A stretch of 64,000 nucleotides of DNA from Limisphaerales bacterium (GTDB lineage: Bacteria > Verrucomicrobiota > Verrucomicrobiia > Limisphaerales > UBA1100): positions 62,001 to 126,000 of the forward strand of contig JACNJL010000041.1 of the NCBI GenBank assembly GCA_014382585.1, given 5' to 3'. Position numbers and translations under genes: made by a program. This document shows, piece by piece, positions 1 through 64,000 of this stretch. The number at the start of each line of letters is the position of its first letter. The first letter of the stretch is position 1. The notes beneath the pieces are model-generated. The model was not told the DNA's origin. It saw only the letters and a list, made by a program, of their open reading frames with translations, and did no database searches.

Positions 1-64
1 GCCAAGTATTCAAGAGAAAGCACACGCGCAAAACAACATGCCCGGCGTTTGTTGGCAATGAAAA

Positions 65-141
65 TGGCACTCCCGGCTGGACTCGAACCAGCGACCAGCG
101 GTTTAGAAAACCGCTGCTCTATCCAACTGAGCTACGGGAGC
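65..141 (-). tRNA. tRNA-Arg (anticodon TCT)
   Basis: On the minus strand the sequence folds into a full cloverleaf of 77 nt. The acceptor stem GCTCCCG pairs with CGGGAGT (one G-U at the end). The anticodon stem GCGGT/ACCGC encloses TTTCTAA, giving anticodon TCT, which reads AGA. The T arm contains GGTTCGAGTCC. The 3' CCA is encoded and is followed by TTTT. A promoter-like pair lies immediately upstream. Confidence 0.97.
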
Positions 142-148
142 CCGCTCC

Positions 149-177
149 AATTTATGGTTCAATTCGTAATGCGGCAA
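149..177 (-). promoter_or_regulatory. Promoter of tRNA-Arg
   Basis: Read on the minus strand: TTGCCG (172-177), a 17-nt spacer and TAAATT (149-154). The expected transcription start falls about one base before the mature tRNA 5' end. The boxes each match 4 of 6 bases of the sigma-70 consensus. The placement supports the call; no experimental evidence is available. Confidence 0.5.
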
Positions 178-206
178 GCCAATCCGGTTGCCCTCAATGA
201 CATCGT

Positions 207-1274
207 GTGATACCAACGCGTGTGGATTGGTTGCGCTTAATGCTGATGATCGGGCTTCCGTTTCTGACGGGGTGCAGCACTATTTCGTATTACGTCCAAG
301 CTGTGCGCGGGCAGGGAGAAATGGTTTTCAAACGCCAACGCATTGAGGCGGTGATAGCGGATCCTGACCAATCGGAGTCCCTTAAATCCCGCTTGCGGCT
401 GGTGACTGCTCTACGCCAGTTCGCTGATGAAGAATTAAATTTATCGGCGGGCAGCAGTTACACGCACTACGTTGCGCTCGACCGCTCAATGGCGTTGTGG
501 GTGGTGAATGCCGCACCGGAATTTTCTCTGGAACTCAAATCGTGGTGGTATCCATTTGTGGGGCGATTCGAAGGAAGAGGGTTTTTTAACAAACAGCAAG
601 CAGAGGGCTTGGCAGGCAAATTGCGGAAGCAAGGCTATGATGTCGCAGTGTCCGGCGCGCCCGCGTATTCTACTTTGGGCTGGTTTGCGGATCCCGTGCT
701 AAGCACGTTTGTGAATTTTAATGATGCGGATTTGGCGGAACTCATTTTCCACGAACTCACTCACCAACGACTTTACATTTCCGGTGACACCACATTCAAC
801 GAAAGCTTCGCCACCGCCACAGCTCAAGCGGCAACCCTGAAATGGTTAGCCGCTCGCGGAAATGAAGAGGCGGTCAATTTATATACTGCTTCGATCAGGC
901 GCCTGGATCGCACCACTCATAAACTACGCAACACACGCAGCGAATTAGACGTCCTGTTTTCGAAACCGAACAGAAATATTGCCACCCGGCGGAAGTTCAA
1001 GGCGGAGATTTATCAGTCCCTGCGGGCCGAACTACAACTTTTAAAGAGTGAGATCGACTTTTCCGGCGTCAAAACCCGCCGAACGGCTCCGATGAATAAC
1101 GCCACATTGGGCTCAATCGCGGTATACCACAAATTTGTGCCCGCATTCCGTCAATTATTCCAAAACTGCGACCAAAAATTCCCTGACTATTTCGAAGCCG
1201 TGGAGCGGTTAGGGAAACTCCCGCGCGTTGAGCGCCAGCGTGCGCTTGATGCTCTGTGCATTCCCACTCCTTGA
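207..1274 (+). CDS. Putative lipoprotein aminopeptidase (PF10023-like)
   Basis: A 355-residue protein whose N-terminus carries a signal peptide ending in the lipobox LTGC, so it is probably a membrane-anchored lipoprotein. The zinc-protease motif HELTH is at residues 182-186 and a downstream NESFA places a likely third ligand at Glu199. This pattern matches the predicted aminopeptidase family COG4324/PF10023. The start is uncertain: the annotated codon is GTG, and an in-frame GTG at 222 or ATG at 240 would still leave a signal peptide. It lies next to, but is not clearly in an operon with, the secreted hydrolase that follows. Substrate is unknown. Confidence 0.85.
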   Translation: MIPTRVDWLRLMLMIGLPFLTGCSTISYYVQAVRGQGEMVFKRQRIEAVIADPDQSESLKSRLRLVTALRQFADEELNLSAGSSYTHYVALDRSMALWVVNAAPEFSLELKSWWYPFVGRFEGRGFFNKQQAEGLAGKLRKQGYDVAVSGAPAYSTLGWFADPVLSTFVNFNDADLAELIFHELTHQRLYISGDTTFNESFATATAQAATLKWLAARGNEEAVNLYTASIRRLDRTTHKLRNTRSELDVLFSKPNRNIATRRKFKAEIYQSLRAELQLLKSEIDFSGVKTRRTAPMNNATLGSIAVYHKFVPAFRQLFQNCDQKFPDYFEAVERLGKLPRVERQRALDALCIPTP

Positions 1275-1305
1275 GTTTGCGATTAGCGGACGGTACACTT
1301 TACGC

Positions 1306-3258
1306 ATGCAACGATTTCTTGCCTTACTGCTCGGGATCCCTTTGGGGGCTCTTGCCGCCAGTGCGCCGCCGGCGGGTGTTCCTATTTCCCAAAAAGACCG
1401 AGCTGAACTCAGCGCCGCCGCCAATGCGCTTAAATCGGGCATTGACGATTATAAGGGCGGGCAACACCAACTGCTGCCGGATGTCATCATTTTCTATAAT
1501 GCCGTCCGATATGCATTGGATGACCAGATGTTTTATCAGACAAAGGATGTGGATTCAGCGCGCAAATTACTCGCTCTCGGCAATGAACGCCTTGCGCAGT
1601 TGAAATTAGGCAAGCATCCTTGGACCACTACCATAGGGCTCGTGCCGCGCGGATATCGCTCGCGATTGGATGATTCGGTGATTCCGTACGGCTTGGAAGT
1701 GCCCGCCAATTATCATCCGAAAGCACACCAAAAATGGCGTTTAGATATTTGGCTTCATGGCCGCAATAATACGCTGAGTGAAGTGCGTTTTCTCACGGAC
1801 CGGCTTTACCGCAAAAGTACGTTTGCGCCGAAAGACACGATTGTGCTGCATCCGTACGGTCGATTTTGCAATGCCTATAAATTTGCCGGGGAAGTGGATG
1901 TGATGGAGGCGTTGCGGCATGTGCAACTTCACTATGGGATCGACCGTCAACGCATTAGCGTGCGCGGTTTTTCAATGGGCGGCGCCGGCGCGTGGCACAT
2001 CGGCGCGCACCACGCCGGTCATTGGGCCGCCATTGCACCGGGTGCGGGGTTCGTCGAAACGGCAGTGTATCAAAATATTTTCGCAAAGAAACCAGCGCCG
2101 ACTTGGTGGGAACAGAAATTGTGGAATCTGTACGATGTGCCCCCTATCGCGGCAAATTTTGCAAACACGACGACTGTGGCTTACAGCGGGGAAATTGATA
2201 AACAAAAACAAGCCGCCGACTTGATGGCTTCGGCGTTCAAGCGCGAAGGAATGGAATTGACCCACCTCATCGGCCCCAAGGTGGGCCACAAATATGAACC
2301 AAAAACCAAGCTGGAAGTTGCTCGCCGAGTGGATGCTGCCGCGAACAAGGGCGCAATTTCGCATGCACGCAAAGTCCGCCTAACCACATTCACGCTCCGG
2401 CAAAACCGGATGAAATGGCTTTCAGTTTGGGGGTTGGAGCAACACTGGAAAGAAGCGCGCGTGGAGGCGGAGTATGTGGATGATTGGCAGTATCGCGTTA
2501 AAACACAAAATGTAACCGCGTTGAAGCTTGGACAATTGGAAGTTCCGAACCAGGGCACAACTAATTATGTGATAAAAATTGATGGCCAAACACTGAAAAC
2601 AAAACCGAAACGCAATGCGCCGATTCTGTTGCGCAAGTTTGAAAACCGTTGGGAGGTCGTGCTCAGTCTGCAGCAGAATTCACTTGTGAAATTGCCCGGC
2701 TTACAGGGACCAATTGATGATGCGTTTCTGGATCGATTTTTGATCGTGAAGCCGAGCGGCAAACCGATGAATGCCGTGCTTGGCAAATGGGTGGATCGTG
2801 AAATGAACGAAGCCATTACGCAGTGGCATCGACAATTCCGGGGCAACGCGCGCGTGATTTCTGACACCCATCTCACGCAAAAAGATTTTTCGCAAAACCT
2901 GATTCTATGGGGCGACCCAAAAAGCAATTCGATGATCGCCAAAATTGCCGGCCACTTGCCAATCGTTTGGACTCAAAAAGGAATCCAACTCAAAGATAAA
3001 TCATGGCCCGCCGATAAATTTGTGCCGGTCTTGATTTACCCAAACCCGTTTAACCTCCGGCATTACATAGTGATCAACAGCGGTTTTACGTTTTCAGAAT
3101 ACGGGCACTTGAGCAATTCCATGCAAAATGCGAAGCTCCCCGATTACGCCGTGTTGGACATGCGCGTGCCGATTGCCAAACGCATCCCAAAAGGTATCGC
3201 GCATGCAGGGTTTTTTGGCGAACGCTGGGAGCTGACCCGTTCAGAAGGAAAAGATTAA
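1306..3258 (+). CDS. Secreted alpha/beta hydrolase (prolyl oligopeptidase/esterase-like)
   Basis: A 650-residue protein. I chose the ATG at 1306 because it opens a signal peptide (MQRFLALLLGIPLGALAAS); a longer reading starts at 1228 inside the preceding gene. The nucleophile-elbow motif GFSMG (Ser223) is followed by GAGAWHIGAHH, as in prolyl oligopeptidase-type and feruloyl-esterase-type serine hydrolases. A late GHKYEP probably supplies the catalytic His. The C-terminal ~270 residues show no domain I recognise. It is followed after 16 bp by the beta-propeller gene, and the two are probably co-transcribed with the downstream PSCyt2/DUF1501 genes. Peptidase and carbohydrate-esterase activities cannot be separated from sequence alone. 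Confidence 0.78.
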   Translation: MQRFLALLLGIPLGALAASAPPAGVPISQKDRAELSAAANALKSGIDDYKGGQHQLLPDVIIFYNAVRYALDDQMFYQTKDVDSARKLLALGNERLAQLKLGKHPWTTTIGLVPRGYRSRLDDSVIPYGLEVPANYHPKAHQKWRLDIWLHGRNNTLSEVRFLTDRLYRKSTFAPKDTIVLHPYGRFCNAYKFAGEVDVMEALRHVQLHYGIDRQRISVRGFSMGGAGAWHIGAHHAGHWAAIAPGAGFVETAVYQNIFAKKPAPTWWEQKLWNLYDVPPIAANFANTTTVAYSGEIDKQKQAADLMASAFKREGMELTHLIGPKVGHKYEPKTKLEVARRVDAAANKGAISHARKVRLTTFTLRQNRMKWLSVWGLEQHWKEARVEAEYVDDWQYRVKTQNVTALKLGQLEVPNQGTTNYVIKIDGQTLKTKPKRNAPILLRKFENRWEVVLSLQQNSLVKLPGLQGPIDDAFLDRFLIVKPSGKPMNAVLGKWVDREMNEAITQWHRQFRGNARVISDTHLTQKDFSQNLILWGDPKSNSMIAKIAGHLPIVWTQKGIQLKDKSWPADKFVPVLIYPNPFNLRHYIVINSGFTFSEYGHLSNSMQNAKLPDYAVLDMRVPIAKRIPKGIAHAGFFGERWELTRSEGKD

Positions 3259-3274
3259 CCACAGAAATATAGAA

Positions 3275-5560
3275 ATGAAAAATTGGATTTTTTTATTCCT
3301 CGTTTCGCCTTTTGTCTGGGGCGCGCCAAAGCAGCTCCCGCCTGTCTTCGATCCGCCTGATCAACTTTTCCGGATGGCGCCAATGCCACAGAGCAGTCGG
3401 AGTGTAGTCGTGCCTTTATCCAAAACACTGCATTTGGCATTTGATACTCAGCTGTGCCGCATCCACAGCGTTTGGCAGGGTGGAGGATTGAAGTTATTTG
3501 GGCCCGCTTATCACGGCGGAAAACGCCCGTTTATCTGCCAGCCGAATGGGCAGAGTCTTTGGGGTAACCCGCCGATTGCTCCCTGGCGATTTTCGGAGAA
3601 TGGGGAACTCACGGGACAATACAAATCCTGTAAAACTAAATTTATTGGCATCAACACAGACGCAGGAAAGGTGACGTTTGTTTATGAATTGCTGATTCCC
3701 AAAACCCCGCCGGTGGAAATCCGGGAATCTGTCTTTGCCATTAAAGACAGCGTAGTGCGTCAGATTGAAGTTGGGCCTTGCCCGCATGCTTTGATGTATC
3801 TGGCCCACGTTGAAAAAGGGAAGGTGCCACAGAGCTGGGATGAAAATCGCGCCCGCCTTGAGCGGCTCAACAACAAAACGATTGCGACCAATTTTCTGCA
3901 ACCGGTTGGTACGATCGGCGTGCTGAGCTTTTCCCAGCATCAGGGAAATATTACTGTGGAAACTTTCACAGAGGAAGGAACCTTGAAGGGCAACCTTTTT
4001 CATCTTGTAGAAGGCAGCATCGTTGAAATGCAACTTAAGTTCCCCAAGAGCAAGAATCCCTTCACATTTTATTTTTCATCCACGATAGAGCAGGAGAAAC
4101 GATTCAATCTTGTTCATGAATTGAAAAACCCGGCAATCAAACAACTCGTCCCAGCACAAAAACCACTCATCCTCAAAGCGAACCCCCGCGCGCGGAGAAG
4201 TTTTGCCCTGAGCCCCTATTATAAAACAGAGGCGTTTACGTTACCGGAAAAAATGAATTTAATGGTGACGGGCATGGATTGGTTGTCGGAAGATCAGCTG
4301 GCTATTTGTACATACGCCGGTGAAGTTTGGGTGGTGGAAGGCGCCACGGGGCCGATTGAAAAAATGAAGTTCCGCCGATTTGCCCGTGGCATGAATGAGC
4401 CGATGGGGGTGCTGGTGAAAGACGGGAGCATCCACCTTAGCAACAAGGCTGAGCTGACGCGCTTAAGCGATACTAACAATGACGGCATCGCCAATTTTTT
4501 TGAATGCCTCAACCGTGATTGGGATTATACCGGCAGCTACAACGCATTTTCATATGGACCGATACTCGACCGAAAAGACAACTTCGTCGTCGCCAACGCC
4601 GGTCACGCGGGGCGCTGGAGCGCGCGGCATATGGGCTGGGCGTTGCGAATGGCACCAGGCTCCGCCAAGGCGATTCCATTTGCCAGTGGATTTCGGGAAC
4701 CAAATGGCATCGGCACTTTCGGAGCGGATAAAGATATTTTTGTGACCGATAATCAAGGCGCGTGGATCGGGGCGTGCCGGTTGAACCATTTACAGGACGG
4801 CGGCTTTTTCGGGCATCCCGCTTCGATTCCAGCCCGGAAAGAAATGTATGCGGGACGAAAAACTCAAACGTGGCCAGCAATTTGGTTCCCCTATAAATTA
4901 GCCCGCTCCACCAGCGGATTCTGTGAAATCACCGATGATCGATTTGGCCCCTTCAAAGGGCAAATGTTAGTGGGTGATTTTCAAAACGCAATTGTCACGC
5001 GCGTGCAGCTTGAAAAAGTTAACGGCGAATGGCAGGGCGCGGTGTGGCCGTTTTTGAAGGGGTTTCAATCTGGCGTGAATCGGCTTGTGATGGGATCCGA
5101 TGGCCATCTTTATGTGGGTGGCTGCAAGACCGTGGCGTGGGCGGCGAATGCTCCTTTTTCGCAGGGACTTGAGCGGGTAAAGTTTAACGGCAAGATTCCG
5201 TTTGAAATTAAAACAGTCCGCACCATGCCGGATGGGTTTGAGTTAAGTTTCACAAAATCGGTTGACCCCAAAGCCGCTGGCAATGCGGCAGGGTACGATG
5301 TGTGGCAATACAAGTACGAATACCACAAAAAATATGGCTCACCGGAATTCGATCACGACGGTAAAAAAGACAGCTTCACGGTTATCGATGTCACCAGCGC
5401 AACAGTATCTAAAGATGGCTTGAAGGTGCGGCTCCGCCTCAAAGGTTGGAAAGCGGGTTACGTCACCGCGGTGCGCGGCTTAGATGCCAGCAGCACCACC
5501 GGCGAAAAACTGTGGCATGATACGTTTTATTACACGCTAAACCGAATCCCCAAAAACTGA
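3275..5560 (+). CDS. Secreted beta-propeller protein, sorbosone-dehydrogenase-like
   Basis: A 761-residue protein with a clean signal peptide (MKNWIFLFLVSPFVWG). Residues ~20-300 form a region I do not recognise. From ~320 repeated segments of the type GEVWVVEG, GIGTFGADKDIFVTDNQG and GSDGHLYVGG suggest an NHL/PQQ-type propeller, as in glucose/sorbosone dehydrogenase-like PVC proteins. A final domain near residues 640-760 resembles the Ig-like tail often found after such propellers. Unlike many PVC relatives it has no CxxCH haem site. It lies between the hydrolase and the PSCyt2/PSD1 gene. Enzymatic activity is inferred only by resemblance. Confidence 0.6.
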   Translation: MKNWIFLFLVSPFVWGAPKQLPPVFDPPDQLFRMAPMPQSSRSVVVPLSKTLHLAFDTQLCRIHSVWQGGGLKLFGPAYHGGKRPFICQPNGQSLWGNPPIAPWRFSENGELTGQYKSCKTKFIGINTDAGKVTFVYELLIPKTPPVEIRESVFAIKDSVVRQIEVGPCPHALMYLAHVEKGKVPQSWDENRARLERLNNKTIATNFLQPVGTIGVLSFSQHQGNITVETFTEEGTLKGNLFHLVEGSIVEMQLKFPKSKNPFTFYFSSTIEQEKRFNLVHELKNPAIKQLVPAQKPLILKANPRARRSFALSPYYKTEAFTLPEKMNLMVTGMDWLSEDQLAICTYAGEVWVVEGATGPIEKMKFRRFARGMNEPMGVLVKDGSIHLSNKAELTRLSDTNNDGIANFFECLNRDWDYTGSYNAFSYGPILDRKDNFVVANAGHAGRWSARHMGWALRMAPGSAKAIPFASGFREPNGIGTFGADKDIFVTDNQGAWIGACRLNHLQDGGFFGHPASIPARKEMYAGRKTQTWPAIWFPYKLARSTSGFCEITDDRFGPFKGQMLVGDFQNAIVTRVQLEKVNGEWQGAVWPFLKGFQSGVNRLVMGSDGHLYVGGCKTVAWAANAPFSQGLERVKFNGKIPFEIKTVRTMPDGFELSFTKSVDPKAAGNAAGYDVWQYKYEYHKKYGSPEFDHDGKKDSFTVIDVTSATVSKDGLKVRLRLKGWKAGYVTAVRGLDASSTTGEKLWHDTFYYTLNRIPKN

Positions 5561-5637
5561 CGTATCGCCGACTCCAGTCGGCCAACGTATGAATCCTCAC
5601 CTTGTTTCCTGTGTCTAATTCCTTTAGGCTCATCGCG

Positions 5638-7641
5638 ATGATTTTTTGGCGGTTAATTTTCTGCAGTTTGGCGCTCGGCACGATTGCCCTAGAAGGTGGG
5701 GAAGGGGAGCATTGGGCATTTCTCAAACCACAACGTCACGCGCTGCCAAAAGTGGAGCAAGCAAACTGGCCACGTAATGCGATCGACCATTTCATTCTTG
5801 CTGAACTCGAAAAAGCAAAACTTCGGCCTTCAGTTCAGGCAACCAAAGCCACACTGCTGCGACGGATCCATTTGGATCTAATCGGACTGCCTCCTACGCC
5901 GGACGAGATTGAATCGTTCCTCGCAGACAAACGCCCGGATGCCTACGGACGCGTTGTCGATCGGTTACTCGCGTCGCCACATTACGGAGAACGATGGGGG
6001 CGCTTCTGGCTCGATGCCGCGCGGTATGCGGACAGTGATGGCTACAGCCACGACGCACCGCGCGTGATGTGGCGTTATCGCGATTGGGTAATTGAAGCAT
6101 TCAACGCCGACCAACCTTTTGACCAATTTGTCATCGAGCAACTTGCCGGCGATATGCTGCCCGGCGCCACGCAAGCTCAACGCATTGCAACTGGTTTCCA
6201 TCGTAACACACAAATCAACACCGAGGGCGGCGTGGACAAGGAGCAATTTCGCATCGACTCCATCATCGACCGTATCGCGACCACGGGCGAGGTAATGTTC
6301 GGCCTCACCTTCGGCTGCGCACAATGCCACGATCATAAATTCGACCCGTTGAAACAAGTTGAATTTTATCGGATGTTCGCCTTTTTCAACCAAGCCGATG
6401 AACCGCGCATAGAAACCCCCACCGCCGCCGAGGCCGCCGCACGCGCAGCGCACGACCTCAAACTAAAAACCCTGCAGGCAAAAATAAATGGCGCTGAAAA
6501 AAACAGCGATGCACAGAAAAAGCTGGTGAAAGAATTGGCCGCATTGACAAAGAAACGGCCCAAATCAACAACTGCATTAGTAATGCGCCAACGCAATTCG
6601 CCGCGCAAAACATTCCGACTGGTGAAAGGAGATTTTACGCGGCCATCCGAAGAAGTGAAACCAGGCGTCCCGGCCGTGCTGCATCCGTTCCCTGATCAGG
6701 AAAAAGCCGACCGGCTGCAATTTGCACGTTGGGTGGCCAGCCGCGAAAACCCACTGCTCGCGCGCGTAACCGTGAATCGGATGTGGCAGCACCACTTTGG
6801 CGTGGGCTTGGTGCAAACAGAAAATGACTTCGGAACGCAAGGCACACGGCCCTCGAACTATGCATTGCTCGATTGGCTTGCCACGGAATTTGTGCGATTG
6901 AAATGGAGTCGCAAAGCGATGCATCGACTGATGGTCACATCGGCCACGTACCGCCAATCTTCAACACAACGCGCGGATTTGCGGCAACTCGATCCATACA
7001 ATCGACTGCTTGGCCGACAGGTGCGGATGCGGTTGGAAGGCGAGATTATTCGCGACAACGCGCTTGCCATCAGCGGATTGCTCAGTCGCAAGCGGGGCGG
7101 CCCCGGCGTGTTTCCACCGCAACCGGACGGATGCATGAACTTGGGGCAACACTCACGAAGCTGGAAAGCCAGTGTTGGCGAAGAACGTTTTCGACGCGCA
7201 ATCTACACGTTTCGCTGGCGCGCGACACCGCATCCAGCGTTAAAAATTTTTGACACGCCCGACGCCTTCGCCGCTTGTACGCGGCGTCTCCGTTCCAACA
7301 CCCCGTTGCAGGCGCTTACGTTGCTGAATGATCCGGCGTACTTTGAAATCAATATCGGTTTTGCGCGACGGATCCTTAATCACGAAGGGAAGGGGAGCGA
7401 TCTCGAAAAACTACGATTCGCCTTTCATCTGTGCCTCGCCCGAAACCCCGATGCAGATGAAACCAAAATCCTATCCAGTTTATTGAAACAAGAAATGACT
7501 GCATTCACCAAAGACCCGACCCAAGCGGAGACTTTGCTAAAGGGACGCGAAACCGGCGGGCTCCCCGTGATTGAATTGGCCGCATGGACAATTGTTGCGC
7601 GGGTGCTGATGAATATTGACGAAACGATCACACGAGAATGA
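5638..7641 (+). CDS. PSCyt2/PSD1 (DUF1549-DUF1553) protein without cytochrome domain
   Basis: A 667-residue exported protein. The ATG at 5638 opens a signal peptide (MIFWRLIFCSLALGTIALEG); an upstream in-frame TTG at 5602 is less likely. Residues ~25-270 are a PSCyt2/DUF1549 domain (RRIHLDLIGLPPT, YGERWGRFWLDAARYADSDG) ending in CAQCHDHKFDPL, Cys227-Cys230-His231. Residues ~350-640 are the PSD1/DUF1553 domain (NPLLARVTVNRMWQHHFG, RSNTPLQALTLLNDP). The N-terminal PSCyt1 haem domain of many homologues, including the second copy in this window, is absent. Its stop overlaps the start of the DUF1501 gene by 4 bp. Molecular function is unproven; such pairs accompany polysaccharide and sulfatase loci in PVC bacteria. 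Confidence 0.9.
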   Translation: MIFWRLIFCSLALGTIALEGGEGEHWAFLKPQRHALPKVEQANWPRNAIDHFILAELEKAKLRPSVQATKATLLRRIHLDLIGLPPTPDEIESFLADKRPDAYGRVVDRLLASPHYGERWGRFWLDAARYADSDGYSHDAPRVMWRYRDWVIEAFNADQPFDQFVIEQLAGDMLPGATQAQRIATGFHRNTQINTEGGVDKEQFRIDSIIDRIATTGEVMFGLTFGCAQCHDHKFDPLKQVEFYRMFAFFNQADEPRIETPTAAEAAARAAHDLKLKTLQAKINGAEKNSDAQKKLVKELAALTKKRPKSTTALVMRQRNSPRKTFRLVKGDFTRPSEEVKPGVPAVLHPFPDQEKADRLQFARWVASRENPLLARVTVNRMWQHHFGVGLVQTENDFGTQGTRPSNYALLDWLATEFVRLKWSRKAMHRLMVTSATYRQSSTQRADLRQLDPYNRLLGRQVRMRLEGEIIRDNALAISGLLSRKRGGPGVFPPQPDGCMNLGQHSRSWKASVGEERFRRAIYTFRWRATPHPALKIFDTPDAFAACTRRLRSNTPLQALTLLNDPAYFEINIGFARRILNHEGKGSDLEKLRFAFHLCLARNPDADETKILSSLLKQEMTAFTKDPTQAETLLKGRETGGLPVIELAAWTIVARVLMNIDETITRE

Positions 7642-9077
7642 CGCCCAATACCCATAACCTGCAAGCCGCCACCCGCCGACATTTCTTCAGCCGATGCGGA
7701 ATGGGGCTCGGCTCCATTGCATTGGCGTCCTTAATGGGCGAGCAGGCATCAGCAAAACAAACGAACCCGTTTGCGCCAAAACAGCCGCATTTTCTGCCCA
7801 AGGCGAAGAACGTAATCTTTCTCTTCATGGCCGGCGGGCCGTCACATTTGGATTTGTTTGACTGGAAACCGGAACTCAAAAAACGACACGGACAGCCCAT
7901 CCCCGAGTCGTTTACCAAAGGCAAACGGTTTGCGTTTATGAACAGTTCGTTCAAAGACGCAAACAAATTGCAGGGCACCATTCGTGATTTCAAACAACAC
8001 GGTCAATGCGGAATGTGGGTGAGTGAATGCTTCCCGCACATCGGCACAGTAGCAGATGAGTTGACGCTGGTGCGCACCTGCAAAACTGAACTATTCAACC
8101 ACGCGCCAGCCAAACTATTCATGAACACCGGCACCGGACTCTTCGGCCGCCCAAGTATGGGTTCGTGGGTGACGTACGGCATCGGTACCGAATCGCGCGA
8201 TTTGCCAGGATTCATGGTGCTGCAATCAGGCCCGCGCGGACCGCGGGGTGGGGGAGTCAATTGGGCCAGCGGCTTCCTGCCCACAACATTTCAGGGCGTA
8301 CCATTGCGCGGAAATGGCGACCCCATCCTTAATCTGGCTAGCCCCAAAGGCATCAGTGACACCCGCCAGCGAGAATCAATTGATGCAGTGCGCGCGTTGA
8401 ATCTCAAACGCGCGATCGAGACGGGTGATTCGGAAATTCAAACGCGCATCGCCAGCTACGAGATGGCGTACCGTATGCAAAGCAGCGCGCCGGAGCTCAT
8501 TGATATTAAGAGCGAAAGCAAAGCCACGCTCGACCTTTACGGCGCGCAACCCGGCAAGGCTAGTTTTGCCAACAATTGCCTGCTCGCACGCCGACTCGTC
8601 GAGCGCGGGGTTCGCTTCGTGCAGCTTTACCACACCAACTGGGATTCACACGGCGGCCCATCCCAAACACTCACGAAGGATTTCGATAAGGTCACCAAAG
8701 ATGTCGATCAACCGTGCGCCGCGCTCATCCGCGACCTCAAGGCGCGCGGACTACTTGACGACACATTAGTCATCTGGGGCGGAGAGTTCGGGCGCACGCC
8801 GATGAGTGAAAAACGCGAAACACCCGGTCGCAACCACCACATCGACGCCTTTAGCATGTGGTTCGCCGGGGGCGGCATCAAGCCCGGCAATCTAGTGGGC
8901 GAGACTGACGAGTTTGGCTTTGGCGCAGCTTCCGACGAATGCCATGTCCATGACCTCCACGCCACCATCCTTCACCAACTCGGCATTGACCACGAACGCC
9001 TCACATTTCGTTTCCAAGGCCGCGACTTTCGCCTCACTGACGTCGAAGGCAAGGTCATTAAACAAATGCTGGCGTGA
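7638..9077 (+). CDS. DUF1501 family Tat-exported protein
   Basis: A 479-residue protein of the sulfatase-like DUF1501 family. The N-terminus contains a twin-arginine signal (RRHFFSRCGMGLG followed by a hydrophobic stretch ending ASA). Family motifs include FLFMAGGPSHLDLFDWKP, YHTNWDSHGG, WGGEFGRTP and GRNHHIDAFSMW, a likely metal-binding fold of the alkaline-phosphatase/arylsulfatase superfamily. It is translationally coupled to the PSCyt2/PSD1 gene through ATGA. The downstream tilS again overlaps by 4 bp, so housekeeping expression may be tied to this cluster. Substrate is unknown. Confidence 0.93.
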   Translation: MTPNTHNLQAATRRHFFSRCGMGLGSIALASLMGEQASAKQTNPFAPKQPHFLPKAKNVIFLFMAGGPSHLDLFDWKPELKKRHGQPIPESFTKGKRFAFMNSSFKDANKLQGTIRDFKQHGQCGMWVSECFPHIGTVADELTLVRTCKTELFNHAPAKLFMNTGTGLFGRPSMGSWVTYGIGTESRDLPGFMVLQSGPRGPRGGGVNWASGFLPTTFQGVPLRGNGDPILNLASPKGISDTRQRESIDAVRALNLKRAIETGDSEIQTRIASYEMAYRMQSSAPELIDIKSESKATLDLYGAQPGKASFANNCLLARRLVERGVRFVQLYHTNWDSHGGPSQTLTKDFDKVTKDVDQPCAALIRDLKARGLLDDTLVIWGGEFGRTPMSEKRETPGRNHHIDAFSMWFAGGGIKPGNLVGETDEFGFGAASDECHVHDLHATILHQLGIDHERLTFRFQGRDFRLTDVEGKVIKQMLA

Positions 9078-10399
9078 TGAGCGCAATCGCCCAAAGTGTT
9101 GCAGGGTGCTCATTGCCGACAAGTGAACCCGTGTTGGTCGCCGTTTCAGGCGGGGCGGATTCGATGGTACTGCTCCATGCATTGCGAAACCATCGAATTG
9201 TGGTGGCGCACTTTAATCATCAGTTACGCGACGGCGCCTCGGATGCTGACCAGCAACTAGTAGAACAAACCGCTGATGATTTTAACGTTCCAATTGTGAT
9301 CGGCAATTGGGAACCGAATAAAGAAAGCATTCGGCGCCACGGCCTTGAAAAAGCCGCTCGCGATGCGCGACTCAATTTTCTTTCCAAAACGGCGCGACAA
9401 TATCAATGCCGCTGGGTGGCCATGGGGCATCACGCGGATGATCAGGTGGAAACATTTTTCTGGAGACTGCTGCGCGGGGCCGGAGGGCGCGGCTTGGGAG
9501 GGATGAAGGCAGTCGCGCCGTTCCCAAAACAACCGAGCCTGCAGATTGTTCGACCGCTACTCAAGCATCGGAAAACTGAAATTCTGGCGCACGCCAACAC
9601 GGAAGGTGTTTTGTTTTGCGAAGACGACAGCAATATGGATTCCGCACATTTACGCAATCGCATTCGCAATAAACTACTGCCATTGTTGCGTGATGAATTT
9701 CATTTGCAAACGGATTCGGCCGTCCTCCAATCCCAGAATTTGGTGAGTGAGGACGCAGATTGCATCAAAATTATAGCGGCGGAATGGTTAGCCGCGAAGG
9801 CACCTCAACCCTTTGATGCACTTCATCCTGCGCTGCAACGCCAAGTGATTTGGCATCAGCTCATTGCGTTTGGTGTGGAGCCGGGGCATCAGTTGATTGA
9901 ACACCTGCGCCTCAGCCCCGGCCAATCACAATCCATCAATTCTGCAGAACGGTTAACGCGGGACATCGCAGGCCGTTTGCATTCAAAAAAATCTGAAACA
10001 GACAAACACTTTCTCGAATCATCAGAATGGACATTTCATTCAGGCTGGAATGAATCTGAATTTGGTGGGGCGACACTCCGCTGTCGCTCGGGCACTGATA
10101 AATTGGCTGTCCCTGGATTCGGCGTTGAGTGCTTCGATGCAGACCGAGTAGGGCCGAGTGTGGTGTTGAGACATTGGCAGGCAGGCGATCGCTTTCATCC
10201 GATCGGCTTGGAGCGATCGACCAAGCTCCAAGATTTATTTACGAACGCCAAAGTCCCCTCACCGGAAAAACACCGCCGCATCATTGCTTGCTCGGCAAAA
10301 GGCGAAATCTTCTGGGTCCAAGGCCTGCGCATCGGGGATTGGGCCAAAATTCGGCCGAATACACGGCGTTTTTTGGAATGGCGGTGGATGCCTGTCTAA
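9074..10399 (+). CDS. tilS: tRNA(Ile)-lysidine synthase
   Basis: TilS uses ATP and lysine to change C34 of tRNA-Ile(CAU) to lysidine, so that it reads AUA. The 441-residue protein has the PP-loop SGGADS at residues 24-29, HFNHQLR and GHHADDQVETFFWRLLRG, all diagnostic. The C-terminal ~120 residues match the TilS substrate-binding region (GDRFHPIGL, KLQDLFTNAKVP). Its start codon overlaps the DUF1501 stop by 4 bp, and ftsH follows after 45 bp, a common tilS-ftsH order. Confidence 0.96.
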   Translation: MMSAIAQSVAGCSLPTSEPVLVAVSGGADSMVLLHALRNHRIVVAHFNHQLRDGASDADQQLVEQTADDFNVPIVIGNWEPNKESIRRHGLEKAARDARLNFLSKTARQYQCRWVAMGHHADDQVETFFWRLLRGAGGRGLGGMKAVAPFPKQPSLQIVRPLLKHRKTEILAHANTEGVLFCEDDSNMDSAHLRNRIRNKLLPLLRDEFHLQTDSAVLQSQNLVSEDADCIKIIAAEWLAAKAPQPFDALHPALQRQVIWHQLIAFGVEPGHQLIEHLRLSPGQSQSINSAERLTRDIAGRLHSKKSETDKHFLESSEWTFHSGWNESEFGGATLRCRSGTDKLAVPGFGVECFDADRVGPSVVLRHWQAGDRFHPIGLERSTKLQDLFTNAKVPSPEKHRRIIACSAKGEIFWVQGLRIGDWAKIRPNTRRFLEWRWMPV

Positions 10400-10403
10400 G
10401 GGT

Positions 10404-10432
10404 TTGCCCAAACCTAATTTCTGTGATAGGAT
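10404..10432 (+). promoter_or_regulatory. Candidate ftsH promoter
   Basis: TTGCCC, a 17-nt spacer and TAGGAT, each matching 4 of 6 consensus bases. The expected start of transcription is about 6 nt before the ftsH ATG, leaving almost no leader and no Shine-Dalgarno site. Confidence 0.4.
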
Positions 10433-10444
10433 GCCCTTTCGCGA

Positions 10445-12469
10445 ATGAAAGAAAAAGACCCCGATACGACCGAACGCTCGATGAAGCCGTGGATTATTTA
10501 CCTCGTCATCTTCGGCGCAATTTTTGTGCTGCTTACGCTTAACACGGATCCCAAAAAAGGCGCAGAGCAACAAATGGATTATCGTGAGTTTAAGGAGCTG
10601 CTTGATAAGGGGCATATTGTTGAGGCGAAAATCAAATACTCGCAGACTACTGATTTACGCGAGTTCAGCGGGATCATTGCCAAAACAGATTCAAACGGGG
10701 ACCCCATCCCCGAACCCGGACGTGATGGCCACAAACATGGCGAGCATTTTAGTTTTGAGTCGTATATTCCAAAAGACCACGAGGTTCAATTACTCACCGC
10801 ACCCAACATCACTCAAGAACGCGAGAGCACGCTGCTAATGAGTTTTTTGGTTACAATCCTACCGTTTTTGATCATCGTTTTCATCATCTACTTTTTCTTC
10901 ATTCGCCAAATCAAAATGGCGGGCAAAGGCGCAATGAACTTTGGCAAAAGCAAAGCGCGGATGATGGATAAGGACAAAAATAAAATTACATTCAAAGATG
11001 TCGCCGGCGTGGAGGAAGCCAAAGATGAAGTCAGCGAATTGGTTGAATTTTTAAAGGACCCGAAAAAATTCCAAAAACTCGGCGGACGCATTCCCAAAGG
11101 CATCCTGATGATTGGCGCACCGGGCACCGGAAAAACGCTGCTGGCTAGGGCCATCGCTGGTGAGGCAGATTCAGGGTTTTTCAACATCAGCGGCTCAGAC
11201 TTCGTGGAAATGTTTGTGGGTGTGGGAGCGAGTCGCGTGCGTGACATGTTTGAACAGGCACGCAAAAGCACGCCTTGCCTGGTTTTTATTGACGAAATAG
11301 ACGCTGTCGGTCGCCACCGTGGTCACGGTCTCGGTGGAGGTAACGATGAGCGCGAGCAAACGCTAAATGCATTGTTGGTTGAGATGGATGGTTTTGATTC
11401 GCAGGAGGGGATCATTATTATTGCCGCCACAAACCGACCGGATGTATTGGATCCTGCACTGTTGCGGCCCGGGCGTTTCGATCGACAAATCACCGTGAGC
11501 CTTCCTGATGTGCGCGGCCGCGAATCAATTCTTAAAGTGCACGCCAAAAAAGTGAAGCTCGCAAAGAAAGTGGATCTCTCCATCATCGCGCGTGGCACAC
11601 CTGGTTATTCCGGAGCTGAGTTGGCTAATTTGCTCAACGAGGCGGCACTGCTCGCCGCGCGCCGAAATAAAAAACGCATCGGTATGGTTGAGCTTGAGGA
11701 GTCGCGTGACAAAGTCCGTTGGGGCCGTGAGCGACGGAGCATGGCGATGACCGAAGAAGATAAAAAACGCACCGCCTGGCACGAGGCCGGTCACGCAATC
11801 ATCAATGTGATTCTGGAGCACTGTCATCCGCTGCACAAAGTCACCATTATTCCCCGCGGACAATCGCTCGGTTCCACAATGAGTTTACCCAAAGATGATG
11901 TGCTCAATTATCATCGCCTGGAAATGCTCGACACCATTTGCATGACAATGGGAGGGCGCATTGCTGAGGAGATGTATTCAGGCGACGTCTCCTCCGGTGC
12001 AGCGGGTGACATTCAGCAAGCCACGAAAATGGCCCGCGCGATGGTTTGCCAATTCGGCATGAGCGACAAACTGGGGATGGTGATGTACGGGGGCGATAAC
12101 GAATACGTCTTCCTCGGGCGCGACATGGCTAAAGGCAAAGACTACAGCGAAGATACCGCACAATTAATTGATACCGAGATGATGCGCATCACGCGAGAAT
12201 CCTACGAACGCGCCGAAACAATTATTAAAGACAACCGCGACAAACTAGAAATTATTGCCGAATGTCTGTTGGAGTATGAGACGCTTGACGGGAAGCAAGT
12301 GGAAGAAATTGTGCGCACGGGAAAATTTAACCCGCCTAATGATCAGAAAAAAGGTGGAGACGGGCCCGAAGGACAGGAAGCTGCCACGCCTCTATCCGAC
12401 CCGCCTAAAAACAAAACCTCCGAGGATGACGGCGACCTCGGCAGCGCGCCTGCACCCGCGCCCGCCTAG
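10445..12469 (+). CDS. ftsH: ATP-dependent zinc metalloprotease FtsH
   Basis: A 674-residue membrane-anchored AAA+ protease that degrades misfolded and regulatory membrane proteins as a hexamer. Two transmembrane segments (residues ~17-33 and ~129-150) flank a periplasmic domain. Walker A GAPGTGKT starts at residue 224, followed by Walker [12 protein letters not shown] and the second region of homology [18 protein letters not shown]. The zinc site HEAGH is at 446-450. The C-terminus is a low-complexity tail rich in Pro, Ala and acidic residues. ATG at 10445 has no obvious ribosome-binding site. Confidence 0.98.
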
Positions 12470-12474
12470 AACCT

Positions 12475-13143
12475 ATGAAAATTGCCCCCTCGCTTCTAGC
12501 GGCGGATTTCGGAAAATTCCAACAAGAGGCAGCACGAGCCGAGCGAGCCGGCGGCGACTGGCTACACCTCGATGTGATGGACGGGCATTTTGTGCCGAAT
12601 ATTTCCTTTGGGCCCGATGTGGTGAAGGCATTGCGGCCAAAAAGCAAAATGTTTTTTGACATCCACTTGATGTGTTCACGTCCGGAAATTCTCATCGAAC
12701 CCTTCGCTAAGGCGGGCGGCGAACAGATTATTATTCACGCCGAACTCGACGATAAGGTGAACAACCTCATTTGGCAGATTCGCAATTTCAATCTCAAAGT
12801 CGGCCTAGCCGTGAATCCGCCCACTCCCATCGCCGCCACTGAACCCTATCTTGACAAAATCAATTTACTGCTCGTGATGACTGTGAATCCCGGCTTTGGA
12901 GGCCAATCCTTTATGAGCGAATGTCTCCCTAAAGTGGAACAAGCCTGGGAATGGCGCCGCACGCGCGGGCTGGGCTATCGCATTGAAGTCGACGGCGGTG
13001 TGAACCAAGCCACCGCCGCAGAATGCGCACGCGCGGGAGCAGATACCTTTGTGAGCGGCACTGCGCTCTTCAGTAAGCGCAATATGAAACAAGCCGTAAA
13101 GCGAATGCGTGAGGCCGCGGAGAACAACCGCAAATTCAACTGA
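12475..13143 (+). CDS. rpe: Ribulose-phosphate 3-epimerase
   Basis: A 222-residue TIM barrel that interconverts ribulose-5-phosphate and xylulose-5-phosphate in the pentose phosphate pathway. Family motifs are present in order: IAPSLLAADF, WLHLDVMDGHFVPN, DIHLMCSRPE, MTVNPGFGGQSF, and a C-terminal EVDGGVN with VSGTALF for phosphate binding. The length is normal. It follows ftsH after 5 bp, and its last base overlaps the first base of the phosphohexomutase start (TGATG). Confidence 0.97.
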   Translation: MKIAPSLLAADFGKFQQEAARAERAGGDWLHLDVMDGHFVPNISFGPDVVKALRPKSKMFFDIHLMCSRPEILIEPFAKAGGEQIIIHAELDDKVNNLIWQIRNFNLKVGLAVNPPTPIAATEPYLDKINLLLVMTVNPGFGGQSFMSECLPKVEQAWEWRRTRGLGYRIEVDGGVNQATAAECARAGADTFVSGTALFSKRNMKQAVKRMREAAENNRKFN

Positions 13144-14579
13144 TGTCGGCACCGTATTCGAACATTAGATTTGGCACCGACGGGTGGCGCGCGGTGATGG
13201 CCGAGGAATTCACTTTCGCCAACGTGCGCGCCGTGGCGCAGGCCACTGCGGAATACTTTCGGCGCCGCAAAACCCGCACCACCCGCAAGCGAATAGTTGT
13301 GGGTTATGACCGGCGCTTTTTGTCGGATGAATTCGCGATGAGCGTGGCCGAGGTGTTGGCCGGGAATGGTTATGAAGTGATGCTCACAAATACACCCACT
13401 CCAACACCGGCGGTTTCGTGGATGGTAAAAGCAGGGCAGGGGAGGGCCGGAGTGATGCTCACCGCCAGCCACAACCCGGCCCGCTTCAACGGTTACAAAC
13501 TCAAGCTCGAGCATGGCGGCCCGGCGGACCCGGAAACGTGTCGTGGCGTGGAGGCGCTCATCGGAAAACATCCCGTGCGTTCGATGCCGTTTAAAATGGC
13601 GCACTCGAGGAAACTCATTCGCGTGGAAGATATTCGCCCGCGCTATTATCGGGCCTTGCGAAAGTTGGTGAATTTTAAACTCATTGCCAAGAGCGGCTTG
13701 CGATTCGGGCACGAAGCTCTGTTCGGCGTTGGAGCCGGATGCTTTGAGGAGCTGCTCGAAGGCACTAATTGCGAAGTCACCACCTTCAACAGTGCGCACG
13801 ATCCTAATTTCGGCGGCATCTGCCCCGAACCCATTGAACGCAATTACACAGCCACCGCGGAAGCGCTTCGACGTAAGCCGGTCGATTTTTGCCTCGTCAC
13901 TGATGGTGACGCAGACCGCATCGGAGGCATGGACGGCCGCGGCAATGCGCTCACCACGCACCAAATTATTTGCCTGTTGCTTGAGCATTTTATTGTGCGC
14001 CGACAGGGGCAGGGGAGGGTGGTGAAAGCGCTCACGACCACCTCGATGGTTGATGTGATCTGCCGTCGATACGATCTGGAGCTCACCGAAACGGGTGTGG
14101 GCTTCAAATACATTTGCGAAGAAATGCTGCGCGACGATGTGTTGCTTGGCTTCGAGGAAAGCGGTGGTGTGGGATTCCCGAATCACATTCCTGAACGAGA
14201 CGGTTTGCTGGCAGGCCTTATGATGCTCGAATTGCTCGCGACGGAAAAGCAGCCACTTAGAAAACTGCTCTCTCGATTGGACAGTGATTTTTCACCTCAC
14301 CGTTATGGTCGGCTCGACACCCATTTCCCCCTCGATAAACGCAACGATCTCATGGGCCAATGCGCGGTGCATCCACCCAAGCAATTACTCGGTTCGCCAG
14401 TGGAGCGAATGCAAACTTTTGATGGCGTAAAATACACCGCCCGCAATGGCTGCTGGTTGATGTTGCGGGGTTCGGGCACCGAACCGGTACTCCGCATTTA
14501 CGCCGAAGCCCCCACCGAGGCCGGGGTCGATCAGCTGCTTATGCTGGGGCAAAAACTTGCACGGGCCGCTTTGCGATAG
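13143..14579 (+). CDS. Phosphoglucomutase/phosphomannomutase family protein
   Basis: A 478-residue alpha-D-phosphohexomutase. The N-terminal FGTDGWRAV, the phosphoserine loop TASHNP (Ser109), the metal loop DGDADR and the C-terminal phosphate loop RGSGTEP are all intact, so it should be active. Its exact substrate (glucose, mannose or glucosamine phosphate) cannot be fixed from the motifs: FEESGG fits phosphoglucomutase/phosphomannomutase-type sugar loops. It is coupled to rpe, which suggests a role in supplying hexose phosphates. Confidence 0.9.
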   Translation: MSAPYSNIRFGTDGWRAVMAEEFTFANVRAVAQATAEYFRRRKTRTTRKRIVVGYDRRFLSDEFAMSVAEVLAGNGYEVMLTNTPTPTPAVSWMVKAGQGRAGVMLTASHNPARFNGYKLKLEHGGPADPETCRGVEALIGKHPVRSMPFKMAHSRKLIRVEDIRPRYYRALRKLVNFKLIAKSGLRFGHEALFGVGAGCFEELLEGTNCEVTTFNSAHDPNFGGICPEPIERNYTATAEALRRKPVDFCLVTDGDADRIGGMDGRGNALTTHQIICLLLEHFIVRRQGQGRVVKALTTTSMVDVICRRYDLELTETGVGFKYICEEMLRDDVLLGFEESGGVGFPNHIPERDGLLAGLMMLELLATEKQPLRKLLSRLDSDFSPHRYGRLDTHFPLDKRNDLMGQCAVHPPKQLLGSPVERMQTFDGVKYTARNGCWLMLRGSGTEPVLRIYAEAPTEAGVDQLLMLGQKLARAALR

Positions 14580-14624
14580 CTTTTATCTTTTAACCCCGCC
14601 GTTTGTGGGTATCTTCTCGCGGAC

Positions 14625-14645
14625 GCGTTTAAGCAAACGCTTTTT
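14625..14645 (+). terminator. Weak hairpin with T-run before lepA
   Basis: GCGTTT, loop AAGC, AAACGC, then TTTTT. It could end the rpe-mutase transcript. It is only a 6-bp, AT-rich stem and ends 11 bases before the lepA start codon, so it may instead sit in the lepA leader. Confidence 0.4.
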
Positions 14646-14656
14646 ATAAATCAGGG

Positions 14657-16447
14657 ATGGACCCCAAATACATACGAAATTTCAGCATTATTGCCCATAT
14701 CGACCACGGGAAAACCACGTTGTCGGATCGGTTGCTTTCGTGCACAAATACAGTGAGCGATCGCGAAATGGAAGAGCAGTTACTCGACTCCATGGACCTC
14801 GAACGCGAGCGAGGCATTACGATCAAGGCGCACCCGGTGACAATGATGTATTCAGCCAAGGATGGCCACGACTATGAATTAAACCTCATCGACACACCGG
14901 GGCACGTGGATTTTTCCTATGAAGTTTCCCGCAGCCTCAGCGCGTGCGAGGGCGCGCTGCTCATCGTCGATGCCGCACAAGGCGTTGAGGCGCAAACGGT
15001 CGCCAACGTTCATCTCGCCAACCGGCAAGGGCTTGAGGTCATTCCGGTGATCAATAAAATCGACTTACCGCACGCCGACGTCCCCAACGCCATCAAGCAA
15101 ATCGAAGATGTGCTAACCATCCCCGGCGACCACGCCATCCCTTGCAGTGCCAAGGAAGGCATCGGCATCGAAGATATTTTGGAGGCCATCGTGGAGCTCG
15201 TGCCACCGCCGAAGCCGACTGCGAACGGAAAACTGCAGGCACTCGGATACGATTCGGTATACGACCCTTACAAAGGCGTAATCATTCACGTACGGGTTTT
15301 CGATGGCGAGCTGCGGCCCGGCGTTCGCGTGCACATGCACCATTCGCAAAAAAACATCGAAATCAAAGAGGTCGGCAGCTTCAATCCCAAGCCATATACG
15401 CGCGACTGTCTTGGCCCGGGTGAGACGGGATATATTACCGCCAACATCCGCAGCCCGCGTGATGTGAAAATGGGCGACACCATCACAGACACCACCGATT
15501 CCGCGCCTGTGCTGCCCGGCTTCAAAGAAGTACAACCGATGGTGTTCAGCGGCATTTACCCGATCAACTCTGTGGATTTCGAAAGCCTCAAGGGCAGCCT
15601 CGCCAAACTCCAGCTCAACGATCCCGCATTTGTCTATCAACCGGAAAGCTCCGTCGCGCTTGGTTTTGGCTTTCGCTGCGGATTTCTCGGCCTGCTGCAT
15701 TTGGAGATTATTCAGGAACGACTGCGGCGGGAGTTCGACATGGACATCATTGCAACCTATCCCAGCGTGATTTACCAAGTGGTGCTCACCGACGGCAGCA
15801 AAGAAGACGTGGACAACCCCGCGCACATGCCCGACCCCTCTGTTATTAATTGGATCGAAGAACCAATCGTTCGCTTCTACATCATTTGCCCAAACGAAAA
15901 TATCGGCGACATGATGAATCTCATCAGTGATAAACGCGGACAACTGGAACACACTGAAACCCTAGACGTCACCCGTGTGATGCTCGAAGGCACGCTGCCG
16001 CTAAACGAAATCCTCATTGACTTTCACGACCGCATCAAGAGCATCACCCGTGGCTACGGCAGCATGGATTATGAAACAGCCGGATACCAGCAAGCCGATA
16101 TGGTGAAGCTGGATATGATGGTGAACGGGGAAGGAGTAGACGCCTTTTCCAGTATCGTGCATCGCGAAAAAGCCACGGTCCGCGGTCGCTCACTGGCCGC
16201 CAAATTAAAAGAAGTGATCCCGCGACAACAATACAAGGTTGCCATTCAGGGCGCAATTGGCGGAAACGTCATCGCGCGCGAAACCATCGGTGCGATGCGC
16301 AAAGACGTCACCGCCAAATGTTACGGCGGCGATATCAGCCGCAAACGCAAATTATTGGATAAGCAAAAAAAGGGCAAAAAACGCATGAAAGCCATCGGAT
16401 CAGTCAATATCCCGCAGGACGCTTTCATCAAAGTACTCAAAGCATAA
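14657..16447 (+). CDS. lepA: Elongation factor 4 (LepA back-translocase)
   Basis: A 596-residue translational GTPase that acts on stalled or mistranslocated ribosomes. The P-loop [13 protein letters not shown], switch region [10 protein letters not shown]3 DTPGHVDF and G4 NKIDLP are intact. The LepA-specific C-terminal domain is present ([38 protein letters not shown]). The length matches the family. It is followed after 9 bp by lepB, the classic lepA-lepB order. Confidence 0.98.
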
Positions 16448-16456
16448 GGCAAAAGT

Positions 16457-18016
16457 ATGACGAAAAACTGGCGCTGGTTCATTTCTAAAACACTCCGCGA
16501 CGCCGTGGAGTTGCACAAGCAAGTGGTTAAACTGCTCGCCGCCCAAAACGATCTCCTGAAGCCATCGCGCGTGGACGAACTGCAAGTCGCGATTGACGCA
16601 CTCAAAAGCAAACTCACCGGCCCTATAGACAAAGCCGCACTTCAGGATGAAATGGACGCGATGATGGTCGTCGCCGACCGCGTGCTCATACCATTCCCTG
16701 ACTCCACGGCGCGCGATTGGTCTGAAATGTGCCTCGTCGTCATGGTGCTCGTGCTGGCGTTCCGTACCTTTTTTTTCCAACCCTTCAAAATCCCCACCGG
16801 TTCGATGCAACCCACACTCTACGGCATCACTATTGAAAACCTAAAAGATCGCACCAGCACCGGGAAAGTGGAGCAGGGGGTGCTCACCGCCAACGTGCCC
16901 ACTTTTGAACCCCAAGATCTCGGCCGGACCGTCACATTTGCCAACGATAAACAGGCCGTGATTACTCAGTTCACGGACAACCAACGCGTGAGCCTTTCAC
17001 CGACCGACGCGATTGATGAGCAGGAATTTACGATTTCTTTTAAGTTGCCGAGTGCACCTGACAAAGTCGCTGATAAGCTCAGAGGATTTACCTACCACTC
17101 ACTGAAAGCAGAAGGCCACTGGAAACTCACCCAAATCAACCCGCCAAAAACAGTTTTCCCATTCATCCGTAAACAGAACCTTGTGTTTAAAGATTTGGAC
17201 ACCGGCAAAACAGTTAAAAAAACTGTTTGGTTTCCACCATTTGACTCTCATCAACAACCGATAATTGGTGGAGTCTCGGCAAATCACGGTCAACCTCGGA
17301 TTGGCAGTGAGTTTTTAAAAGGCGAATTCGCCTACAAGCTGAGAGTTAAAACTGGCGATCATTTGTTTGTCAACCGAGTCACCTTCAACTTCCGGCGGCC
17401 GCAGCGGGGAGACATTTGCGTGTTCACCACCAAAAATGTACCCGTTCCCCGTGACCCAAATGGGAGGCCGCTTTTCTACATTAAGAGATTAGTTGCACTT
17501 GGTAATGAAACCGTTTCCATCGGTCGCGACCGCCATATCCGTATCAATGGCAGACGCCTTGACGCCAATGATTCCGGGTTTGAATTCCTGTATGATTTCC
17601 CTGTGGACTACGCCTCCATTCATCGTGACCATATCCGCATTAACGGTCGTCGCATTGACACTGGTCATTCATCATTTCAAAATTTCCTTAACACCGAACC
17701 GGAAATCGATTTCCAATCCGCTACGGGCCAAATCATCCCCATACCAAGATATTTTGCTGTTAACTCAGCTAATTCTGGTCACATAAATAACAGTCACCCG
17801 ACAGCCTCCCAAGCCCCGCCAACCGCACCGAAATTTCAACATTCCGGGATTTCCATGAAGATGCTTCCAGATCATTATTTAATGTTTGGGGACAACACCA
17901 CCAACAGCGCCGACTCTCGCGACTGGGGCCAGCTACCAATGAAAGACGTCATCGGCAAATCCTCTTTCGTGTATTGGCCGCCACTTTCACCTAGATTCGG
18001 CTGGAGCCACCGATAG
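16457..18016 (+). CDS. lepB: Signal peptidase I, enlarged
   Basis: Type I signal peptidase (S26) that removes signal peptides at the outer face of the inner membrane. At 519 residues it is longer than typical enzymes. A ~90-residue, partly helical cytoplasmic N-terminus precedes one membrane segment (MCLVVMVLVLAFRTFFFQPF). The catalytic Ser116 lies in IPTGSMQPT and the general-base Lys343 in FYIKRLVALG; the late GDNTTNSADSRDWG is box E. The Ser-Lys distance of 227 residues is far above the ~55 of E. coli LepB, so a large insertion is present. Residues ~359-371 and ~390-402 are near-repeats (HIRINGRR). Confidence 0.93.
   Translation: MTKNWRWFISKTLRDAVELHKQVVKLLAAQNDLLKPSRVDELQVAIDALKSKLTGPIDKAALQDEMDAMMVVADRVLIPFPDSTARDWSEMCLVVMVLVLAFRTFFFQPFKIPTGSMQPTLYGITIENLKDRTSTGKVEQGVLTANVPTFEPQDLGRTVTFANDKQAVITQFTDNQRVSLSPTDAIDEQEFTISFKLPSAPDKVADKLRGFTYHSLKAEGHWKLTQINPPKTVFPFIRKQNLVFKDLDTGKTVKKTVWFPPFDSHQQPIIGGVSANHGQPRIGSEFLKGEFAYKLRVKTGDHLFVNRVTFNFRRPQRGDICVFTTKNVPVPRDPNGRPLFYIKRLVALGNETVSIGRDRHIRINGRRLDANDSGFEFLYDFPVDYASIHRDHIRINGRRIDTGHSSFQNFLNTEPEIDFQSATGQIIPIPRYFAVNSANSGHINNSHPTASQAPPTAPKFQHSGISMKMLPDHYLMFGDNTTNSADSRDWGQLPMKDVIGKSSFVYWPPLSPRFGWSHR
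17531..17662 (+). repeat. Imperfect tandem repeat inside lepB
   Basis: Two ~39-bp units at 17531-17569 and 17624-17662, both encoding HIRINGRR followed by (L/I)D. They differ mainly at synonymous third positions, suggesting an older duplication kept at the protein level. Confidence 0.75.
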
Positions 18017-18103
18017 CCCCGCAACCCCACACAGTCTGGTTATTCGCACAATATATGTTATATGCAGTTCGCTTGGGGCGGGTGGTTTGGTGCGCAGGTT
18101 CGT

Positions 18104-19513
18104 TCAGGGTTGTTGGCTGTAAATTGAGACATATTTCCCGGCTGCAATCGGCCAGGAGAAATCTTGCGTCATCCCGGTACGGCGCACTTTGTTCATCCTC
18201 TTGGGGTGTTGAAATAAATCAAGGGCACGATGAATTGCGGCGGTGAGTTGGGGTACTTGAAATTGCTCATAGCGGATCCCGTTCCCTCCGGGATCTTGGA
18301 TATCAGTGATGCTGTCCTTTAGTCCACCTACAGCATGGACGATTGGAATCGTGCCGTAGCGGAGGCTATAAAGTTGGTTGAGGCCGCATGGCTCAAATCG
18401 GGATGGCATCAGGAAAAAATCCGCGCCAGCCTCAATTTTGTGCGAAAGGGATTGATCGTACCCGATCTCCACTCCAACACAATTAGGAAATGCAGTTTTC
18501 AATTGAAGTAGCATGTCTGCCATAGCCTCATCCCCGGAACCCAACAAGACAAACTGAAATTGATTGTCCGCCAATAATTCCGATAACGCTTCGACCATTT
18601 GCCCGATGCCTTTTTGTTCCGCCAGGCGTGAAACCACCGCCACCAGTGGCATTCCCTTATCGGGAAGCCCGAATATGTTCAGCAACTGTTCTTTGCACGA
18701 TGCTTTGCCTGATAGGTTTTCATAATCATATTCGGCGGCCAAATGCGGATTGCCGCGCGTGCACCACTCGACGTAATCCACGCCATTGAGAATGCCGGTG
18801 AGGCGATCCTGATATTTTAGCAATTCCCCGCTGAGACCTTCGCCAAATTCTTCAGTGACTATCTCCCGCGCATATTGAGGGCTCACAGTGGTGATGGCAT
18901 CGGCATAGTGCAGACCGGCCTTCATGAAGTTAAGGCTCCCAAAATGCTCCGGACCCCGTTCGTGAAAGAGTTTTGCGTCAAGATTGGTAAAGCTGAATCG
19001 ATTCGGGTCACAGGAACCCTGATACGCGAGATTGTGGATGGTAAACACCGTGCGCGGCGTGCTCTTCCCTGCCCCTTCCGTTAAGAGCATCGGCACGATG
19101 GCCGTTTGCCAATCGTGCAAATGAACCACGTCAAAATCCGGAGCCAATCGTGCGATGGCTTTGCTGAAAAAAATGAATCGTTCCGGGTTATCCCCATACC
19201 CTTCCCCGTGTTCCATATACAATCCAGAACGATCAAAGAATTGATCGTTTTCCAACAGCAACACGGTGAGGTTGGGTGACGGTTGATGACGCCACCAACG
19301 GCCAACAAATTTCGCATCACCCAAGGGCAAATCAAACTCCTCGCCGATGGCATCCATATCAGGGAATTGCTCCCGGATGCCTCGATACAAAGGCGTGGCT
19401 ACGGTCACTTCATGGTTTTGCGATAAAGCACCGGAAAGCCCTGCAACCATATCGGCCAAGCCGCCGGTTTTGGAGTACGGGAAAAATTCACTAACCGCCT
19501 GAAGAATGCGCAT
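18104..19513 (-). CDS. glgA: Glycogen synthase (ADP-glucose type)
   Basis: A 469-residue GT5 glycosyltransferase that elongates alpha-1,4-glucan from ADP-glucose. The N-terminal SEFFPYSKTGGLADM contains the KTGGL nucleotide-binding signature. Other family features are DVVHLHDWQTA, TIHNLAYQG and the retaining-GT motif EPCGLNQLYSLRYG. The length is normal. It is convergent with lepB and lies 6 bp downstream of serS on the same strand. No other glg genes are in the window. Confidence 0.96.
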   Translation of the reverse strand: MRILQAVSEFFPYSKTGGLADMVAGLSGALSQNHEVTVATPLYRGIREQFPDMDAIGEEFDLPLGDAKFVGRWWRHQPSPNLTVLLLENDQFFDRSGLYMEHGEGYGDNPERFIFFSKAIARLAPDFDVVHLHDWQTAIVPMLLTEGAGKSTPRTVFTIHNLAYQGSCDPNRFSFTNLDAKLFHERGPEHFGSLNFMKAGLHYADAITTVSPQYAREIVTEEFGEGLSGELLKYQDRLTGILNGVDYVEWCTRGNPHLAAEYDYENLSGKASCKEQLLNIFGLPDKGMPLVAVVSRLAEQKGIGQMVEALSELLADNQFQFVLLGSGDEAMADMLLQLKTAFPNCVGVEIGYDQSLSHKIEAGADFFLMPSRFEPCGLNQLYSLRYGTIPIVHAVGGLKDSITDIQDPGGNGIRYEQFQVPQLTAAIHRALDLFQHPKRMNKVRRTGMTQDFSWPIAAGKYVSIYSQQP

Positions 19514-19519
19514 CGTTAA

Positions 19520-20815
19520 TTAGGCGGGAATGGAATCGGCGCGCAAGTAAGATTGCAGTGGTTCTGGAATGGCGATGGAACCATCCGGCTGTTGATATGT
19601 TTCGATCAGCGCCACAAACAATCGCGCGAGCGCCACACCGCTGCCGTTCAAAATATGCGGCAATTGATTACCGCCCTGCTCTGCCTTGAATCGGGTTTTC
19701 ATTCGGCGCGCCTGAAAATCTTCGGTGTTGGAAACGCTGCTCACTTCGAGATAGCTTCCCTGCCCCGGCGCCCACACTTCAATGTCGTAAGTTTTGGCGG
19801 CAGCAAAACCCATGTCGCCACTGCTCAAAAGCAGCACGCGATAATGCAGCCCAAGCAGTTGCAAAACTTTTTCCGCGTTAGCAAGCATGGCTTCAAGTTC
19901 GTCGTATCCGGTTTCAGGCTTCACCACTTTGATGAGTTCCACTTTGTCGAATTGATGCACGCGAATCATCCCCCGGGTAGCCACGCCGGCCGCACCCGCC
20001 TCGGCGCGGAAGCAGGGACTGTACGCGCAGTATTTCTTAGGCAGCTCATCTTCATCTAAAATTTCGCCGCGATGCAAATTCGCCACGGGCGCTTCGGCGG
20101 TGGGAATGAGGTAACGTTTGCCAAGCGTTTCGCCGTCGAGTCCTTCTTGCACAGCGTAGGCTTGGTCGAGAAATTTTGGGAATTGCCCCACCCCTTCCAT
20201 GCATTCCGCCTGGACCATAAAGGGCGGACTCACCTCGGTGTACCCGTGCTCGTGAATATGAAGGTCGAGCAGAAATTGAATCATGGCCCGTTCCAATCGT
20301 GCGCCCCAACCGGTGTAGAGCAGAAAACCGCTGCCGGCCAGTTTCGCGCCGCGCTCGAAATCAATGAGCTTCAGCGAATCGCACAAATCCAAATGACTCT
20401 TCGGCTCGAAATCAAACGTCGGTTTTCTGCCTTCAATTTTCACTTCAGCGTTGGCGCTTTCATCTCCGACGGGCACGCTGTCATGAGCAAGGTTGGGAAG
20501 CGTAAGAATCAAATGATTAAACGCATCATCAGCGTCAACCCGTTGTGCATTGAGAGAATCAATCTGATCGCCCAATTCACGGGTTTCAGTTTTCCTGGCC
20601 TCGGCTTCTTTCTTTTTGCCTTGGCCCATTAACGCGCCGATTTCTTTGGAAATGGCATTACGGGTAGCCTGTAAAGTTTCCGCTTCGGTGACCAACGCAC
20701 GCCGTTGCTCGTCCAACGTCAGCAGTTCATCGATGCGGCTCGCGCCTTCGCCACGCGCGGCCAGTCGCTCCTTGGCAGCATCGGGCTCTTGACGGATATA
20801 TTTAATGTCCAACAC
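19520..20815 (-). CDS. serS: Serine--tRNA ligase
   Basis: A class II aminoacyl-tRNA synthetase that charges tRNA-Ser. The chosen start is GTG at 20815, giving VLDIKYIRQEPD and 431 residues, the usual length; the longer open frame upstream only overlaps the neighbouring gene. The N-terminal coiled-coil arm is followed by motif 2 (PCFRAEAGAAG, TRGMIRVHQFDKVE) and motif 3 (NGSGVALARLFVALIE). A tRNA-Ser gene lies elsewhere in the window at 36.1 kb. Confidence 0.96.
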   Translation of the reverse strand: MLDIKYIRQEPDAAKERLAARGEGASRIDELLTLDEQRRALVTEAETLQATRNAISKEIGALMGQGKKKEAEARKTETRELGDQIDSLNAQRVDADDAFNHLILTLPNLAHDSVPVGDESANAEVKIEGRKPTFDFEPKSHLDLCDSLKLIDFERGAKLAGSGFLLYTGWGARLERAMIQFLLDLHIHEHGYTEVSPPFMVQAECMEGVGQFPKFLDQAYAVQEGLDGETLGKRYLIPTAEAPVANLHRGEILDEDELPKKYCAYSPCFRAEAGAAGVATRGMIRVHQFDKVELIKVVKPETGYDELEAMLANAEKVLQLLGLHYRVLLLSSGDMGFAAAKTYDIEVWAPGQGSYLEVSSVSNTEDFQARRMKTRFKAEQGGNQLPHILNGSGVALARLFVALIETYQQPDGSIAIPEPLQSYLRADSIPA

Positions 20816-20856
20816 GGCGCGGATTATAATGACGGCGAGCCGGAGAGCAAGGCTGG

Positions 20857-21786
20857 TCAGTGCATCTCCACTTCGCAGGTGCCGAGACCGCCACGAAAGA
20901 AATTGAATTGAACGTTGGGATGATCCGCCAACAGACTCATCGGCACGGCGCTGTCGGCTATGCCTTTGGAGATCATCAACGTGGTCAGGCGTTGGCCGAA
21001 GGGGCTGTCGTGGGTACCCGCTTGCCAAATGCTGACCTTCTCCGCCTGCCACGTTTCGCGTGGCCCCACGGTGATAGCTTGTTGGGGAACAAGGCTGATA
21101 TTGCCGCCGCCGCTGGTACGGGCGTTCTGCGCGAGCGTCACCGGATGCAAATCCACAATGCGCGTGCCGAGCTTGCGATATTCCTTGGCGGACGGCGGAT
21201 TGTTCTTCCATTTCCCTTTACGCGGCAGTGGATCGTTAAATGCCCAATGTTTGATGTCGCCCTGTCCGCCTTGCATTACGGCGCAACGCACGCTGCCCCA
21301 ACTCTCAATGAAGGGCTGGGGATCAGCTTTTGGGAAATGTAAATTTTCATCAGCCATACGCAGGCGTTTGTCGATTTGATTGAAACACAGCTCGCGGTCG
21401 GCCTTTTCGAACGAAAGCGGATGCTTCACCGAGACTTCGCGCCTGCCGTCATACCACTCGTCCATCCCCCAGAAATGGGCCGAACGAATACTCAACCCTA
21501 ACGCATTCACCAGGCGCGCCACGAGCGGGAGTTGTTCAGTGGGGCCGATGGGGCCGCAGATGCCCACCGGATTGTCCAGCGTGGAAGCACGCCACGCATC
21601 GATGTATTCGAGTGCCTCGGCGAGATAAAAATCCTCCAGCGTATCGTACATCACCACGCGAAAGCCCGGCCGCCCAAGCTTCTCAATTTGGCGCGGCGTG
21701 AGTTTGGCGGCATCGCGGATGAGGTCGTTTTCCAGCGTGGTGTAATCCCACCAATCGGGGGCAATGGTGCTGAGTTTGCGTGGCAT
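20857..21786 (-). CDS. Glucosamine-6-phosphate deaminase-like (NagB superfamily)
   Basis: A 309-residue NagB/RpiA-fold protein. The segment HFWGMDEWY aligns with NMDEYV of NagB and keeps the catalytic Asp72 equivalent. The active-site loop reads [14 protein letters not shown], where E. coli NagB has GGVGNDGHIAFNEP: His143 is kept, but the Asp141 position is Ile and Glu148 is Asp. A late AITVG matches the family. The changed loop makes true GlcN6P deamination uncertain. It starts 1 bp after the PIG-L-like gene ends, so the two are almost certainly one operon with the Gfo/Idh/MocA gene. Confidence 0.8.
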
Positions 21787-21787
21787 G

Positions 21788-22591
21788 CTAGTTTTCTTTT
21801 CCGAGTGCTCGCTCGTATTTTTGATTGATTAAATAATTTTTCCCGAGAGCATCCTTAAGCGGGTCCAATTGTTCCGAGCTTAATCCAAAATGTAAATGTC
21901 GCCGCCAACCTTCGGCAAACTTAAACTTGCCCGATAGGTTGCCCAACATTCGCGCGAAGTCTTCACCTGTCTTGATGTATGAATTCATCCCCTGACTCAC
22001 ATCCAGCCAATCTTGTTGGCTCGCGTGTGCGGCAAGCGCCCTCACTTGTTGTGCCCGGACTGACACAGTATTTACATAAGCGCCGGCCATCACGCGTTGA
22101 CGCAAGGGGTCAAGCAAGCCATGCGGCATCGCATGATACACGGTAACATTGTGCGCATAAGGCTTAGCTGGAGGCGTGCACTTGAAATTCGGCATACCAT
22201 GCGCGAACGCCGCAGTCACCGCCAGGCGACAAGTGTTGGTGTGGTCCTCCATATAATCAACCGGCGAATGCGTGAGCACCACCGAGGCTTTGGATTTCCG
22301 AATGACCGCCGCTACTTTGCGCAGCGTGGGCACGTCATACACAATTTCCAAATCATGACAAATGCTCGCATGATAATTGGCCCCTAAAACTTTTGCTGCA
22401 GCTTTCGCTTCGCGCGCGCGGGTTCGGATGGCCTGGGCAGCATTTAATTTAACGCTGCCCAAATTGCCGCTGGAAAGATTGAAATAATGAATCTCCCACC
22501 CCGCAGCCTGCAACTGCAGTAGTGTGCCGGCCATGGCGAACTCAATGTCATCCGGGTGTGCCCCAATGGCTATGGCCGAAGGTTTGGGCAT
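21788..22591 (-). CDS. PIG-L (LmbE-like) deacetylase family protein
   Basis: A 267-residue protein of the zinc-dependent N-acetylglucosamine deacetylase family. The motif GAHPDDIEF near the N-terminus binds the metal and carries the catalytic Asp; [14 protein letters not shown] supplies the later His. No signal peptide is visible, so it is probably cytosolic. It lies between the NagB-like gene (1-bp gap) and the oxidoreductase (2-bp gap). Together they suggest processing of an N-acetylated amino sugar or related conjugate; the substrate is not known. Confidence 0.88.
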
Positions 22592-22593
22592 GG

Positions 22594-23625
22594 TTACTTA
22601 ATGCGAACGGGCTTGCCGGTGGCCGCGGATTGATCGGCGGCGAAAATAATTTTGTGCGTACGCGCTGCGTCCGAGAGATTGGTGTGTGGCATTTCCTTGC
22701 CCGCACGCAACGCGGTGAAAAACGCCTCAAATTGTGTTTGATACGGATGATCGCTCACATCCCCGGAATCCACCAATTGCGTGGCCAGCGTGCTCCATTC
22801 GTTTTTGTTGAGCGCCCCCATTTTGCTGGAGTAAAACTTATTATCCAAAACACTGCCCTCGCTGCCAACCAGATGGGTGTGGAAGTAATATGGCTGCAAG
22901 CAGTCAATGACGCTGGCAACTTTCCCGATACGACCATCCTTGAATTTCAGAATTGTGACGCTGGTGGTGTCGTATTCGTATTTTTTGAAAATTTTATTTT
23001 TCGATTGCGTGGAATGACTGGTTACTTCCACCACATCCGTGGAGCCCATAAAATACAAAAGCGCGTCCATCGCGTGGCAACCGGCCGAAAGCAAGCTGCT
23101 GCCGCCGGCATCCTTTTTAGTGTTCCAACGATACTGGCCGTACCACGGACCCACGCCGTGATAATAATCGACTTCGCCGTAGTGAATTTTGCCGATGAGT
23201 CCCTGATCGACAACGGATTTAATCGTAAGAAATTGAGATGCAAATCGGCACTCAAAACACACACAAACTTTCACACGCGCCTTCTTCACCGCCGCCAGCA
23301 TCCGCCGCAAATTCGGCTGAGTCAGGGTGAGGGGTTTTTCAATAATGAGATGCTTGCCTGCCTTGGCCGCAGCGACCACTTGATCAGCGTGTTGGTAAGG
23401 GTAACTGGTCACATCCACCACGTCCACATTTGGGTCGTTGAGCATGGACTGAAGGTTAGTGGTGCTTTTAATGCGACTGCCGTGGCGCGAGCTGAGTTCA
23501 TCATCGTCCAAAAGGCGTGATGAATACACACGAGTGACCTGGGCCATGCCCGAGGCGTTGATGGCGTCAATGTGAGCGGTAGCCGCCCAACCGTAACCGA
23601 TAATTCCGACGTTGTATTTTTTCAC
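22594..23625 (-). CDS. Gfo/Idh/MocA family oxidoreductase
   Basis: An NAD(P)-dependent sugar dehydrogenase-like protein of 343 residues. The Rossmann motif VGIIGYGWAATAH is right at the start, and EKPLTLTQ contains the conserved catalytic-site Lys-Pro. I prefer the GTG at 23625 because it puts the Rossmann strand at the normal distance; an ATG at 23682 would add 19 residues. It is the first gene of a tight three-gene minus-strand set with the PIG-L and NagB-like genes. Confidence 0.88.
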   Translation of the reverse strand: MKKYNVGIIGYGWAATAHIDAINASGMAQVTRVYSSRLLDDDELSSRHGSRIKSTTNLQSMLNDPNVDVVDVTSYPYQHADQVVAAAKAGKHLIIEKPLTLTQPNLRRMLAAVKKARVKVCVCFECRFASQFLTIKSVVDQGLIGKIHYGEVDYYHGVGPWYGQYRWNTKKDAGGSSLLSAGCHAMDALLYFMGSTDVVEVTSHSTQSKNKIFKKYEYDTTSVTILKFKDGRIGKVASVIDCLQPYYFHTHLVGSEGSVLDNKFYSSKMGALNKNEWSTLATQLVDSGDVSDHPYQTQFEAFFTALRAGKEMPHTNLSDAARTHKIIFAADQSAATGKPVRIK

Positions 23626-23849
23626 AATAATGGCGAGTTGAATGCGAGGACCGATGGCACAATGAATACCCTCGAATGTCAAGAATGCCTGAATACCACA
23701 TTAAATTTTTTTGAAAGCCACTTGCCCCGGGTTCATGCAACCAAACTGTCCGCCGCCATCGCGAACGAAGCGGCGTGCCAAGTCTAATTGAAGAGACCAA
23801 AGAGCAGAGTTGACTGCAGAACCGCTACGAGAGTCGGCCAATTGAAAAC

Positions 23850-23923
23850 TGGAGCGGGTGGCGAGAATCGAACTCGCGTTATCAGCTTGGAAGGCTGGAG
23901 TAATACCATTATACGACACCCGC
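23850..23923 (-). tRNA. tRNA-Gly (anticodon TCC)
   Basis: A 74-nt cloverleaf on the minus strand. The acceptor stem GCGGGTG/CACCCGC is perfect, the anticodon loop CTTCCAA gives TCC (GGA codons), the T arm contains GTTCGATTC, and CCA is encoded. The first anticodon-stem pair is a C-A mismatch. Confidence 0.96.
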
Positions 23924-23932
23924 GCGGGCAGA

Positions 23933-23960
23933 ATGGTAGCAATTTGAACGGGTTTGTCAA
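23933..23960 (-). promoter_or_regulatory. Promoter of tRNA-Gly
   Basis: On the minus strand a perfect TTGACA (23955-23960), a 16-nt spacer and TACCAT (23933-23938). The expected start is about 3 nt before the tRNA 5' end. It lies back-to-back with the pyrC promoter. Confidence 0.6.
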
Positions 23961-23988
23961 TTCACAGAGCGCCTCTTCTGTATCACGC

Positions 23989-24017
23989 TTGGCATCATTC
24001 CCGCGAGCGGGTATGCT
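23989..24017 (+). promoter_or_regulatory. pyrC promoter, predicted leaderless
   Basis: TTGGCA (5/6), 17-nt spacer, TATGCT (4/6). The expected transcription start at ~24,024 is only ~2 nt before the pyrC ATG, so no ribosome-binding site could be included. Confidence 0.5.
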
Positions 24018-24025
24018 GCGGGCCG

Positions 24026-25390
24026 ATGAGTTCTGTTCTCTTACAAGGCGGGCGTGTGATTGATCCGGCCAATGATCGCGATGAAGCGACGGACGTGTTT
24101 TTGTCCGACGGCAAAATCAAGGCGGTGGGTAATGGGTTGGAGACACCGCCGGACACCGAGGTGATTGATTGCACCGGCCAAGTGGTTTGTCCGGGATTGA
24201 TTGATCTGCACGTTCATTTTCGCGAACCGGGCCAAACGGCCAAGGAAAATATCGCCACCGGTTCGGCGGCAGCTGCGATGGGCGGATTCACTTCCGTGGT
24301 GTGCATGCCCAACACGTCGCCTGCGATTGACAGTCCCGCGACGGTGGCGCTCATTCAAGATCAAGCGGAACGCGAAGCAGTGGTGAATGTGTACCTCACC
24401 GGCACGCTCACGCTGAACATCGCCGGGGAAGAGCTCGCGCCCATCGGCTCACTCAAACAAGCGGGCGTTGTGGCGATTACCGATGATGGCCATTGCGTGC
24501 AAAACAATGACCTGATGCGACGCGCGCTTGAATACGCCAAAATGTTTGACCTCCCGGTGATGGATCATTGCCAGGATTATTCCATTGTGACCGACGGCGT
24601 GATGCACGAGGGCTACTGGAGCACTAATCTTGGGTTAAAAGGCTGGCCCGCGACGGGCGAAGATTTAATCGTGGCGCGGAATATTGAATTGGCCGAATTA
24701 ACCGGCACGCACATTCACTGCCAACATGTGAGCAGCGCAAAATCCGTGGACTTGATCCGACAGGCGAAAGCGCGTGGGATATGCATTTCTGGCGAGGCGT
24801 GCGCGCATCATTTCACGCTCACCGATGCGGCCATCGGCGGCAGCGAACATTTCTGGGCCGAGGATGGCCGCGATCTGCAAACCGAAACGCAGCGCACTGA
24901 ATGGCCTTCGTTTGATACTAACTGCAAAATGAACCCGCCGCTGCGCGCGGCCGAAGACCGCAAGGCCATCATCGCCGGACTTACCGATGGCACGCTGGAA
25001 ATCCTCGCCAGCGACCACGCGCCGCATTGCGCGCATGAAAAAGAGGTGGAGTTTGACTATGCCCCCTTCGGCATCACGGGCTTGGAAACGGAACTTGCCC
25101 TGTCACTAATGCAGCTTTATCACGCGGGCCACCTCGATTTATCGGCGACCATTTCCAAATACACAGTCAACCCCGCCAAATTGCTCAAGCTTGAAAAGGG
25201 CACGCTAAACGAAGGCGCGGATGCGGATGTGACGGTGTTCGACCCCGATGCCGAGTGGGTGTACGACGCGGCCACGAGCCCCAGCAAATCTGCCAATACC
25301 CCCTTCCACGGCTGGACGCTCAAGGGGCGCCCAACGATGACAGTCGTCGCCGGAAAAATTGTGTGGCGCGAAAGTGGCGTTGCGGCGTAA
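24026..25390 (+). CDS. pyrC: Dihydroorotase
   Basis: A 454-residue amidohydrolase that closes carbamoyl aspartate to dihydroorotate in pyrimidine synthesis. The metal ligands HVHFREPG appear near residue 59, followed by PNTSPAID, HCQDYS, and the C-terminal ASDHAPH with the catalytic Asp. I chose the ATG at 24026 (MSSVLLQGGRVIDPAN) rather than the upstream frame extension, because the N-terminal strand then has normal length and a promoter lies just upstream. carA is two genes downstream but has its own promoter. Confidence 0.96.
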   Translation: MSSVLLQGGRVIDPANDRDEATDVFLSDGKIKAVGNGLETPPDTEVIDCTGQVVCPGLIDLHVHFREPGQTAKENIATGSAAAAMGGFTSVVCMPNTSPAIDSPATVALIQDQAEREAVVNVYLTGTLTLNIAGEELAPIGSLKQAGVVAITDDGHCVQNNDLMRRALEYAKMFDLPVMDHCQDYSIVTDGVMHEGYWSTNLGLKGWPATGEDLIVARNIELAELTGTHIHCQHVSSAKSVDLIRQAKARGICISGEACAHHFTLTDAAIGGSEHFWAEDGRDLQTETQRTEWPSFDTNCKMNPPLRAAEDRKAIIAGLTDGTLEILASDHAPHCAHEKEVEFDYAPFGITGLETELALSLMQLYHAGHLDLSATISKYTVNPAKLLKLEKGTLNEGADADVTVFDPDAEWVYDAATSPSKSANTPFHGWTLKGRPTMTVVAGKIVWRESGVAA

Positions 25391-25434
25391 ACTTAACGCA
25401 TCGAAATTAACCCTAAACCCAAAAGGTTTTGAAC

Positions 25435-25872
25435 ATGAAAAAAGTAATCGCATTAACAACCTTGTTTGCCTTGAGCCTCAGCCTTACCGCCGGCGAAGGT
25501 TGGCTAACCAACATTGAAAAAGCCAAAGAAACAGCTAAAAAAGAAGGTAAAACTGTGCTCGTGGAGTTCACCGGCTCGGACTGGTGCCCACCGTGCAAGG
25601 CCTTGAAAAAGAATGTCTTCAACACGGATGAGTTCAAGGCATACGCCAAAAAGAACCTCGTGTTGGTGGAGCTGGACTTCCCTCGCGACAAAACAAAGGT
25701 GACCAAAGAACAGGCGGCTTATAACCGCGAGCAAGCGAAAGCATTCTCGATCCGCGGCTATCCGACCATCATTTTGATGGATGCTGAAGGAAAAGAACTC
25801 ACCAAGAAAGTGGGTTACGGCCGCACCTCAGCCGCGAAGTACATTGAGTCGTTGAAGAAAGCGGCCAAATAA
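25435..25872 (+). CDS. Exported thioredoxin-fold protein
   Basis: A 145-residue protein with a signal peptide (MKKVIALTTLFALSLSLTAG) and a thioredoxin-like domain with the active site WCPPCK, followed by a cis-proline region (GYPTIILMDAEG). It is probably a periplasmic thiol-disulfide oxidoreductase of the thioredoxin_7/DUF255-like type. The ATG has an upstream AAAAGG at 8-9 nt spacing, one of the clearer ribosome sites here. A strong terminator directly follows, so it is probably monocistronic or ends the pyrC transcript. Confidence 0.88.
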   Translation: MKKVIALTTLFALSLSLTAGEGWLTNIEKAKETAKKEGKTVLVEFTGSDWCPPCKALKKNVFNTDEFKAYAKKNLVLVELDFPRDKTKVTKEQAAYNREQAKAFSIRGYPTIILMDAEGKELTKKVGYGRTSAAKYIESLKKAAK

Positions 25873-25888
25873 CTGCAAGCGAATTCAC

Positions 25889-25916
25889 GGCGCGACCTTC
25901 GGGTCGCGCCTTTTTT
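25889..25916 (+). terminator. Rho-independent terminator after the thioredoxin gene
   Basis: A perfect 9-bp GC-rich stem (GGCGCGACC / GGTCGCGCC) with a TTCG tetraloop, followed by TTTTTT. Confidence 0.95.
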
Positions 25917-25926
25917 GTGTCACCGC

Positions 25927-25955
25927 TTGACGGGGTGGCGGACGCTCCCTAGACT
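25927..25955 (+). promoter_or_regulatory. carA promoter
   Basis: TTGACG (5/6), 17-nt spacer, TAGACT (4/6), located directly behind the upstream terminator. The predicted leader is ~22 nt. Confidence 0.55.
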
Positions 25956-25983
25956 CGCGCGGCTTCACGGCCCACCCAACAAA

Positions 25984-27129
25984 ATGGCAATCCTCGCTCT
26001 CGAAGACGGAACAGTTTTTCATGGCCAAGGTTTTGGCGCGCACGCCACGGCCTGTGGTGAAGTATGTTTTAATACATCGATGACGGGCTACCAGGAAATC
26101 CTCACGGACCCATCATACAAAGGGCAGATTGTGACGATGACTTATCCGGAGATCGGCAATTACGGCGTGAACCCGGACGATATCGAAAGCTATCAGCCGC
26201 ATGTCTCCGGCTTTGTGGTGCGCGAGCTTTCGCCGGTGGTGAGCAATTGGCGCGCGAGGCAGTCGCTCGATGACTACCTGAAAGAAAACGGTATCCCCGG
26301 CATGGAAGGCATCGACACACGCGCGCTCACCAAAAAACTCCGGGTGCGCGGCGCTATGAATGGCGTGATTTCGACTGAAGTAATTTCAGAAGCCGCCGCC
26401 AAACAACGAGCCGCCGAATGGCCCGGATTGGTGGGTGCTGACTACGCGAAAGAAGTCACACACGCCGAGGCATTCGATTGGGAGACTCACGAACAATCCA
26501 GCGAAGAGTTTGCAATCCCAATCGGGAACGACCCCGCGCCACACCCCCCTGCCCTGCCCCCGGCAGATGTGCCGATTGTGGCGTACGATTTTGGCATCAA
26601 ATATAATATCCTGCGCTGCCTTCGACGGCATGGTTTCCGGGTGCACGTTGTACCCGCGAGCACGACCGCGGAAGCAGTGTTGAAGCTCAACCCTGCCGGC
26701 GTATTCCTTTCCAACGGCCCGGGAGATCCTGCTGCACTGGATTATGCGGTGAAAGCAGTGGCCGATTTAGTACGTCACGGAATCCCTATTTTCGGCATTT
26801 GCCTCGGCCATCAAATCCTCGGACAGGCATTAGGCGGCAGCACCTTCAAACTCAAGTTCGGCCATCGCGGGGCAAATCAACCGGTGAAAGATTTGGAATC
26901 GGGTCAGATCGAGATTACCTCCCAAAACCATGGTTTTGCAGTGGATTCTTTGACACTTCCCGAAGAAATTCAAGCCGACCGCATCAATCTCAACGATCAA
27001 ACCATTGAGGGGTTGCGCCACCGTTCCAAGCCAATTTTCAGTGTGCAATACCACCCCGAAGCTTCGCCGGGCCCCCATGATTCCAACGGACTATTCGGTC
27101 GTTTCCGGGAAATGACCACCCAAGCCTAA
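25984..27129 (+). CDS. carA: Carbamoyl-phosphate synthase small subunit
   Basis: A 381-residue glutaminase subunit that feeds ammonia to CarB for pyrimidine and arginine synthesis. The N-terminal domain begins [14 protein letters not shown] with [17 protein letters not shown]; the C-terminal class I amidotransferase domain has the Cys nucleophile in [12 protein letters not shown] and the His-Glu pair in [12 protein letters not shown]. The start at 25984 is set by homology; the longer frame runs through the promoter and terminator. carB is not in this window. Confidence 0.97.
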
Positions 27130-27186
27130 TTGCTTGACACCACTGAATAAGTTAGTAAGTTCGACAGACCCGACCGTTAGGGTAGC

Positions 27187-27717
27187 ATGTTTCGAGGCAT
27201 GGCTACGCTGTTATACATCATCACCGAAGGGATCCAAGGCGGTCCATTCGAGTTAACCGAAGGGACTCACATTCTTGGGTCCGCTGAAGGGTCTTCTATT
27301 TTCATTTCAGATTCCACCATCTCTGCGCAACACGGACAGTTCACCATTACTGACGGACAGATTGTCTATCAGGATTTGGGTTCCCAAAATGGCAGCTTCG
27401 TGGAGCAACAGCCCGTCACTTCTGTGACTCTCGTGGCGGGCCACATCATTCAAGTCGGAAACATACACGTGCAGTTGGTTGATGACCCGAATGTGCTTGA
27501 ATCGATGAAACGGGAAACCGCTGTCATACAAACCGGCCCCAAAGCAATCCAGCCTGGCGACTTTGGTGGCAGTGAGGAAGTGAAATCACCCTTCCAAGCC
27601 AAGAAATCCGGTTGGGTAAAAATTTACATTATCGCCATCACCATCATTGGGGTCTTGGCTGTGGGAGCACTCATCATGCTACTTTTCTTCCCGCAAGTGC
27701 TTAGCCCTTCCTCATAA
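27187..27717 (+). CDS. FHA-domain protein with C-terminal membrane anchor
   Basis: A 176-residue protein (172 if the ATG at 27199 is used). Residues ~10-100 form a forkhead-associated domain: a strand with GPFELTEG, a changed GR-position (ILGSAEGSS), the core SxxH (TISAQHGQF) and LGSQNGSFV. FHA domains bind phosphothreonine. A charged linker leads to one hydrophobic segment (IYIIAITIIGVLAVGALIMLLFF), so the FHA domain should face the cytosol. A phosphopartner might be made by one of the Ser/Thr kinases elsewhere in the window; this is only inference. It lies between carA and lysS with no clear link to either. Confidence 0.8.
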   Translation: MFRGMATLLYIITEGIQGGPFELTEGTHILGSAEGSSIFISDSTISAQHGQFTITDGQIVYQDLGSQNGSFVEQQPVTSVTLVAGHIIQVGNIHVQLVDDPNVLESMKRETAVIQTGPKAIQPGDFGGSEEVKSPFQAKKSGWVKIYIIAITIIGVLAVGALIMLLFFPQVLSPSS

Positions 27718-27784
27718 CCAAAAGGGCACCATCAAAATACAAAGGGTTGCACTTTCGCCGCCAATCCGTATTGATATCCGCCGC

Positions 27785-29242
27785 GTGGATGACACTAATC
27801 AATTAATCGAGCAACGCCGCGAAAATCTGGCTGCCTTGAATGAAGCGGGCATCAACCCCTTTGCCAACAAATTTATCCCCAGCGAAAGCTGCGGTGACGC
27901 CAAGGCCAATTATACCGAAGATCGCATCGTGGCGGTGGCCGGCCGTCTTGTTTCCAAGCGTGAAATGGGGAAAACAATTTTTGCGCACATTCGCGACGTT
28001 TCGGGCACCCTCCAGCTCTTCATTCGCAAAAATGATATTGGTGACGAGGCATTCGCGATGTTTAAGGGGCTAGACCTCGCAGATTTCGTGGGCGCAAATG
28101 GCGCGATGTTTACGACCAAAACCGGCGAAATCAGCGTCAAAATGACTGACTTTGTCGTGCTCGCCAAAGCCCTGCGCCCCCCGCCCGACAAATGGCACGG
28201 ACTCGCCGATCAAGAAACGCGTTATCGCCAACGCTATCTCGACCTCATCGCCAATGACCAAGTGCGCGACACGTTCCTCAAGCGCAGTGCTATCCTTCAC
28301 GAGATTCGAAACTTCATGGCCGAGCGCGGGTTTGTGGAAGTAGAAACACCAATCCTGCAAAACATCCCCGGCGGGGCCGCAGCGCGACCTTTTGTGACGC
28401 ATCACAACACATTTAACCGCGATTTTTTCATGCGCATTGCACTGGAGCTTTCATTGAAAAAACTGCTCGTGGGTGGCATCGACCGCGTGTTCGAGATTGG
28501 CCGCATCTTTCGCAACGAAGGTATTTCGCGCCGACACAATCCAGAATTCACGATGCTCGAAGCCTATCAAGCGTACGGCGATTACGAGACGATGATGGAA
28601 TTGCTCCAATCGATGATTTGTCATCTCGCCGAGAAGGTGCGCGGCACATTGGTCATCGAACAAAAAGACGAGGAAGGCAACGTCACGCAAACAATCGACC
28701 TCACCCCCGATTGGCGTCGGGCGAAGTATAAGGATTTGATCCGCGAAAAAGCCGGCGACGACTGGTTTGATCTCACCCCCGACAAACGCCGTGCGCGTGC
28801 CACCGAGGAGTTGAAAATTGAAACCGACCCCGATGAACAGGATTTTGAAGTGACCAATGCTGTCTTCGAAAAGCTCGTCGAACCAACGCTCATTCAACCC
28901 ACCTTCGTGACGCATCTCCCCAAAGAACTCGTACCACTCGCCAAGCTTTCCCCCGATGAACCCGATTGCGTCGAGGTGTTCGAATGCTGCATCAATGGCC
29001 AGGAAATTGCCCCCGCGTACACCGAACAAAATAACCCCATCGAACAACGTGAGCGCCTCCAGCAACAAGCCGGTGGCGAACAGCAAAAGCTTGATGAAGA
29101 TTTCTTAACCGCCCTCGAACACGGAATGCCCCCCGCCGGCGGCATCGGCATCGGCATCGATCGCCTCTGCATTATGCTCCTCGGCCAGGAAAGCATCCGC
29201 GACGTGATCCTCTTCCCGCAACTCAAGCCACGTGAGGAATAG
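27785..29242 (+). CDS. lysS: Lysine--tRNA ligase (class II)
   Basis: A 485-residue synthetase starting at GTG 27785 (VDDTNQLIEQRRENL); no in-frame ATG lies nearby. An N-terminal OB-fold anticodon-binding domain (VAGRLVSKREMGK, FAHIRD) is followed by motif 2 (FEIGRIFRNEGISRRHNPEF) and motif 3 (GGIGIGIDRLCIMLL). The longer open frame upstream overlaps the FHA gene and is not protein-like. Confidence 0.95.
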   Translation: MDDTNQLIEQRRENLAALNEAGINPFANKFIPSESCGDAKANYTEDRIVAVAGRLVSKREMGKTIFAHIRDVSGTLQLFIRKNDIGDEAFAMFKGLDLADFVGANGAMFTTKTGEISVKMTDFVVLAKALRPPPDKWHGLADQETRYRQRYLDLIANDQVRDTFLKRSAILHEIRNFMAERGFVEVETPILQNIPGGAAARPFVTHHNTFNRDFFMRIALELSLKKLLVGGIDRVFEIGRIFRNEGISRRHNPEFTMLEAYQAYGDYETMMELLQSMICHLAEKVRGTLVIEQKDEEGNVTQTIDLTPDWRRAKYKDLIREKAGDDWFDLTPDKRRARATEELKIETDPDEQDFEVTNAVFEKLVEPTLIQPTFVTHLPKELVPLAKLSPDEPDCVEVFECCINGQEIAPAYTEQNNPIEQRERLQQQAGGEQQKLDEDFLTALEHGMPPAGGIGIGIDRLCIMLLGQESIRDVILFPQLKPREE

Positions 29243-29250
29243 GTTAATAA

Positions 29251-29304
29251 GGCAGGGCGTGTTCTCCGAGCGCGCCAAGGCGGTTTTGGAGAAACCGCCC
29301 TACC
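29251..29304. repeat. Imperfect inverted repeat between convergent lysS and thrC
   Basis: Two 17-bp arms (29251-29267 and 29288-29304, 14 of 17 positions complementary) flank GC-rich sequence. An inner 8-bp perfect hairpin (GGCGGTTT/AAACCGCC) is at 29279-29299. The right arm runs over the thrC stop codon. It may serve as a bidirectional terminator, although no long T-run is present, or be a copy of an interspersed intergenic repeat. Confidence 0.65.
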
Positions 29305-30523
29305 CTAACGCCCCCCAATTCATCGGCGCATTCAAATCAATCCGCGGCACCTCCGCGCTTACACTCTCCGGATATTTCTGCGCCGCGCCGGTATTGAAAA
29401 TTAACACGCGATCCTTCAGCTTCACCTTCCCCTGCCCCATCAACTGATCCAACACCCCGAGGCAAACTGAAGTCTCCGGACACACGGCAATGCCCTCCAT
29501 AGAATTCGCCAGCTGCATCCATTTCGAAATATCCCCCTCCGGCGCGCTCATCGCCATGCCGCCACTTTCACGCACGGCATCGAGGATCATAAAATCCCCC
29601 ACCGCCTGTGGCACGCGCAACCCACTCGCAATCGTCGCCGCATTCGCCACGCGCTTGGCGTGACGCGCCCCCGTTCTAAACGCCTTTACAATCGGGGCAC
29701 AGCCATCGCTTTGGCAGGCAACCATCTTCGGCCGCTTGCCGCTTTTCAGCCAACCCAACGCCTCCAACTCGGCGAATGCTTTCCACATTCCAATCAACCC
29801 CGTGCCGCCGCCGGTGGGGTACAAAATCCAATCCGGCAGCTCCCATTCAAACTGCTCGGCCAACTCCAGCCCCATTGTCTTTTTGCCTTCGATCCGATAC
29901 GGCTCCTTCAACGTCGACACATCAAACCAGCCCATCGCCTCCGCCCCTTCGCGCACCAGCCGCCCGCAGTCATCAATCAACCCATCCACCGCAAACACCC
30001 TCGCACCGTGCAGCAGACATTCTTTTTGGTTAATCAAGGGCGTGTCCTCCGGCATAAAAACAAAACACTCCATCCCCGCCCGCGCCGCATACGCCGCTAA
30101 CGCGCCACCGGCATTACCTGCCGTCGGCGCGGCGACTCGTTTAATGCCTAACTCTTTAGCCATCGTCACCGCCATAGCCATCCCACGCGCCTTGAAGCTT
30201 CCAGTCGGCAAACGGCTTTCGTCTTTGATCAACAAATTCTCTAAACCAAACTCCGCGCCCAATCGTTTGGCGGGAAGAATAGGCGTGATGGTTTCCGTAA
30301 GCGAAACAATGCTCGCCGGATCATCCATCGGTAACAATTCCAAATAACGCCAAAGCGTGGGCGGTCGGCCAAAGAGCGCCTTTTTCGGAAACTCTTTTTT
30401 CACCAAATCCAAATCGTACCGCACCCAAAGCGGTCGCTGACAGCGCGTGCACAATCCGTGCACCTCGCCCGCGGGATATTCCGTGCCACAATCAGCACAC
30501 TCCAAATGCGTCACAAACGGCAT
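29300..30523 (-). CDS. thrC: Threonine synthase
   Basis: A PLP enzyme converting O-phosphohomoserine to threonine. The start MPFVTHLECADCG at 30523 gives 407 residues; the longer frame extends into the intergenic region. A zinc ribbon (CADCG, CTRCQ) opens the protein, as in many thrC-type II relatives. The PLP lysine is in DESRLPTGSFKARG, and the phosphate-binding loop is TAGNAGGALAAYAARAG. PTGGGTGLIGMWK contains the glycine-rich loop. It is divergent from the Gfo/Idh gene. Confidence 0.92.
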   Translation of the reverse strand: MPFVTHLECADCGTEYPAGEVHGLCTRCQRPLWVRYDLDLVKKEFPKKALFGRPPTLWRYLELLPMDDPASIVSLTETITPILPAKRLGAEFGLENLLIKDESRLPTGSFKARGMAMAVTMAKELGIKRVAAPTAGNAGGALAAYAARAGMECFVFMPEDTPLINQKECLLHGARVFAVDGLIDDCGRLVREGAEAMGWFDVSTLKEPYRIEGKKTMGLELAEQFEWELPDWILYPTGGGTGLIGMWKAFAELEALGWLKSGKRPKMVACQSDGCAPIVKAFRTGARHAKRVANAATIASGLRVPQAVGDFMILDAVRESGGMAMSAPEGDISKWMQLANSMEGIAVCPETSVCLGVLDQLMGQGKVKLKDRVLIFNTGAAQKYPESVSAEVPRIDLNAPMNWGALG

Positions 30524-30653
30524 TCGCGAAGAAACCCTATTTAGGCGTACGCCGTCAAGGATGTCAGCAACATGCCGTGCACACACCATGAACATCCATG
30601 CTGCGATGCAAGCTTGAATCCGCATTCCCAATTCAGGCACAGTCCCCTCCGTT

Positions 30654-31694
30654 ATGGCGCGGAAAATTCGTATGGGCTTTATCGGTGTCGGCTCGATGGG
30701 CTTCAGTCATTTACAGCTATTCCACAAGGATTGCGGTAAACAAGCTGAAGCCGTCGCCCTCTCCGCCCGCGATGCCGGACGCATCCAACGTGCCAAGACG
30801 ATCGCGCCAGAAATGACGCTCTTCAAAAACGAAAAAGACCTCATCCAAAGCGACCTCGACGCCGTAGTGATCTCTTCACCCAACTTCACCCACGTGCCAC
30901 TCGCGCTAGCAGCTCTCAAAACGGACAAACATGTTTTCCTGGAGAAACCCATCGGTATCACCTCCGCCGAATGCCAAAAACTCCTGCGCGCCTCGCAGCG
31001 TAGCGACCGGGTGCTAATGATCGGCCATGAGCTACGCTACTCACCGTATTTTGCAAAATTTAAAACGCTGATCGACGGCGGTGCGATTGGCACGCCGCGG
31101 ATGACCTGGTGCAAAGAATTTCGCGGGCCATTCCAACCCAAAAGTCGCGATTGGATTCAAGACCGCCGGAAAAGCGGCGGTTGCCTCGTGGACAAAAATT
31201 GCCATCATTTTGATTTAATGAATTGGTGGCTCGGCGCGCGCCCCAAACGCGTGTGCGCTTTCGGCAGCAACGCCGTCAACCGCGTCATCCCCGACCCCAA
31301 CCAAGCGCACGACCACGCGACCGTTAGTTGGGAATACGACAATGGCGCGAAAGGCACACTGCACCTCAGCCTCTTCGCCCACGAACCGCCCAAGGAAACC
31401 CTCGAGATGGGCATCGTTGGCGACGCCGGCGTTTTGCAAACCGACCTCGACAACCTGAAAATTCTCCACTGGAAAAAAGGCCACGACAAACCGCGCGCCA
31501 TTTCCGTAAAAGCCAAGCGCGGCATCGGCTGGGGCGGCCATTTAGGGTTTGCCGAAATGCATCCCGCGTTCATTCGTGCCATTCGGAAAAACGAAACACC
31601 GCTGACTTCCGTGGCGAACACCCTCGATGGATCGCTGCTGGCAATTGCCGCTGAGGAATCCATTCGAAAAAAACAAACCATCACCATTAAATAA
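30654..31694 (+). CDS. Gfo/Idh/MocA family oxidoreductase
   Basis: A 346-residue NAD(P)-dependent oxidoreductase with the Rossmann motif MGFIGVGSMGFSH and the conserved EKPIGITSAE. The later KNCHHFDLMNWW is the usual His region of the active site. The next gene starts on the base after its stop, so the two are coupled. Together with the glycosidase-like partner this suggests catabolism of a specific sugar or sugar acid. Confidence 0.9.
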   Translation: MARKIRMGFIGVGSMGFSHLQLFHKDCGKQAEAVALSARDAGRIQRAKTIAPEMTLFKNEKDLIQSDLDAVVISSPNFTHVPLALAALKTDKHVFLEKPIGITSAECQKLLRASQRSDRVLMIGHELRYSPYFAKFKTLIDGGAIGTPRMTWCKEFRGPFQPKSRDWIQDRRKSGGCLVDKNCHHFDLMNWWLGARPKRVCAFGSNAVNRVIPDPNQAHDHATVSWEYDNGAKGTLHLSLFAHEPPKETLEMGIVGDAGVLQTDLDNLKILHWKKGHDKPRAISVKAKRGIGWGGHLGFAEMHPAFIRAIRKNETPLTSVANTLDGSLLAIAAEESIRKKQTITIK

Positions 31695-32669
31695 ATGAGC
31701 AACCATCCCATCACCGAGCAACTCCTCAACGGCGCCCTCATCCGCGAACCCGTTGGCAACGAACAAGGCTATTGGTCCGGCGCACCCGGTTGGACTTGGG
31801 ACCAAACCGACCAAGCCGCTTATGTGTGCTACCGCATCCGCCGCCCACGCGAGGTGGAACCGGATCGTGGCGGCGAATCGCGCATCGCCAAGACGACAGA
31901 CTTTGAGAATTTCGAAGACGTGTGGGCCGTGCAAAAGAGCGATTACAATTCCGCTTCCATCGAAAAGAGCACCCTCAAACGCGGCTCTGACGGGCAATGG
32001 CGCTATTTTACCAGCTACGTTGCACCCGAAGACGGCCGTTGGTGCACCACGATCAACACGGCTGAAAACATCGAAGCACTTGATCCCGCAAACACGAAGC
32101 GACTTTTCACCGCCACCGATCTTGGCCTCGAAGGCGTGAAAGATCCGTGGCTGATGGAAGTAGATGGCACGTATTATTTATATCTCAGCGTCGCCATCAA
32201 CACCGCCACCACCAGCGACAGCTCGCACGAATCACTAGATATTTTCAATACCGGCGAATGCAAAAGCGCCACCGCGTTGGCCGCTTCCACCGATCTCGAT
32301 AATTGGGATTGGCAGGGCATCGTCCTCCAACCCGAAGGCGACACTGCGTGGGACAAATACTGCCGCCGCATCAACAGCGTGCTGCCACTCGATGGGAAAT
32401 ATTACGCCTTCTACGACGGCAGCGAAGGCCACCACCAAAACTACGAAGAACGCACCGGAATCGCCGTTTCGGATGATTTGAGAAATTGGGAAATCTTAAC
32501 GCCCGATGCGCCTTGCATCACCAGCCCGCACACCACCGGCTCGCTGCGTTACATCGACGCCCAACATCACGGCAACGAAATCATTTTCATGCACGAACTC
32601 ACCCGCGAAAACGGTGCGCACGAGATGCGGTTGACAAAATTTGCGGCGGATGGGTTTTCATTGGAATAA
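31695..32669 (+). CDS. Glycoside hydrolase family 43/32-like five-bladed propeller protein
   Basis: A 324-residue protein without a visible signal peptide. Segments such as WSGAPGWTWDQTDQ, VKDPWLMEVDGTYYLYLSVA and YYAFYDGSEGHHQNYEERTG resemble blades of GH43/GH32-type enzymes, and the KDPW motif fits the second conserved acidic position. The first catalytic Asp and the general acid cannot be assigned with certainty. It is immediately downstream of, and probably translationally coupled to, the oxidoreductase. Confidence 0.65.
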   Translation: MSNHPITEQLLNGALIREPVGNEQGYWSGAPGWTWDQTDQAAYVCYRIRRPREVEPDRGGESRIAKTTDFENFEDVWAVQKSDYNSASIEKSTLKRGSDGQWRYFTSYVAPEDGRWCTTINTAENIEALDPANTKRLFTATDLGLEGVKDPWLMEVDGTYYLYLSVAINTATTSDSSHESLDIFNTGECKSATALAASTDLDNWDWQGIVLQPEGDTAWDKYCRRINSVLPLDGKYYAFYDGSEGHHQNYEERTGIAVSDDLRNWEILTPDAPCITSPHTTGSLRYIDAQHHGNEIIFMHELTRENGAHEMRLTKFAADGFSLE

Positions 32670-32720
32670 ATTTCAGACACAGATTCACAAACTTTTACGA
32701 ATGAAAAAACCTGTGTCAAA

Positions 32721-34010
32721 TTACTCTGGCAAATCCTTCCCTTTCGTCTCCGGCAAATAAGCGATCGCCACAAGCCCGAGTAAAAAAGTGGTTCCGAGCA
32801 AGCTCAGGGCATCTCGAATTGCGAAGCCTTCAATTGATTTGACAATACCGGAAAGAATTAACATTGGCGCCGCAACAATTCGGCCGACATTGAAACAAAA
32901 ACTTGTGCCCGTCGCCCGCAGGTGATTTGGGAACAATTCCGGAAAATAAACTGCATATCCCGCGTGCATACAGAGTGTGAAAAACCCAAACACCGGCAGC
33001 AACCACAACAGTTGATTGTAATTCTGGGGCAAAAAACAAATGACCGGCACCACCAAAAACGCCCCCAAATGGCCGAGAATGAACGCCTTGTGTCGACCGA
33101 TGCGCGCACAGATTGGCCCGAAAAGCAGCAGCCCAACTCCGGCCCCGGTTGTCTGCACAATGCCATAGGCGAACTTCGATTGCTTGGCCGCCTCTGCCAC
33201 ACTCGCGCCTTCAGCCAGCAACATTTCTTTCGCCAATCCTTGTGTGGCAATGACCACCGCCCAAAAACTCGCCAAGCCCACCGCCGCCAGCATCATCCCC
33301 AGCAGCGCGTGCTTGCGCCATTTGGAATGCTTGAACAATTCACGGTAACTGCCCGCATTAGATTTTGAGTTGTCCGCCGCTTTTTTCCAACGTTCAGGTT
33401 CTTTCACTGTCGCGCGCACCCACACGACAAGCAGTGCTGGCAAAATGCCAATTAAATAAGCGTACCGCCATTGCGCGCCCACCGCCATTCCGGCCAGGGC
33501 GGCCATCCACGTGCCCAACACGCTGGAGGCGTGAAAAATACTGGCAGCGTGCGTGCGAGCGTGTTTGGGGAAAATCTCCGCCACCAAGCTCGCGGCTACT
33601 GCCCATTCGCCGCCCACGCCCATCGCCACAAAAAATCGCAGCGCAGCGATCTGCCACAAGTCAGTTGCAAAATAAGTGAGGCCGGAAAAAAGTGAGTAAG
33701 TGAGGATGGTCGCAATCATTATCGGCCGTCGCCCATAACGATCGGCCAGCGAACCAAAAAGCAATCCGCCCGCGGTGCCGCCCAGCAGAAACGCGGCGAG
33801 AAACCAGTCACCCCACATATCCACTTTTGCCGCGCGCACCTTGTCGTCGGTGATGCCCGAAAGCAAATCGTTAAGCATCTCCCCACGTGTGAGATTGAAG
33901 ATCTGCCCTTCGTAGACATCAAAAACCCAACCCGCACAAGCGATGACAAGAATCACCCATTGATACCGCGTGATACCACTGTACCAATGTTTGCCAGCGG
34001 GTTCTCCCAT
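32721..34010 (-). CDS. MFS transporter
   Basis: A 429-residue major facilitator superfamily protein with about 12 hydrophobic segments. The motif GSLADRYGRRPIMI between helices 2 and 3 is the MFS signature. Sequence style (VGGEWAVAASLVAEIFPKHA) resembles metabolite:proton symporters of the shikimate/sialic-acid/aromatic-acid group. Its start codon overlaps the lipoprotein stop by one base (TAATG), so it is co-translated with the lipoprotein and probably with the FHA kinase upstream. Confidence 0.9.
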   Translation of the reverse strand: MGEPAGKHWYSGITRYQWVILVIACAGWVFDVYEGQIFNLTRGEMLNDLLSGITDDKVRAAKVDMWGDWFLAAFLLGGTAGGLLFGSLADRYGRRPIMIATILTYSLFSGLTYFATDLWQIAALRFFVAMGVGGEWAVAASLVAEIFPKHARTHAASIFHASSVLGTWMAALAGMAVGAQWRYAYLIGILPALLVVWVRATVKEPERWKKAADNSKSNAGSYRELFKHSKWRKHALLGMMLAAVGLASFWAVVIATQGLAKEMLLAEGASVAEAAKQSKFAYGIVQTTGAGVGLLLFGPICARIGRHKAFILGHLGAFLVVPVICFLPQNYNQLLWLLPVFGFFTLCMHAGYAVYFPELFPNHLRATGTSFCFNVGRIVAAPMLILSGIVKSIEGFAIRDALSLLGTTFLLGLVAIAYLPETKGKDLPE

Positions 34011-34465
34011 TATTCCGTTTCCTCTGGGCGTTGGAGGTGAAAGGTGCCGTGATCTTTGGGGCTGCGATAGTTGAACTGCAGTTGATTGGTGGTGCCGCTG
34101 CCGTTGTAGTGATAAAGGCCGCCTGCAAGCTTGCCGAGGTCGGCCTCGCCTCGGAATTGATATTGGTGATTAGACTCGGTGACGGTCATATCCAGCCCGT
34201 ATCCGAAGCTGATGGGCAGGATGCCCCATTTGTACTTGGCGTGAAAGCGCGTGTGATAAACGCCTCCCTCTTTGCGCGTGATGAGGCAGCGCAGCACGTC
34301 GTTGTGTTGATTGGTGTCGCTATGCCAACGGCCAACCCATTGGCCTACGATGCCGCTGCCGGTGCTGGCGGTATTACTGGCAGCCTCCCAATCCCGATCA
34401 AACGTGGAGCAACCCGCACCCAACAATGCGAGGCCAAGCGAAAAAATCAATGTGCGCGGGTTCAT
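34010..34465 (-). CDS. Lipoprotein of unknown function
   Basis: A 151-residue protein starting at ATG 34465 (MNPRTLIF). A signal peptide ends in the lipobox LGAGC, so it is likely to be lipidated. The mature part has repeated short beta-strand-like segments (VGQWVGRWHSDTNQHND, YHTRFHAKYKWGILP, GGLYHYNGSG), suggesting a small beta-barrel or lipocalin-like fold. I do not recognise the family. It lies between the FHA kinase and the MFS transporter. Confidence 0.75.
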   Translation of the reverse strand: MNPRTLIFSLGLALLGAGCSTFDRDWEAASNTASTGSGIVGQWVGRWHSDTNQHNDVLRCLITRKEGGVYHTRFHAKYKWGILPISFGYGLDMTVTESNHQYQFRGEADLGKLAGGLYHYNGSGTTNQLQFNYRSPKDHGTFHLQRPEETE

Positions 34466-34504
34466 TTGCGGGAGGTTAGCGGGCGGAATGCTTCGTGGCA
34501 ATAC

Positions 34505-36073
34505 TCAGGTGAGCGAGGCATCGCAATGCGGGCACGGGCCGGGTTGGTCACTCAGCAATTTTCCACCGCATTGACTGCAGGTGAATCGCTTGGGTTTCAA
34601 TAAGTGTTTCCCGATTGCCGAAAGCCCAAACCAAAAGATTAGAATAAAAATAACACTGCCCAGAATTTTATCCTTCGGCAAATCCCTCAGGCCGATCACC
34701 AGCAACAAAGCAAAAAATGCGACCACGGCAATGAAGCCCTGATACCACGGATTATCACGTGCCTCGATACTGCCCCAACCTGCGGCAGCGATTTTTTCGT
34801 GCACGGTGGGCTGGGGGATTTCAAACACCGGCGGTGTGGAATCGTTCCGCGTGGGCACGAGTGGCGGCGGTTCGTCAGAAGGCGCGTGGCCGAGTGTCGA
34901 AGGGGTGATTGGCGGCAAGGATGAATCGTCGCTACTGGAAATCCATTCTTCAACAGCAGCGGCACTGGCGGGGCGATGGGCGGGATCTTTGGCAAGGCAC
35001 GCCATGATCATTGCGCAGACGGCATCGGGCACTTGGTTTTGTAAACCTAATTCGGAGAGGCGCTCGGCGAGCGGCTTGGCTTCGACATTGAGAACCTGAT
35101 AGGTGACATCGCCGCTGGAGAACGGCGGACGGCTGGTGAGCAGTTCGTAAAAAGTAGAGCCGAGCGCGTAGAGATCATCACTGGCACGTGGAATTTCGCC
35201 GCGCATTTGCTGGGGGCTCATATAAAGCGTGGTGCCGCTCACGCTGCCTTGCATTGAGGAACGACTGAGACTATCGGCCATCGAAGCGGCAATGCCAAAA
35301 TCGGCGAGCTTCAAATTGCCTTCCGCATCAACCATCATATTTGCCGGCTTGAGATCGCGATGGACGATTTTGTTTTGATGCGCGTACTCGAGCGCGTCGC
35401 AAAGCTGCGACATCAAAGGCCGCAGTGTTTCCCATTTAAAACAATTGCCGGGTTGACTGAGCCGCATCGTGGCGAGGTCTTGGCCGTTGATAAATTCCAG
35501 CGTGACAAAAGCCGGTTCGCCCGGCGGCTGCACGAGATCGTGAATGCGGATGATGTTGTTATGGCTAAGATGGCGGCTCTTTTGCACCTCGCGTCTGAGA
35601 TCAGAAATCGCCACGGCATCATTGGCCATTTCTGGCGGGAGACGTTTCAGGGCGATTTCTTCACTCAACTCCTCATCACGCGCCAGCCAAACCTCGCCGC
35701 GTCCACCGCGACCGATGGGGCGAATGAGCCGATAACGCCGCGCCAACACTTCATCCACCTTAGCCTGGACGCTCGTTGGCGCTTGCAAGGCCAGCCAGCG
35801 ATCGCCCACTTGGAGGGTTTGGCCGGGGCTCACGCCCAAGCGACCGCGCACGCCCATCCCATCCAGAAAAATACCGGCCGTTGTGCCGAGGTCTTCGATG
35901 AAGAGTTCGCCGTTTTGCAAATGCAAGCGCGCGTGCTCCGCCTCCGCGCCTCCGATGAGAATTGCCGACCCCGTTGCCGAGCCAATCGCGTGCACGCCTT
36001 CGCCGAGGAGGAATTCGGAAAGCACCACGCCATCCGCACCGGCTATCAGCACTTTGATCGCGTCCGTGGGCAT
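34505..36073 (-). CDS. FHA domain Ser/Thr protein kinase with membrane and zinc-ribbon tail
   Basis: A 522-residue Hanks-type kinase. The N-terminal ~100 residues look like an FHA domain (HARLHLQNGELFIEDLG). The kinase domain (residues ~115-375) keeps every key motif: IGRGGRGEVWLA, the beta-3 Lys in IALKRL, HRDLKPANMM, LADFG, and SPQQ. A Ser/Pro-rich linker is followed by two hydrophobic segments and a final CxxC-x(10)-CxxC zinc ribbon (CSQCGG, CPHCDA). The kinase should therefore be anchored in the inner membrane with both ends cytosolic. It starts 17 bp downstream of tRNA-Ser and is followed by the lipoprotein and transporter genes. Confidence 0.92.
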   Translation of the reverse strand: MPTDAIKVLIAGADGVVLSEFLLGEGVHAIGSATGSAILIGGAEAEHARLHLQNGELFIEDLGTTAGIFLDGMGVRGRLGVSPGQTLQVGDRWLALQAPTSVQAKVDEVLARRYRLIRPIGRGGRGEVWLARDEELSEEIALKRLPPEMANDAVAISDLRREVQKSRHLSHNNIIRIHDLVQPPGEPAFVTLEFINGQDLATMRLSQPGNCFKWETLRPLMSQLCDALEYAHQNKIVHRDLKPANMMVDAEGNLKLADFGIAASMADSLSRSSMQGSVSGTTLYMSPQQMRGEIPRASDDLYALGSTFYELLTSRPPFSSGDVTYQVLNVEAKPLAERLSELGLQNQVPDAVCAMIMACLAKDPAHRPASAAAVEEWISSSDDSSLPPITPSTLGHAPSDEPPPLVPTRNDSTPPVFEIPQPTVHEKIAAAGWGSIEARDNPWYQGFIAVVAFFALLLVIGLRDLPKDKILGSVIFILIFWFGLSAIGKHLLKPKRFTCSQCGGKLLSDQPGPCPHCDASLT

Positions 36074-36090
36074 CGCGGCATTTTGAAGAA

Positions 36091-36181
36091 TGGCGGAGAG
36101 GGCGGGATTCGAACCCGCGTTACCCGTTATAGGTAAACCAGTTTAGCAAACTAGCGCATTCGACCACTCTGCCACCTCTCC
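36091..36181 (-). tRNA. tRNA-Ser (anticodon GCT)
   Basis: A 91-nt class II tRNA on the minus strand with acceptor stem GGAGAGG/CCTCTCC, anticodon loop TTGCTAA (GCT, codons AGC/AGU), a long variable arm and encoded CCA. Confidence 0.97.
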
Positions 36182-36197
36182 GACCGGTTCGGCGAGG

Positions 36198-36226
36198 AAC
36201 TTACCCCCCTTTGGTGAGTGAGTCAA
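36198..36226 (-). promoter_or_regulatory. Promoter of tRNA-Ser
   Basis: On the minus strand TTGACT (36221-36226), a 17-nt spacer and TAAGTT (36198-36203). The -10 box is weak (3/6). The FHA kinase gene could also be read from it. Confidence 0.4.
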
Positions 36227-36277
36227 ACCCTCGCGCAAATTGGACATCGCCCGCCACCTGTGGCACATTAGGCAACT

Positions 36278-36448
36278 ATGAAACAGCTACAACAAATCGA
36301 CCCCAAATCCCTCATCATCGGCTTCCTCCTCTGCGCGGTAGTTTTCCTAACCCTCGGCCTCGCCCAAGCCGAAGTCGTCAAAGTCCGCATTATCGGCATC
36401 GACAAAGGAACCTTCGAAAGCTGGGATGCCGTCAAGGTAAGTAATTAA
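36278..36448 (+). CDS. Small single-span membrane or secreted protein (56 aa)
   Basis: An ATG-started frame of 56 residues: MKQLQQIDPKSL, a hydrophobic stretch (IIGFLLCAVVFLTLGLA), then QAEVVKVRIIG and a short polar tail ending KVSN. It could be a membrane anchor or a signal peptide cut after AQA. It lies in an otherwise empty gap between tRNA-Ser and rmuC. The family is not recognised and no ribosome-binding site is visible, so the call is moderate. Confidence 0.5.
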   Translation: MKQLQQIDPKSLIIGFLLCAVVFLTLGLAQAEVVKVRIIGIDKGTFESWDAVKVSN

Positions 36449-36472
36449 GATTACCCAAGATTAGCTCCGAGC

Positions 36473-36500
36473 TTGCCAACGCCAGTGGAGAGATTAAAAC
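36473..36500 (+). promoter_or_regulatory. Candidate rmuC promoter, leaderless
   Basis: TTGCCA (5/6), 16-nt spacer, TAAAAC (4/6). The expected start is about one base before the rmuC ATG. Confidence 0.4.
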
Positions 36501-36508
36501 TAGGCGCG

Positions 36509-37621
36509 ATGGATATTCTTTTGCCCGTCGTGCTATTTGTTGTCGGATTTATTCTTGGTGCCTTAATCATTTGGCAGCTCAAAAAGACCGAAGCCGATGC
36601 TGCCCGCCGTAGCGCGGAAGAGATCGAAGCCTCCTTTGGGCATTTATCCCGACAAGCCCTCTTCGAAAATCAACACCAATTTCTGGAGCTGGCCCAAAGT
36701 GAATTTGCCAAACTTCAAGTCGGTTCTGGACAACAGTTGGATCAAAAAAAAGAACTGATCGATTCAAGCCTTCAAACCATTCACCGCTCATTGAAGGATC
36801 TAGGTGAAAGCACTGCGGGGCTTCGTGAACAAATTCAATTATCACGAAACCGAATTGACAACCTCAACGAGACAACCGACCAATTGCGCCTCACCCTTTC
36901 CAACAGCCAAGCACGCGGCCAATGGGGCGAACGATTGGTGGAAGATATTTTGAGCTTACTCGGAATGATGGAAGGGAAAAATTATTCCAAACAATCCAAA
37001 GAAGGCGATGGCCGACCGGACTTCACGTTTAACCTGCCCAAGGAAAAGCGCTTGAACATGGATGTTAAATTCCCCATCACCCATTATGAAAAATACCTCG
37101 CCTCAAAAGATGAAACGATTCAAGCCGGCGAAAAGAAACAATTTCTCACTGATGTGCGCAATCACGTCAACGCCGTGGCTAAGCGTTCTTACATTGACCC
37201 CGCCGGCGGCACGGTTGATTTCGTCCTGCTTTTCATTCCCAACGAAAGTATATATAGCTTCATCAATCAGGAAGACCACGAGCTGATCGATTTCGCAATG
37301 AAAAAACAAATCGTGCTCTGCTCCCCACTTACGCTCTATGCCATCCTCTCGTTGATCCGCCAATCCGTCGCCAGCTTTGCTGTCGAGAGAAAAGCTGGTG
37401 ACCTCCAGAAATTAGTGCAGGATTTCAGCATCCAATGGGAGAAATACAGCGAAAAAATTGATGCCTTGGGCAAGACTCTTTTCACTGTAAACAATCATTA
37501 CGATCAACTCAAAACTACCCGCGCTAGCGCTCTCGAGCGCCCAATGCGAAAAATTTTGGATTTGAAACTAGAGCAGCAGGATGAAAGCCCGCCCGCGATC
37601 ACTGGAAGCAATTCAGATTGA
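36509..37621 (+). CDS. rmuC: DNA recombination protein RmuC
   Basis: A 370-residue protein. An N-terminal transmembrane segment (MDILLPVVLFVVGFILGALII) and a coiled-coil region (~residues 25-140) lead into the nuclease-like RmuC domain with GQWGERLVEDILSLLGM, GRPDFTFNLP and MDVKFPITHYEKY. RmuC family proteins limit certain recombination events at DNA inversions; the mechanism is poorly known. The ATG at 36509 is preferred over the upstream frame extension. It is convergent with the YbjN-like gene. Confidence 0.93.
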   Translation: MDILLPVVLFVVGFILGALIIWQLKKTEADAARRSAEEIEASFGHLSRQALFENQHQFLELAQSEFAKLQVGSGQQLDQKKELIDSSLQTIHRSLKDLGESTAGLREQIQLSRNRIDNLNETTDQLRLTLSNSQARGQWGERLVEDILSLLGMMEGKNYSKQSKEGDGRPDFTFNLPKEKRLNMDVKFPITHYEKYLASKDETIQAGEKKQFLTDVRNHVNAVAKRSYIDPAGGTVDFVLLFIPNESIYSFINQEDHELIDFAMKKQIVLCSPLTLYAILSLIRQSVASFAVERKAGDLQKLVQDFSIQWEKYSEKIDALGKTLFTVNNHYDQLKTTRASALERPMRKILDLKLEQQDESPPAITGSNSD

Positions 37622-37625
37622 GACT

Positions 37626-38183
37626 TCAATTGTTTCGCAATTCTTCTCCAGGCAACTCCGGCCACGGCAATTCGCCTTCGGGTTTGGGGAGGTTGAAACG
37701 GTTGCTGAGGGGGAGTTCCTGTTCGGATTCACCTTCCTCTTCCAACATCCGAGCTGCCTCAGCGGCGGTTTTGCCTTGGTGCAAAATGGCCATCACTGCG
37801 GAATGAACACAATCCAACGCGCAAATAGCAAACCCTATCGTCGTGAAGATTGCTTCTTCACTCAGGCCGCACTCGGAATCGAAATACAACCGGCTCCGCG
37901 TCATCAGGAGGCCCCTGTCGAAGTCCATCTCGAGCCTACACATATTGTTACGCGGCCCGATTCGGACAATCAGTTCCGCGAGTGCCGCACGAGTGTCTTC
38001 CGGAATGCGCAGCGGATGATACGCCATCACCTGTAACGCCTCGTCCTCCACCTTCACAAAGGTGTTCCAAGCGCCTTCGTCAGTGGGCAAAACCGCCCAA
38101 GCAGCCTCATTTTCCGGATCGGCTTTGAACAACACTTCCGCCTCTTCGAACTGGTTCACGACTCTTTTAAATGTATCACTCAT
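37626..38183 (-). CDS. YbjN-like domain protein
   Basis: A 185-residue soluble protein. The central region (NMCRLEMDFDRGLLMTRSRL followed by LSEEAIFTTIGFAI and a terminal AVMAILHQGKTAAEA) has the layout of the YbjN/type III secretion chaperone-like fold. The N-terminus is acidic. The ATG has a good upstream AAAGGA at 6 nt. Function of the family is not settled. It is divergent from the large cytochrome-PSD1 gene. Confidence 0.7.
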   Translation of the reverse strand: MSDTFKRVVNQFEEAEVLFKADPENEAAWAVLPTDEGAWNTFVKVEDEALQVMAYHPLRIPEDTRAALAELIVRIGPRNNMCRLEMDFDRGLLMTRSRLYFDSECGLSEEAIFTTIGFAICALDCVHSAVMAILHQGKTAAEAARMLEEEGESEQELPLSNRFNLPKPEGELPWPELPGEELRNN

Positions 38184-38296
38184 GGTTTTCCTTTTGTTGA
38201 ATTAATTTCTATACGCACGATGGCATACTCGATGGGTCAAACACTGTCCCACCCGTGATTGCCCGAATACAATTATTATGGTATCGTCAAAGCCGT

Positions 38297-41200
38297 ATGC
38301 GGATTTTTGCTTTTGTATTGGGGCTTGTTTTTGTGTGCTTGGGAATGGCAGCAGAGCGATTGCCGGAGGTGGTTCGGTTTAATCAGGACATCCGGCCGAT
38401 CCTCTCGAATAACTGTTTTTTGTGCCATGGGCCCGACGAAGGACGACGCAAAGAGAAGCTGCGTTTGGACGTAGAAGCCGCAGCCAAAAAAGAAGTCATT
38501 GTCGCCGGCAAACTTTTGGAAAGTGAATTGTGGGCGCGGATTACGGCTACCGATGTGGAAGAACGAATGCCGCCGCTTAAGTCCAAGAAAAAACTGACGC
38601 CGCATCAAATCGCGCTTATCAAAAAGTGGATTGAACAAGGTGCAAAATACGAAGGCCATTGGGCTTTCATTGCGCCGAAGCCCCCTGCCCTTCCTCAGTT
38701 GAAACCCAAATGGGGTCACAACCCCATCGATCGTTTCACCGCTGCAAAACTCGAAGCCAACGGACTGGCCCCTTCACCTGAAGCCAAAAAAGAAATCCTC
38801 ATTCGGCGTGTGACTTTTGATCTCACGGGCTTGCCGCCGTCATTGCCCGAGGTGGAAGTGTTTGTAAACGACAATAGCCCAAACGCTTATGAAAAAGTCG
38901 TCGACCGCCTACTTGGCTCCAAAGCATACGCCGAGCGGATGACGCTGCATTGGATGGACGTCGCCCGCTACGGTGACAGCAGTGTGCATCACGCTGACGG
39001 CCCACGCACGATGTGGCCTTGGCGCGATTGGGTGATTAATGCCTACGACACGAACAAGTCGTTCAAAGATTTTACCATCGAACAACTCGCCGGCGACTTG
39101 CTGCCGAATGCAACGGTGGCGCAGAAAGTCGCCACCGGTTTCAATCGCAACCACGGGACGACCGACGAAGGCGGGCTCATTGTCGAGGAGTATCGCGTGG
39201 AGTACGTGGTGGATCGCGTGAAGACCACCGGCAACGTCTGGCTCGGCCTCAGCGTGGAATGCGCCCAATGCCACAGCCATAAATACGATCCCATTTCCCA
39301 CAAGGAATACTACCAATTTTTTGCATTCTTTAACAACAACGCCGACAGCGGCAAACAAAGTCGGGGAGGCAACGCGCCGCCGATGGTGAATGTGGTTTCT
39401 GATGAACAACAGAAACTGCGCGATGCCGCCCAAGCTCGCCTGAAAGCCGCCACCACAAAATTAGCTGCGCGAAAAAAGGCCGCGCAAGCGGACATCGAAA
39501 AATGGGCCATCACCGCCGCGCTCAAAAACCAAGAGCAACCGCCGGAACCGGATGGCCTCATCGCGCATTTGCCATTGGATCAATTCAAAAACAAAATCAC
39601 AGCCGAATTAATTGGCAAGAAAACCGCTGCCAAATTAGAAGGCGACGCACTGGCGAGTGCAGGAAAATTCAGCGGCGGACTGCGCGTGATTAAGAATGGC
39701 TTCGTCAATGTGAAAGGCATCACGCCGCCGGAATGGAATGAGCCGTTCAGCTACGGCTGCTGGGTGAAGCCCGACGCGGCAAATGCCAATGGCGCGGTTT
39801 TCAGCAAAATGAATGAGGGCAACGCCTTTCGCGGTTTTGATATTTGGCTGCAACAAGGCGCGCCCGGGACGCATATCATCAACAACTGGCCCAACAACGC
39901 GGTGAAAGTTGTCGGCAAAGAAAAAACCAAAGCCAAACAATGGTCGCATATTTTTGTAACTTACGATGGCTCGGGTAAGGCGAGCGGCACACGGGTATAT
40001 CTCAACGGCAAACGCCTCGAGCACAACATCGAGGCCGATGGCTTGAGTGGCACGATCCAAACACCCGTTGATTTCCGCATCGGCCGCCGGTCCAATTCAG
40101 CCCAAGCCAACAACATCGAGATCGATGACGTGCGCCTTTACGAACGCGCACTGACTGACGCCCAAGTCGCTACCTTAGCGGGCAACGACCCCATCGCGCC
40201 TATCCTCGCCATCCCGGCCGAAAAGCGGAATACCAAACAACAAGCCGCGCTCGCCAATCATTATCTTAACTCCATCGACAAAGAATACAAAACGCTGACG
40301 ACCGAAAAACAAAAGGCACAAAGCGATTTATCGGCCCTAAGTAAATCCAAAATCACCACAATGATTATGGGCGATCAAGGCACGATTCGCCCTACTTACG
40401 TTCTTGAGCGCGGCCATTATTCGCATCCGCGCAAGGACGAGGTCATCAAACCCGGCGTGCCCGCATTCCTGCCACCGCTGCCAAAGGGCGCACCGCAAAA
40501 CCGCCTTGGCCTCGCGCAATGGCTTACGCGCCCCGACCATCCACTAACGGCCCGCGTGGCGGTGAATCGTTATTGGTCGCTGCTCTTCGGCAAGGGGCTT
40601 GTGAAAACGGTTTCGGATTTGGGCACGCAAGGCGATTGGCCTTCGCATCCGGAGTTGCTTGATTGGCTGGCCACGGATTTTGTGAAGCACGGCTGGGACA
40701 TCAAACGCACGCTCAAACAAATTGTGATGAGCGCCACGTATCGACAATCCTCGCGCGTCACCCGCGAGTTGTTCGCTCAAGACCGCTCCAACGCCCTGCT
40801 TGCGCGCGGCCCGCGCTTTCGTTTGCAAGGCGAGTTTGTACGCGACAACGCGCTCGCGGTGAGTGGATTGCTCGTGCGAAACATCGGCGGACCCAGCGTG
40901 AAGCCTTATCAACCGCCCGGCCTTTGGAACGAAGTGAGCCTCGGCGGCAACGTGCGTTTCCGGCAGGACAAAGGCGAGTCGCTCTACCGGCGAAGTATGT
41001 ATACCTACTGGAAACGCTCCGCGCCTGCGCCCACGATGACCATTTTCGATGCGCCGACACGCGAGAAATGCCTCGTGGAACGCCCCCGCACCAACACGCC
41101 ATTGCAGGCGCTCGCCACTCTGAATGATCCACAATTTGTTGAAGCCTCGCGGCATTTGGCGGAGCGAATGATGAAGGAAGGCGGTAAATCGCCGAAGGAT

Positions 41201-41443
41201 CGCGTTGCGTTTGGTTATCGAGTGGTCGCGGCGCGTGCGCCTAAGGCGTTGGTTTCGCAAATCCTTTCCAGCGCGTTCAATGAAGAATTTGAGCATTACA
41301 AAAAGAATCCCGAAGCCGCCACCAAGTTGTTGGCTGCCGGTGATTCCAAACGCGACGAATCACTCAACGCCACCGAGCACGCAGCGTGGACTATCATCGC
41401 CAGCATGTTACTGAACCTGGACGAAGTCATTTCCCGTCTCTAA
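38297..41443 (+). CDS. PSCyt1-PSCyt2-LamG-PSD1 exported protein
   Basis: A 1,048-residue exported protein; the ATG at 38297 opens a signal peptide ([19 protein letters not shown]). Domains in order: PSCyt1 with haem-c motif CFLCH (Cys40, Cys43, His44); PSCyt2/DUF1549 (~120-350) with [11 protein letters not shown] (Cys322-His326); a LamG/concanavalin-like beta-sandwich (~420-620, [24 protein letters not shown]); and PSD1/DUF1553 (~730-1035, [34 protein letters not shown]). The LamG insert suggests carbohydrate contact. The DUF1501 partner follows after 5 bp. Confidence 0.93.
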
Positions 41444-41448
41444 ACATT

Positions 41449-42906
41449 ATGAATCCACTTTACGAAAATGGCCTACTGCAAACCCGGCGGGAACTTATTT
41501 TTAATTCCGCCAAATGCCTCGGCGGCGCGGCGCTCGGCTCGCTGATGGCGCCCAACCTCATCGCTGCGCCCCGCGCTAATAATGGCATTGGCGGCTTGTC
41601 CGGGCTCCCCCATTTTGCGCCCAAAGCGAAGCGCGTGATTATGCTCTTTTTCTCCGGTGGCCCAAGCCATATCGATATGTTCGATTACAAGCCGGCGATG
41701 CGTGGCTTCCACGGCACTGAACTTCCTGACTCCATTCGCAATGGCCAACGCATCACGGGGATGACCAGTGGCCAAAAATCGTTTCCGTGCGTCGCGCCAA
41801 TGTTCAAATTCAAACGCCACGGCGCGCACGGCACTTGGGTGAGCGAGTTGCTGCCGAACATCGCCGGCATCGTCGACGACGTCACGCTCATCAAAAGCAT
41901 GCACACCGAGGCGATCAATCACGATCCCGCCATCACTTACATTCTCACCGGCACCCAACAACTCGGCAAACCCAGCTTCGGCTCGTGGATTAGTTATGGG
42001 CTCGGCAGTGAAAACAAGGATTTACCCGCGTACCTCGTGATGATTTCCAAAGGACGCGGCCAAAGCCAAGCCCTTTACTCGCGCCTGTGGAGCAGCGGAT
42101 TTCTGCCCAGTAAACATCAGGGCGTCAACCTCCGCAGCGGACGCGAGCCGGTACTCTTCCTCAAAGACCCCGAAGGCATCGACCGCCCGCTGCGCCGCCG
42201 GATGCTCGATGGTATTGCAAAAATTAATCAGGAACAATTTTCCGAGTTCGGCGATCCCGAAACTCAAACCCGCATTTCACAATACGAGATGGCCTTTCGG
42301 ATGCAGGCGAGCGTGCCGGATTTGATGGATGTTTCCAAAGAACCCAAAGCCGTAAAAGAAATGTACGGCAAAGACACCGCCAAGCCCGGCACCTTTGCCA
42401 GCAACTGCATCCTTGCCCGTCGGATGGCCGAGCGCGGCGTGCCGTTCATTCACCTCTTCCATCGCGGCTGGGATCAGCACGGCGCGTTGCCCGTGAAACT
42501 GCGCCAGCAATGCGAAGACATCGATCAACCCGTGGCCGCGCTCATCAAAGATTTGAAACAACGCGGGATGCTAGACGAAACCCTCGTCATCGTCGGCGGC
42601 GAATTTGGCCGCACCATTTACTCTCAGGGCGCCCTCTCCAAAACCAACCACGGCCGCGATCACCACGGCCGCTGCTTCACCACACTGGTTGCCGGCGGAG
42701 GATTCAAAGGCGGCTACGAACACGGCGCCACCGATGATTACAGCTACAACATCACGCGCGACCCCGTGCACATTAACGACCTCAACGCCACCCTCCTCCA
42801 ACAAATGGGCATCGACCACGAACGCCTCACCTACCGCTTCCTCGGCCTAGACCAACGCCTCACCGGCGTGGAGGGTGCGAAAGTGATTCCGCAGTTGGTT
42901 GGCTAA
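41449..42906 (+). CDS. DUF1501 family exported protein
   Basis: A 485-residue partner of the preceding gene, starting at ATG 41449. The N-terminus carries a Tat-like [14 protein letters not shown] segment with a hydrophobic region ending in IAAPR. Conserved positions are [32 protein letters not shown] and [11 protein letters not shown]. It is related to the first DUF1501 protein in the window but belongs to a different branch: insert lengths and flanks differ. Its TAA stop overlaps the stop codon of the convergent transporter (CTAA). Confidence 0.94.
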
Positions 42907-43913
42907 CTTTCTTCGCTGGCGTGACAGGCAAAAGTCTGCTTGCCGTCATGCTTACCGCAAGCCGGATTTCGTTTTTCGAACCACGGCACTAGCAGTGTGT
43001 CCACGAGTAATTGGAAAAGGTGGTAGAGCACCAGTGGCACTGCGCCGTAGGGGTTGGTGGCGAAGAAATTGCTCCAGACGTAGATGCCGTTGGGAAGGGT
43101 TTTTTGGGATCCGTTGAGCATCATCGCAGTGCGATCGGGCCAGTCGAAACGGAGCCAGCCGGAGAGGAGGTAATTCCAGGCGAGTAATGCGAGGTGCAGA
43201 ATGGCGCACGCGGCTAAGAAACGCAGGACGATATTAGGCGCGCCTTGGAGTTGTTGGGCGCCGGAGGCGAAGCCGGTGTAAACGAACATCAAAATAATAA
43301 ACTGCGGCACGATGCGAATGAAGGGGCGAATGGGTTCAGTGCGTTCCCAAAGTAATGGGCGAAGCAATTGCCCGGCAGCGATGGGGAGGAGCACCATATA
43401 AACCATCCGCAACATCATTTCGCCCACGCGAAAATCGACATCTGCGCCAATGCTAATTTCCAAGATAAATGGCGTGAGCAAAAAGGTGAGGCTATTGGAG
43501 GCGAGGGTGCAAATGAGGGCGAGTTCGCGGTTGCCGCCGGCCATCATGGTGAGGGCAATTGCGGAGGCAAGGCTGCCGGCTTGGGCGGCCATAATCATCA
43601 TTGCGGGGAGGAAATGTTCATTGCCCGCGGGTGCGAACCACACGCCCAACCCAAAAGCCAAAGCGGGCGAAAATAAATAAATACTGAGCAGCACAGGAAT
43701 GACGGCTTGAAAGTTGGTGGCTTGTTTCACGAGGCTTGAGGTATCCATCGTGAACCCGGCAATGCCCAGCATGATGCCGACGAAGACAGGGATGACCCAG
43801 CCGGATTCTTTAAGTGTTAACCCCGCTTGGGGTGCAATAATTCCTACGGGGATGAGCAGGATCAGCGCGGCGAGAAACCAATAACGCCGGACGAAATCGC
43901 GATTAAGATCCAT
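42903..43913 (-). CDS. SBF-like (PF13593) bile acid:sodium symporter family transporter
   Basis: A 336-residue integral membrane protein with roughly nine to ten hydrophobic segments. The pattern [13 protein letters not shown] near the C-terminal half and [20 protein letters not shown] fit the bile-acid/sodium symporter superfamily, which moves organic anions with sodium. It begins with its start codon overlapping the kinase-like gene's stop by one base (TGATG), so the two are translationally coupled. The substrate is unknown. Confidence 0.85.
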
Positions 43914-44788
43914 CAGCGCACTCCCATCACTTTATGCAAATCGCGCGCCATCATGCCCATGGTGAGGTAGCGTTTCTCGGGGACATACTCAATGCATTTC
44001 AGGATTAGTTCTTCCAATAAAACGGGGATGTTCGGATTGAATTTGCGCGGCTTGCGGATGAGATATTTTGGGTTGAGTTGGTTAGTGAGTTTTTCCTTGG
44101 AGCTCTGACCCTCGAAGGGTTTCACCTGCGTGAGCATTTCGTACACGGTAACGCCAAAGGAATACACATCGGCGCGCTGATCAAAGCGCCAACCATTCAC
44201 GACTTCCGGAGCCATATAAAGCGGGGTGCCGGATTTGCGGTCAAACTTCATCGGCGAATCGGGGATGGGTTGCGCGGTATCAAAGTCACACAAATACAAC
44301 GTACCTCCGCGGCTAATGATGAGGTTCTCCGGTTTCAAATCGAGGTGCATGATCCCCTGTCCGTGGAGGTGCACTAATCCCGCGCAGAGATCGATAATCA
44401 TATCGCTGAGGATTTCCTCGAGCATCGGATCTTCGCGCACGTTCATTTCGCGCAGGTTTAATCCCTCCACATATTGAAGCACGGCATACTCGCGTCCGCT
44501 GATTTTGCCGCTGTCGTGAAAGGTAATTACATTACGATGAGGGGCGAGTTTAGACATAATTTCACAACCATGACGAAACAAGGTGGGTCCATTTGATCCG
44601 GACCCGAAAGTGTCATGCATTACCCGCAAGGCAAGGCTCCGACCCTCCGGATCGGCAACCAGCCAAATCGTGGCCAGTCCGCCCTGAGCGATGCGCTCTA
44701 ACAGGCGGTAGTCACCGAATTTACCATTTTCTACCAGTTGAATCTTTGTCTCCTTTGTATTATGCCGATGAGGCCGCGTACTGGGCAA
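43913..44788 (-). CDS. Kinase-like protein with degenerate catalytic motifs
   Basis: A protein of up to 291 residues with a Hanks-type kinase fold. Several catalytic positions are altered: the beta-3 Lys is Arg (LALRVM), the glycine loop reads AQGGLATIW, HRD is HLD and DFG is DFD (CDFDTAQP). The catalytic-loop Asp and Asn (HLDLKPENLI) and APE (MAPEVV) remain. It may be a pseudokinase or a weak kinase. No ATG or GTG start exists; the frame opens at TTG 44788, but a good AAGGAG site (44750-44755) points to ATT 44743 or CTG 44737. It is coupled to the SBF transporter. Confidence 0.85.
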   Translation of the reverse strand: MPSTRPHRHNTKETKIQLVENGKFGDYRLLERIAQGGLATIWLVADPEGRSLALRVMHDTFGSGSNGPTLFRHGCEIMSKLAPHRNVITFHDSGKISGREYAVLQYVEGLNLREMNVREDPMLEEILSDMIIDLCAGLVHLHGQGIMHLDLKPENLIISRGGTLYLCDFDTAQPIPDSPMKFDRKSGTPLYMAPEVVNGWRFDQRADVYSFGVTVYEMLTQVKPFEGQSSKEKLTNQLNPKYLIRKPRKFNPNIPVLLEELILKCIEYVPEKRYLTMGMMARDLHKVMGVR

Positions 44789-44826
44789 TCCAAACGGGGA
44801 ACGGGGATTGTTTCAATAAAAATCAC

Positions 44827-45753
44827 TTGGCGCAGCGGGGATTAGACGCTGTACTGCGGCACTTGCGACATACGGTTGCCATCCTAATTTATTTAATCTG
44901 CGTGTTTTTGGGCGCGGCACTCCTCTCGCCCCTAGCGTGGAAGGCGGTTTTTTCTGATTGGGCTTTCCTGCAATTCCTGAACGACCACGATGATTTCCAC
45001 CGCTATTTCAACCGCTGCCTGTTAGGCTTGGCCTTGCTGGGGCTGGGATTGTTGTGCCGGTATTCCGGCATTCAATCTGCATTGGAAATCGGCTGGGCAC
45101 ATCCCCGCAAACATTGGCCGGGGCTGCGCAACGGCCTTCTACTCGGGCTCGCTTCGCTGACGGCCGCGGCTGCCCTGCCCCTCCTCACTGGCGCGCGGGA
45201 ATGGCTTCCCACACCCGGACTCGCCGAATGGACCCGGCATTTCGCAAACGCTTTGCTAGCTGGAGTTTTAGTGGCAGTGATGGAAGAAACCCTTTTTCGC
45301 GGCGTGCTCTTTGGTTTGTTGCGGCGTGATTTGCCGTGGCGTTGGGCGGCGGTGATCGGCTCCCTCTTTTTTGCAGCGATGCATTTTCTGGATCAAAAAC
45401 CTGAACTGGAATCCATCACTTGGGCCTCCGGTTTCTCGGCACTGCCGGCGATGGTTCACGATTTTGAGGACGACCCGTATTGGGCCGCAAAATTCATCAA
45501 CCTAACGTTGGCGGGAATTATCCTTTGTGCGCTTTGGCAACACACGGGAAATCTTTTTTGCTCCATCGGCGTACACGCCGGCTGGATTTTTTGCCTGAAG
45601 ACCAATGGGTTTCTCACAAAATCGACCGCTGAAACCGCATCAACCTTTTGGGGCAACGGCCAAATCAGTGACGGCTGGGCTGCGACACCCTTGCTGGCAT
45701 TGATGCTTTGGTACATAATACAAAGCAATGAAGAGCGCCCTCCACCTGAATGA
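44827..45753 (+). CDS. CPBP family intramembrane metalloprotease
   Basis: A membrane protein of about 308 residues with several hydrophobic segments. The family motif VMEETLFRG and the later FFAAMHF carry the Glu-Glu and His ligands of Abi/CPBP (Rce1-type) proteases. The start is unclear: the upstream frame overlaps the divergent kinase-like gene, so I use TTG 44827; TTG 44863 is possible. comF overlaps its 3' end by 26 bp. Its substrate is unknown. Confidence 0.78.
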   Translation: MAQRGLDAVLRHLRHTVAILIYLICVFLGAALLSPLAWKAVFSDWAFLQFLNDHDDFHRYFNRCLLGLALLGLGLLCRYSGIQSALEIGWAHPRKHWPGLRNGLLLGLASLTAAAALPLLTGAREWLPTPGLAEWTRHFANALLAGVLVAVMEETLFRGVLFGLLRRDLPWRWAAVIGSLFFAAMHFLDQKPELESITWASGFSALPAMVHDFEDDPYWAAKFINLTLAGIILCALWQHTGNLFCSIGVHAGWIFCLKTNGFLTKSTAETASTFWGNGQISDGWAATPLLALMLWYIIQSNEERPPPE

Positions 45754-46453
45754 GGTTTTGAAGGGGCTTGCCTTCCCGGAGGTTTGCCAAGTGTGCGGCA
45801 TATCACAAGCTGATGCAGCAAATGGATTCACCTGCCGAAATTGCCGCTCTCAGATTTCCCGGACTAAACCTCCTTGGTGCGAACAATGCGGACTCCCGTT
45901 TGGGGGAGCCGTGGGTGAGGCGGTCACCTGCAAAAATTGCTACGAGGCAAAATGGCAATTTGCCTGTGCGCGTTCAATTATGGCTGCCCGCGGATTGGTG
46001 CGCGAAGTTATTCATCGCTACAAATACAACCAACACGAATTCTTTGAACCGTTGATGATTCTGTGGCTGCATAGCTGCGGCTCGTTATTTCCTGACCAGC
46101 CGCAATGTATTGTTCCAGTTCCATTGCACCCGGTAAAAGAACGGGAGCGCGGCTTCAATCAAGCCGAGCGATTAGCAGCCGGAGTCGCAAAATATTTGGG
46201 ATTGCCCATGGAAACAAAGTTTTTGCGGCGCGTGAAATACACCAAAACTCAAACGAATCTAACCCGCAAGGAACGCCTAGCCAATATGCACAATGCGTTT
46301 GAAGCTCCAGGCCGAATGCCATTTTCGCGCTTATTATTGATCGATGATGTGATGACCACCGGATCCACAGCCAGCGCCTGTGCGGCGGCACTCCGAGGGG
46401 CTGGAGCCGCAAGAGTGGATGTGTTGACACTTGCGCGCGGCATGCCCGATTAG
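45728..46453 (+). CDS. comF: ComF family phosphoribosyltransferase-like protein
   Basis: A 241-residue protein with an N-terminal double zinc-ribbon (CQVCG, CRNC, CEQCG, CKNC) and a PRTase fold with LLLIDDVMTTGSTASA. The VPVPLHP and ERGFNQAERLA segments are typical of ComF, linked to DNA uptake or processing. No other competence genes are nearby. It overlaps the CPBP gene and is followed closely by accD. Confidence 0.92.
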   Translation: MKSALHLNEVLKGLAFPEVCQVCGISQADAANGFTCRNCRSQISRTKPPWCEQCGLPFGGAVGEAVTCKNCYEAKWQFACARSIMAARGLVREVIHRYKYNQHEFFEPLMILWLHSCGSLFPDQPQCIVPVPLHPVKERERGFNQAERLAAGVAKYLGLPMETKFLRRVKYTKTQTNLTRKERLANMHNAFEAPGRMPFSRLLLIDDVMTTGSTASACAAALRGAGAARVDVLTLARGMPD

Positions 46454-46515
46454 TTTTGGCTTGAGGAAGAGGCATGTTTGCCCGACATAATCCCCAACGG
46501 CTGCATTGCCGTATT

Positions 46516-47439
46516 ATGGCTGAAAAACCTAAAAAAACTCTCGGACTAGAAACCGTTGAACCGGCGGTCACACCGCCCCCCGCGGAACAGGAACCGGACT
46601 TCGAGAAAAAACCTGTAATCACCGGCACCATTCGCAAACGTGAAATCCCGCAAGGACTGTGGACCAAATGTCCCGAATGTGAGGAATTGATTTTCGACAA
46701 GGAACTGGAAGAAAATTTGAAGGTGTGCCCGAATTGCGATCACCACTTCCCCACAACCGCCCACGCGCGAATCGCGTCACTCACGGAACCGGATTCGTTC
46801 GAAGAATTTGATGCGGATATGATTAGCGTAGACACGCTTGAATTCACCGGCACTGCCGCTTACGCGGACAAGCTCGTGAAGCACCGCGAGAAAACCGGCC
46901 TGAAAGACGCGGTCATCACCGGCATCGGGCGCATCGGAAATCACGATGCGGGATTGGCAGTAATGGACTTTAATTTCTTAGGTGGCTCAATGGGGTCGGT
47001 GGTTGGCGAAAAAATCACCCGCATCGTAGAAGCCGCCACGGAACGACGATTACCCGCGATTATTATTTCCAGCAGCGGCGGCGCGCGGATGTACGAAGGG
47101 ATGTTCAGCCTCATGCAGCTGGCCAAAACCAGCGCTGCCATTGCGTATCACGGCCGCCAAAAACTTCCGTACATCAGCGTACTCACCCATCCTACCACGG
47201 CGGGGGTGATGGCGAGCTACGCCAGCCTTGGTGATTTGATCATTTCTGAACCCAAAGCGATGATTGGATTTGCCGGGCCCCGCGTGATTAAAGACACCAC
47301 ACAAAGCGAACTGCCCGAAGGATTTCAAACGGCCGAGTTTTTGATGGAACGCGGGTTGATCGACGCAATCGTCCCTCGCACAGAATTGAAAGCACGGTTG
47401 AGCGAGTACTTGGATTACCTCTGCGGCGAACTCAACTAA
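46516..47439 (+). CDS. accD: Acetyl-CoA carboxylase carboxyltransferase subunit beta
   Basis: A 307-residue protein that transfers the carboxyl group to acetyl-CoA in fatty acid synthesis. The Cys4 zinc finger (CPECEELIFD, CPNCDHHF) and crotonase-fold segments (SSSGGARMYEGMFSLMQ, THPTTAGVMASYASLGD, AGPRVIKDT) are diagnostic. I use ATG 46516 (MAEKPKK); the upstream extension is not conserved in style. accA is not in the window. Its stop overlaps that of the convergent DUF3568 gene. Confidence 0.96.
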   Translation: MAEKPKKTLGLETVEPAVTPPPAEQEPDFEKKPVITGTIRKREIPQGLWTKCPECEELIFDKELEENLKVCPNCDHHFPTTAHARIASLTEPDSFEEFDADMISVDTLEFTGTAAYADKLVKHREKTGLKDAVITGIGRIGNHDAGLAVMDFNFLGGSMGSVVGEKITRIVEAATERRLPAIIISSSGGARMYEGMFSLMQLAKTSAAIAYHGRQKLPYISVLTHPTTAGVMASYASLGDLIISEPKAMIGFAGPRVIKDTTQSELPEGFQTAEFLMERGLIDAIVPRTELKARLSEYLDYLCGELN

Positions 47440-47819
47440 AGCTTAGGCTTCAGTTTAGCATAAATTAAATCCGATGCTTCGCGATCACCAAATACGCCCA
47501 CCCGAATTGATAGTTGAGTGAGGTCAGTAGATTTGCTTTTCACTTTAAATGTGACGTTCCCGAAATCACTCTGCGCGGTGATCATGCCTGAAAACGCTTT
47601 CTTGTCATTCTTCTGAACTTCAAACTTGAGTTCCTTGCATGTTTGCTCCACCGCAGCAAACACTTCATCAAAGGATTTGGATGAATCTACTTCAAGATCA
47701 CCACCGACAAATTTCACTAAACCCGCACCAACCCCAACGGCGGCCACAACCAGGCAAGCGGTTTGACTCGCAATGATGACCCCGGCGACACAGCTAATTA
47801 ATAATTGTTTGATTTTCAT
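47436..47819 (-). CDS. DUF3568 family lipoprotein
   Basis: A 127-residue protein with a signal peptide and lipobox (ASQTAC), followed by a hydrophobic glycine-rich stretch (LVVAAVGVGAGLVKFVGG) and a compact alpha/beta domain (SFDEVFAAVEQTCKELKF, GMITAQSDFGNVTFKVKS) as in DUF3568 proteins. The function is unknown. It has one of the best ribosome sites in the window (AAGGAGG, 5-6 nt before ATG). Confidence 0.82.
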   Translation of the reverse strand: MKIKQLLISCVAGVIIASQTACLVVAAVGVGAGLVKFVGGDLEVDSSKSFDEVFAAVEQTCKELKFEVQKNDKKAFSGMITAQSDFGNVTFKVKSKSTDLTQLSIRVGVFGDREASDLIYAKLKPKL

Positions 47820-47830
47820 AAAGCCTCCTT

Positions 47831-47845
47831 GATGCCGAAGGCATC
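47831..47845 (-). promoter_or_regulatory. 5' hairpin next to the Shine-Dalgarno of the DUF3568 gene
   Basis: GATGCC-TTC-GGCATC, a perfect 6-bp stem with a 3-nt loop, immediately followed by AAGGAGG. If the promoter call is right, this hairpin is at the very 5' end of the mRNA. Confidence 0.5.
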
Positions 47846-47851
47846 GCTGCG

Positions 47852-47880
47852 AAAGTAGAATCAGATTGACCTGCCGTCAA
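47852..47880 (-). promoter_or_regulatory. Promoter of the DUF3568 gene
   Basis: On the minus strand TTGACG (5/6), 17-nt spacer, TACTTT (3/6). The predicted start is at ~47,845. Confidence 0.45.
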
Positions 47881-47979
47881 GAGAGAGCGCGAGTGAGTTA
47901 TTAACACGGCCGATCCACCCAGCCGTCAAAGTCAACGCTTGCGCTGAGCTTTTGGCGATGTAAAAATAAATGCACACCA

Positions 47980-50900
47980 GTGGCTGACTCAACACCATTT
48001 CCCGTACCCGAAAATGAGGCCGCGCGACTTAAACTGTTGCGCGGACTGGAGTTCACACAAACCAATCTTTCGGGAGATGTGTTGACGAATGCAACGGAAC
48101 TTGCCACCCACATCGCAGGCACACCTCAAGCTTGGATCGCCATGGTTGAGAAGGATTCCACCAACCGCATTGCCTGTTCGGGCTGTGAGCCGGACACCAT
48201 TCCGCGTGCGGGTTCTCATTGCGCACTGGCCATTATGAATGTTGAACCCACGGTCATCAGCGATGCCACCGTTGGTGAATATGGATTTTACGCAGGGTTC
48301 CCCATTCAAATAAACAACCTCATTGTGGGGACCCTTGCAGTGGCCAGCCCGGATTTGCATCAACTTTCCGATTCGCAAATCAATCAACTGCAACTTCTTG
48401 CCAATCAATGCGGCTCACACCTGAGCCTGCAATACCGCATGGCCACCTTGGAATCTGAAAATGCCGAGTTGCTCATTCAGGAACTGGGCGTGGAGTTAGC
48501 CGAAGAAAAATACCGCAGTATATTTGAAAATGTCCAGGAAGGCATTTTCCAGACCACCGAAGAAGGCCAGTTTATTTCAGCGAATCCAATGTTGGCAAAA
48601 ATCTATGGATTTGATTCGCCGGAAGATCTGATGGCTAATTTGAACGATATTTCAAGCCAACTTTATCTTGAACCGGACCGACGCAATGAATTTGTAAAGC
48701 GCATGAACGTTCAGGATGTCATTCATGATTTCCAATCACCGGTACGTCGCCAGGACGGTGAGTTGATTTGGATTTCCGAAAATGTCCACGCGGTGCGCAA
48801 TAATGCAAACGAGTTGCTTTATTTTGAGGGAACAGTGGTTGATATCACTGAACAAAAGAAAGCTGAGCAAGCATTACACGCCTCAGAATTGCTGTACCAT
48901 TCACTGGTCGAAATAATTCCGCAAAATATTTTGCGCAAAGACACTGACGGACGGTTTACTTTTGCCAACCAACGGTTTTGCAAACTGAACAACCGGACAT
49001 TTGATGAGATTATTGGTAAAACCGATCACGATTTGTTCCCAAAAGAACAAGCGGACAAGTATCGCCGCGATGATATCCGGGTGATGGAGAATGACGAAAC
49101 CTATGCCACCACTGAAATCCACACTCAACCCGATGGCACCGAACTGCACGTCGAAGCGATCAAAACCCCGCTCCATAATGAGGCCGGGGAAATCACCGGC
49201 TTGCAGTGCATGTTTTGGGATGTCACCGAACGCCACCTCATGGAGGAACAATTGGCTTACGAACGCGACTTGTTAAATGCGTTGCTAGAAAATGTTCCGG
49301 ATCGAATTTACATTAAGGATACCGAGTCGCGGTTCATCCGTGGCAGTGCCGCGCTCGCCCGACGATTGAGTTTGAATTCATCCGAGGAAATCGTCGGCAA
49401 AACGGATTACGATTTCCACCCGGAAGAACAAGCGCGGGAATTCCATGAAGACGAACAACGCGTGATTCTCACCGGCAAATCGATCATCAACAAAGTAGAG
49501 CAACAAACAAGTGAAGAAGACCGAACCGTTTGGGCTTCAGTCACCAAAGTCCCGTTTCGAAACCGCTCTGGATTAGTCACGGGGATCATTGGCATTTCGC
49601 GTGACATCACTGCTTTAAAATTAGCTGAAGAAGAAAGTGCGCGCGCACGGGACCTTGCTTTGGAAGCGGCACAAGTGAAAGCGCAATTTCTTGCTGTGAT
49701 GAGCCACGAAATCCGGACGCCAATGAACGGGATCATCGGCATGATCGACCTCCTGCTTTCCTCAGAACTATCAGATGATCAACGTGAATATGCCCAAACC
49801 GTCCGCACCAGCGCCGATGCGCTGCTCGATATTCTCAATGACATTCTGGACCTCTCGAAAATTGAAGCCGGGCACCTCGAGTTAGAAAAAGCAGAGTTTT
49901 CACTTCGAACCGTAATGGAGGAAGCGGTCGAACTTCACGCCCTCCGAGCTGAAACCAACCAAATCGAACTCAATGCCAATGTCTCCCCGGAATGTGAAGG
50001 GCGTTACCGTGGCGATGCAGGTCGGCTTCGGCAGGTGTTGCTCAACCTTGTCAGTAATGCCGTAAAATTTACCGAGCAAGGAGAAGTGCAGGTCTCAGTA
50101 AACCGTCAGCAGGAAACTGATGCGGGCGTTGAGCTGCATTTTTCGGTTCGCGATACTGGCCTCGGGATCAGCCCCGACGAACAGGAAAAAATATTCGAAG
50201 CCTTCCGGCAAGCTGATGGATCGAGTAACCGCCGTTATGGTGGTACCGGGCTCGGCCTTTCCATTTCGCGGCAACTCACCGAAATGATGGGTGGCCGTAT
50301 GTGGCTTAAAAGCGTGCCGGGCGAAGGATCAATATTTCATTTCACAGTGCACCTAGAACATACGGCGAATGAGCCGCAGATTCCAGATAACGAGCTCGAA
50401 GGCCGCAAACTCTTGGTCGTTGTCCCGAATGATTTTGCACGCGAAGCCCTCGCCCAATACGCCAACGATTGGCACATGAACCTCACCACCGCCGCCACCG
50501 GCGAAGGCGCACGCCAACGACTCAATGACCACACACGGTTTGATCTTATTTTGGTGGATCTCGCCCTTGATGACGAAGACAGTCTGAACCTGATCCAGGA
50601 AATCCAATCCCACGAGACACATCGCGAGGCCAAAACCATTCTCCTCACCTCACGCCGACACAAGGTGGATCCCGGGCTGCTACGCACACTTGGCGTGGCC
50701 GGCACGTTATCCAAACCATTGCGCCGCAGCCGCCTGCGTCAAGTTTTGCTTAATGTAATGACGGGAGTGTTGCCTGCCCCAAAATCGGTTAAATCAAATA
50801 ATGCAGCAAATCATCGTTCTCTACGCATTCTGGTCGCAGAAGACAATCCCATCAATCAACGGGTAGCCACACTGCAACTCAATCAATTAGGCCATAGAGT

Positions 50901-51552
50901 TGAGTTATGCAATGATGGTCAGAGTGTACTGGATACAGATATCAGCGGATTTGACATGATATTAATGGACTGCCAAATGCCCAATATCGATGGTCTGGAA
51001 GCCACCCGAACGATTCGCCAACGCGAGCAGACAAACCCCAGGCAACAAAATATATACATCATCGCGATGACCGCCAACACCCAAGAGGATGACCGAAGCG
51101 CATGTTTTGAGGCCGGAATGGATGATTTCATTTCAAAACCCGTACAACTGAAGGAACTTGAATGTGCATTGAATAAACCACTCGGATTGGAATCTGAAAC
51201 TGATTCAGAAAACCCGAGCACCGTTTTGCTTGACGATTCCCAACTTGATCAGTTCCGCGCAAATGACAATGACGATATGCTCAGCGAATTGGTTTCTATG
51301 TATCTTACTGAAACAGATGGACAGATCGGATCACTCAAAACACAGCAAGATCCGGACACCGTGGCGCGCATCGCCCATCAGCTCAAAGGCAGTAGCGCCA
51401 ACCTTGGCGCACGCCAGCTAGCCGATGCATTTTCGCGCCTTGAAGCTTCGGCTAACCTTGGCAATCTCGAGGCCACGGGCGACTTGATCGGAGAAATACA
51501 AGGCACATTCGATCGAACGCGGGTAAAACTCAATGCCTTGCTTGGGCATTAA
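47980..51552 (+). CDS. Hybrid sensor histidine kinase (GAF-PAS3-HisKA-HATPase-REC-REC-HPt)
   Basis: A 1,190-residue cytosolic hybrid kinase starting at GTG. It has a GAF domain (~15-160), three PAS domains (starting ~174, ~302, ~426), HisKA with His576 in MSHEIRTPMNG, and an HATPase domain (LVSNAVKF, DTGLGI, GGTGLGLSIS). REC1 keeps Asp860 but has VPND where the acidic pair should be, so it may not be phosphorylated. REC2 has Asp997 in ILMDCQMPN and looks functional. A C-terminal HPt domain has His1133 in AHQLKGSSAN. There is no clear membrane segment or adjacent response regulator gene; the output partner must lie elsewhere. Confidence 0.96.
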   Translation: MADSTPFPVPENEAARLKLLRGLEFTQTNLSGDVLTNATELATHIAGTPQAWIAMVEKDSTNRIACSGCEPDTIPRAGSHCALAIMNVEPTVISDATVGEYGFYAGFPIQINNLIVGTLAVASPDLHQLSDSQINQLQLLANQCGSHLSLQYRMATLESENAELLIQELGVELAEEKYRSIFENVQEGIFQTTEEGQFISANPMLAKIYGFDSPEDLMANLNDISSQLYLEPDRRNEFVKRMNVQDVIHDFQSPVRRQDGELIWISENVHAVRNNANELLYFEGTVVDITEQKKAEQALHASELLYHSLVEIIPQNILRKDTDGRFTFANQRFCKLNNRTFDEIIGKTDHDLFPKEQADKYRRDDIRVMENDETYATTEIHTQPDGTELHVEAIKTPLHNEAGEITGLQCMFWDVTERHLMEEQLAYERDLLNALLENVPDRIYIKDTESRFIRGSAALARRLSLNSSEEIVGKTDYDFHPEEQAREFHEDEQRVILTGKSIINKVEQQTSEEDRTVWASVTKVPFRNRSGLVTGIIGISRDITALKLAEEESARARDLALEAAQVKAQFLAVMSHEIRTPMNGIIGMIDLLLSSELSDDQREYAQTVRTSADALLDILNDILDLSKIEAGHLELEKAEFSLRTVMEEAVELHALRAETNQIELNANVSPECEGRYRGDAGRLRQVLLNLVSNAVKFTEQGEVQVSVNRQQETDAGVELHFSVRDTGLGISPDEQEKIFEAFRQADGSSNRRYGGTGLGLSISRQLTEMMGGRMWLKSVPGEGSIFHFTVHLEHTANEPQIPDNELEGRKLLVVVPNDFAREALAQYANDWHMNLTTAATGEGARQRLNDHTRFDLILVDLALDDEDSLNLIQEIQSHETHREAKTILLTSRRHKVDPGLLRTLGVAGTLSKPLRRSRLRQVLLNVMTGVLPAPKSVKSNNAANHRSLRILVAEDNPINQRVATLQLNQLGHRVELCNDGQSVLDTDISGFDMILMDCQMPNIDGLEATRTIRQREQTNPRQQNIYIIAMTANTQEDDRSACFEAGMDDFISKPVQLKELECALNKPLGLESETDSENPSTVLLDDSQLDQFRANDNDDMLSELVSMYLTETDGQIGSLKTQQDPDTVARIAHQLKGSSANLGARQLADAFSRLEASANLGNLEATGDLIGEIQGTFDRTRVKLNALLGH

Positions 51553-51561
51553 TCGTTGACT

Positions 51562-51590
51562 TTGACAACCCACCACGTCCCCTTTAGATT
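51562..51590 (+). promoter_or_regulatory. Promoter of the HIT-phoH-ybeY-recO operon
   Basis: Perfect TTGACA, 17-nt spacer, TAGATT (4/6). The expected start (~51,597) is one base before the ATG of the HIT gene, so the mRNA should be leaderless. Confidence 0.65.
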
Positions 51591-51597
51591 TACCCCA

Positions 51598-52089
51598 ATG
51601 GAAGCACTGCACGCACCCTGGCGCATCGAATACATTCTCGGCCCCAAGCGTGCAGAAGGCAAAGGTTCCATTTTTACAACCATTGCACAATCCACTGATG
51701 ACCAAGCCAACCACGTGATTGCCCGCGGCAAATCCTGCTTCGCCGTGATGAATAATTTTCCGTACAACGCCGGCCACCTCATGATCGTCCCCTATCGCGA
51801 AGTACCCGATTTGGCCGATCTCAATAACGAAGAACTACTCGAACTAATGCAGCTTTGTCGCCGATGCCAAGCCGCGCTGCGAGAAACTATGGATCCTGGC
51901 GGATTTAATATCGGCCTCAACCTTGGCCAAGCCGCCGGGGCCGGCATTCAGGAACATTTGCATTTACACGTGCTACCCCGCTGGAATGGAGACACCAACT
52001 TCATGCCTGCTCTCGGTCAAACCACCGTCATCCCCGAAGCAATCACCGAGACTGCTGCCAAACTCCGCGCTGCACTTGCACAGAATTAA
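51598..52089 (+). CDS. HIT family nucleotide hydrolase/transferase
   Basis: A 163-residue HIT protein with the histidine triad HLHLHVLPRW preceded by NLGQAAGAGIQE and an N-terminal APWRIEYI segment, as in the AP4A phosphorylase-like branch. It probably cleaves a dinucleoside polyphosphate or AMP-linked substrate. I use ATG 51598; the longer frame begins inside the promoter. It is followed directly by phoH. Confidence 0.92.
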   Translation: MEALHAPWRIEYILGPKRAEGKGSIFTTIAQSTDDQANHVIARGKSCFAVMNNFPYNAGHLMIVPYREVPDLADLNNEELLELMQLCRRCQAALRETMDPGGFNIGLNLGQAAGAGIQEHLHLHVLPRWNGDTNFMPALGQTTVIPEAITETAAKLRAALAQN

Positions 52090-52090
52090 T

Positions 52091-53044
52091 ATGGCGGAAA
52101 CGACACTCACCTTCGACAGTGCCCGGCAAGCCCAGCAATTATTCGATAACGACCCACACAATCTCAACCTCCTGAAGGAACAACTCCAAGTAAACGCCAC
52201 TGCACGCGACGGCTGGATTAAACTTGAAGGTGAGGAAAGTGCGATCGCCCGTGCCAAAATTGTTTTTGATTCCCTCCGTGAACAATTGAATTCCGGCCAA
52301 CACCCCCGCCAACGCGAAATACTTAAAGCGATCCAAACCGTAAAAGAAAATGGCGCCGACGCCCTCAAAAGCCTCAACACCCATCGTATCACCACCTCTC
52401 CACGCAAGCCGCAGGTCATCCCCAAAACCATCGGCCAAAAAACTTACCTCGATGCCATTACCGCCCACGATGTCACCTTCGGCATCGGCCCCGCTGGCAC
52501 GGGCAAAACCTATCTCGCCATGGCGATGGCCGTCAGCGCGCTGTACCGCGGCGAAATCTCGCGCATTATTCTCACCCGCCCCGCCGTGGAAGCCGGTGAA
52601 GCGCTGGGGTTTCTGCCCGGCGATTTGCGCGAAAAACTCAGCCCCTATTTGCGGCCCCTGCACGATGCACTCACCGACATGATGCCCGTAGAGGACGTGC
52701 AGAAACACATGGAACGCGAAACCATCGAGATTGCACCGCTCGCATATATGCGCGGGCGAACACTCAACAACGCGTTTGTGATCCTCGATGAAGCGCAGAA
52801 CACCACCAACGAACAGATGTTTATGTTCCTCACGCGACTGGGTTACCATTCAAAAGCAGTCGTCACCGGCGACCCAACTCAGATCGACCTGCCCTCCTCA
52901 AAACAATCCGGCTTGGTTGAAGCGCGACTCACGCTTGAAAAGAACACAGACATTTCCATAATCGAATTCAGCAGAAAAGATGTGGTGCGACATCCGCTCG
53001 TGCAACAAATCATTGAAGCCTACGAAACCCGCCGCAGCAAATGA
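52091..53044 (+). CDS. phoH: PhoH family ATPase
   Basis: A 317-residue PhoH/YbeZ-type ATPase. Walker A FGIGPAGTGKTYLAM and Walker B FVILDEAQN are intact, with GDPTQIDLP and an N-terminal nucleic-acid-binding-like region. ATG 52091 gives the normal length. The ATGA overlap with ybeY (4 bp) matches the widespread phoH-ybeY pairing and a role in rRNA processing. Confidence 0.96.
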   Translation: MAETTLTFDSARQAQQLFDNDPHNLNLLKEQLQVNATARDGWIKLEGEESAIARAKIVFDSLREQLNSGQHPRQREILKAIQTVKENGADALKSLNTHRITTSPRKPQVIPKTIGQKTYLDAITAHDVTFGIGPAGTGKTYLAMAMAVSALYRGEISRIILTRPAVEAGEALGFLPGDLREKLSPYLRPLHDALTDMMPVEDVQKHMERETIEIAPLAYMRGRTLNNAFVILDEAQNTTNEQMFMFLTRLGYHSKAVVTGDPTQIDLPSSKQSGLVEARLTLEKNTDISIIEFSRKDVVRHPLVQQIIEAYETRRSK

Positions 53045-53493
53045 AACAGCTCAGCGTCGGCAACCAGCAAAGACGCTACCCCGTGGCCACCCGCGAAGCC
53101 CGCAACGCAACCGGAATATTGATGGATGAATTGCTGGAACTTGATGCTTACGATTTATCCATCCTATTTGTGAACGAAACCCGAATGGCGCAGATCAACA
53201 AAACTTACCTCCAACACGAAGGCCCCACAGACATCATCACGTTTGATTATTGCACCCCCACCCTGCTCCACGGCGAATTGGTAATTTGCCCCGCCGTGGC
53301 CAGCGAGCAAGCTAAAAAATACCGCGCCAGCCTTGGCCGTGAATTCGCACGCTACATCATCCACGGCGTGCTGCACCTCCAAGGTTTCGACGACCAAACA
53401 CCCTCCGTCCGGCGTAAAATGAAGGGCGAAGAAAACCGCCTTCTTCAAAAACTTGCGCGACGTTTTCCGATCGATTCCCTTGCCCATGGATGA
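53041..53493 (+). CDS. ybeY: Endoribonuclease YbeY
   Basis: A 150-residue rRNA-processing metalloprotein. The core INKTYLQHEGPTDIITFDY and the metal motif HGVLHLQGFDD match YbeY, but the third ligand His of the usual HGxLHLxGxDH is Asp here. The gene overlaps phoH by 4 bp and recO by 8 bp. Confidence 0.92.
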   Translation: MKQLSVGNQQRRYPVATREARNATGILMDELLELDAYDLSILFVNETRMAQINKTYLQHEGPTDIITFDYCTPTLLHGELVICPAVASEQAKKYRASLGREFARYIIHGVLHLQGFDDQTPSVRRKMKGEENRLLQKLARRFPIDSLAHG

Positions 53494-54127
53494 AAACGGG
53501 CACGGCATTATCCTGCGCGTCCGGCCCCTGACCGAGACAAGCCTCATTGTCCATTGGCTCACCCCCGAGCACGGTCGCCTTGGCACTGTAGCCAAGGGGG
53601 CGCGTCGCGCTAAAAGCACTTTCCGCGGAAAACTGGATTTACTATTTGAAGGCGGATTTGCATTTCGTCGGAGCCGAAAATCCGACCTCCACATTTTACG
53701 AGAAGTAAACATTCAAACCACCCATGCCGACCTGCGCAATGACATTCCGCGGCTTCAACTCCTTGCCTACGCCACTCGGTTCGTTGAAAGTGCCACCGAA
53801 CCGGAAAACTCTTTGCCCGGAATCCACGCTATTTTCTCCACACTACTCAACCACCTTGACACCCATCCCACACGCCCCGCTCTCGTCTACGCATTGGAAA
53901 TTAAACTGCTCAACGAACTGGGCCTTGCCCCTTCTCTTGATGAAGCCCGCCTTAATGACGGTACGCGCGACCTTCTTAACCACCTTGCAATTCTGAATTG
54001 GAAAGCCATCACCCAGTTGAAACCCACCCGACCGCAAGCCGAAGCCGCTCGCCAGTTTCTCGGCAACTTCATCCAACACAACCTCGGGAAAACACCAAAA
54101 GGCCGCGACACCGCCTTGGGAATTTAA
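53486..54127 (+). CDS. recO: DNA repair protein RecO
   Basis: A 213-residue RecO with an N-terminal OB fold (GIILRVRPLTETSLIVHWLTPEHGR, KGARRAKS) and a helical C-terminal part. The C-terminal four-cysteine zinc site of many RecO proteins is absent. RecO helps load RecA with RecR. The ATG at 53486 lies inside the ybeY 3' end. Confidence 0.88.
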   Translation: MDENGHGIILRVRPLTETSLIVHWLTPEHGRLGTVAKGARRAKSTFRGKLDLLFEGGFAFRRSRKSDLHILREVNIQTTHADLRNDIPRLQLLAYATRFVESATEPENSLPGIHAIFSTLLNHLDTHPTRPALVYALEIKLLNELGLAPSLDEARLNDGTRDLLNHLAILNWKAITQLKPTRPQAEAARQFLGNFIQHNLGKTPKGRDTALGI

Positions 54128-54160
54128 GAAACTCAGCAGAACAGATTTAAATAGTCCGCG

Positions 54161-55915
54161 CTATACGATCGCTGCATCCACCCATTTATCGTGTTCACGA
54201 ATAAGCTCCACTAAACTTTCCACGGCCTCGGCTTCGGGAATGTTGAAACGCACCGGATCGCGACCAACATATAAATTAATCTTCCCCGGCGCGCCGCCCA
54301 CATAGCCAAAATCCGCATCCGCCATTTCGCCGGGGCCATTCACGATGCAACCCATGATTGCAATCTTTACCCCTTTGAGGTGCTCCGTTCGCGCTTTGAT
54401 GCGCGCAGTCACTTCCTGTAAATCAAACAACGTCCGACCGCAACTCGGACACGCCACATAATCCGTCTTAAACGATCGGCAACCCGCCGCCTGTAAAATA
54501 TTAAACGCCAATTGAAGCGCCCGCCCCGCACCACGTTCACCACGCACCAAGATTGCATCCCCAATGCCATCACACAATAACGACCCAATCACCACCGAAG
54601 CACGCAGCATCGCGATGTTTGATTCCAGCACAGTTTCTCCACAACCCAAGCAGTCCTTCAACAAAATTGGATTACGAATCCCCTTCAATTTCAACTGTCC
54701 CGCCAACAAACGAAACGCGGTGATGACCGGCAACCGAACACCATCAGCCACGGTGATCAACTGTGTATCGCAATTCACTGTGAATTCCCCACGCGGGTCC
54801 ACTTCCATCACATTCAATTCTTCATAAACTGCCTCCGGCCGCACATCCGCGCCAGGCTTAATGCGCGGGGCAAGCTTCTCCCACGCGACTTCGGGAAGAA
54901 CCACACGAACAGTTTGCCCGCCACCACATTTCACGCCCTCAGCCAATTCAATTTCCGGCGTTTCGCGCCGTTGATAATTAAACGGGTCAAAGGCCAATGG
55001 CACCTTGGGCACCTCCGTATCGACAGAACTCAGTTCAGGGATTTGTTCAATGAGATCCTTGCAGACTGCAATTTCATTCGGGGAATCTTCAGTCAGCGAC
55101 ACCCGAATCGTATCGCCCAATCCATCGCACAGCAGCGACCCAATTCCAATCGCGCTCTTGATCCGGCCATCTTCCCCCTCACCCGCTTCGGTGACGCCAA
55201 GGTGCAGCGGATAATTCCAATCAGGCCCTAATTCCGCCAAGCGTGCGGCCAGCAATCGATAACATTCGACCATCACCTTTGGGTTGCTTGATTTCATCGA
55301 GAATTTAAAATTATGAAAATCCCGCGAGCGGGCAATCCGGGCAAACTCCAGCGCGCTCTCCACCATCCCCAACGGCGTATCGCCGAACCGATTCATAATA
55401 CGATCACTCAGCGAGCCGTGGTTCGTGCCAATCCTCAGGGCTCGTCCGCGAGTTTTGCATTCCTCCACAAGCGGTGCAAACTGCTCTTCAATGCGCGCCA
55501 ATTCGGCAGCGTATTGTTCATCCGTGTATTCGCGAGCGGCAAATTTTTTGGAGTCCGCGTAATTTCCGGGATTCACCCGCACCATCTCACACCACTTCAC
55601 CGCTTCCATTGCGGCGTCCGGTTTGAAATGGATATCGGCCACCACCGGCACATTTGATCCGCGCGCGCGAATGCCGGCGACGATGGGTTCCAAATTGGCC
55701 GCATACTTTTTGGTTTGCGCGGTGATGCGAACAATCTGGCAGCCCACTTTAACCAATGCCATCGACTGTTCCACGCACGCATCGGTGTCGAGCGTGCTGC
55801 AAGTGATCATCGATTGTTGAACGATGGGTTCATCGCCGCCCACCACAACCTCACCAATGTTCACTGGCCGCGTTTCCCGGCGCGCATGGCGGTAGGGTGA
55901 AGCGCAGTAGTCCAT
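54161..55915 (-). CDS. ispG: 4-hydroxy-3-methylbut-2-en-1-yl diphosphate synthase (long form)
   Basis: A 584-residue iron-sulfur enzyme of the MEP isoprenoid pathway. The N-terminal TIM barrel begins RRETRPVNIGEVVVGG; the [4Fe-4S] cysteines lie in the C-terminal half (VACPSCGRTLFDL and KIAIMGCIVNGPGEMADADFGYVGG). The ~200-residue insertion between the barrel and the cluster domain is the known large form seen in plants and Chlamydiae. It begins one base after the rseP stop. Confidence 0.95.
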   Translation of the reverse strand: MDYCASPYRHARRETRPVNIGEVVVGGDEPIVQQSMITCSTLDTDACVEQSMALVKVGCQIVRITAQTKKYAANLEPIVAGIRARGSNVPVVADIHFKPDAAMEAVKWCEMVRVNPGNYADSKKFAAREYTDEQYAAELARIEEQFAPLVEECKTRGRALRIGTNHGSLSDRIMNRFGDTPLGMVESALEFARIARSRDFHNFKFSMKSSNPKVMVECYRLLAARLAELGPDWNYPLHLGVTEAGEGEDGRIKSAIGIGSLLCDGLGDTIRVSLTEDSPNEIAVCKDLIEQIPELSSVDTEVPKVPLAFDPFNYQRRETPEIELAEGVKCGGGQTVRVVLPEVAWEKLAPRIKPGADVRPEAVYEELNVMEVDPRGEFTVNCDTQLITVADGVRLPVITAFRLLAGQLKLKGIRNPILLKDCLGCGETVLESNIAMLRASVVIGSLLCDGIGDAILVRGERGAGRALQLAFNILQAAGCRSFKTDYVACPSCGRTLFDLQEVTARIKARTEHLKGVKIAIMGCIVNGPGEMADADFGYVGGAPGKINLYVGRDPVRFNIPEAEAVESLVELIREHDKWVDAAIV

Positions 55916-57895
55916 TTATTTACCGGGCGCGGTCTGCTTGATTTGTGTGTCGCGATTAAAAATGTCATGCAGCAAAGGCACCCGTTTTACATCGGCGAAA
56001 GTAACAAACAGAAAAAAGCCAAGCAACAAAACCGCAAACACCGTGGTGAAATATTCTTGCACCCGCACGCTCACTGGTTTTTTGCGCACCCATTCCACAA
56101 GTGACAATAGGATATGTCCGCCATCAAGCACCGGCACAGGCAGCAAATTCAAAATCGCAAGGTTGATATTCAGCAACACCAGAAAACTCAATGCAAGGCG
56201 AAGATCGGTGTTCACTTGAATGGATAGCATCCCAAAAATGCCAATCGGCCCGCTCAAGTCCTTGGCGCCCACGCCGGATTCTTGCCCGCGCCCGAGCGCC
56301 TTAAACGTGATCGCCACCTTGTTAAGCACATCAGAAATTTGAGCCATCGGTGTTGGGCCTGGGCGTTGTTCCACATATCGAATTGGTTCCGGTTTGAACA
56401 CCAAACCAATGGGCTGAGCTAAACCGATGCCCAATCTGCCATCCCGTGGTGTGATTTTTACTGTCTGTTTTTCGTTGGCTGCAGAATCAGCAAACACATG
56501 CACCTCAGTGCCCGCAGTGGTGAACGTCACGGGATTGTTTCCCTCGTTGGCGTCGCTGGAAGTTTTGTGGAATTGAATTTCATCGCCATCAACACGCGCG
56601 AAATAGTCAACCCCAATCGCCAATCCTTCGGGAGCTTTGGTGGCGGTAATTCGCACTATTTCGCCGGTGATCAACCCGTGCTCTTCACCCAGCTCCACAT
56701 AATTTCCCGAGGGCTCGACCCGCTTCAATACTTTTTGTGTGCGTTCGGTTTCGAGCGTGATTTCGTTGTCATCACTAGCGCGAATGATTCCGATAAACTG
56801 ACTCACACTGCTCACCGACTCCCCATTGGCTCTGTGAATGATATCGCCCGGCCACATATCTGCATCCATTGCCGGCGTTGATTGCAGTGGCTCAAGATCC
56901 CAGCCGATTTTGCTCAACAACAAATCCCATGTGCCGTGTTCCAGCTCTGGGATCGCACCCACGGAAACGCGCGGGTGTTGCGGCGTTGCAAATGGCACGA
57001 CCACTTCTTTTTTGTCACGCTCAACGGTGATGGTTTTTGGGCTGCCCGGATTCACCAATGCAAGATCGAGAAAATGATACTGACTATAAACCGGCTGATC
57101 GTCCACTTTGAGAATGCGGTCATCCGATTTGAGTCCGCTCCCGATAAAAAGACCGCCCTGATTGGCTTCGCCCAATTTGCCGACAACCATTTCGTCGTGA
57201 TTATCTAACCGCAGCCGCCGGATGCCACCATCCCAAGTGCCGGCGGGCGCATCGAACGTGTGCGTTTTATCTCCCCGTACGATTTTTAATTTTACTGTGG
57301 AACCCTCGCTGTCGAGCACAGTGTAAACCACATCCTGCCACGCTTCGACCGGCTTGTCATTAATGGCAACAATTCGATCCCCCGGGCGCACGCCAATTTT
57401 ATATTCCTCGGAATGCGAAGCGACATAGCCAATCACCGGCTCACTCACTTGTCGGGGCAACCCAATTTGCCAAAGCAACACCGCAATGACGATAGCGAAC
57501 ACCACATTCATCAATGGCCCGGCGAATGCCACAAGAATTTTTGATAATGGTGAAACCGGCGGCAACTCCTCCGGCGACCCTTCTTGATTCCTCTCTCCTT
57601 CGCCCTCCCCCCTGCCTTTTCCTTCATCTGAATCTGCCGTGCCCTCGATGGCTTCGCTTGTGAGCATTTGCGGCAACTTCACAAACCCGCCCGCGGGAAT
57701 GGCACGAATGGAGTAAAGAATTCCTTCGTGTTCTTTGCTCCAAATGATGGGGCCAAAACCGATGGCGAATTCTTCCACCACCAAGCCGCGCTTGAGGGCG
57801 ACCCAGAAATGGCCAAATTCGTGCACAAAAATTGCCGCTCCAAAGAGCAGGAAAACCACGCCAATGACGTACAGGATGTTTAAAATTTCAGCCAT
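55916..57895 (-). CDS. rseP: Site-2 intramembrane metalloprotease (RseP-like)
   Basis: A 659-residue regulated intramembrane protease. The zinc motif HEFGH is at residues 25-29 within the first membrane helix and the third ligand region PVPVLDGGHILLSL near residue 585. Between them lie three PDZ-like segments (GVRPGDRIVAINDKPVEAW, SDDRILKVDDQPVYSQ, WPGDIIHRANGESVSS). At 659 residues it is longer than E. coli RseP (450). It is in the dxr-rseP-ispG minus-strand group. Confidence 0.93.
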   Translation of the reverse strand: MAEILNILYVIGVVFLLFGAAIFVHEFGHFWVALKRGLVVEEFAIGFGPIIWSKEHEGILYSIRAIPAGGFVKLPQMLTSEAIEGTADSDEGKGRGEGEGERNQEGSPEELPPVSPLSKILVAFAGPLMNVVFAIVIAVLLWQIGLPRQVSEPVIGYVASHSEEYKIGVRPGDRIVAINDKPVEAWQDVVYTVLDSEGSTVKLKIVRGDKTHTFDAPAGTWDGGIRRLRLDNHDEMVVGKLGEANQGGLFIGSGLKSDDRILKVDDQPVYSQYHFLDLALVNPGSPKTITVERDKKEVVVPFATPQHPRVSVGAIPELEHGTWDLLLSKIGWDLEPLQSTPAMDADMWPGDIIHRANGESVSSVSQFIGIIRASDDNEITLETERTQKVLKRVEPSGNYVELGEEHGLITGEIVRITATKAPEGLAIGVDYFARVDGDEIQFHKTSSDANEGNNPVTFTTAGTEVHVFADSAANEKQTVKITPRDGRLGIGLAQPIGLVFKPEPIRYVEQRPGPTPMAQISDVLNKVAITFKALGRGQESGVGAKDLSGPIGIFGMLSIQVNTDLRLALSFLVLLNINLAILNLLPVPVLDGGHILLSLVEWVRKKPVSVRVQEYFTTVFAVLLLGFFLFVTFADVKRVPLLHDIFNRDTQIKQTAPGK

Positions 57896-57963
57896 AGTTT
57901 GAGTTCAAAGTGAAATCAAGGGGCGGGAAGTTAGCAGCTTTACGGAGTTTACGCAATCCGCAA

Positions 57964-59106
57964 TCACGCCGGTGCGAGGGCGGCCTCGCGGGCCCATTGG
58001 TCGGCGGCAAGAATTTCATTCAGCGTGGGTTTAGCCACCCAATCGTGTGCATCCATCGTGCGGGTAACGGTGCTGGTGATTTCGGGGAATGAAATTTCTC
58101 CGGCACAAAAAGCGTCCACGGCGATCTCGTTGGCGGCATTGAGTACGGCAGGCAAGGTGCCTCCCACTTCGCCGGCACGCCGAGCGAGGTTGAGGGATGG
58201 GAAACGGTCGGTGTCCGGCTCCTCAAAATCCAAACGGCCAATTTCTGCAAGACTCGTTTGCACACGATCACTGGCGGCGCGGGCCGGATGAGTGAGCGCA
58301 TACTGAATGGGCAAACACATATCCGGCGTGGAAAGCTGCGCAAGCATTGAGCCATCGACAAATTCGACCATTGAATGAATCACGCTCTGCGGATGCACCA
58401 CCACACGCACACGCGGCATTTCGATATCGAAGAGCCACCGCGCCTCAATCATTTCCAAACCTTTATTAAAAAGCGTGGCAGAATCGATGGTGATCTTGCG
58501 GCCCATTTCCCACGAGGGATGTTTGAGCGCTTGCTCCACGGTGATGCCGGCAAACTCGTCCGCGGGCTTTTCGCGAAATGGCCCCCCCGAAGCGGTAAGC
58601 CAAATTTGCCGCACACTTTCCGACGGCTTGCCTTCGAGGCATTGGAAAATTGCTGAGTGCTCGCTGTCCACCGCCAGCACGTTCACGCCGTGCTTGCGGG
58701 CTTCGGCCATTACGATTTCGCCGGCCATCACGAGAATTTCCTTGGACGCCACTGCGATGTCTTTCCCTGCACGAATGGCCGCCAACGCCGGTTGCAAACC
58801 CGCCGTGCCGACGATTGCGATGAGCACGATGTCCGCTTCCGGCAATGTCGCCAGTTTCAGTAAACCCTCGTCACCAAAATGCACTTCCGGTTTGCCGTTA
58901 TATTCATTGGCCAATTCCTTGGCGGCGTCCGGACAATTGATGGAAATTGCGGCGGGTGAAAATTGTTTCGTCTGTTCGCGCAGCAACTTCGAATTGCGCC
59001 CGGCCGCAAGACCCACTAGGCGAATGTCATCCGGCAAATCCTCGGCCACTTTGCAGGTACTTGTACCAATGGAGCCGGTGCTGCCTAATAGAACGACGTT
59101 TTTCAT
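57964..59106 (-). CDS. dxr: 1-deoxy-D-xylulose 5-phosphate reductoisomerase
   Basis: A 380-residue enzyme of the MEP pathway converting DXP to MEP. The N-terminal NADPH site (VVLLGSTGSIGTST), VDSEHSAIFQCL, TASGGPF, HPSWEMGRKITIDSATL and the substrate-loop segments are intact. Its start overlaps the cdsA stop by 4 bp. Confidence 0.97.
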   Translation of the reverse strand: MKNVVLLGSTGSIGTSTCKVAEDLPDDIRLVGLAAGRNSKLLREQTKQFSPAAISINCPDAAKELANEYNGKPEVHFGDEGLLKLATLPEADIVLIAIVGTAGLQPALAAIRAGKDIAVASKEILVMAGEIVMAEARKHGVNVLAVDSEHSAIFQCLEGKPSESVRQIWLTASGGPFREKPADEFAGITVEQALKHPSWEMGRKITIDSATLFNKGLEMIEARWLFDIEMPRVRVVVHPQSVIHSMVEFVDGSMLAQLSTPDMCLPIQYALTHPARAASDRVQTSLAEIGRLDFEEPDTDRFPSLNLARRAGEVGGTLPAVLNAANEIAVDAFCAGEISFPEITSTVTRTMDAHDWVAKPTLNEILAADQWAREAALAPA

Positions 59107-59996
59107 TGGGCCAATCCGTACTTAAGAAACAAATACATCAAGGGGGCATTGAACAGCAGGCTATCGAGCAAGTCGAGCACTCCGCCCACACCTGGGAAAA
59201 ACCCACCGGAATCCTTGAGGCCCGCTTCGCGTTTCATCAGCGATTCTACGAGATCGCCCGCCACCGATCCCACGCCAAGCAACGCCCCCAACGTCAGCGC
59301 TTGCGCCAGCGTGAAGTCACCAAAATGCCCGCCCGCGAAATGCAAAAACGCCCAGCTCGATGCGACTGAAAAAATAATTCCGCCCACAAAGCCCTCCCAA
59401 GTTTTGCCCGGACTTACGCGCGGAATCATTTTGTGTTTACCAATTAGCGACCCCGTGCAGTACGCGCCCGTGTCGCTCATTTTGCTGACGACGATGAAGT
59501 ACAGCAACCACCACGCACCATCGAGGTCTGGAAAATAGCGAATTTTTTGCAACACATTCAGCAGGATGGCCACATAAAAAATACCGAAGAGCGTGGAAGC
59601 CACCGCCGCCATCCCGCGTTCATTCTCCGAAGCGCAAAGTTGGCAAATCCCCAACGCGGGAATCAAACAAATCAAAAACGCCAATTCCATTTCCCCCGCC
59701 AGCGCTGCATCCCCGCGAATCGCCAGCGCCCAAAACACCAATCCAATCAACCCCACTCCCGCTGCCGTGCCCAGTGTGACAAAGGGTGCCAATTCCCGCT
59801 TGCGGGCCATTTGGAAATACTCCAACAACGCAACCGCCCCGAGCAACGCCATGATTCCACCGAAGGCCGCCAACTTCACTTTTTCATTCAGCGCAAACAA
59901 TCCTGCCATCAGTACGCCATAAAGAACCAAACTGCTGCACAAGCGGCGCACAAATGTTTGACCCTTTGAAAGTTTTACCTCCGCGTCATCAGCCAT
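59103..59996 (-). CDS. cdsA: Phosphatidate cytidylyltransferase
   Basis: A 297-residue multi-pass membrane enzyme making CDP-diacylglycerol. About seven hydrophobic segments and the family signature in the C-terminal half (SKMSDTGAYCTGSLIGKHKM then SPGKTWEG) support the call. It sits between uppS (52-bp gap) and dxr (4-bp overlap). Confidence 0.94.
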   Translation of the reverse strand: MADDAEVKLSKGQTFVRRLCSSLVLYGVLMAGLFALNEKVKLAAFGGIMALLGAVALLEYFQMARKRELAPFVTLGTAAGVGLIGLVFWALAIRGDAALAGEMELAFLICLIPALGICQLCASENERGMAAVASTLFGIFYVAILLNVLQKIRYFPDLDGAWWLLYFIVVSKMSDTGAYCTGSLIGKHKMIPRVSPGKTWEGFVGGIIFSVASSWAFLHFAGGHFGDFTLAQALTLGALLGVGSVAGDLVESLMKREAGLKDSGGFFPGVGGVLDLLDSLLFNAPLMYLFLKYGLAQ

Positions 59997-60048
59997 TTGC
60001 AGGAACGGTAGGGATTGAAGCTAAGTGATGTCGAGCGCGTTATTGCGA

Positions 60049-60786
60049 CTACAGTTTTCCAAAACGCCGGTGGCGCTTGGCGTATTCTTCAAGAGCGGCG
60101 TGGAATTGGGGCTTTCGGAAATCAGGCCAGAGAGTGGGAGTGACAACCATCTCGGCGTAGGAAACCTGCCATAAAAGAAAATTGCTCAAACGCATTTCGC
60201 CACTGGTGCGAATGAGCAAATCGGGGTCGGGAATGTGATGGGTGTAGAGGTGTTTGGAAACAAGTTGTTCATCAATTTCCGCAGGATCTAATTTACCGGA
60301 AAGAGCTTTTCCTGCGATGGCGCGGGTGGCGTCGACGATTTCCGCGCGCGAGCCGTAACTGAGCGCCAACACCAACGTGAGGCCGGAATTTTTGGCAAGC
60401 GCCGCACGGGTTTTTTTTAACTGCAGCTGCACAGCCTCGGGCAGGCGATGAATTTGGCCGATGACCTCAAGCTGCACGTTGTTGCGATTTAACTCGCCCA
60501 CTTCCTTTTTTAAATAATGCGCTAGGTAACGCATAATTGCATCGACCTCGGTCTTCGGACGATTCCAATTCTCCATCGAGAAAGTGTAGAGCGTGAGATA
60601 GCGCACGCCCGCTTCGGCGGCAGCTTTGATGATCGCCCGGGCAGATTCCGCGCCACGGCGATGGCCTTCCACGCGCGGCATCCCATGCTCGCGGGCCCAA
60701 CGCCCGTTGCCGTCCATGATGACCGCCACGTGCAGGGGCAAAAGCTCCTGCGCCTCGGCGCTCAACTTGGACGTACGCGCGCTCAC
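60049..60786 (-). CDS. uppS: Isoprenyl (undecaprenyl) diphosphate synthase
   Basis: A 245-residue cis-prenyltransferase that makes the C55 carrier lipid. VAVIMDGNGRWARE is the IPP/FPP-binding signature; GHRRGAES, TLYTFSMENWNRP and the C-terminal RTSGEMRLSNFLLWQ complete it. I use GTG 60786, which shares GTGA with the purA stop (4-bp overlap); a longer frame would lie wholly inside purA. This is unusually tight coupling of purine and cell-envelope genes. Confidence 0.95.
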   Translation of the reverse strand: MSARTSKLSAEAQELLPLHVAVIMDGNGRWAREHGMPRVEGHRRGAESARAIIKAAAEAGVRYLTLYTFSMENWNRPKTEVDAIMRYLAHYLKKEVGELNRNNVQLEVIGQIHRLPEAVQLQLKKTRAALAKNSGLTLVLALSYGSRAEIVDATRAIAGKALSGKLDPAEIDEQLVSKHLYTHHIPDPDLLIRTSGEMRLSNFLLWQVSYAEMVVTPTLWPDFRKPQFHAALEEYAKRHRRFGKL

Positions 60787-62051
60787 AAAAACATCGTTTG
60801 GCTCCGAGCCGGCCCCACGGACGCGATAATAATTTTTGCTCCGATGAGTTTTGAAAGCGCCTGCAAATATCGGCGTGCTTTTGGCGGCAGCCTTTTCCAG
60901 TCGGTCACCGCTGAGGTATCGCAGCACCAACCAGGGAATGTTTTATAAATGGGTTTCACGCGCTCGATGTCCTCAGCATCTGTTGGGACGTAGTCGAGCC
61001 TTTTGCTGTCAAGCCGGTAGCCGGTGCAGATTTTAATTTCCGCCAACTTATCGAGGCCGTCAATATTAGTCACTGCCAATTGATCAATGCCATTCACTTG
61101 CACCGCCTGTCGCGTGGCCACCGCATCAAACCATCCGCAACGGCGCGGACGACCGGTGGTCGCACCGAATTCGCGCCCCATGTTGTGCAGCATATCGCCA
61201 ATGGAATCGTCCTCCGTCGGGAATGGCCCGCCGCCGACGCGCGTGGTGTACGCCTTGAGCACGCCGAGCACGTGATCGACGCGATTGGGCGGCATTCCGG
61301 AGCCCGTACAGGAACCACCGGACGTGGTGTTAGACGAAGTCACAAAAGGATACGTGCCCTGATCGATATCGAGGTAGGTGCCTTGTGCGCCTTCAAAGAG
61401 GATTTCCTGTTTGGCATCCAACGCATCGTGAACCATCCGCGTGGTATTCGCCACGAAGGGCGCCAGACGCCGCGCGGCTTTCCGGTAATCTTCGTGGATT
61501 TTTTTGAAGGACAACCCCTTACCACCCAGCGCACGGATGATGCGATTGGCATCGCGCAAGCGACTGCGCAGACGTGATTCAAACTTTTTGGCGTCCACCA
61601 AGTCCGCCAATCGAAGGCCGGTGCGGGCAATCTTGTCGCCATACGCCGGGCCGATGCCGCGCAGCGTGGTGCCGATTCTATTTTTGCCCTTGAGGTTTTC
61701 CGTGCACGCCTCGATGGCGCGGTGGTATGGCATCACGATGTGCGCTTTGTCGCTGATAAACAGGCGGTTCTTCACGTTCACCTTGTGCCGCTTCAACCCG
61801 TCCAACTCGCGCACGAGCGACACGGGATCAATCACCACGCCGTTACCGATGATACAGCGCTTGCGCGCACGCAGGATTCCCGAAGGGATCAAGTGCAGCA
61901 CATATTGCTTTTTGCCCACGCGAACTGTGTGGCCGGCGTTCGCGCCGCCTTGGCTGCGCACCACCAAATCCGCGCGCTCGGTGAGCACGTCGATGATTTT
62001 GCCTTTGCCTTCATCGCCCCATTGGGCGCCGATCAGAATTGTGTTTGCCAT
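60783..62051 (-). CDS. purA: Adenylosuccinate synthetase
   Basis: A 422-residue enzyme that joins aspartate to IMP using GTP, the first step to AMP. The N-terminal GAQWGDEGKGK (GTP loop) and NAGHTV, the GTTLRGIGPAYGDK segment and the C-terminal KTFPGWC region are all present. I use ATG 62051; the longer frame begins in the leader. The leader contains overlapping hairpins (see separate entries). It probably heads the purA-uppS-cdsA-dxr-rseP-ispG transcript. Confidence 0.97.
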   Translation of the reverse strand: MANTILIGAQWGDEGKGKIIDVLTERADLVVRSQGGANAGHTVRVGKKQYVLHLIPSGILRARKRCIIGNGVVIDPVSLVRELDGLKRHKVNVKNRLFISDKAHIVMPYHRAIEACTENLKGKNRIGTTLRGIGPAYGDKIARTGLRLADLVDAKKFESRLRSRLRDANRIIRALGGKGLSFKKIHEDYRKAARRLAPFVANTTRMVHDALDAKQEILFEGAQGTYLDIDQGTYPFVTSSNTTSGGSCTGSGMPPNRVDHVLGVLKAYTTRVGGGPFPTEDDSIGDMLHNMGREFGATTGRPRRCGWFDAVATRQAVQVNGIDQLAVTNIDGLDKLAEIKICTGYRLDSKRLDYVPTDAEDIERVKPIYKTFPGWCCDTSAVTDWKRLPPKARRYLQALSKLIGAKIIIASVGPARSQTMFL

Positions 62052-62054
62052 AAG

Positions 62055-62085
62055 CCAAAAAACAAAAAGCCCCGTCGAGCGGGGC
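62055..62085 (-). terminator. Terminator-like hairpin in the purA leader
   Basis: On the minus strand GCCCCG, loop CTCGA, CGGGGC (62069-62085), followed by TTTTTGTTTTTT and then the purA ATG 18 bases after the hairpin. It looks like a factor-independent terminator but has no upstream same-strand gene nearby to end, which suggests attenuation. Confidence 0.65.
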
Positions 62086-62105
62086 AAATACGATTGCTAT
62101 TTGCC
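62083..62105 (-). promoter_or_regulatory. Candidate alternative hairpin of the purA leader
   Basis: A perfect 8-bp stem (GGCAAATA/TATTTGCC) with a 7-nt loop, just 5' of the terminator-like hairpin on the minus strand and sharing three bases with it, so both cannot form fully at once. Confidence 0.5.
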
Positions 62106-62110
62106 GGAGG

Positions 62111-62139
62111 AGAATGGTGGTCGTTTTGGGCGCTGTCAA
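62111..62139 (-). promoter_or_regulatory. Possible purA promoter
   Basis: On the minus strand a perfect TTGACA (62134-62139) and a 17-nt spacer to CATTCT, a poor -10 box. The start would fall near 62,104, so the mRNA would begin with the first leader hairpin. Confidence 0.35.
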
Positions 62140-62183
62140 TCAAATCCCTTCCCTCACGAGCAAGGCACCGCTATCTTCCGCGC

Positions 62184-62984
62184 ATGTCGTTGCCGGCTGA
62201 TTATCATATGCACACACCCTTGTGCCGCCACGCGAAGGGGGAACCCATCGAGTACGCGGCGCGCGCGCTGGAATTGGGATTGCCGGAGATTGGCTTTAGC
62301 GATCACTCGCCAGTGGAGCACGATGATCAGGATAACTGGCGGATGCTCGCCGGTGAACTGGATGAATACGTCGCCAAAGTGGAACTCGCCCGCGAGACCT
62401 ACCCTGCTCTGCCCATTCGGCTGGGGTTGGAAGTCGATTTCATCCCGGGCCACGAGGCGTGGATTGAGGAAATGGCGGGCCGCTACAATTGGGATTATTT
62501 TATTGGCTCCGTCCATTACGTCTCCGGCAAATGGGATTTTGATAATCCGAAGTACATCGCCGAGTGGGACAACCGCGGCGTCGACGATGTGTGGGCGGAA
62601 TACTTCGAGCGCCTCACGGCGGCGGCTGCATCGGGGTTGTTCCAAATCATTGGCCATCCTGATTTGCCCAAAAAATTCGGCCACCGCCCCACACACGATT
62701 GCACGGATTTATTTCAGGAATTTCTCGACGCCTGCAAAAGCACCGACACGTGCATTGAGCTAAACACCGCCGGCCTTCGCAAAGATTGCGCTGAGATTTA
62801 TCCGAGCTTGGATTTTCTGAAACTCGCGCGCGCGGCTGACATTCAAATCACCTTCGGCGCGGACGCCCACGCGCCGCACGAAGTGGGGATGAATTTGGAG
62901 GATGCGATGGAGTTGGCGAGGACGGCGGGGTTTGATGAATGTTGCCGTTTTGTCGGGCGTGAAAAAAGTGTGGTGGAGATTTGA
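62184..62984 (+). CDS. PHP-domain histidinol-phosphatase-like protein
   Basis: A 266-residue polymerase-and-histidinol-phosphatase domain protein. ADYHMHTPLCRHAKG at the N-terminus, FSDHSP, EVDFIPGHE, GSVHYV, GHPDL and the C-terminal FGADAHAPHEVG provide the usual metal ligands of HisK-type phosphatases. It probably hydrolyses histidinol phosphate, but PHP proteins also act on other phosphoesters and no his genes are nearby. I use ATG 62184, divergent from purA; the much longer frame upstream is antisense to purA. Confidence 0.85.
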   Translation: MSLPADYHMHTPLCRHAKGEPIEYAARALELGLPEIGFSDHSPVEHDDQDNWRMLAGELDEYVAKVELARETYPALPIRLGLEVDFIPGHEAWIEEMAGRYNWDYFIGSVHYVSGKWDFDNPKYIAEWDNRGVDDVWAEYFERLTAAAASGLFQIIGHPDLPKKFGHRPTHDCTDLFQEFLDACKSTDTCIELNTAGLRKDCAEIYPSLDFLKLARAADIQITFGADAHAPHEVGMNLEDAMELARTAGFDECCRFVGREKSVVEI

Positions 62985-63004
62985 ATTGCCAAGCAGTTTA
63001 ATAA

Positions 63005-63778
63005 TTATCGGGCGATGCCGCGTTGGCTGGATTGGAGGAAGTTTAGTAGGTGCTCAACTTCGCGTGAGGTTTCAACTTCTTGAATGGCTTTGTCGATTGA
63101 GTTGGCGAGGGTGAGGTCGCCTCGGAAGATAATTCGGTGCGCTTGTTTCAGGGCGGCTTGGGATTCAGCGCTGACTTCGTTGCGCTTGAGGCCTTCTTTG
63201 TTTAGGGCGCGGGTGGTGGCGGGGTTGCCGTCGGCCATCATATATGGGGGGATGTCTTGGACGACTTTGCTGCAACCGCCGATGATGGACATGGTGCCGA
63301 TGCGGCAGAATTGATGCACGGCGGCGAGGCCACCGATGATGGCGCGGTCTTCGACGGTGACGTGGCCAGCGAGGGTGGCGACGTTGGACATCACGATGTG
63401 ATCGCCAAGCTGGCAATCGTGCGCGACGTGGGTGTAGGCGAGAAGATTGTTATGAGAACCGATGATGGTGGCGTCGCCATCGTCGGTGGCGCTGTGGATG
63501 GTGACGTATTCGCGGAGGGTGTTGTGCGAACCGATGCGGGTGTGGGTCGTGCCGCCGGAATGTTTGAGGTCCTGCGATTGGAGGCCGATGCTGGCGAAGG
63601 GGTAAAGGGTGTTGGTTTCGCCGAGCTCGGTGTGGCCATCGATAACGATGTGGGAATGGAGGATGCAGCCTTGGCCGAGCGTGACGTTCGCGCCGATGAC
63701 GCAATAGGGGCCGATGTGGCAGCCTTCGGCAATGTGTGCGCCAGGCTCGATGACGGCGGTGGAGTGGATTTGGTTCAT
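63005..63778 (-). CDS. lpxA: UDP-N-acetylglucosamine acyltransferase
   Basis: A 257-residue left-handed beta-helix enzyme for the first step of lipid A synthesis. Hexapeptide repeats run through most of it (IHSTAVIEPGAHIAEG, CHIGPYCVIGANVTLG), with LAYTHVAHDCQLGDHIVMSN carrying the catalytic His and a helical C-terminal domain. I use ATG 63778; the longer frame overlaps the FabZ module. It begins 5 bp after the stop of the FabZ module. Confidence 0.96.
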   Translation of the reverse strand: MNQIHSTAVIEPGAHIAEGCHIGPYCVIGANVTLGQGCILHSHIVIDGHTELGETNTLYPFASIGLQSQDLKHSGGTTHTRIGSHNTLREYVTIHSATDDGDATIIGSHNNLLAYTHVAHDCQLGDHIVMSNVATLAGHVTVEDRAIIGGLAAVHQFCRIGTMSIIGGCSKVVQDIPPYMMADGNPATTRALNKEGLKRNEVSAESQAALKQAHRIIFRGDLTLANSIDKAIQEVETSREVEHLLNFLQSSQRGIAR

Positions 63779-63783
63779 TGTGC

Positions 63784-64000
63784 TCAGGACTCGTCGTTGT
63801 CGATGAGCATAAAGGTGATGAGCGCGCCGCTGACTTGTTCGCCGTTGACGAGGCATTTGCCTTGGGCTTTGCCGATCTTGCCGCGGGATTTGGTGAGCTC
63901 GACGTCGATGGTGAGGGTGTCGCCGGGGAGAACGGGTTTGCGCCACTTGACATTTTCGGCGGCCATAAAGTAGGCGAGCTTGCCGAAGTTTTCGGCTTTC
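63784..64000 (-). CDS. fabZ: FabZ hot-dog domain, C-terminal part (cut by window edge)
   Basis: The open frame continues off the end of the window. The visible part reads ENFGKLAYFMAAENVKWRK, then PVLPGDTLTIDVELTKSRGK and ends GALITFMLIDNDES, the C-terminal part of the 3-hydroxyacyl-ACP dehydratase FabZ. It ends 5 bp before lpxA. In several bacterial groups FabZ is fused to LpxC; whether that holds here cannot be seen. Confidence 0.9.
   Translation of the reverse strand, partial: KAENFGKLAYFMAAENVKWRKPVLPGDTLTIDVELTKSRGKIGKAQGKCLVNGEQVSGALITFMLIDNDES

Follow-up and report, generated by a model that had tools for sequence, protein, structure and literature searches.

A putative transcription attenuator in the purA leader of Limisphaerales, with the transcript 5′ end as candidate antiterminator strand

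Antiterminators of the BglG/SacY (RAT) and PyrR kind are protein-dependent hairpins whose sequence extends into the 5′ arm of an intrinsic terminator, and the antiterminator of pyrG is formed with G residues that are added at positions +1 to +3 without being encoded in the template. CTP-sensitive reiterative transcription is the reported basis of pyrG attenuation in B. subtilis, and the same has been inferred in S. agalactiae (PMC4448216). In the pyrC and pyrD genes of E. coli and Salmonella, the GTP/CTP ratio selects the first nucleotide of the transcript and with it the 5′ hairpin (PMC7818426).

Here we present an analysis of the purA leader in a 64,000-nucleotide stretch of DNA from a Limisphaerales bacterium (hereafter referred to as the window). 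To our knowledge, the control of purine synthesis in Verrucomicrobia is largely undescribed. As anatomy, the reading of this leader as an attenuator is well supported by sequence comparison: an intrinsic terminator lies between a promoter and the coding sequence, and these elements are conserved together upstream of purA. On balance, we favour a cis-acting transcription attenuator of purA, and with it of uppS and cdsA, in which the 5′ end of the transcript would provide the antiterminator strand of a stem (P1) and the signal would most likely act at initiation. The attenuator is apparently of a kind already known, with the placing of the putative antiterminator strand at the transcript 5′ terminus as its new feature.

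Like pyrG, purA is a nucleotide-biosynthesis gene with a short leader and an intrinsic terminator, and the transcript 5′ end would decide between read-through and termination; unlike that of pyrG, the putative antiterminator strand of purA is template-encoded and covaries, and it has a G-Y-A-A start with no G-run. As in pyrC and pyrD, which also serve nucleotide biosynthesis, the purA leader hairpin extends to the 5′ terminus of the RNA and is lost in silico if transcription starts 2 nt downstream. The pyrC and pyrD hairpins, however, block ribosome binding, whereas that of purA faces a terminator, and in place of their C/G start pair the purA leader would use G/A in a putative start switch. 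With the BglG/SacY (RAT) and PyrR kind the leader shares a hairpin overlapping the 5′ arm of an intrinsic terminator, but P1 lies at +1, and its loop contains no conserved protein-binding sequence in leaders built like that of the window (architecture A, described below). Like the purine riboswitch (RF00167), it is the leader RNA of a purine gene; unlike this and other Rfam leaders, it has a transcribed part of ~45 nt and, in architecture A, no conserved aptamer core. The original prediction had found it too short for a known purine riboswitch, and this agrees with Rfam, which at the gathering threshold matched neither the window leader nor any of 17 relatives. Two families retrieved at a relaxed E-value were rejected, both matching mainly the terminator: asX2 (19.5, against a gathering threshold of 70) and Betaproteobacteria_toxic_sRNA (15, against 50).

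Overall structure of the window leader

An 8-bp perfect hairpin overlapping a GC hairpin by three bases, followed by a T-tract and the purA ATG, had been predicted on the minus strand, and all of these elements are present (Table 1). The 8-bp hairpin is formed by GGCAAATA (62105-62098) and TATTTGCC (62090-62083) around the loop GCAATCG, and the overlap consists of GCC (62085-62083), which is common to this hairpin and to the terminator hairpin. GGCTT separates the T-tract from the ATG. The original prediction had missed both the strong promoter and the fact that P1 begins at the predicted +1. On the minus strand, the −10 element CATTCT is followed by 6 nt, then by GGCAAATAGCAATCGTATTTGCCCCGCTCGACGGGGCTTTTTGTTTTTTGGCTT and then by the purA ATG (62051). 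The succession TTGACA–17 nt–CATTCT places +1 at G 62104, that is, at the 5′ stem and not downstream of the hairpins. G 62105, which opens the 8-bp stem in the DNA, is thus probably untranscribed; on this prediction the stem in the RNA probably has 7 bp, and the leader 53 nt where ~55 nt had been proposed.

Table 1 Features of the purA leader and of the genes that follow it in the window
Feature	Position	Strand	Basis
−35 element TTGACA of the purA leader promoter	62134..62139	-	Sequence; TTGAC invariant in 25 leaders of the order
−10 element CATTCT (order consensus TAnnnT), 17-nt spacer	62111..62116	-	Second-position A and sixth-position T invariant in 25 leaders
Predicted transcription start G (+1)	62104	-	6-nt discriminator after the −10 element; conserved complementarity begins here
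P1 5′ strand GCAAATA (+1 to +7), putative antiterminator strand, transcript 5′ end	62098..62104	-	Sequence; pairing comparison
P1 3′ strand TATTTGC, abuts and overlaps the terminator 5′ arm	62084..62090	-	Sequence; pairing comparison
Terminator hairpin GCCCCG-CTCGA-CGGGGC	62069..62085	-	Sequence; CCCCG invariant in the 25-leader alignment
T-tract of the terminator, TTTTTGTTTTTT	62057..62068	-	Sequence
purA, adenylosuccinate synthase, 422 aa, 5 nt past the T-tract	60783..62051	-	Sequence; homologue search
uppS, next gene, co-directional, almost contiguous with purA; start approximate	60049..60780	-	Gene order
cdsA, co-directional, probably in the same transcription unit as purA	59103..59996	-	Gene order

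The gene upstream of the leader is divergent. In the genus of the window, the purA ATG lies 1-8 nt past the T-tract; a second promoter would not fit into this space, and purA would therefore need read-through from the leader promoter or from further upstream. Compared with shuffled sequence, the motif of the window is unexceptional: a pattern scan gave terminator-like patterns in the region as expected by chance, and a 151-nt fold at the leader had z = -0.5. The case for its reality thus consists of conservation and covariation, not of folding energy.

A ribosome-mediated attenuator with a leader peptide was rejected. No ATG lies between +1 and the terminator in the window, the sole in-frame TTG continues into purA, there is no suitable ORF, and relatives do not preserve P1 as a series of codons. 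This TTG (62087), inside the leader and in frame with purA, is not conserved in leaders of the loop type (architecture B); a translation start there would place the terminator within the purA coding region.

Conservation of the leader across the order

PurA homologues were found in 39 of 40 related genomes (PurA search), and in nearly all of these the same arrangement occupies the 200 nt upstream of purA. In an alignment of 25 leaders (A1), the start G and the A at +4 are invariant in addition to the promoter and terminator letters listed in Table 1. A covariance model (R1) built with the terminator pairs only was searched against the window's own order (Limisphaerales, Verrucomicrobiota; 245 genomes in 116 genera, 128 of the genomes well assembled). 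It matched 174 of the 245 genomes, 105 of the 128 well-assembled ones and 88 of the 116 genera, with one strong copy per genome, which rules out a repeat element. Among the 171 matches retrieved, downstream sequence was unreadable or unrecognised by the script in a few, and weak matches lacking PurA were discarded; all matches of at least 40 bits with readable downstream sequence run into purA (MANTILVGAQWGDEGKGKII and close variants). No strong match lay away from purA in any genome searched. A regulon with other genes was also rejected, the non-purA matches being weak (below ~32 bits) and several of them covering the terminator part of the model only.

The element had been assigned to purA and not to the divergent neighbour. 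This assignment holds in L003 and L004, where the leader stays with purA despite a different upstream sequence, and an element of the divergent gene is thereby ruled out. The purA-uppS-cdsA part of the proposed gene set also recurs, purA and uppS being adjacent throughout the relatives and usually accompanied by cdsA. Outside the order but within the class, the leader also precedes purA in f65 (L114-L119) and f63 (L121, L252 and L253), two families from other orders; in most of the remaining families it is not recognisable at that place. A phylum-wide search returned weak matches only, with the conserved start motif of PurA at 0 of 5 of those loci, and the purA loci of other phyla gave no credible leader match. 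The purA leader is order-wide and apparently undescribed. A literature search found no description of a purA attenuator, which is weak evidence, since subscription papers were mostly outside its coverage.

Pairing of the predicted transcript 5′ end

In each leader, the first transcribed bases were compared with the stretch up to the terminator 3′ arm. The register was anchored on the G-Y-A-A start, partly a selection criterion of the script, which was present in 162 of 167 leaders; the near-invariance of these letters is thus partly by construction. The 5′-terminal hexamer is fully paired in 136 of 162 leaders, against a mean of 60 (largest 76) with swapped hexamers and 11 with shuffled letters. 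In the aligned relatives both of the originally predicted stems are conserved and P1 covaries, many compensatory versions being present.

The P1 partner occurs in three architectures. In architecture A, to which the window belongs, the partner lies against the base of the terminator 5′ arm and overlaps it (GCAAATA/TATTTGC, GCAAAG/CTTTGC, GTAACT/AGTTAT and GGGCAACCG/TGGTTGCCC). In architecture B the partner is the terminator loop, for example GTAAAT with ATTTAC in CCCCGA-ATTTAC-GTTCGGGG; further pairs are GGTAACC/GGTTACC, TTCAATT/AGTTGAA and GTTTC/GGAAC. In the third, found in f63, the partner (GAAATTACC) lies wholly within the terminator 5′ arm. Four leaders (L073, L091, L119 and L190) contain A and B partners together. 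The relocation of the partner among relatives, together with these dual-partner leaders, thus indicates that what is kept is the pairing of the 5′ end with the terminator 5′ half, and not a fixed sequence.

Pairing is nearly universal from +1 to +6; −1 and −2, into which the helix search was free to extend the stem where pairing allowed, pair at the level of shuffled columns both in architecture A (−1, 45/73 versus 45.8 shuffled; −2, 15/73 versus 14.7) and in architecture B (−1, 35/79 versus 32.0; −2, 30/79 versus 27.2). Such a limit is expected if selection acts on transcribed bases only, and it provides independent support for +1 at the predicted G. The P1 loop of architecture A contains almost no conserved letters (at most 0.5 bit of information per position), and this lack of a conserved core argues against an aptamer.

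Three further features vary among the leaders of the order. ACCG at +7 to +10 is moderately conserved, in loop-type leaders only. Two leaders of one genus (L185 and L199) have retained the promoter and terminator and have lost the P1 partner. In family f32, L257 has P1 (GTAAAT/ATTTAC) near the predicted start, with no terminator after it.

Folding of P1 and the terminator

Before the terminator 3′ arm is made, the median probability of P1 in architectures A and B is 0.98-0.99 for transcripts from +1 and 0.04-0.09 for transcripts from +3, although loss of P1 on removal of two bases is expected of any A+U-rich helix of 6 bp. In architecture A, the outermost G–C pair of the terminator is closed with a median probability of 0.16-0.29 from +1 versus 0.96-0.97 from +3; in the window leader the values are 0.53 and 0.95, a moderate computed switch. 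Two mutually exclusive structures had been proposed. This applies to the base pairs beside the U-tract, which P1 takes, but not to the terminator as a whole: predicted exclusivity is full in f63, near-full in the loop type and limited in the window type, in which P1 and the terminator have one to three bases in common. Most architecture A leaders share 1-2 nt, within a range of 1-3 that includes the window, and 7 of 73 share none. Exclusion in architecture A is thus weak, and the effect falls on the bottom pairs of the terminator.

In loop-type leaders the finished terminator forms at equilibrium whatever the start (0.97-0.99 versus 0.98-0.99), its median stability being -13.6 kcal/mol against -1.5 kcal/mol for P1, and the terminator also wins in f63. 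Since the finished terminator outcompetes P1 in both, antitermination there would be kinetic or would need a helper. The weak exclusion in architecture A and the dominant terminator in architecture B are the reasons why a 5′ stabiliser and a protein helper are retained among the alternatives below.

Proposed mechanism and alternatives

In the computed folds, P1 formation and, in architecture A, terminator closure depend on the two 5′-terminal nucleotides, so P1 is best read as an antiterminator, a role that it would have in our folding model. As the predicted +1 is also the first base of P1, the putative antiterminator strand would be the transcript 5′ end itself. This terminal position of the strand, and the loss of P1 in silico when two nucleotides are removed, make it most likely that the signal would be given at initiation. 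In the proposed mechanism, transcription would start at G 62104, and the 5′-terminal 6-7 nt of the transcript (GCAAATA) would pair with TATTTGC once this had been made. P1 would then hold the base of the terminator 5′ arm, so that the bottom G–C pairs beside the U-tract could not close and RNA polymerase would read through into purA. With the 5′ strand absent or altered, the full GCCCCG/CGGGGC terminator would form and a short leader RNA of ~45 nt would be released.

The leader may sense purine supply as transcription begins. We tentatively suggest, as the most attractive candidate, a purine-nucleotide signal that would act through the choice between a G(+1) and an A(+3) start. As for the direction of regulation, we infer that GTP plentiful relative to ATP would favour the start at G(+1) and turn purA on, and that plentiful ATP would favour the start at A(+3) and turn it off. 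Such a choice would be physiologically sensible, since the purA reaction spends GTP to make AMP. That the leader is an aptamer-free and protein-free sensor throughout the order, with the polymerase starting on GTP(+1) or ATP(+3) and the GTP/ATP ratio thereby setting purA read-through, is conceivable but doubtful. If this were true, purA would be controlled order-wide with ~45 nt, without an aptamer or a dedicated protein and with the first six RNA bases as the antiterminator strand. Start-nucleotide sensing would extend from pyrimidine to purine genes, and a purine start-site-switch attenuator would span a whole order, with a partner strand that had moved in the course of evolution from one part of the terminator (base, loop or arm) to another. 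Since the leaders covary in nature, include intermediates with two partners and give a clear prediction of +1, the reading is directly testable in vitro.

Of the alternatives, the one that survives best is that P1 is stabilised by an RNA-binding protein acting in trans, or by a small ligand not yet recognised, as in BglG/SacY- or PyrR-like systems or a very small riboswitch. P1 of the loop-type leaders is too weak against the terminator at equilibrium, and A-C-C-G at +7 to +10 in these leaders could be a binding site. However, the P1 loop of architecture A is nearly unconserved and P1 varies with compensation, so that no common recognition site is visible; together with the lack of an Rfam match and the presence of one gene per genome, unusual for a dedicated regulator, this makes such a helper unlikely.

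It is distinctly unlikely that there is no switch at all, and that the 5′-terminal stem guards the mRNA or leader from 5′-dependent decay while a leaky terminator sets a low level of expression. Pairing that begins exactly at +1 would leave no unpaired 5′ end, P1 can coexist with a slightly shortened terminator in many architecture A leaders, and the family of L257 keeps P1 without a terminator. Yet plain protection would not require the partner to be tied to the terminator, as it always is while moving among base, loop and 5′ arm, nor to be part of the terminator arm itself, as in f63.

Slippage at an AAA run (+3 to +5), with high ATP adding A residues that would disrupt P1 and cause termination, has a precedent in B. 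subtilis pyrG (PMC4448216), and most leaders contain AAA at these positions; it is nevertheless very improbable, as several distant leaders keep the pairing without an A triplet near the start (GTAATTTC, GTAACC, GGGCAACC and GTTTC). Finally, although terminator-like patterns are common by chance, it can practically be dismissed that the terminator serves a separate short RNA in front of purA or that the two hairpins arose by chance: throughout the order the element, promoter included, is conserved at purA, and in the genus of the window a further promoter for this gene would have no space.

Other purA leaders in the class

Beyond the leaders described above, the predicted 5′ end of purA transcripts in L228, L229 and L254 (f70 and f88, same class) carries a conserved stem of another kind, GTCCCGA...TCGGGAC, which may be a further leader element of purA. 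In L223, L222, L240 and L247 (f66, f65, f80 and f90), other terminator-like hairpins of unrelated sequence lie directly before purA, which suggests that attenuation of purA may have arisen repeatedly in the class. The leader of the window's order is also carried by a genome bin titled Akkermansia muciniphila (L261, CAMCWI010000062.1), so this title is probably wrong.
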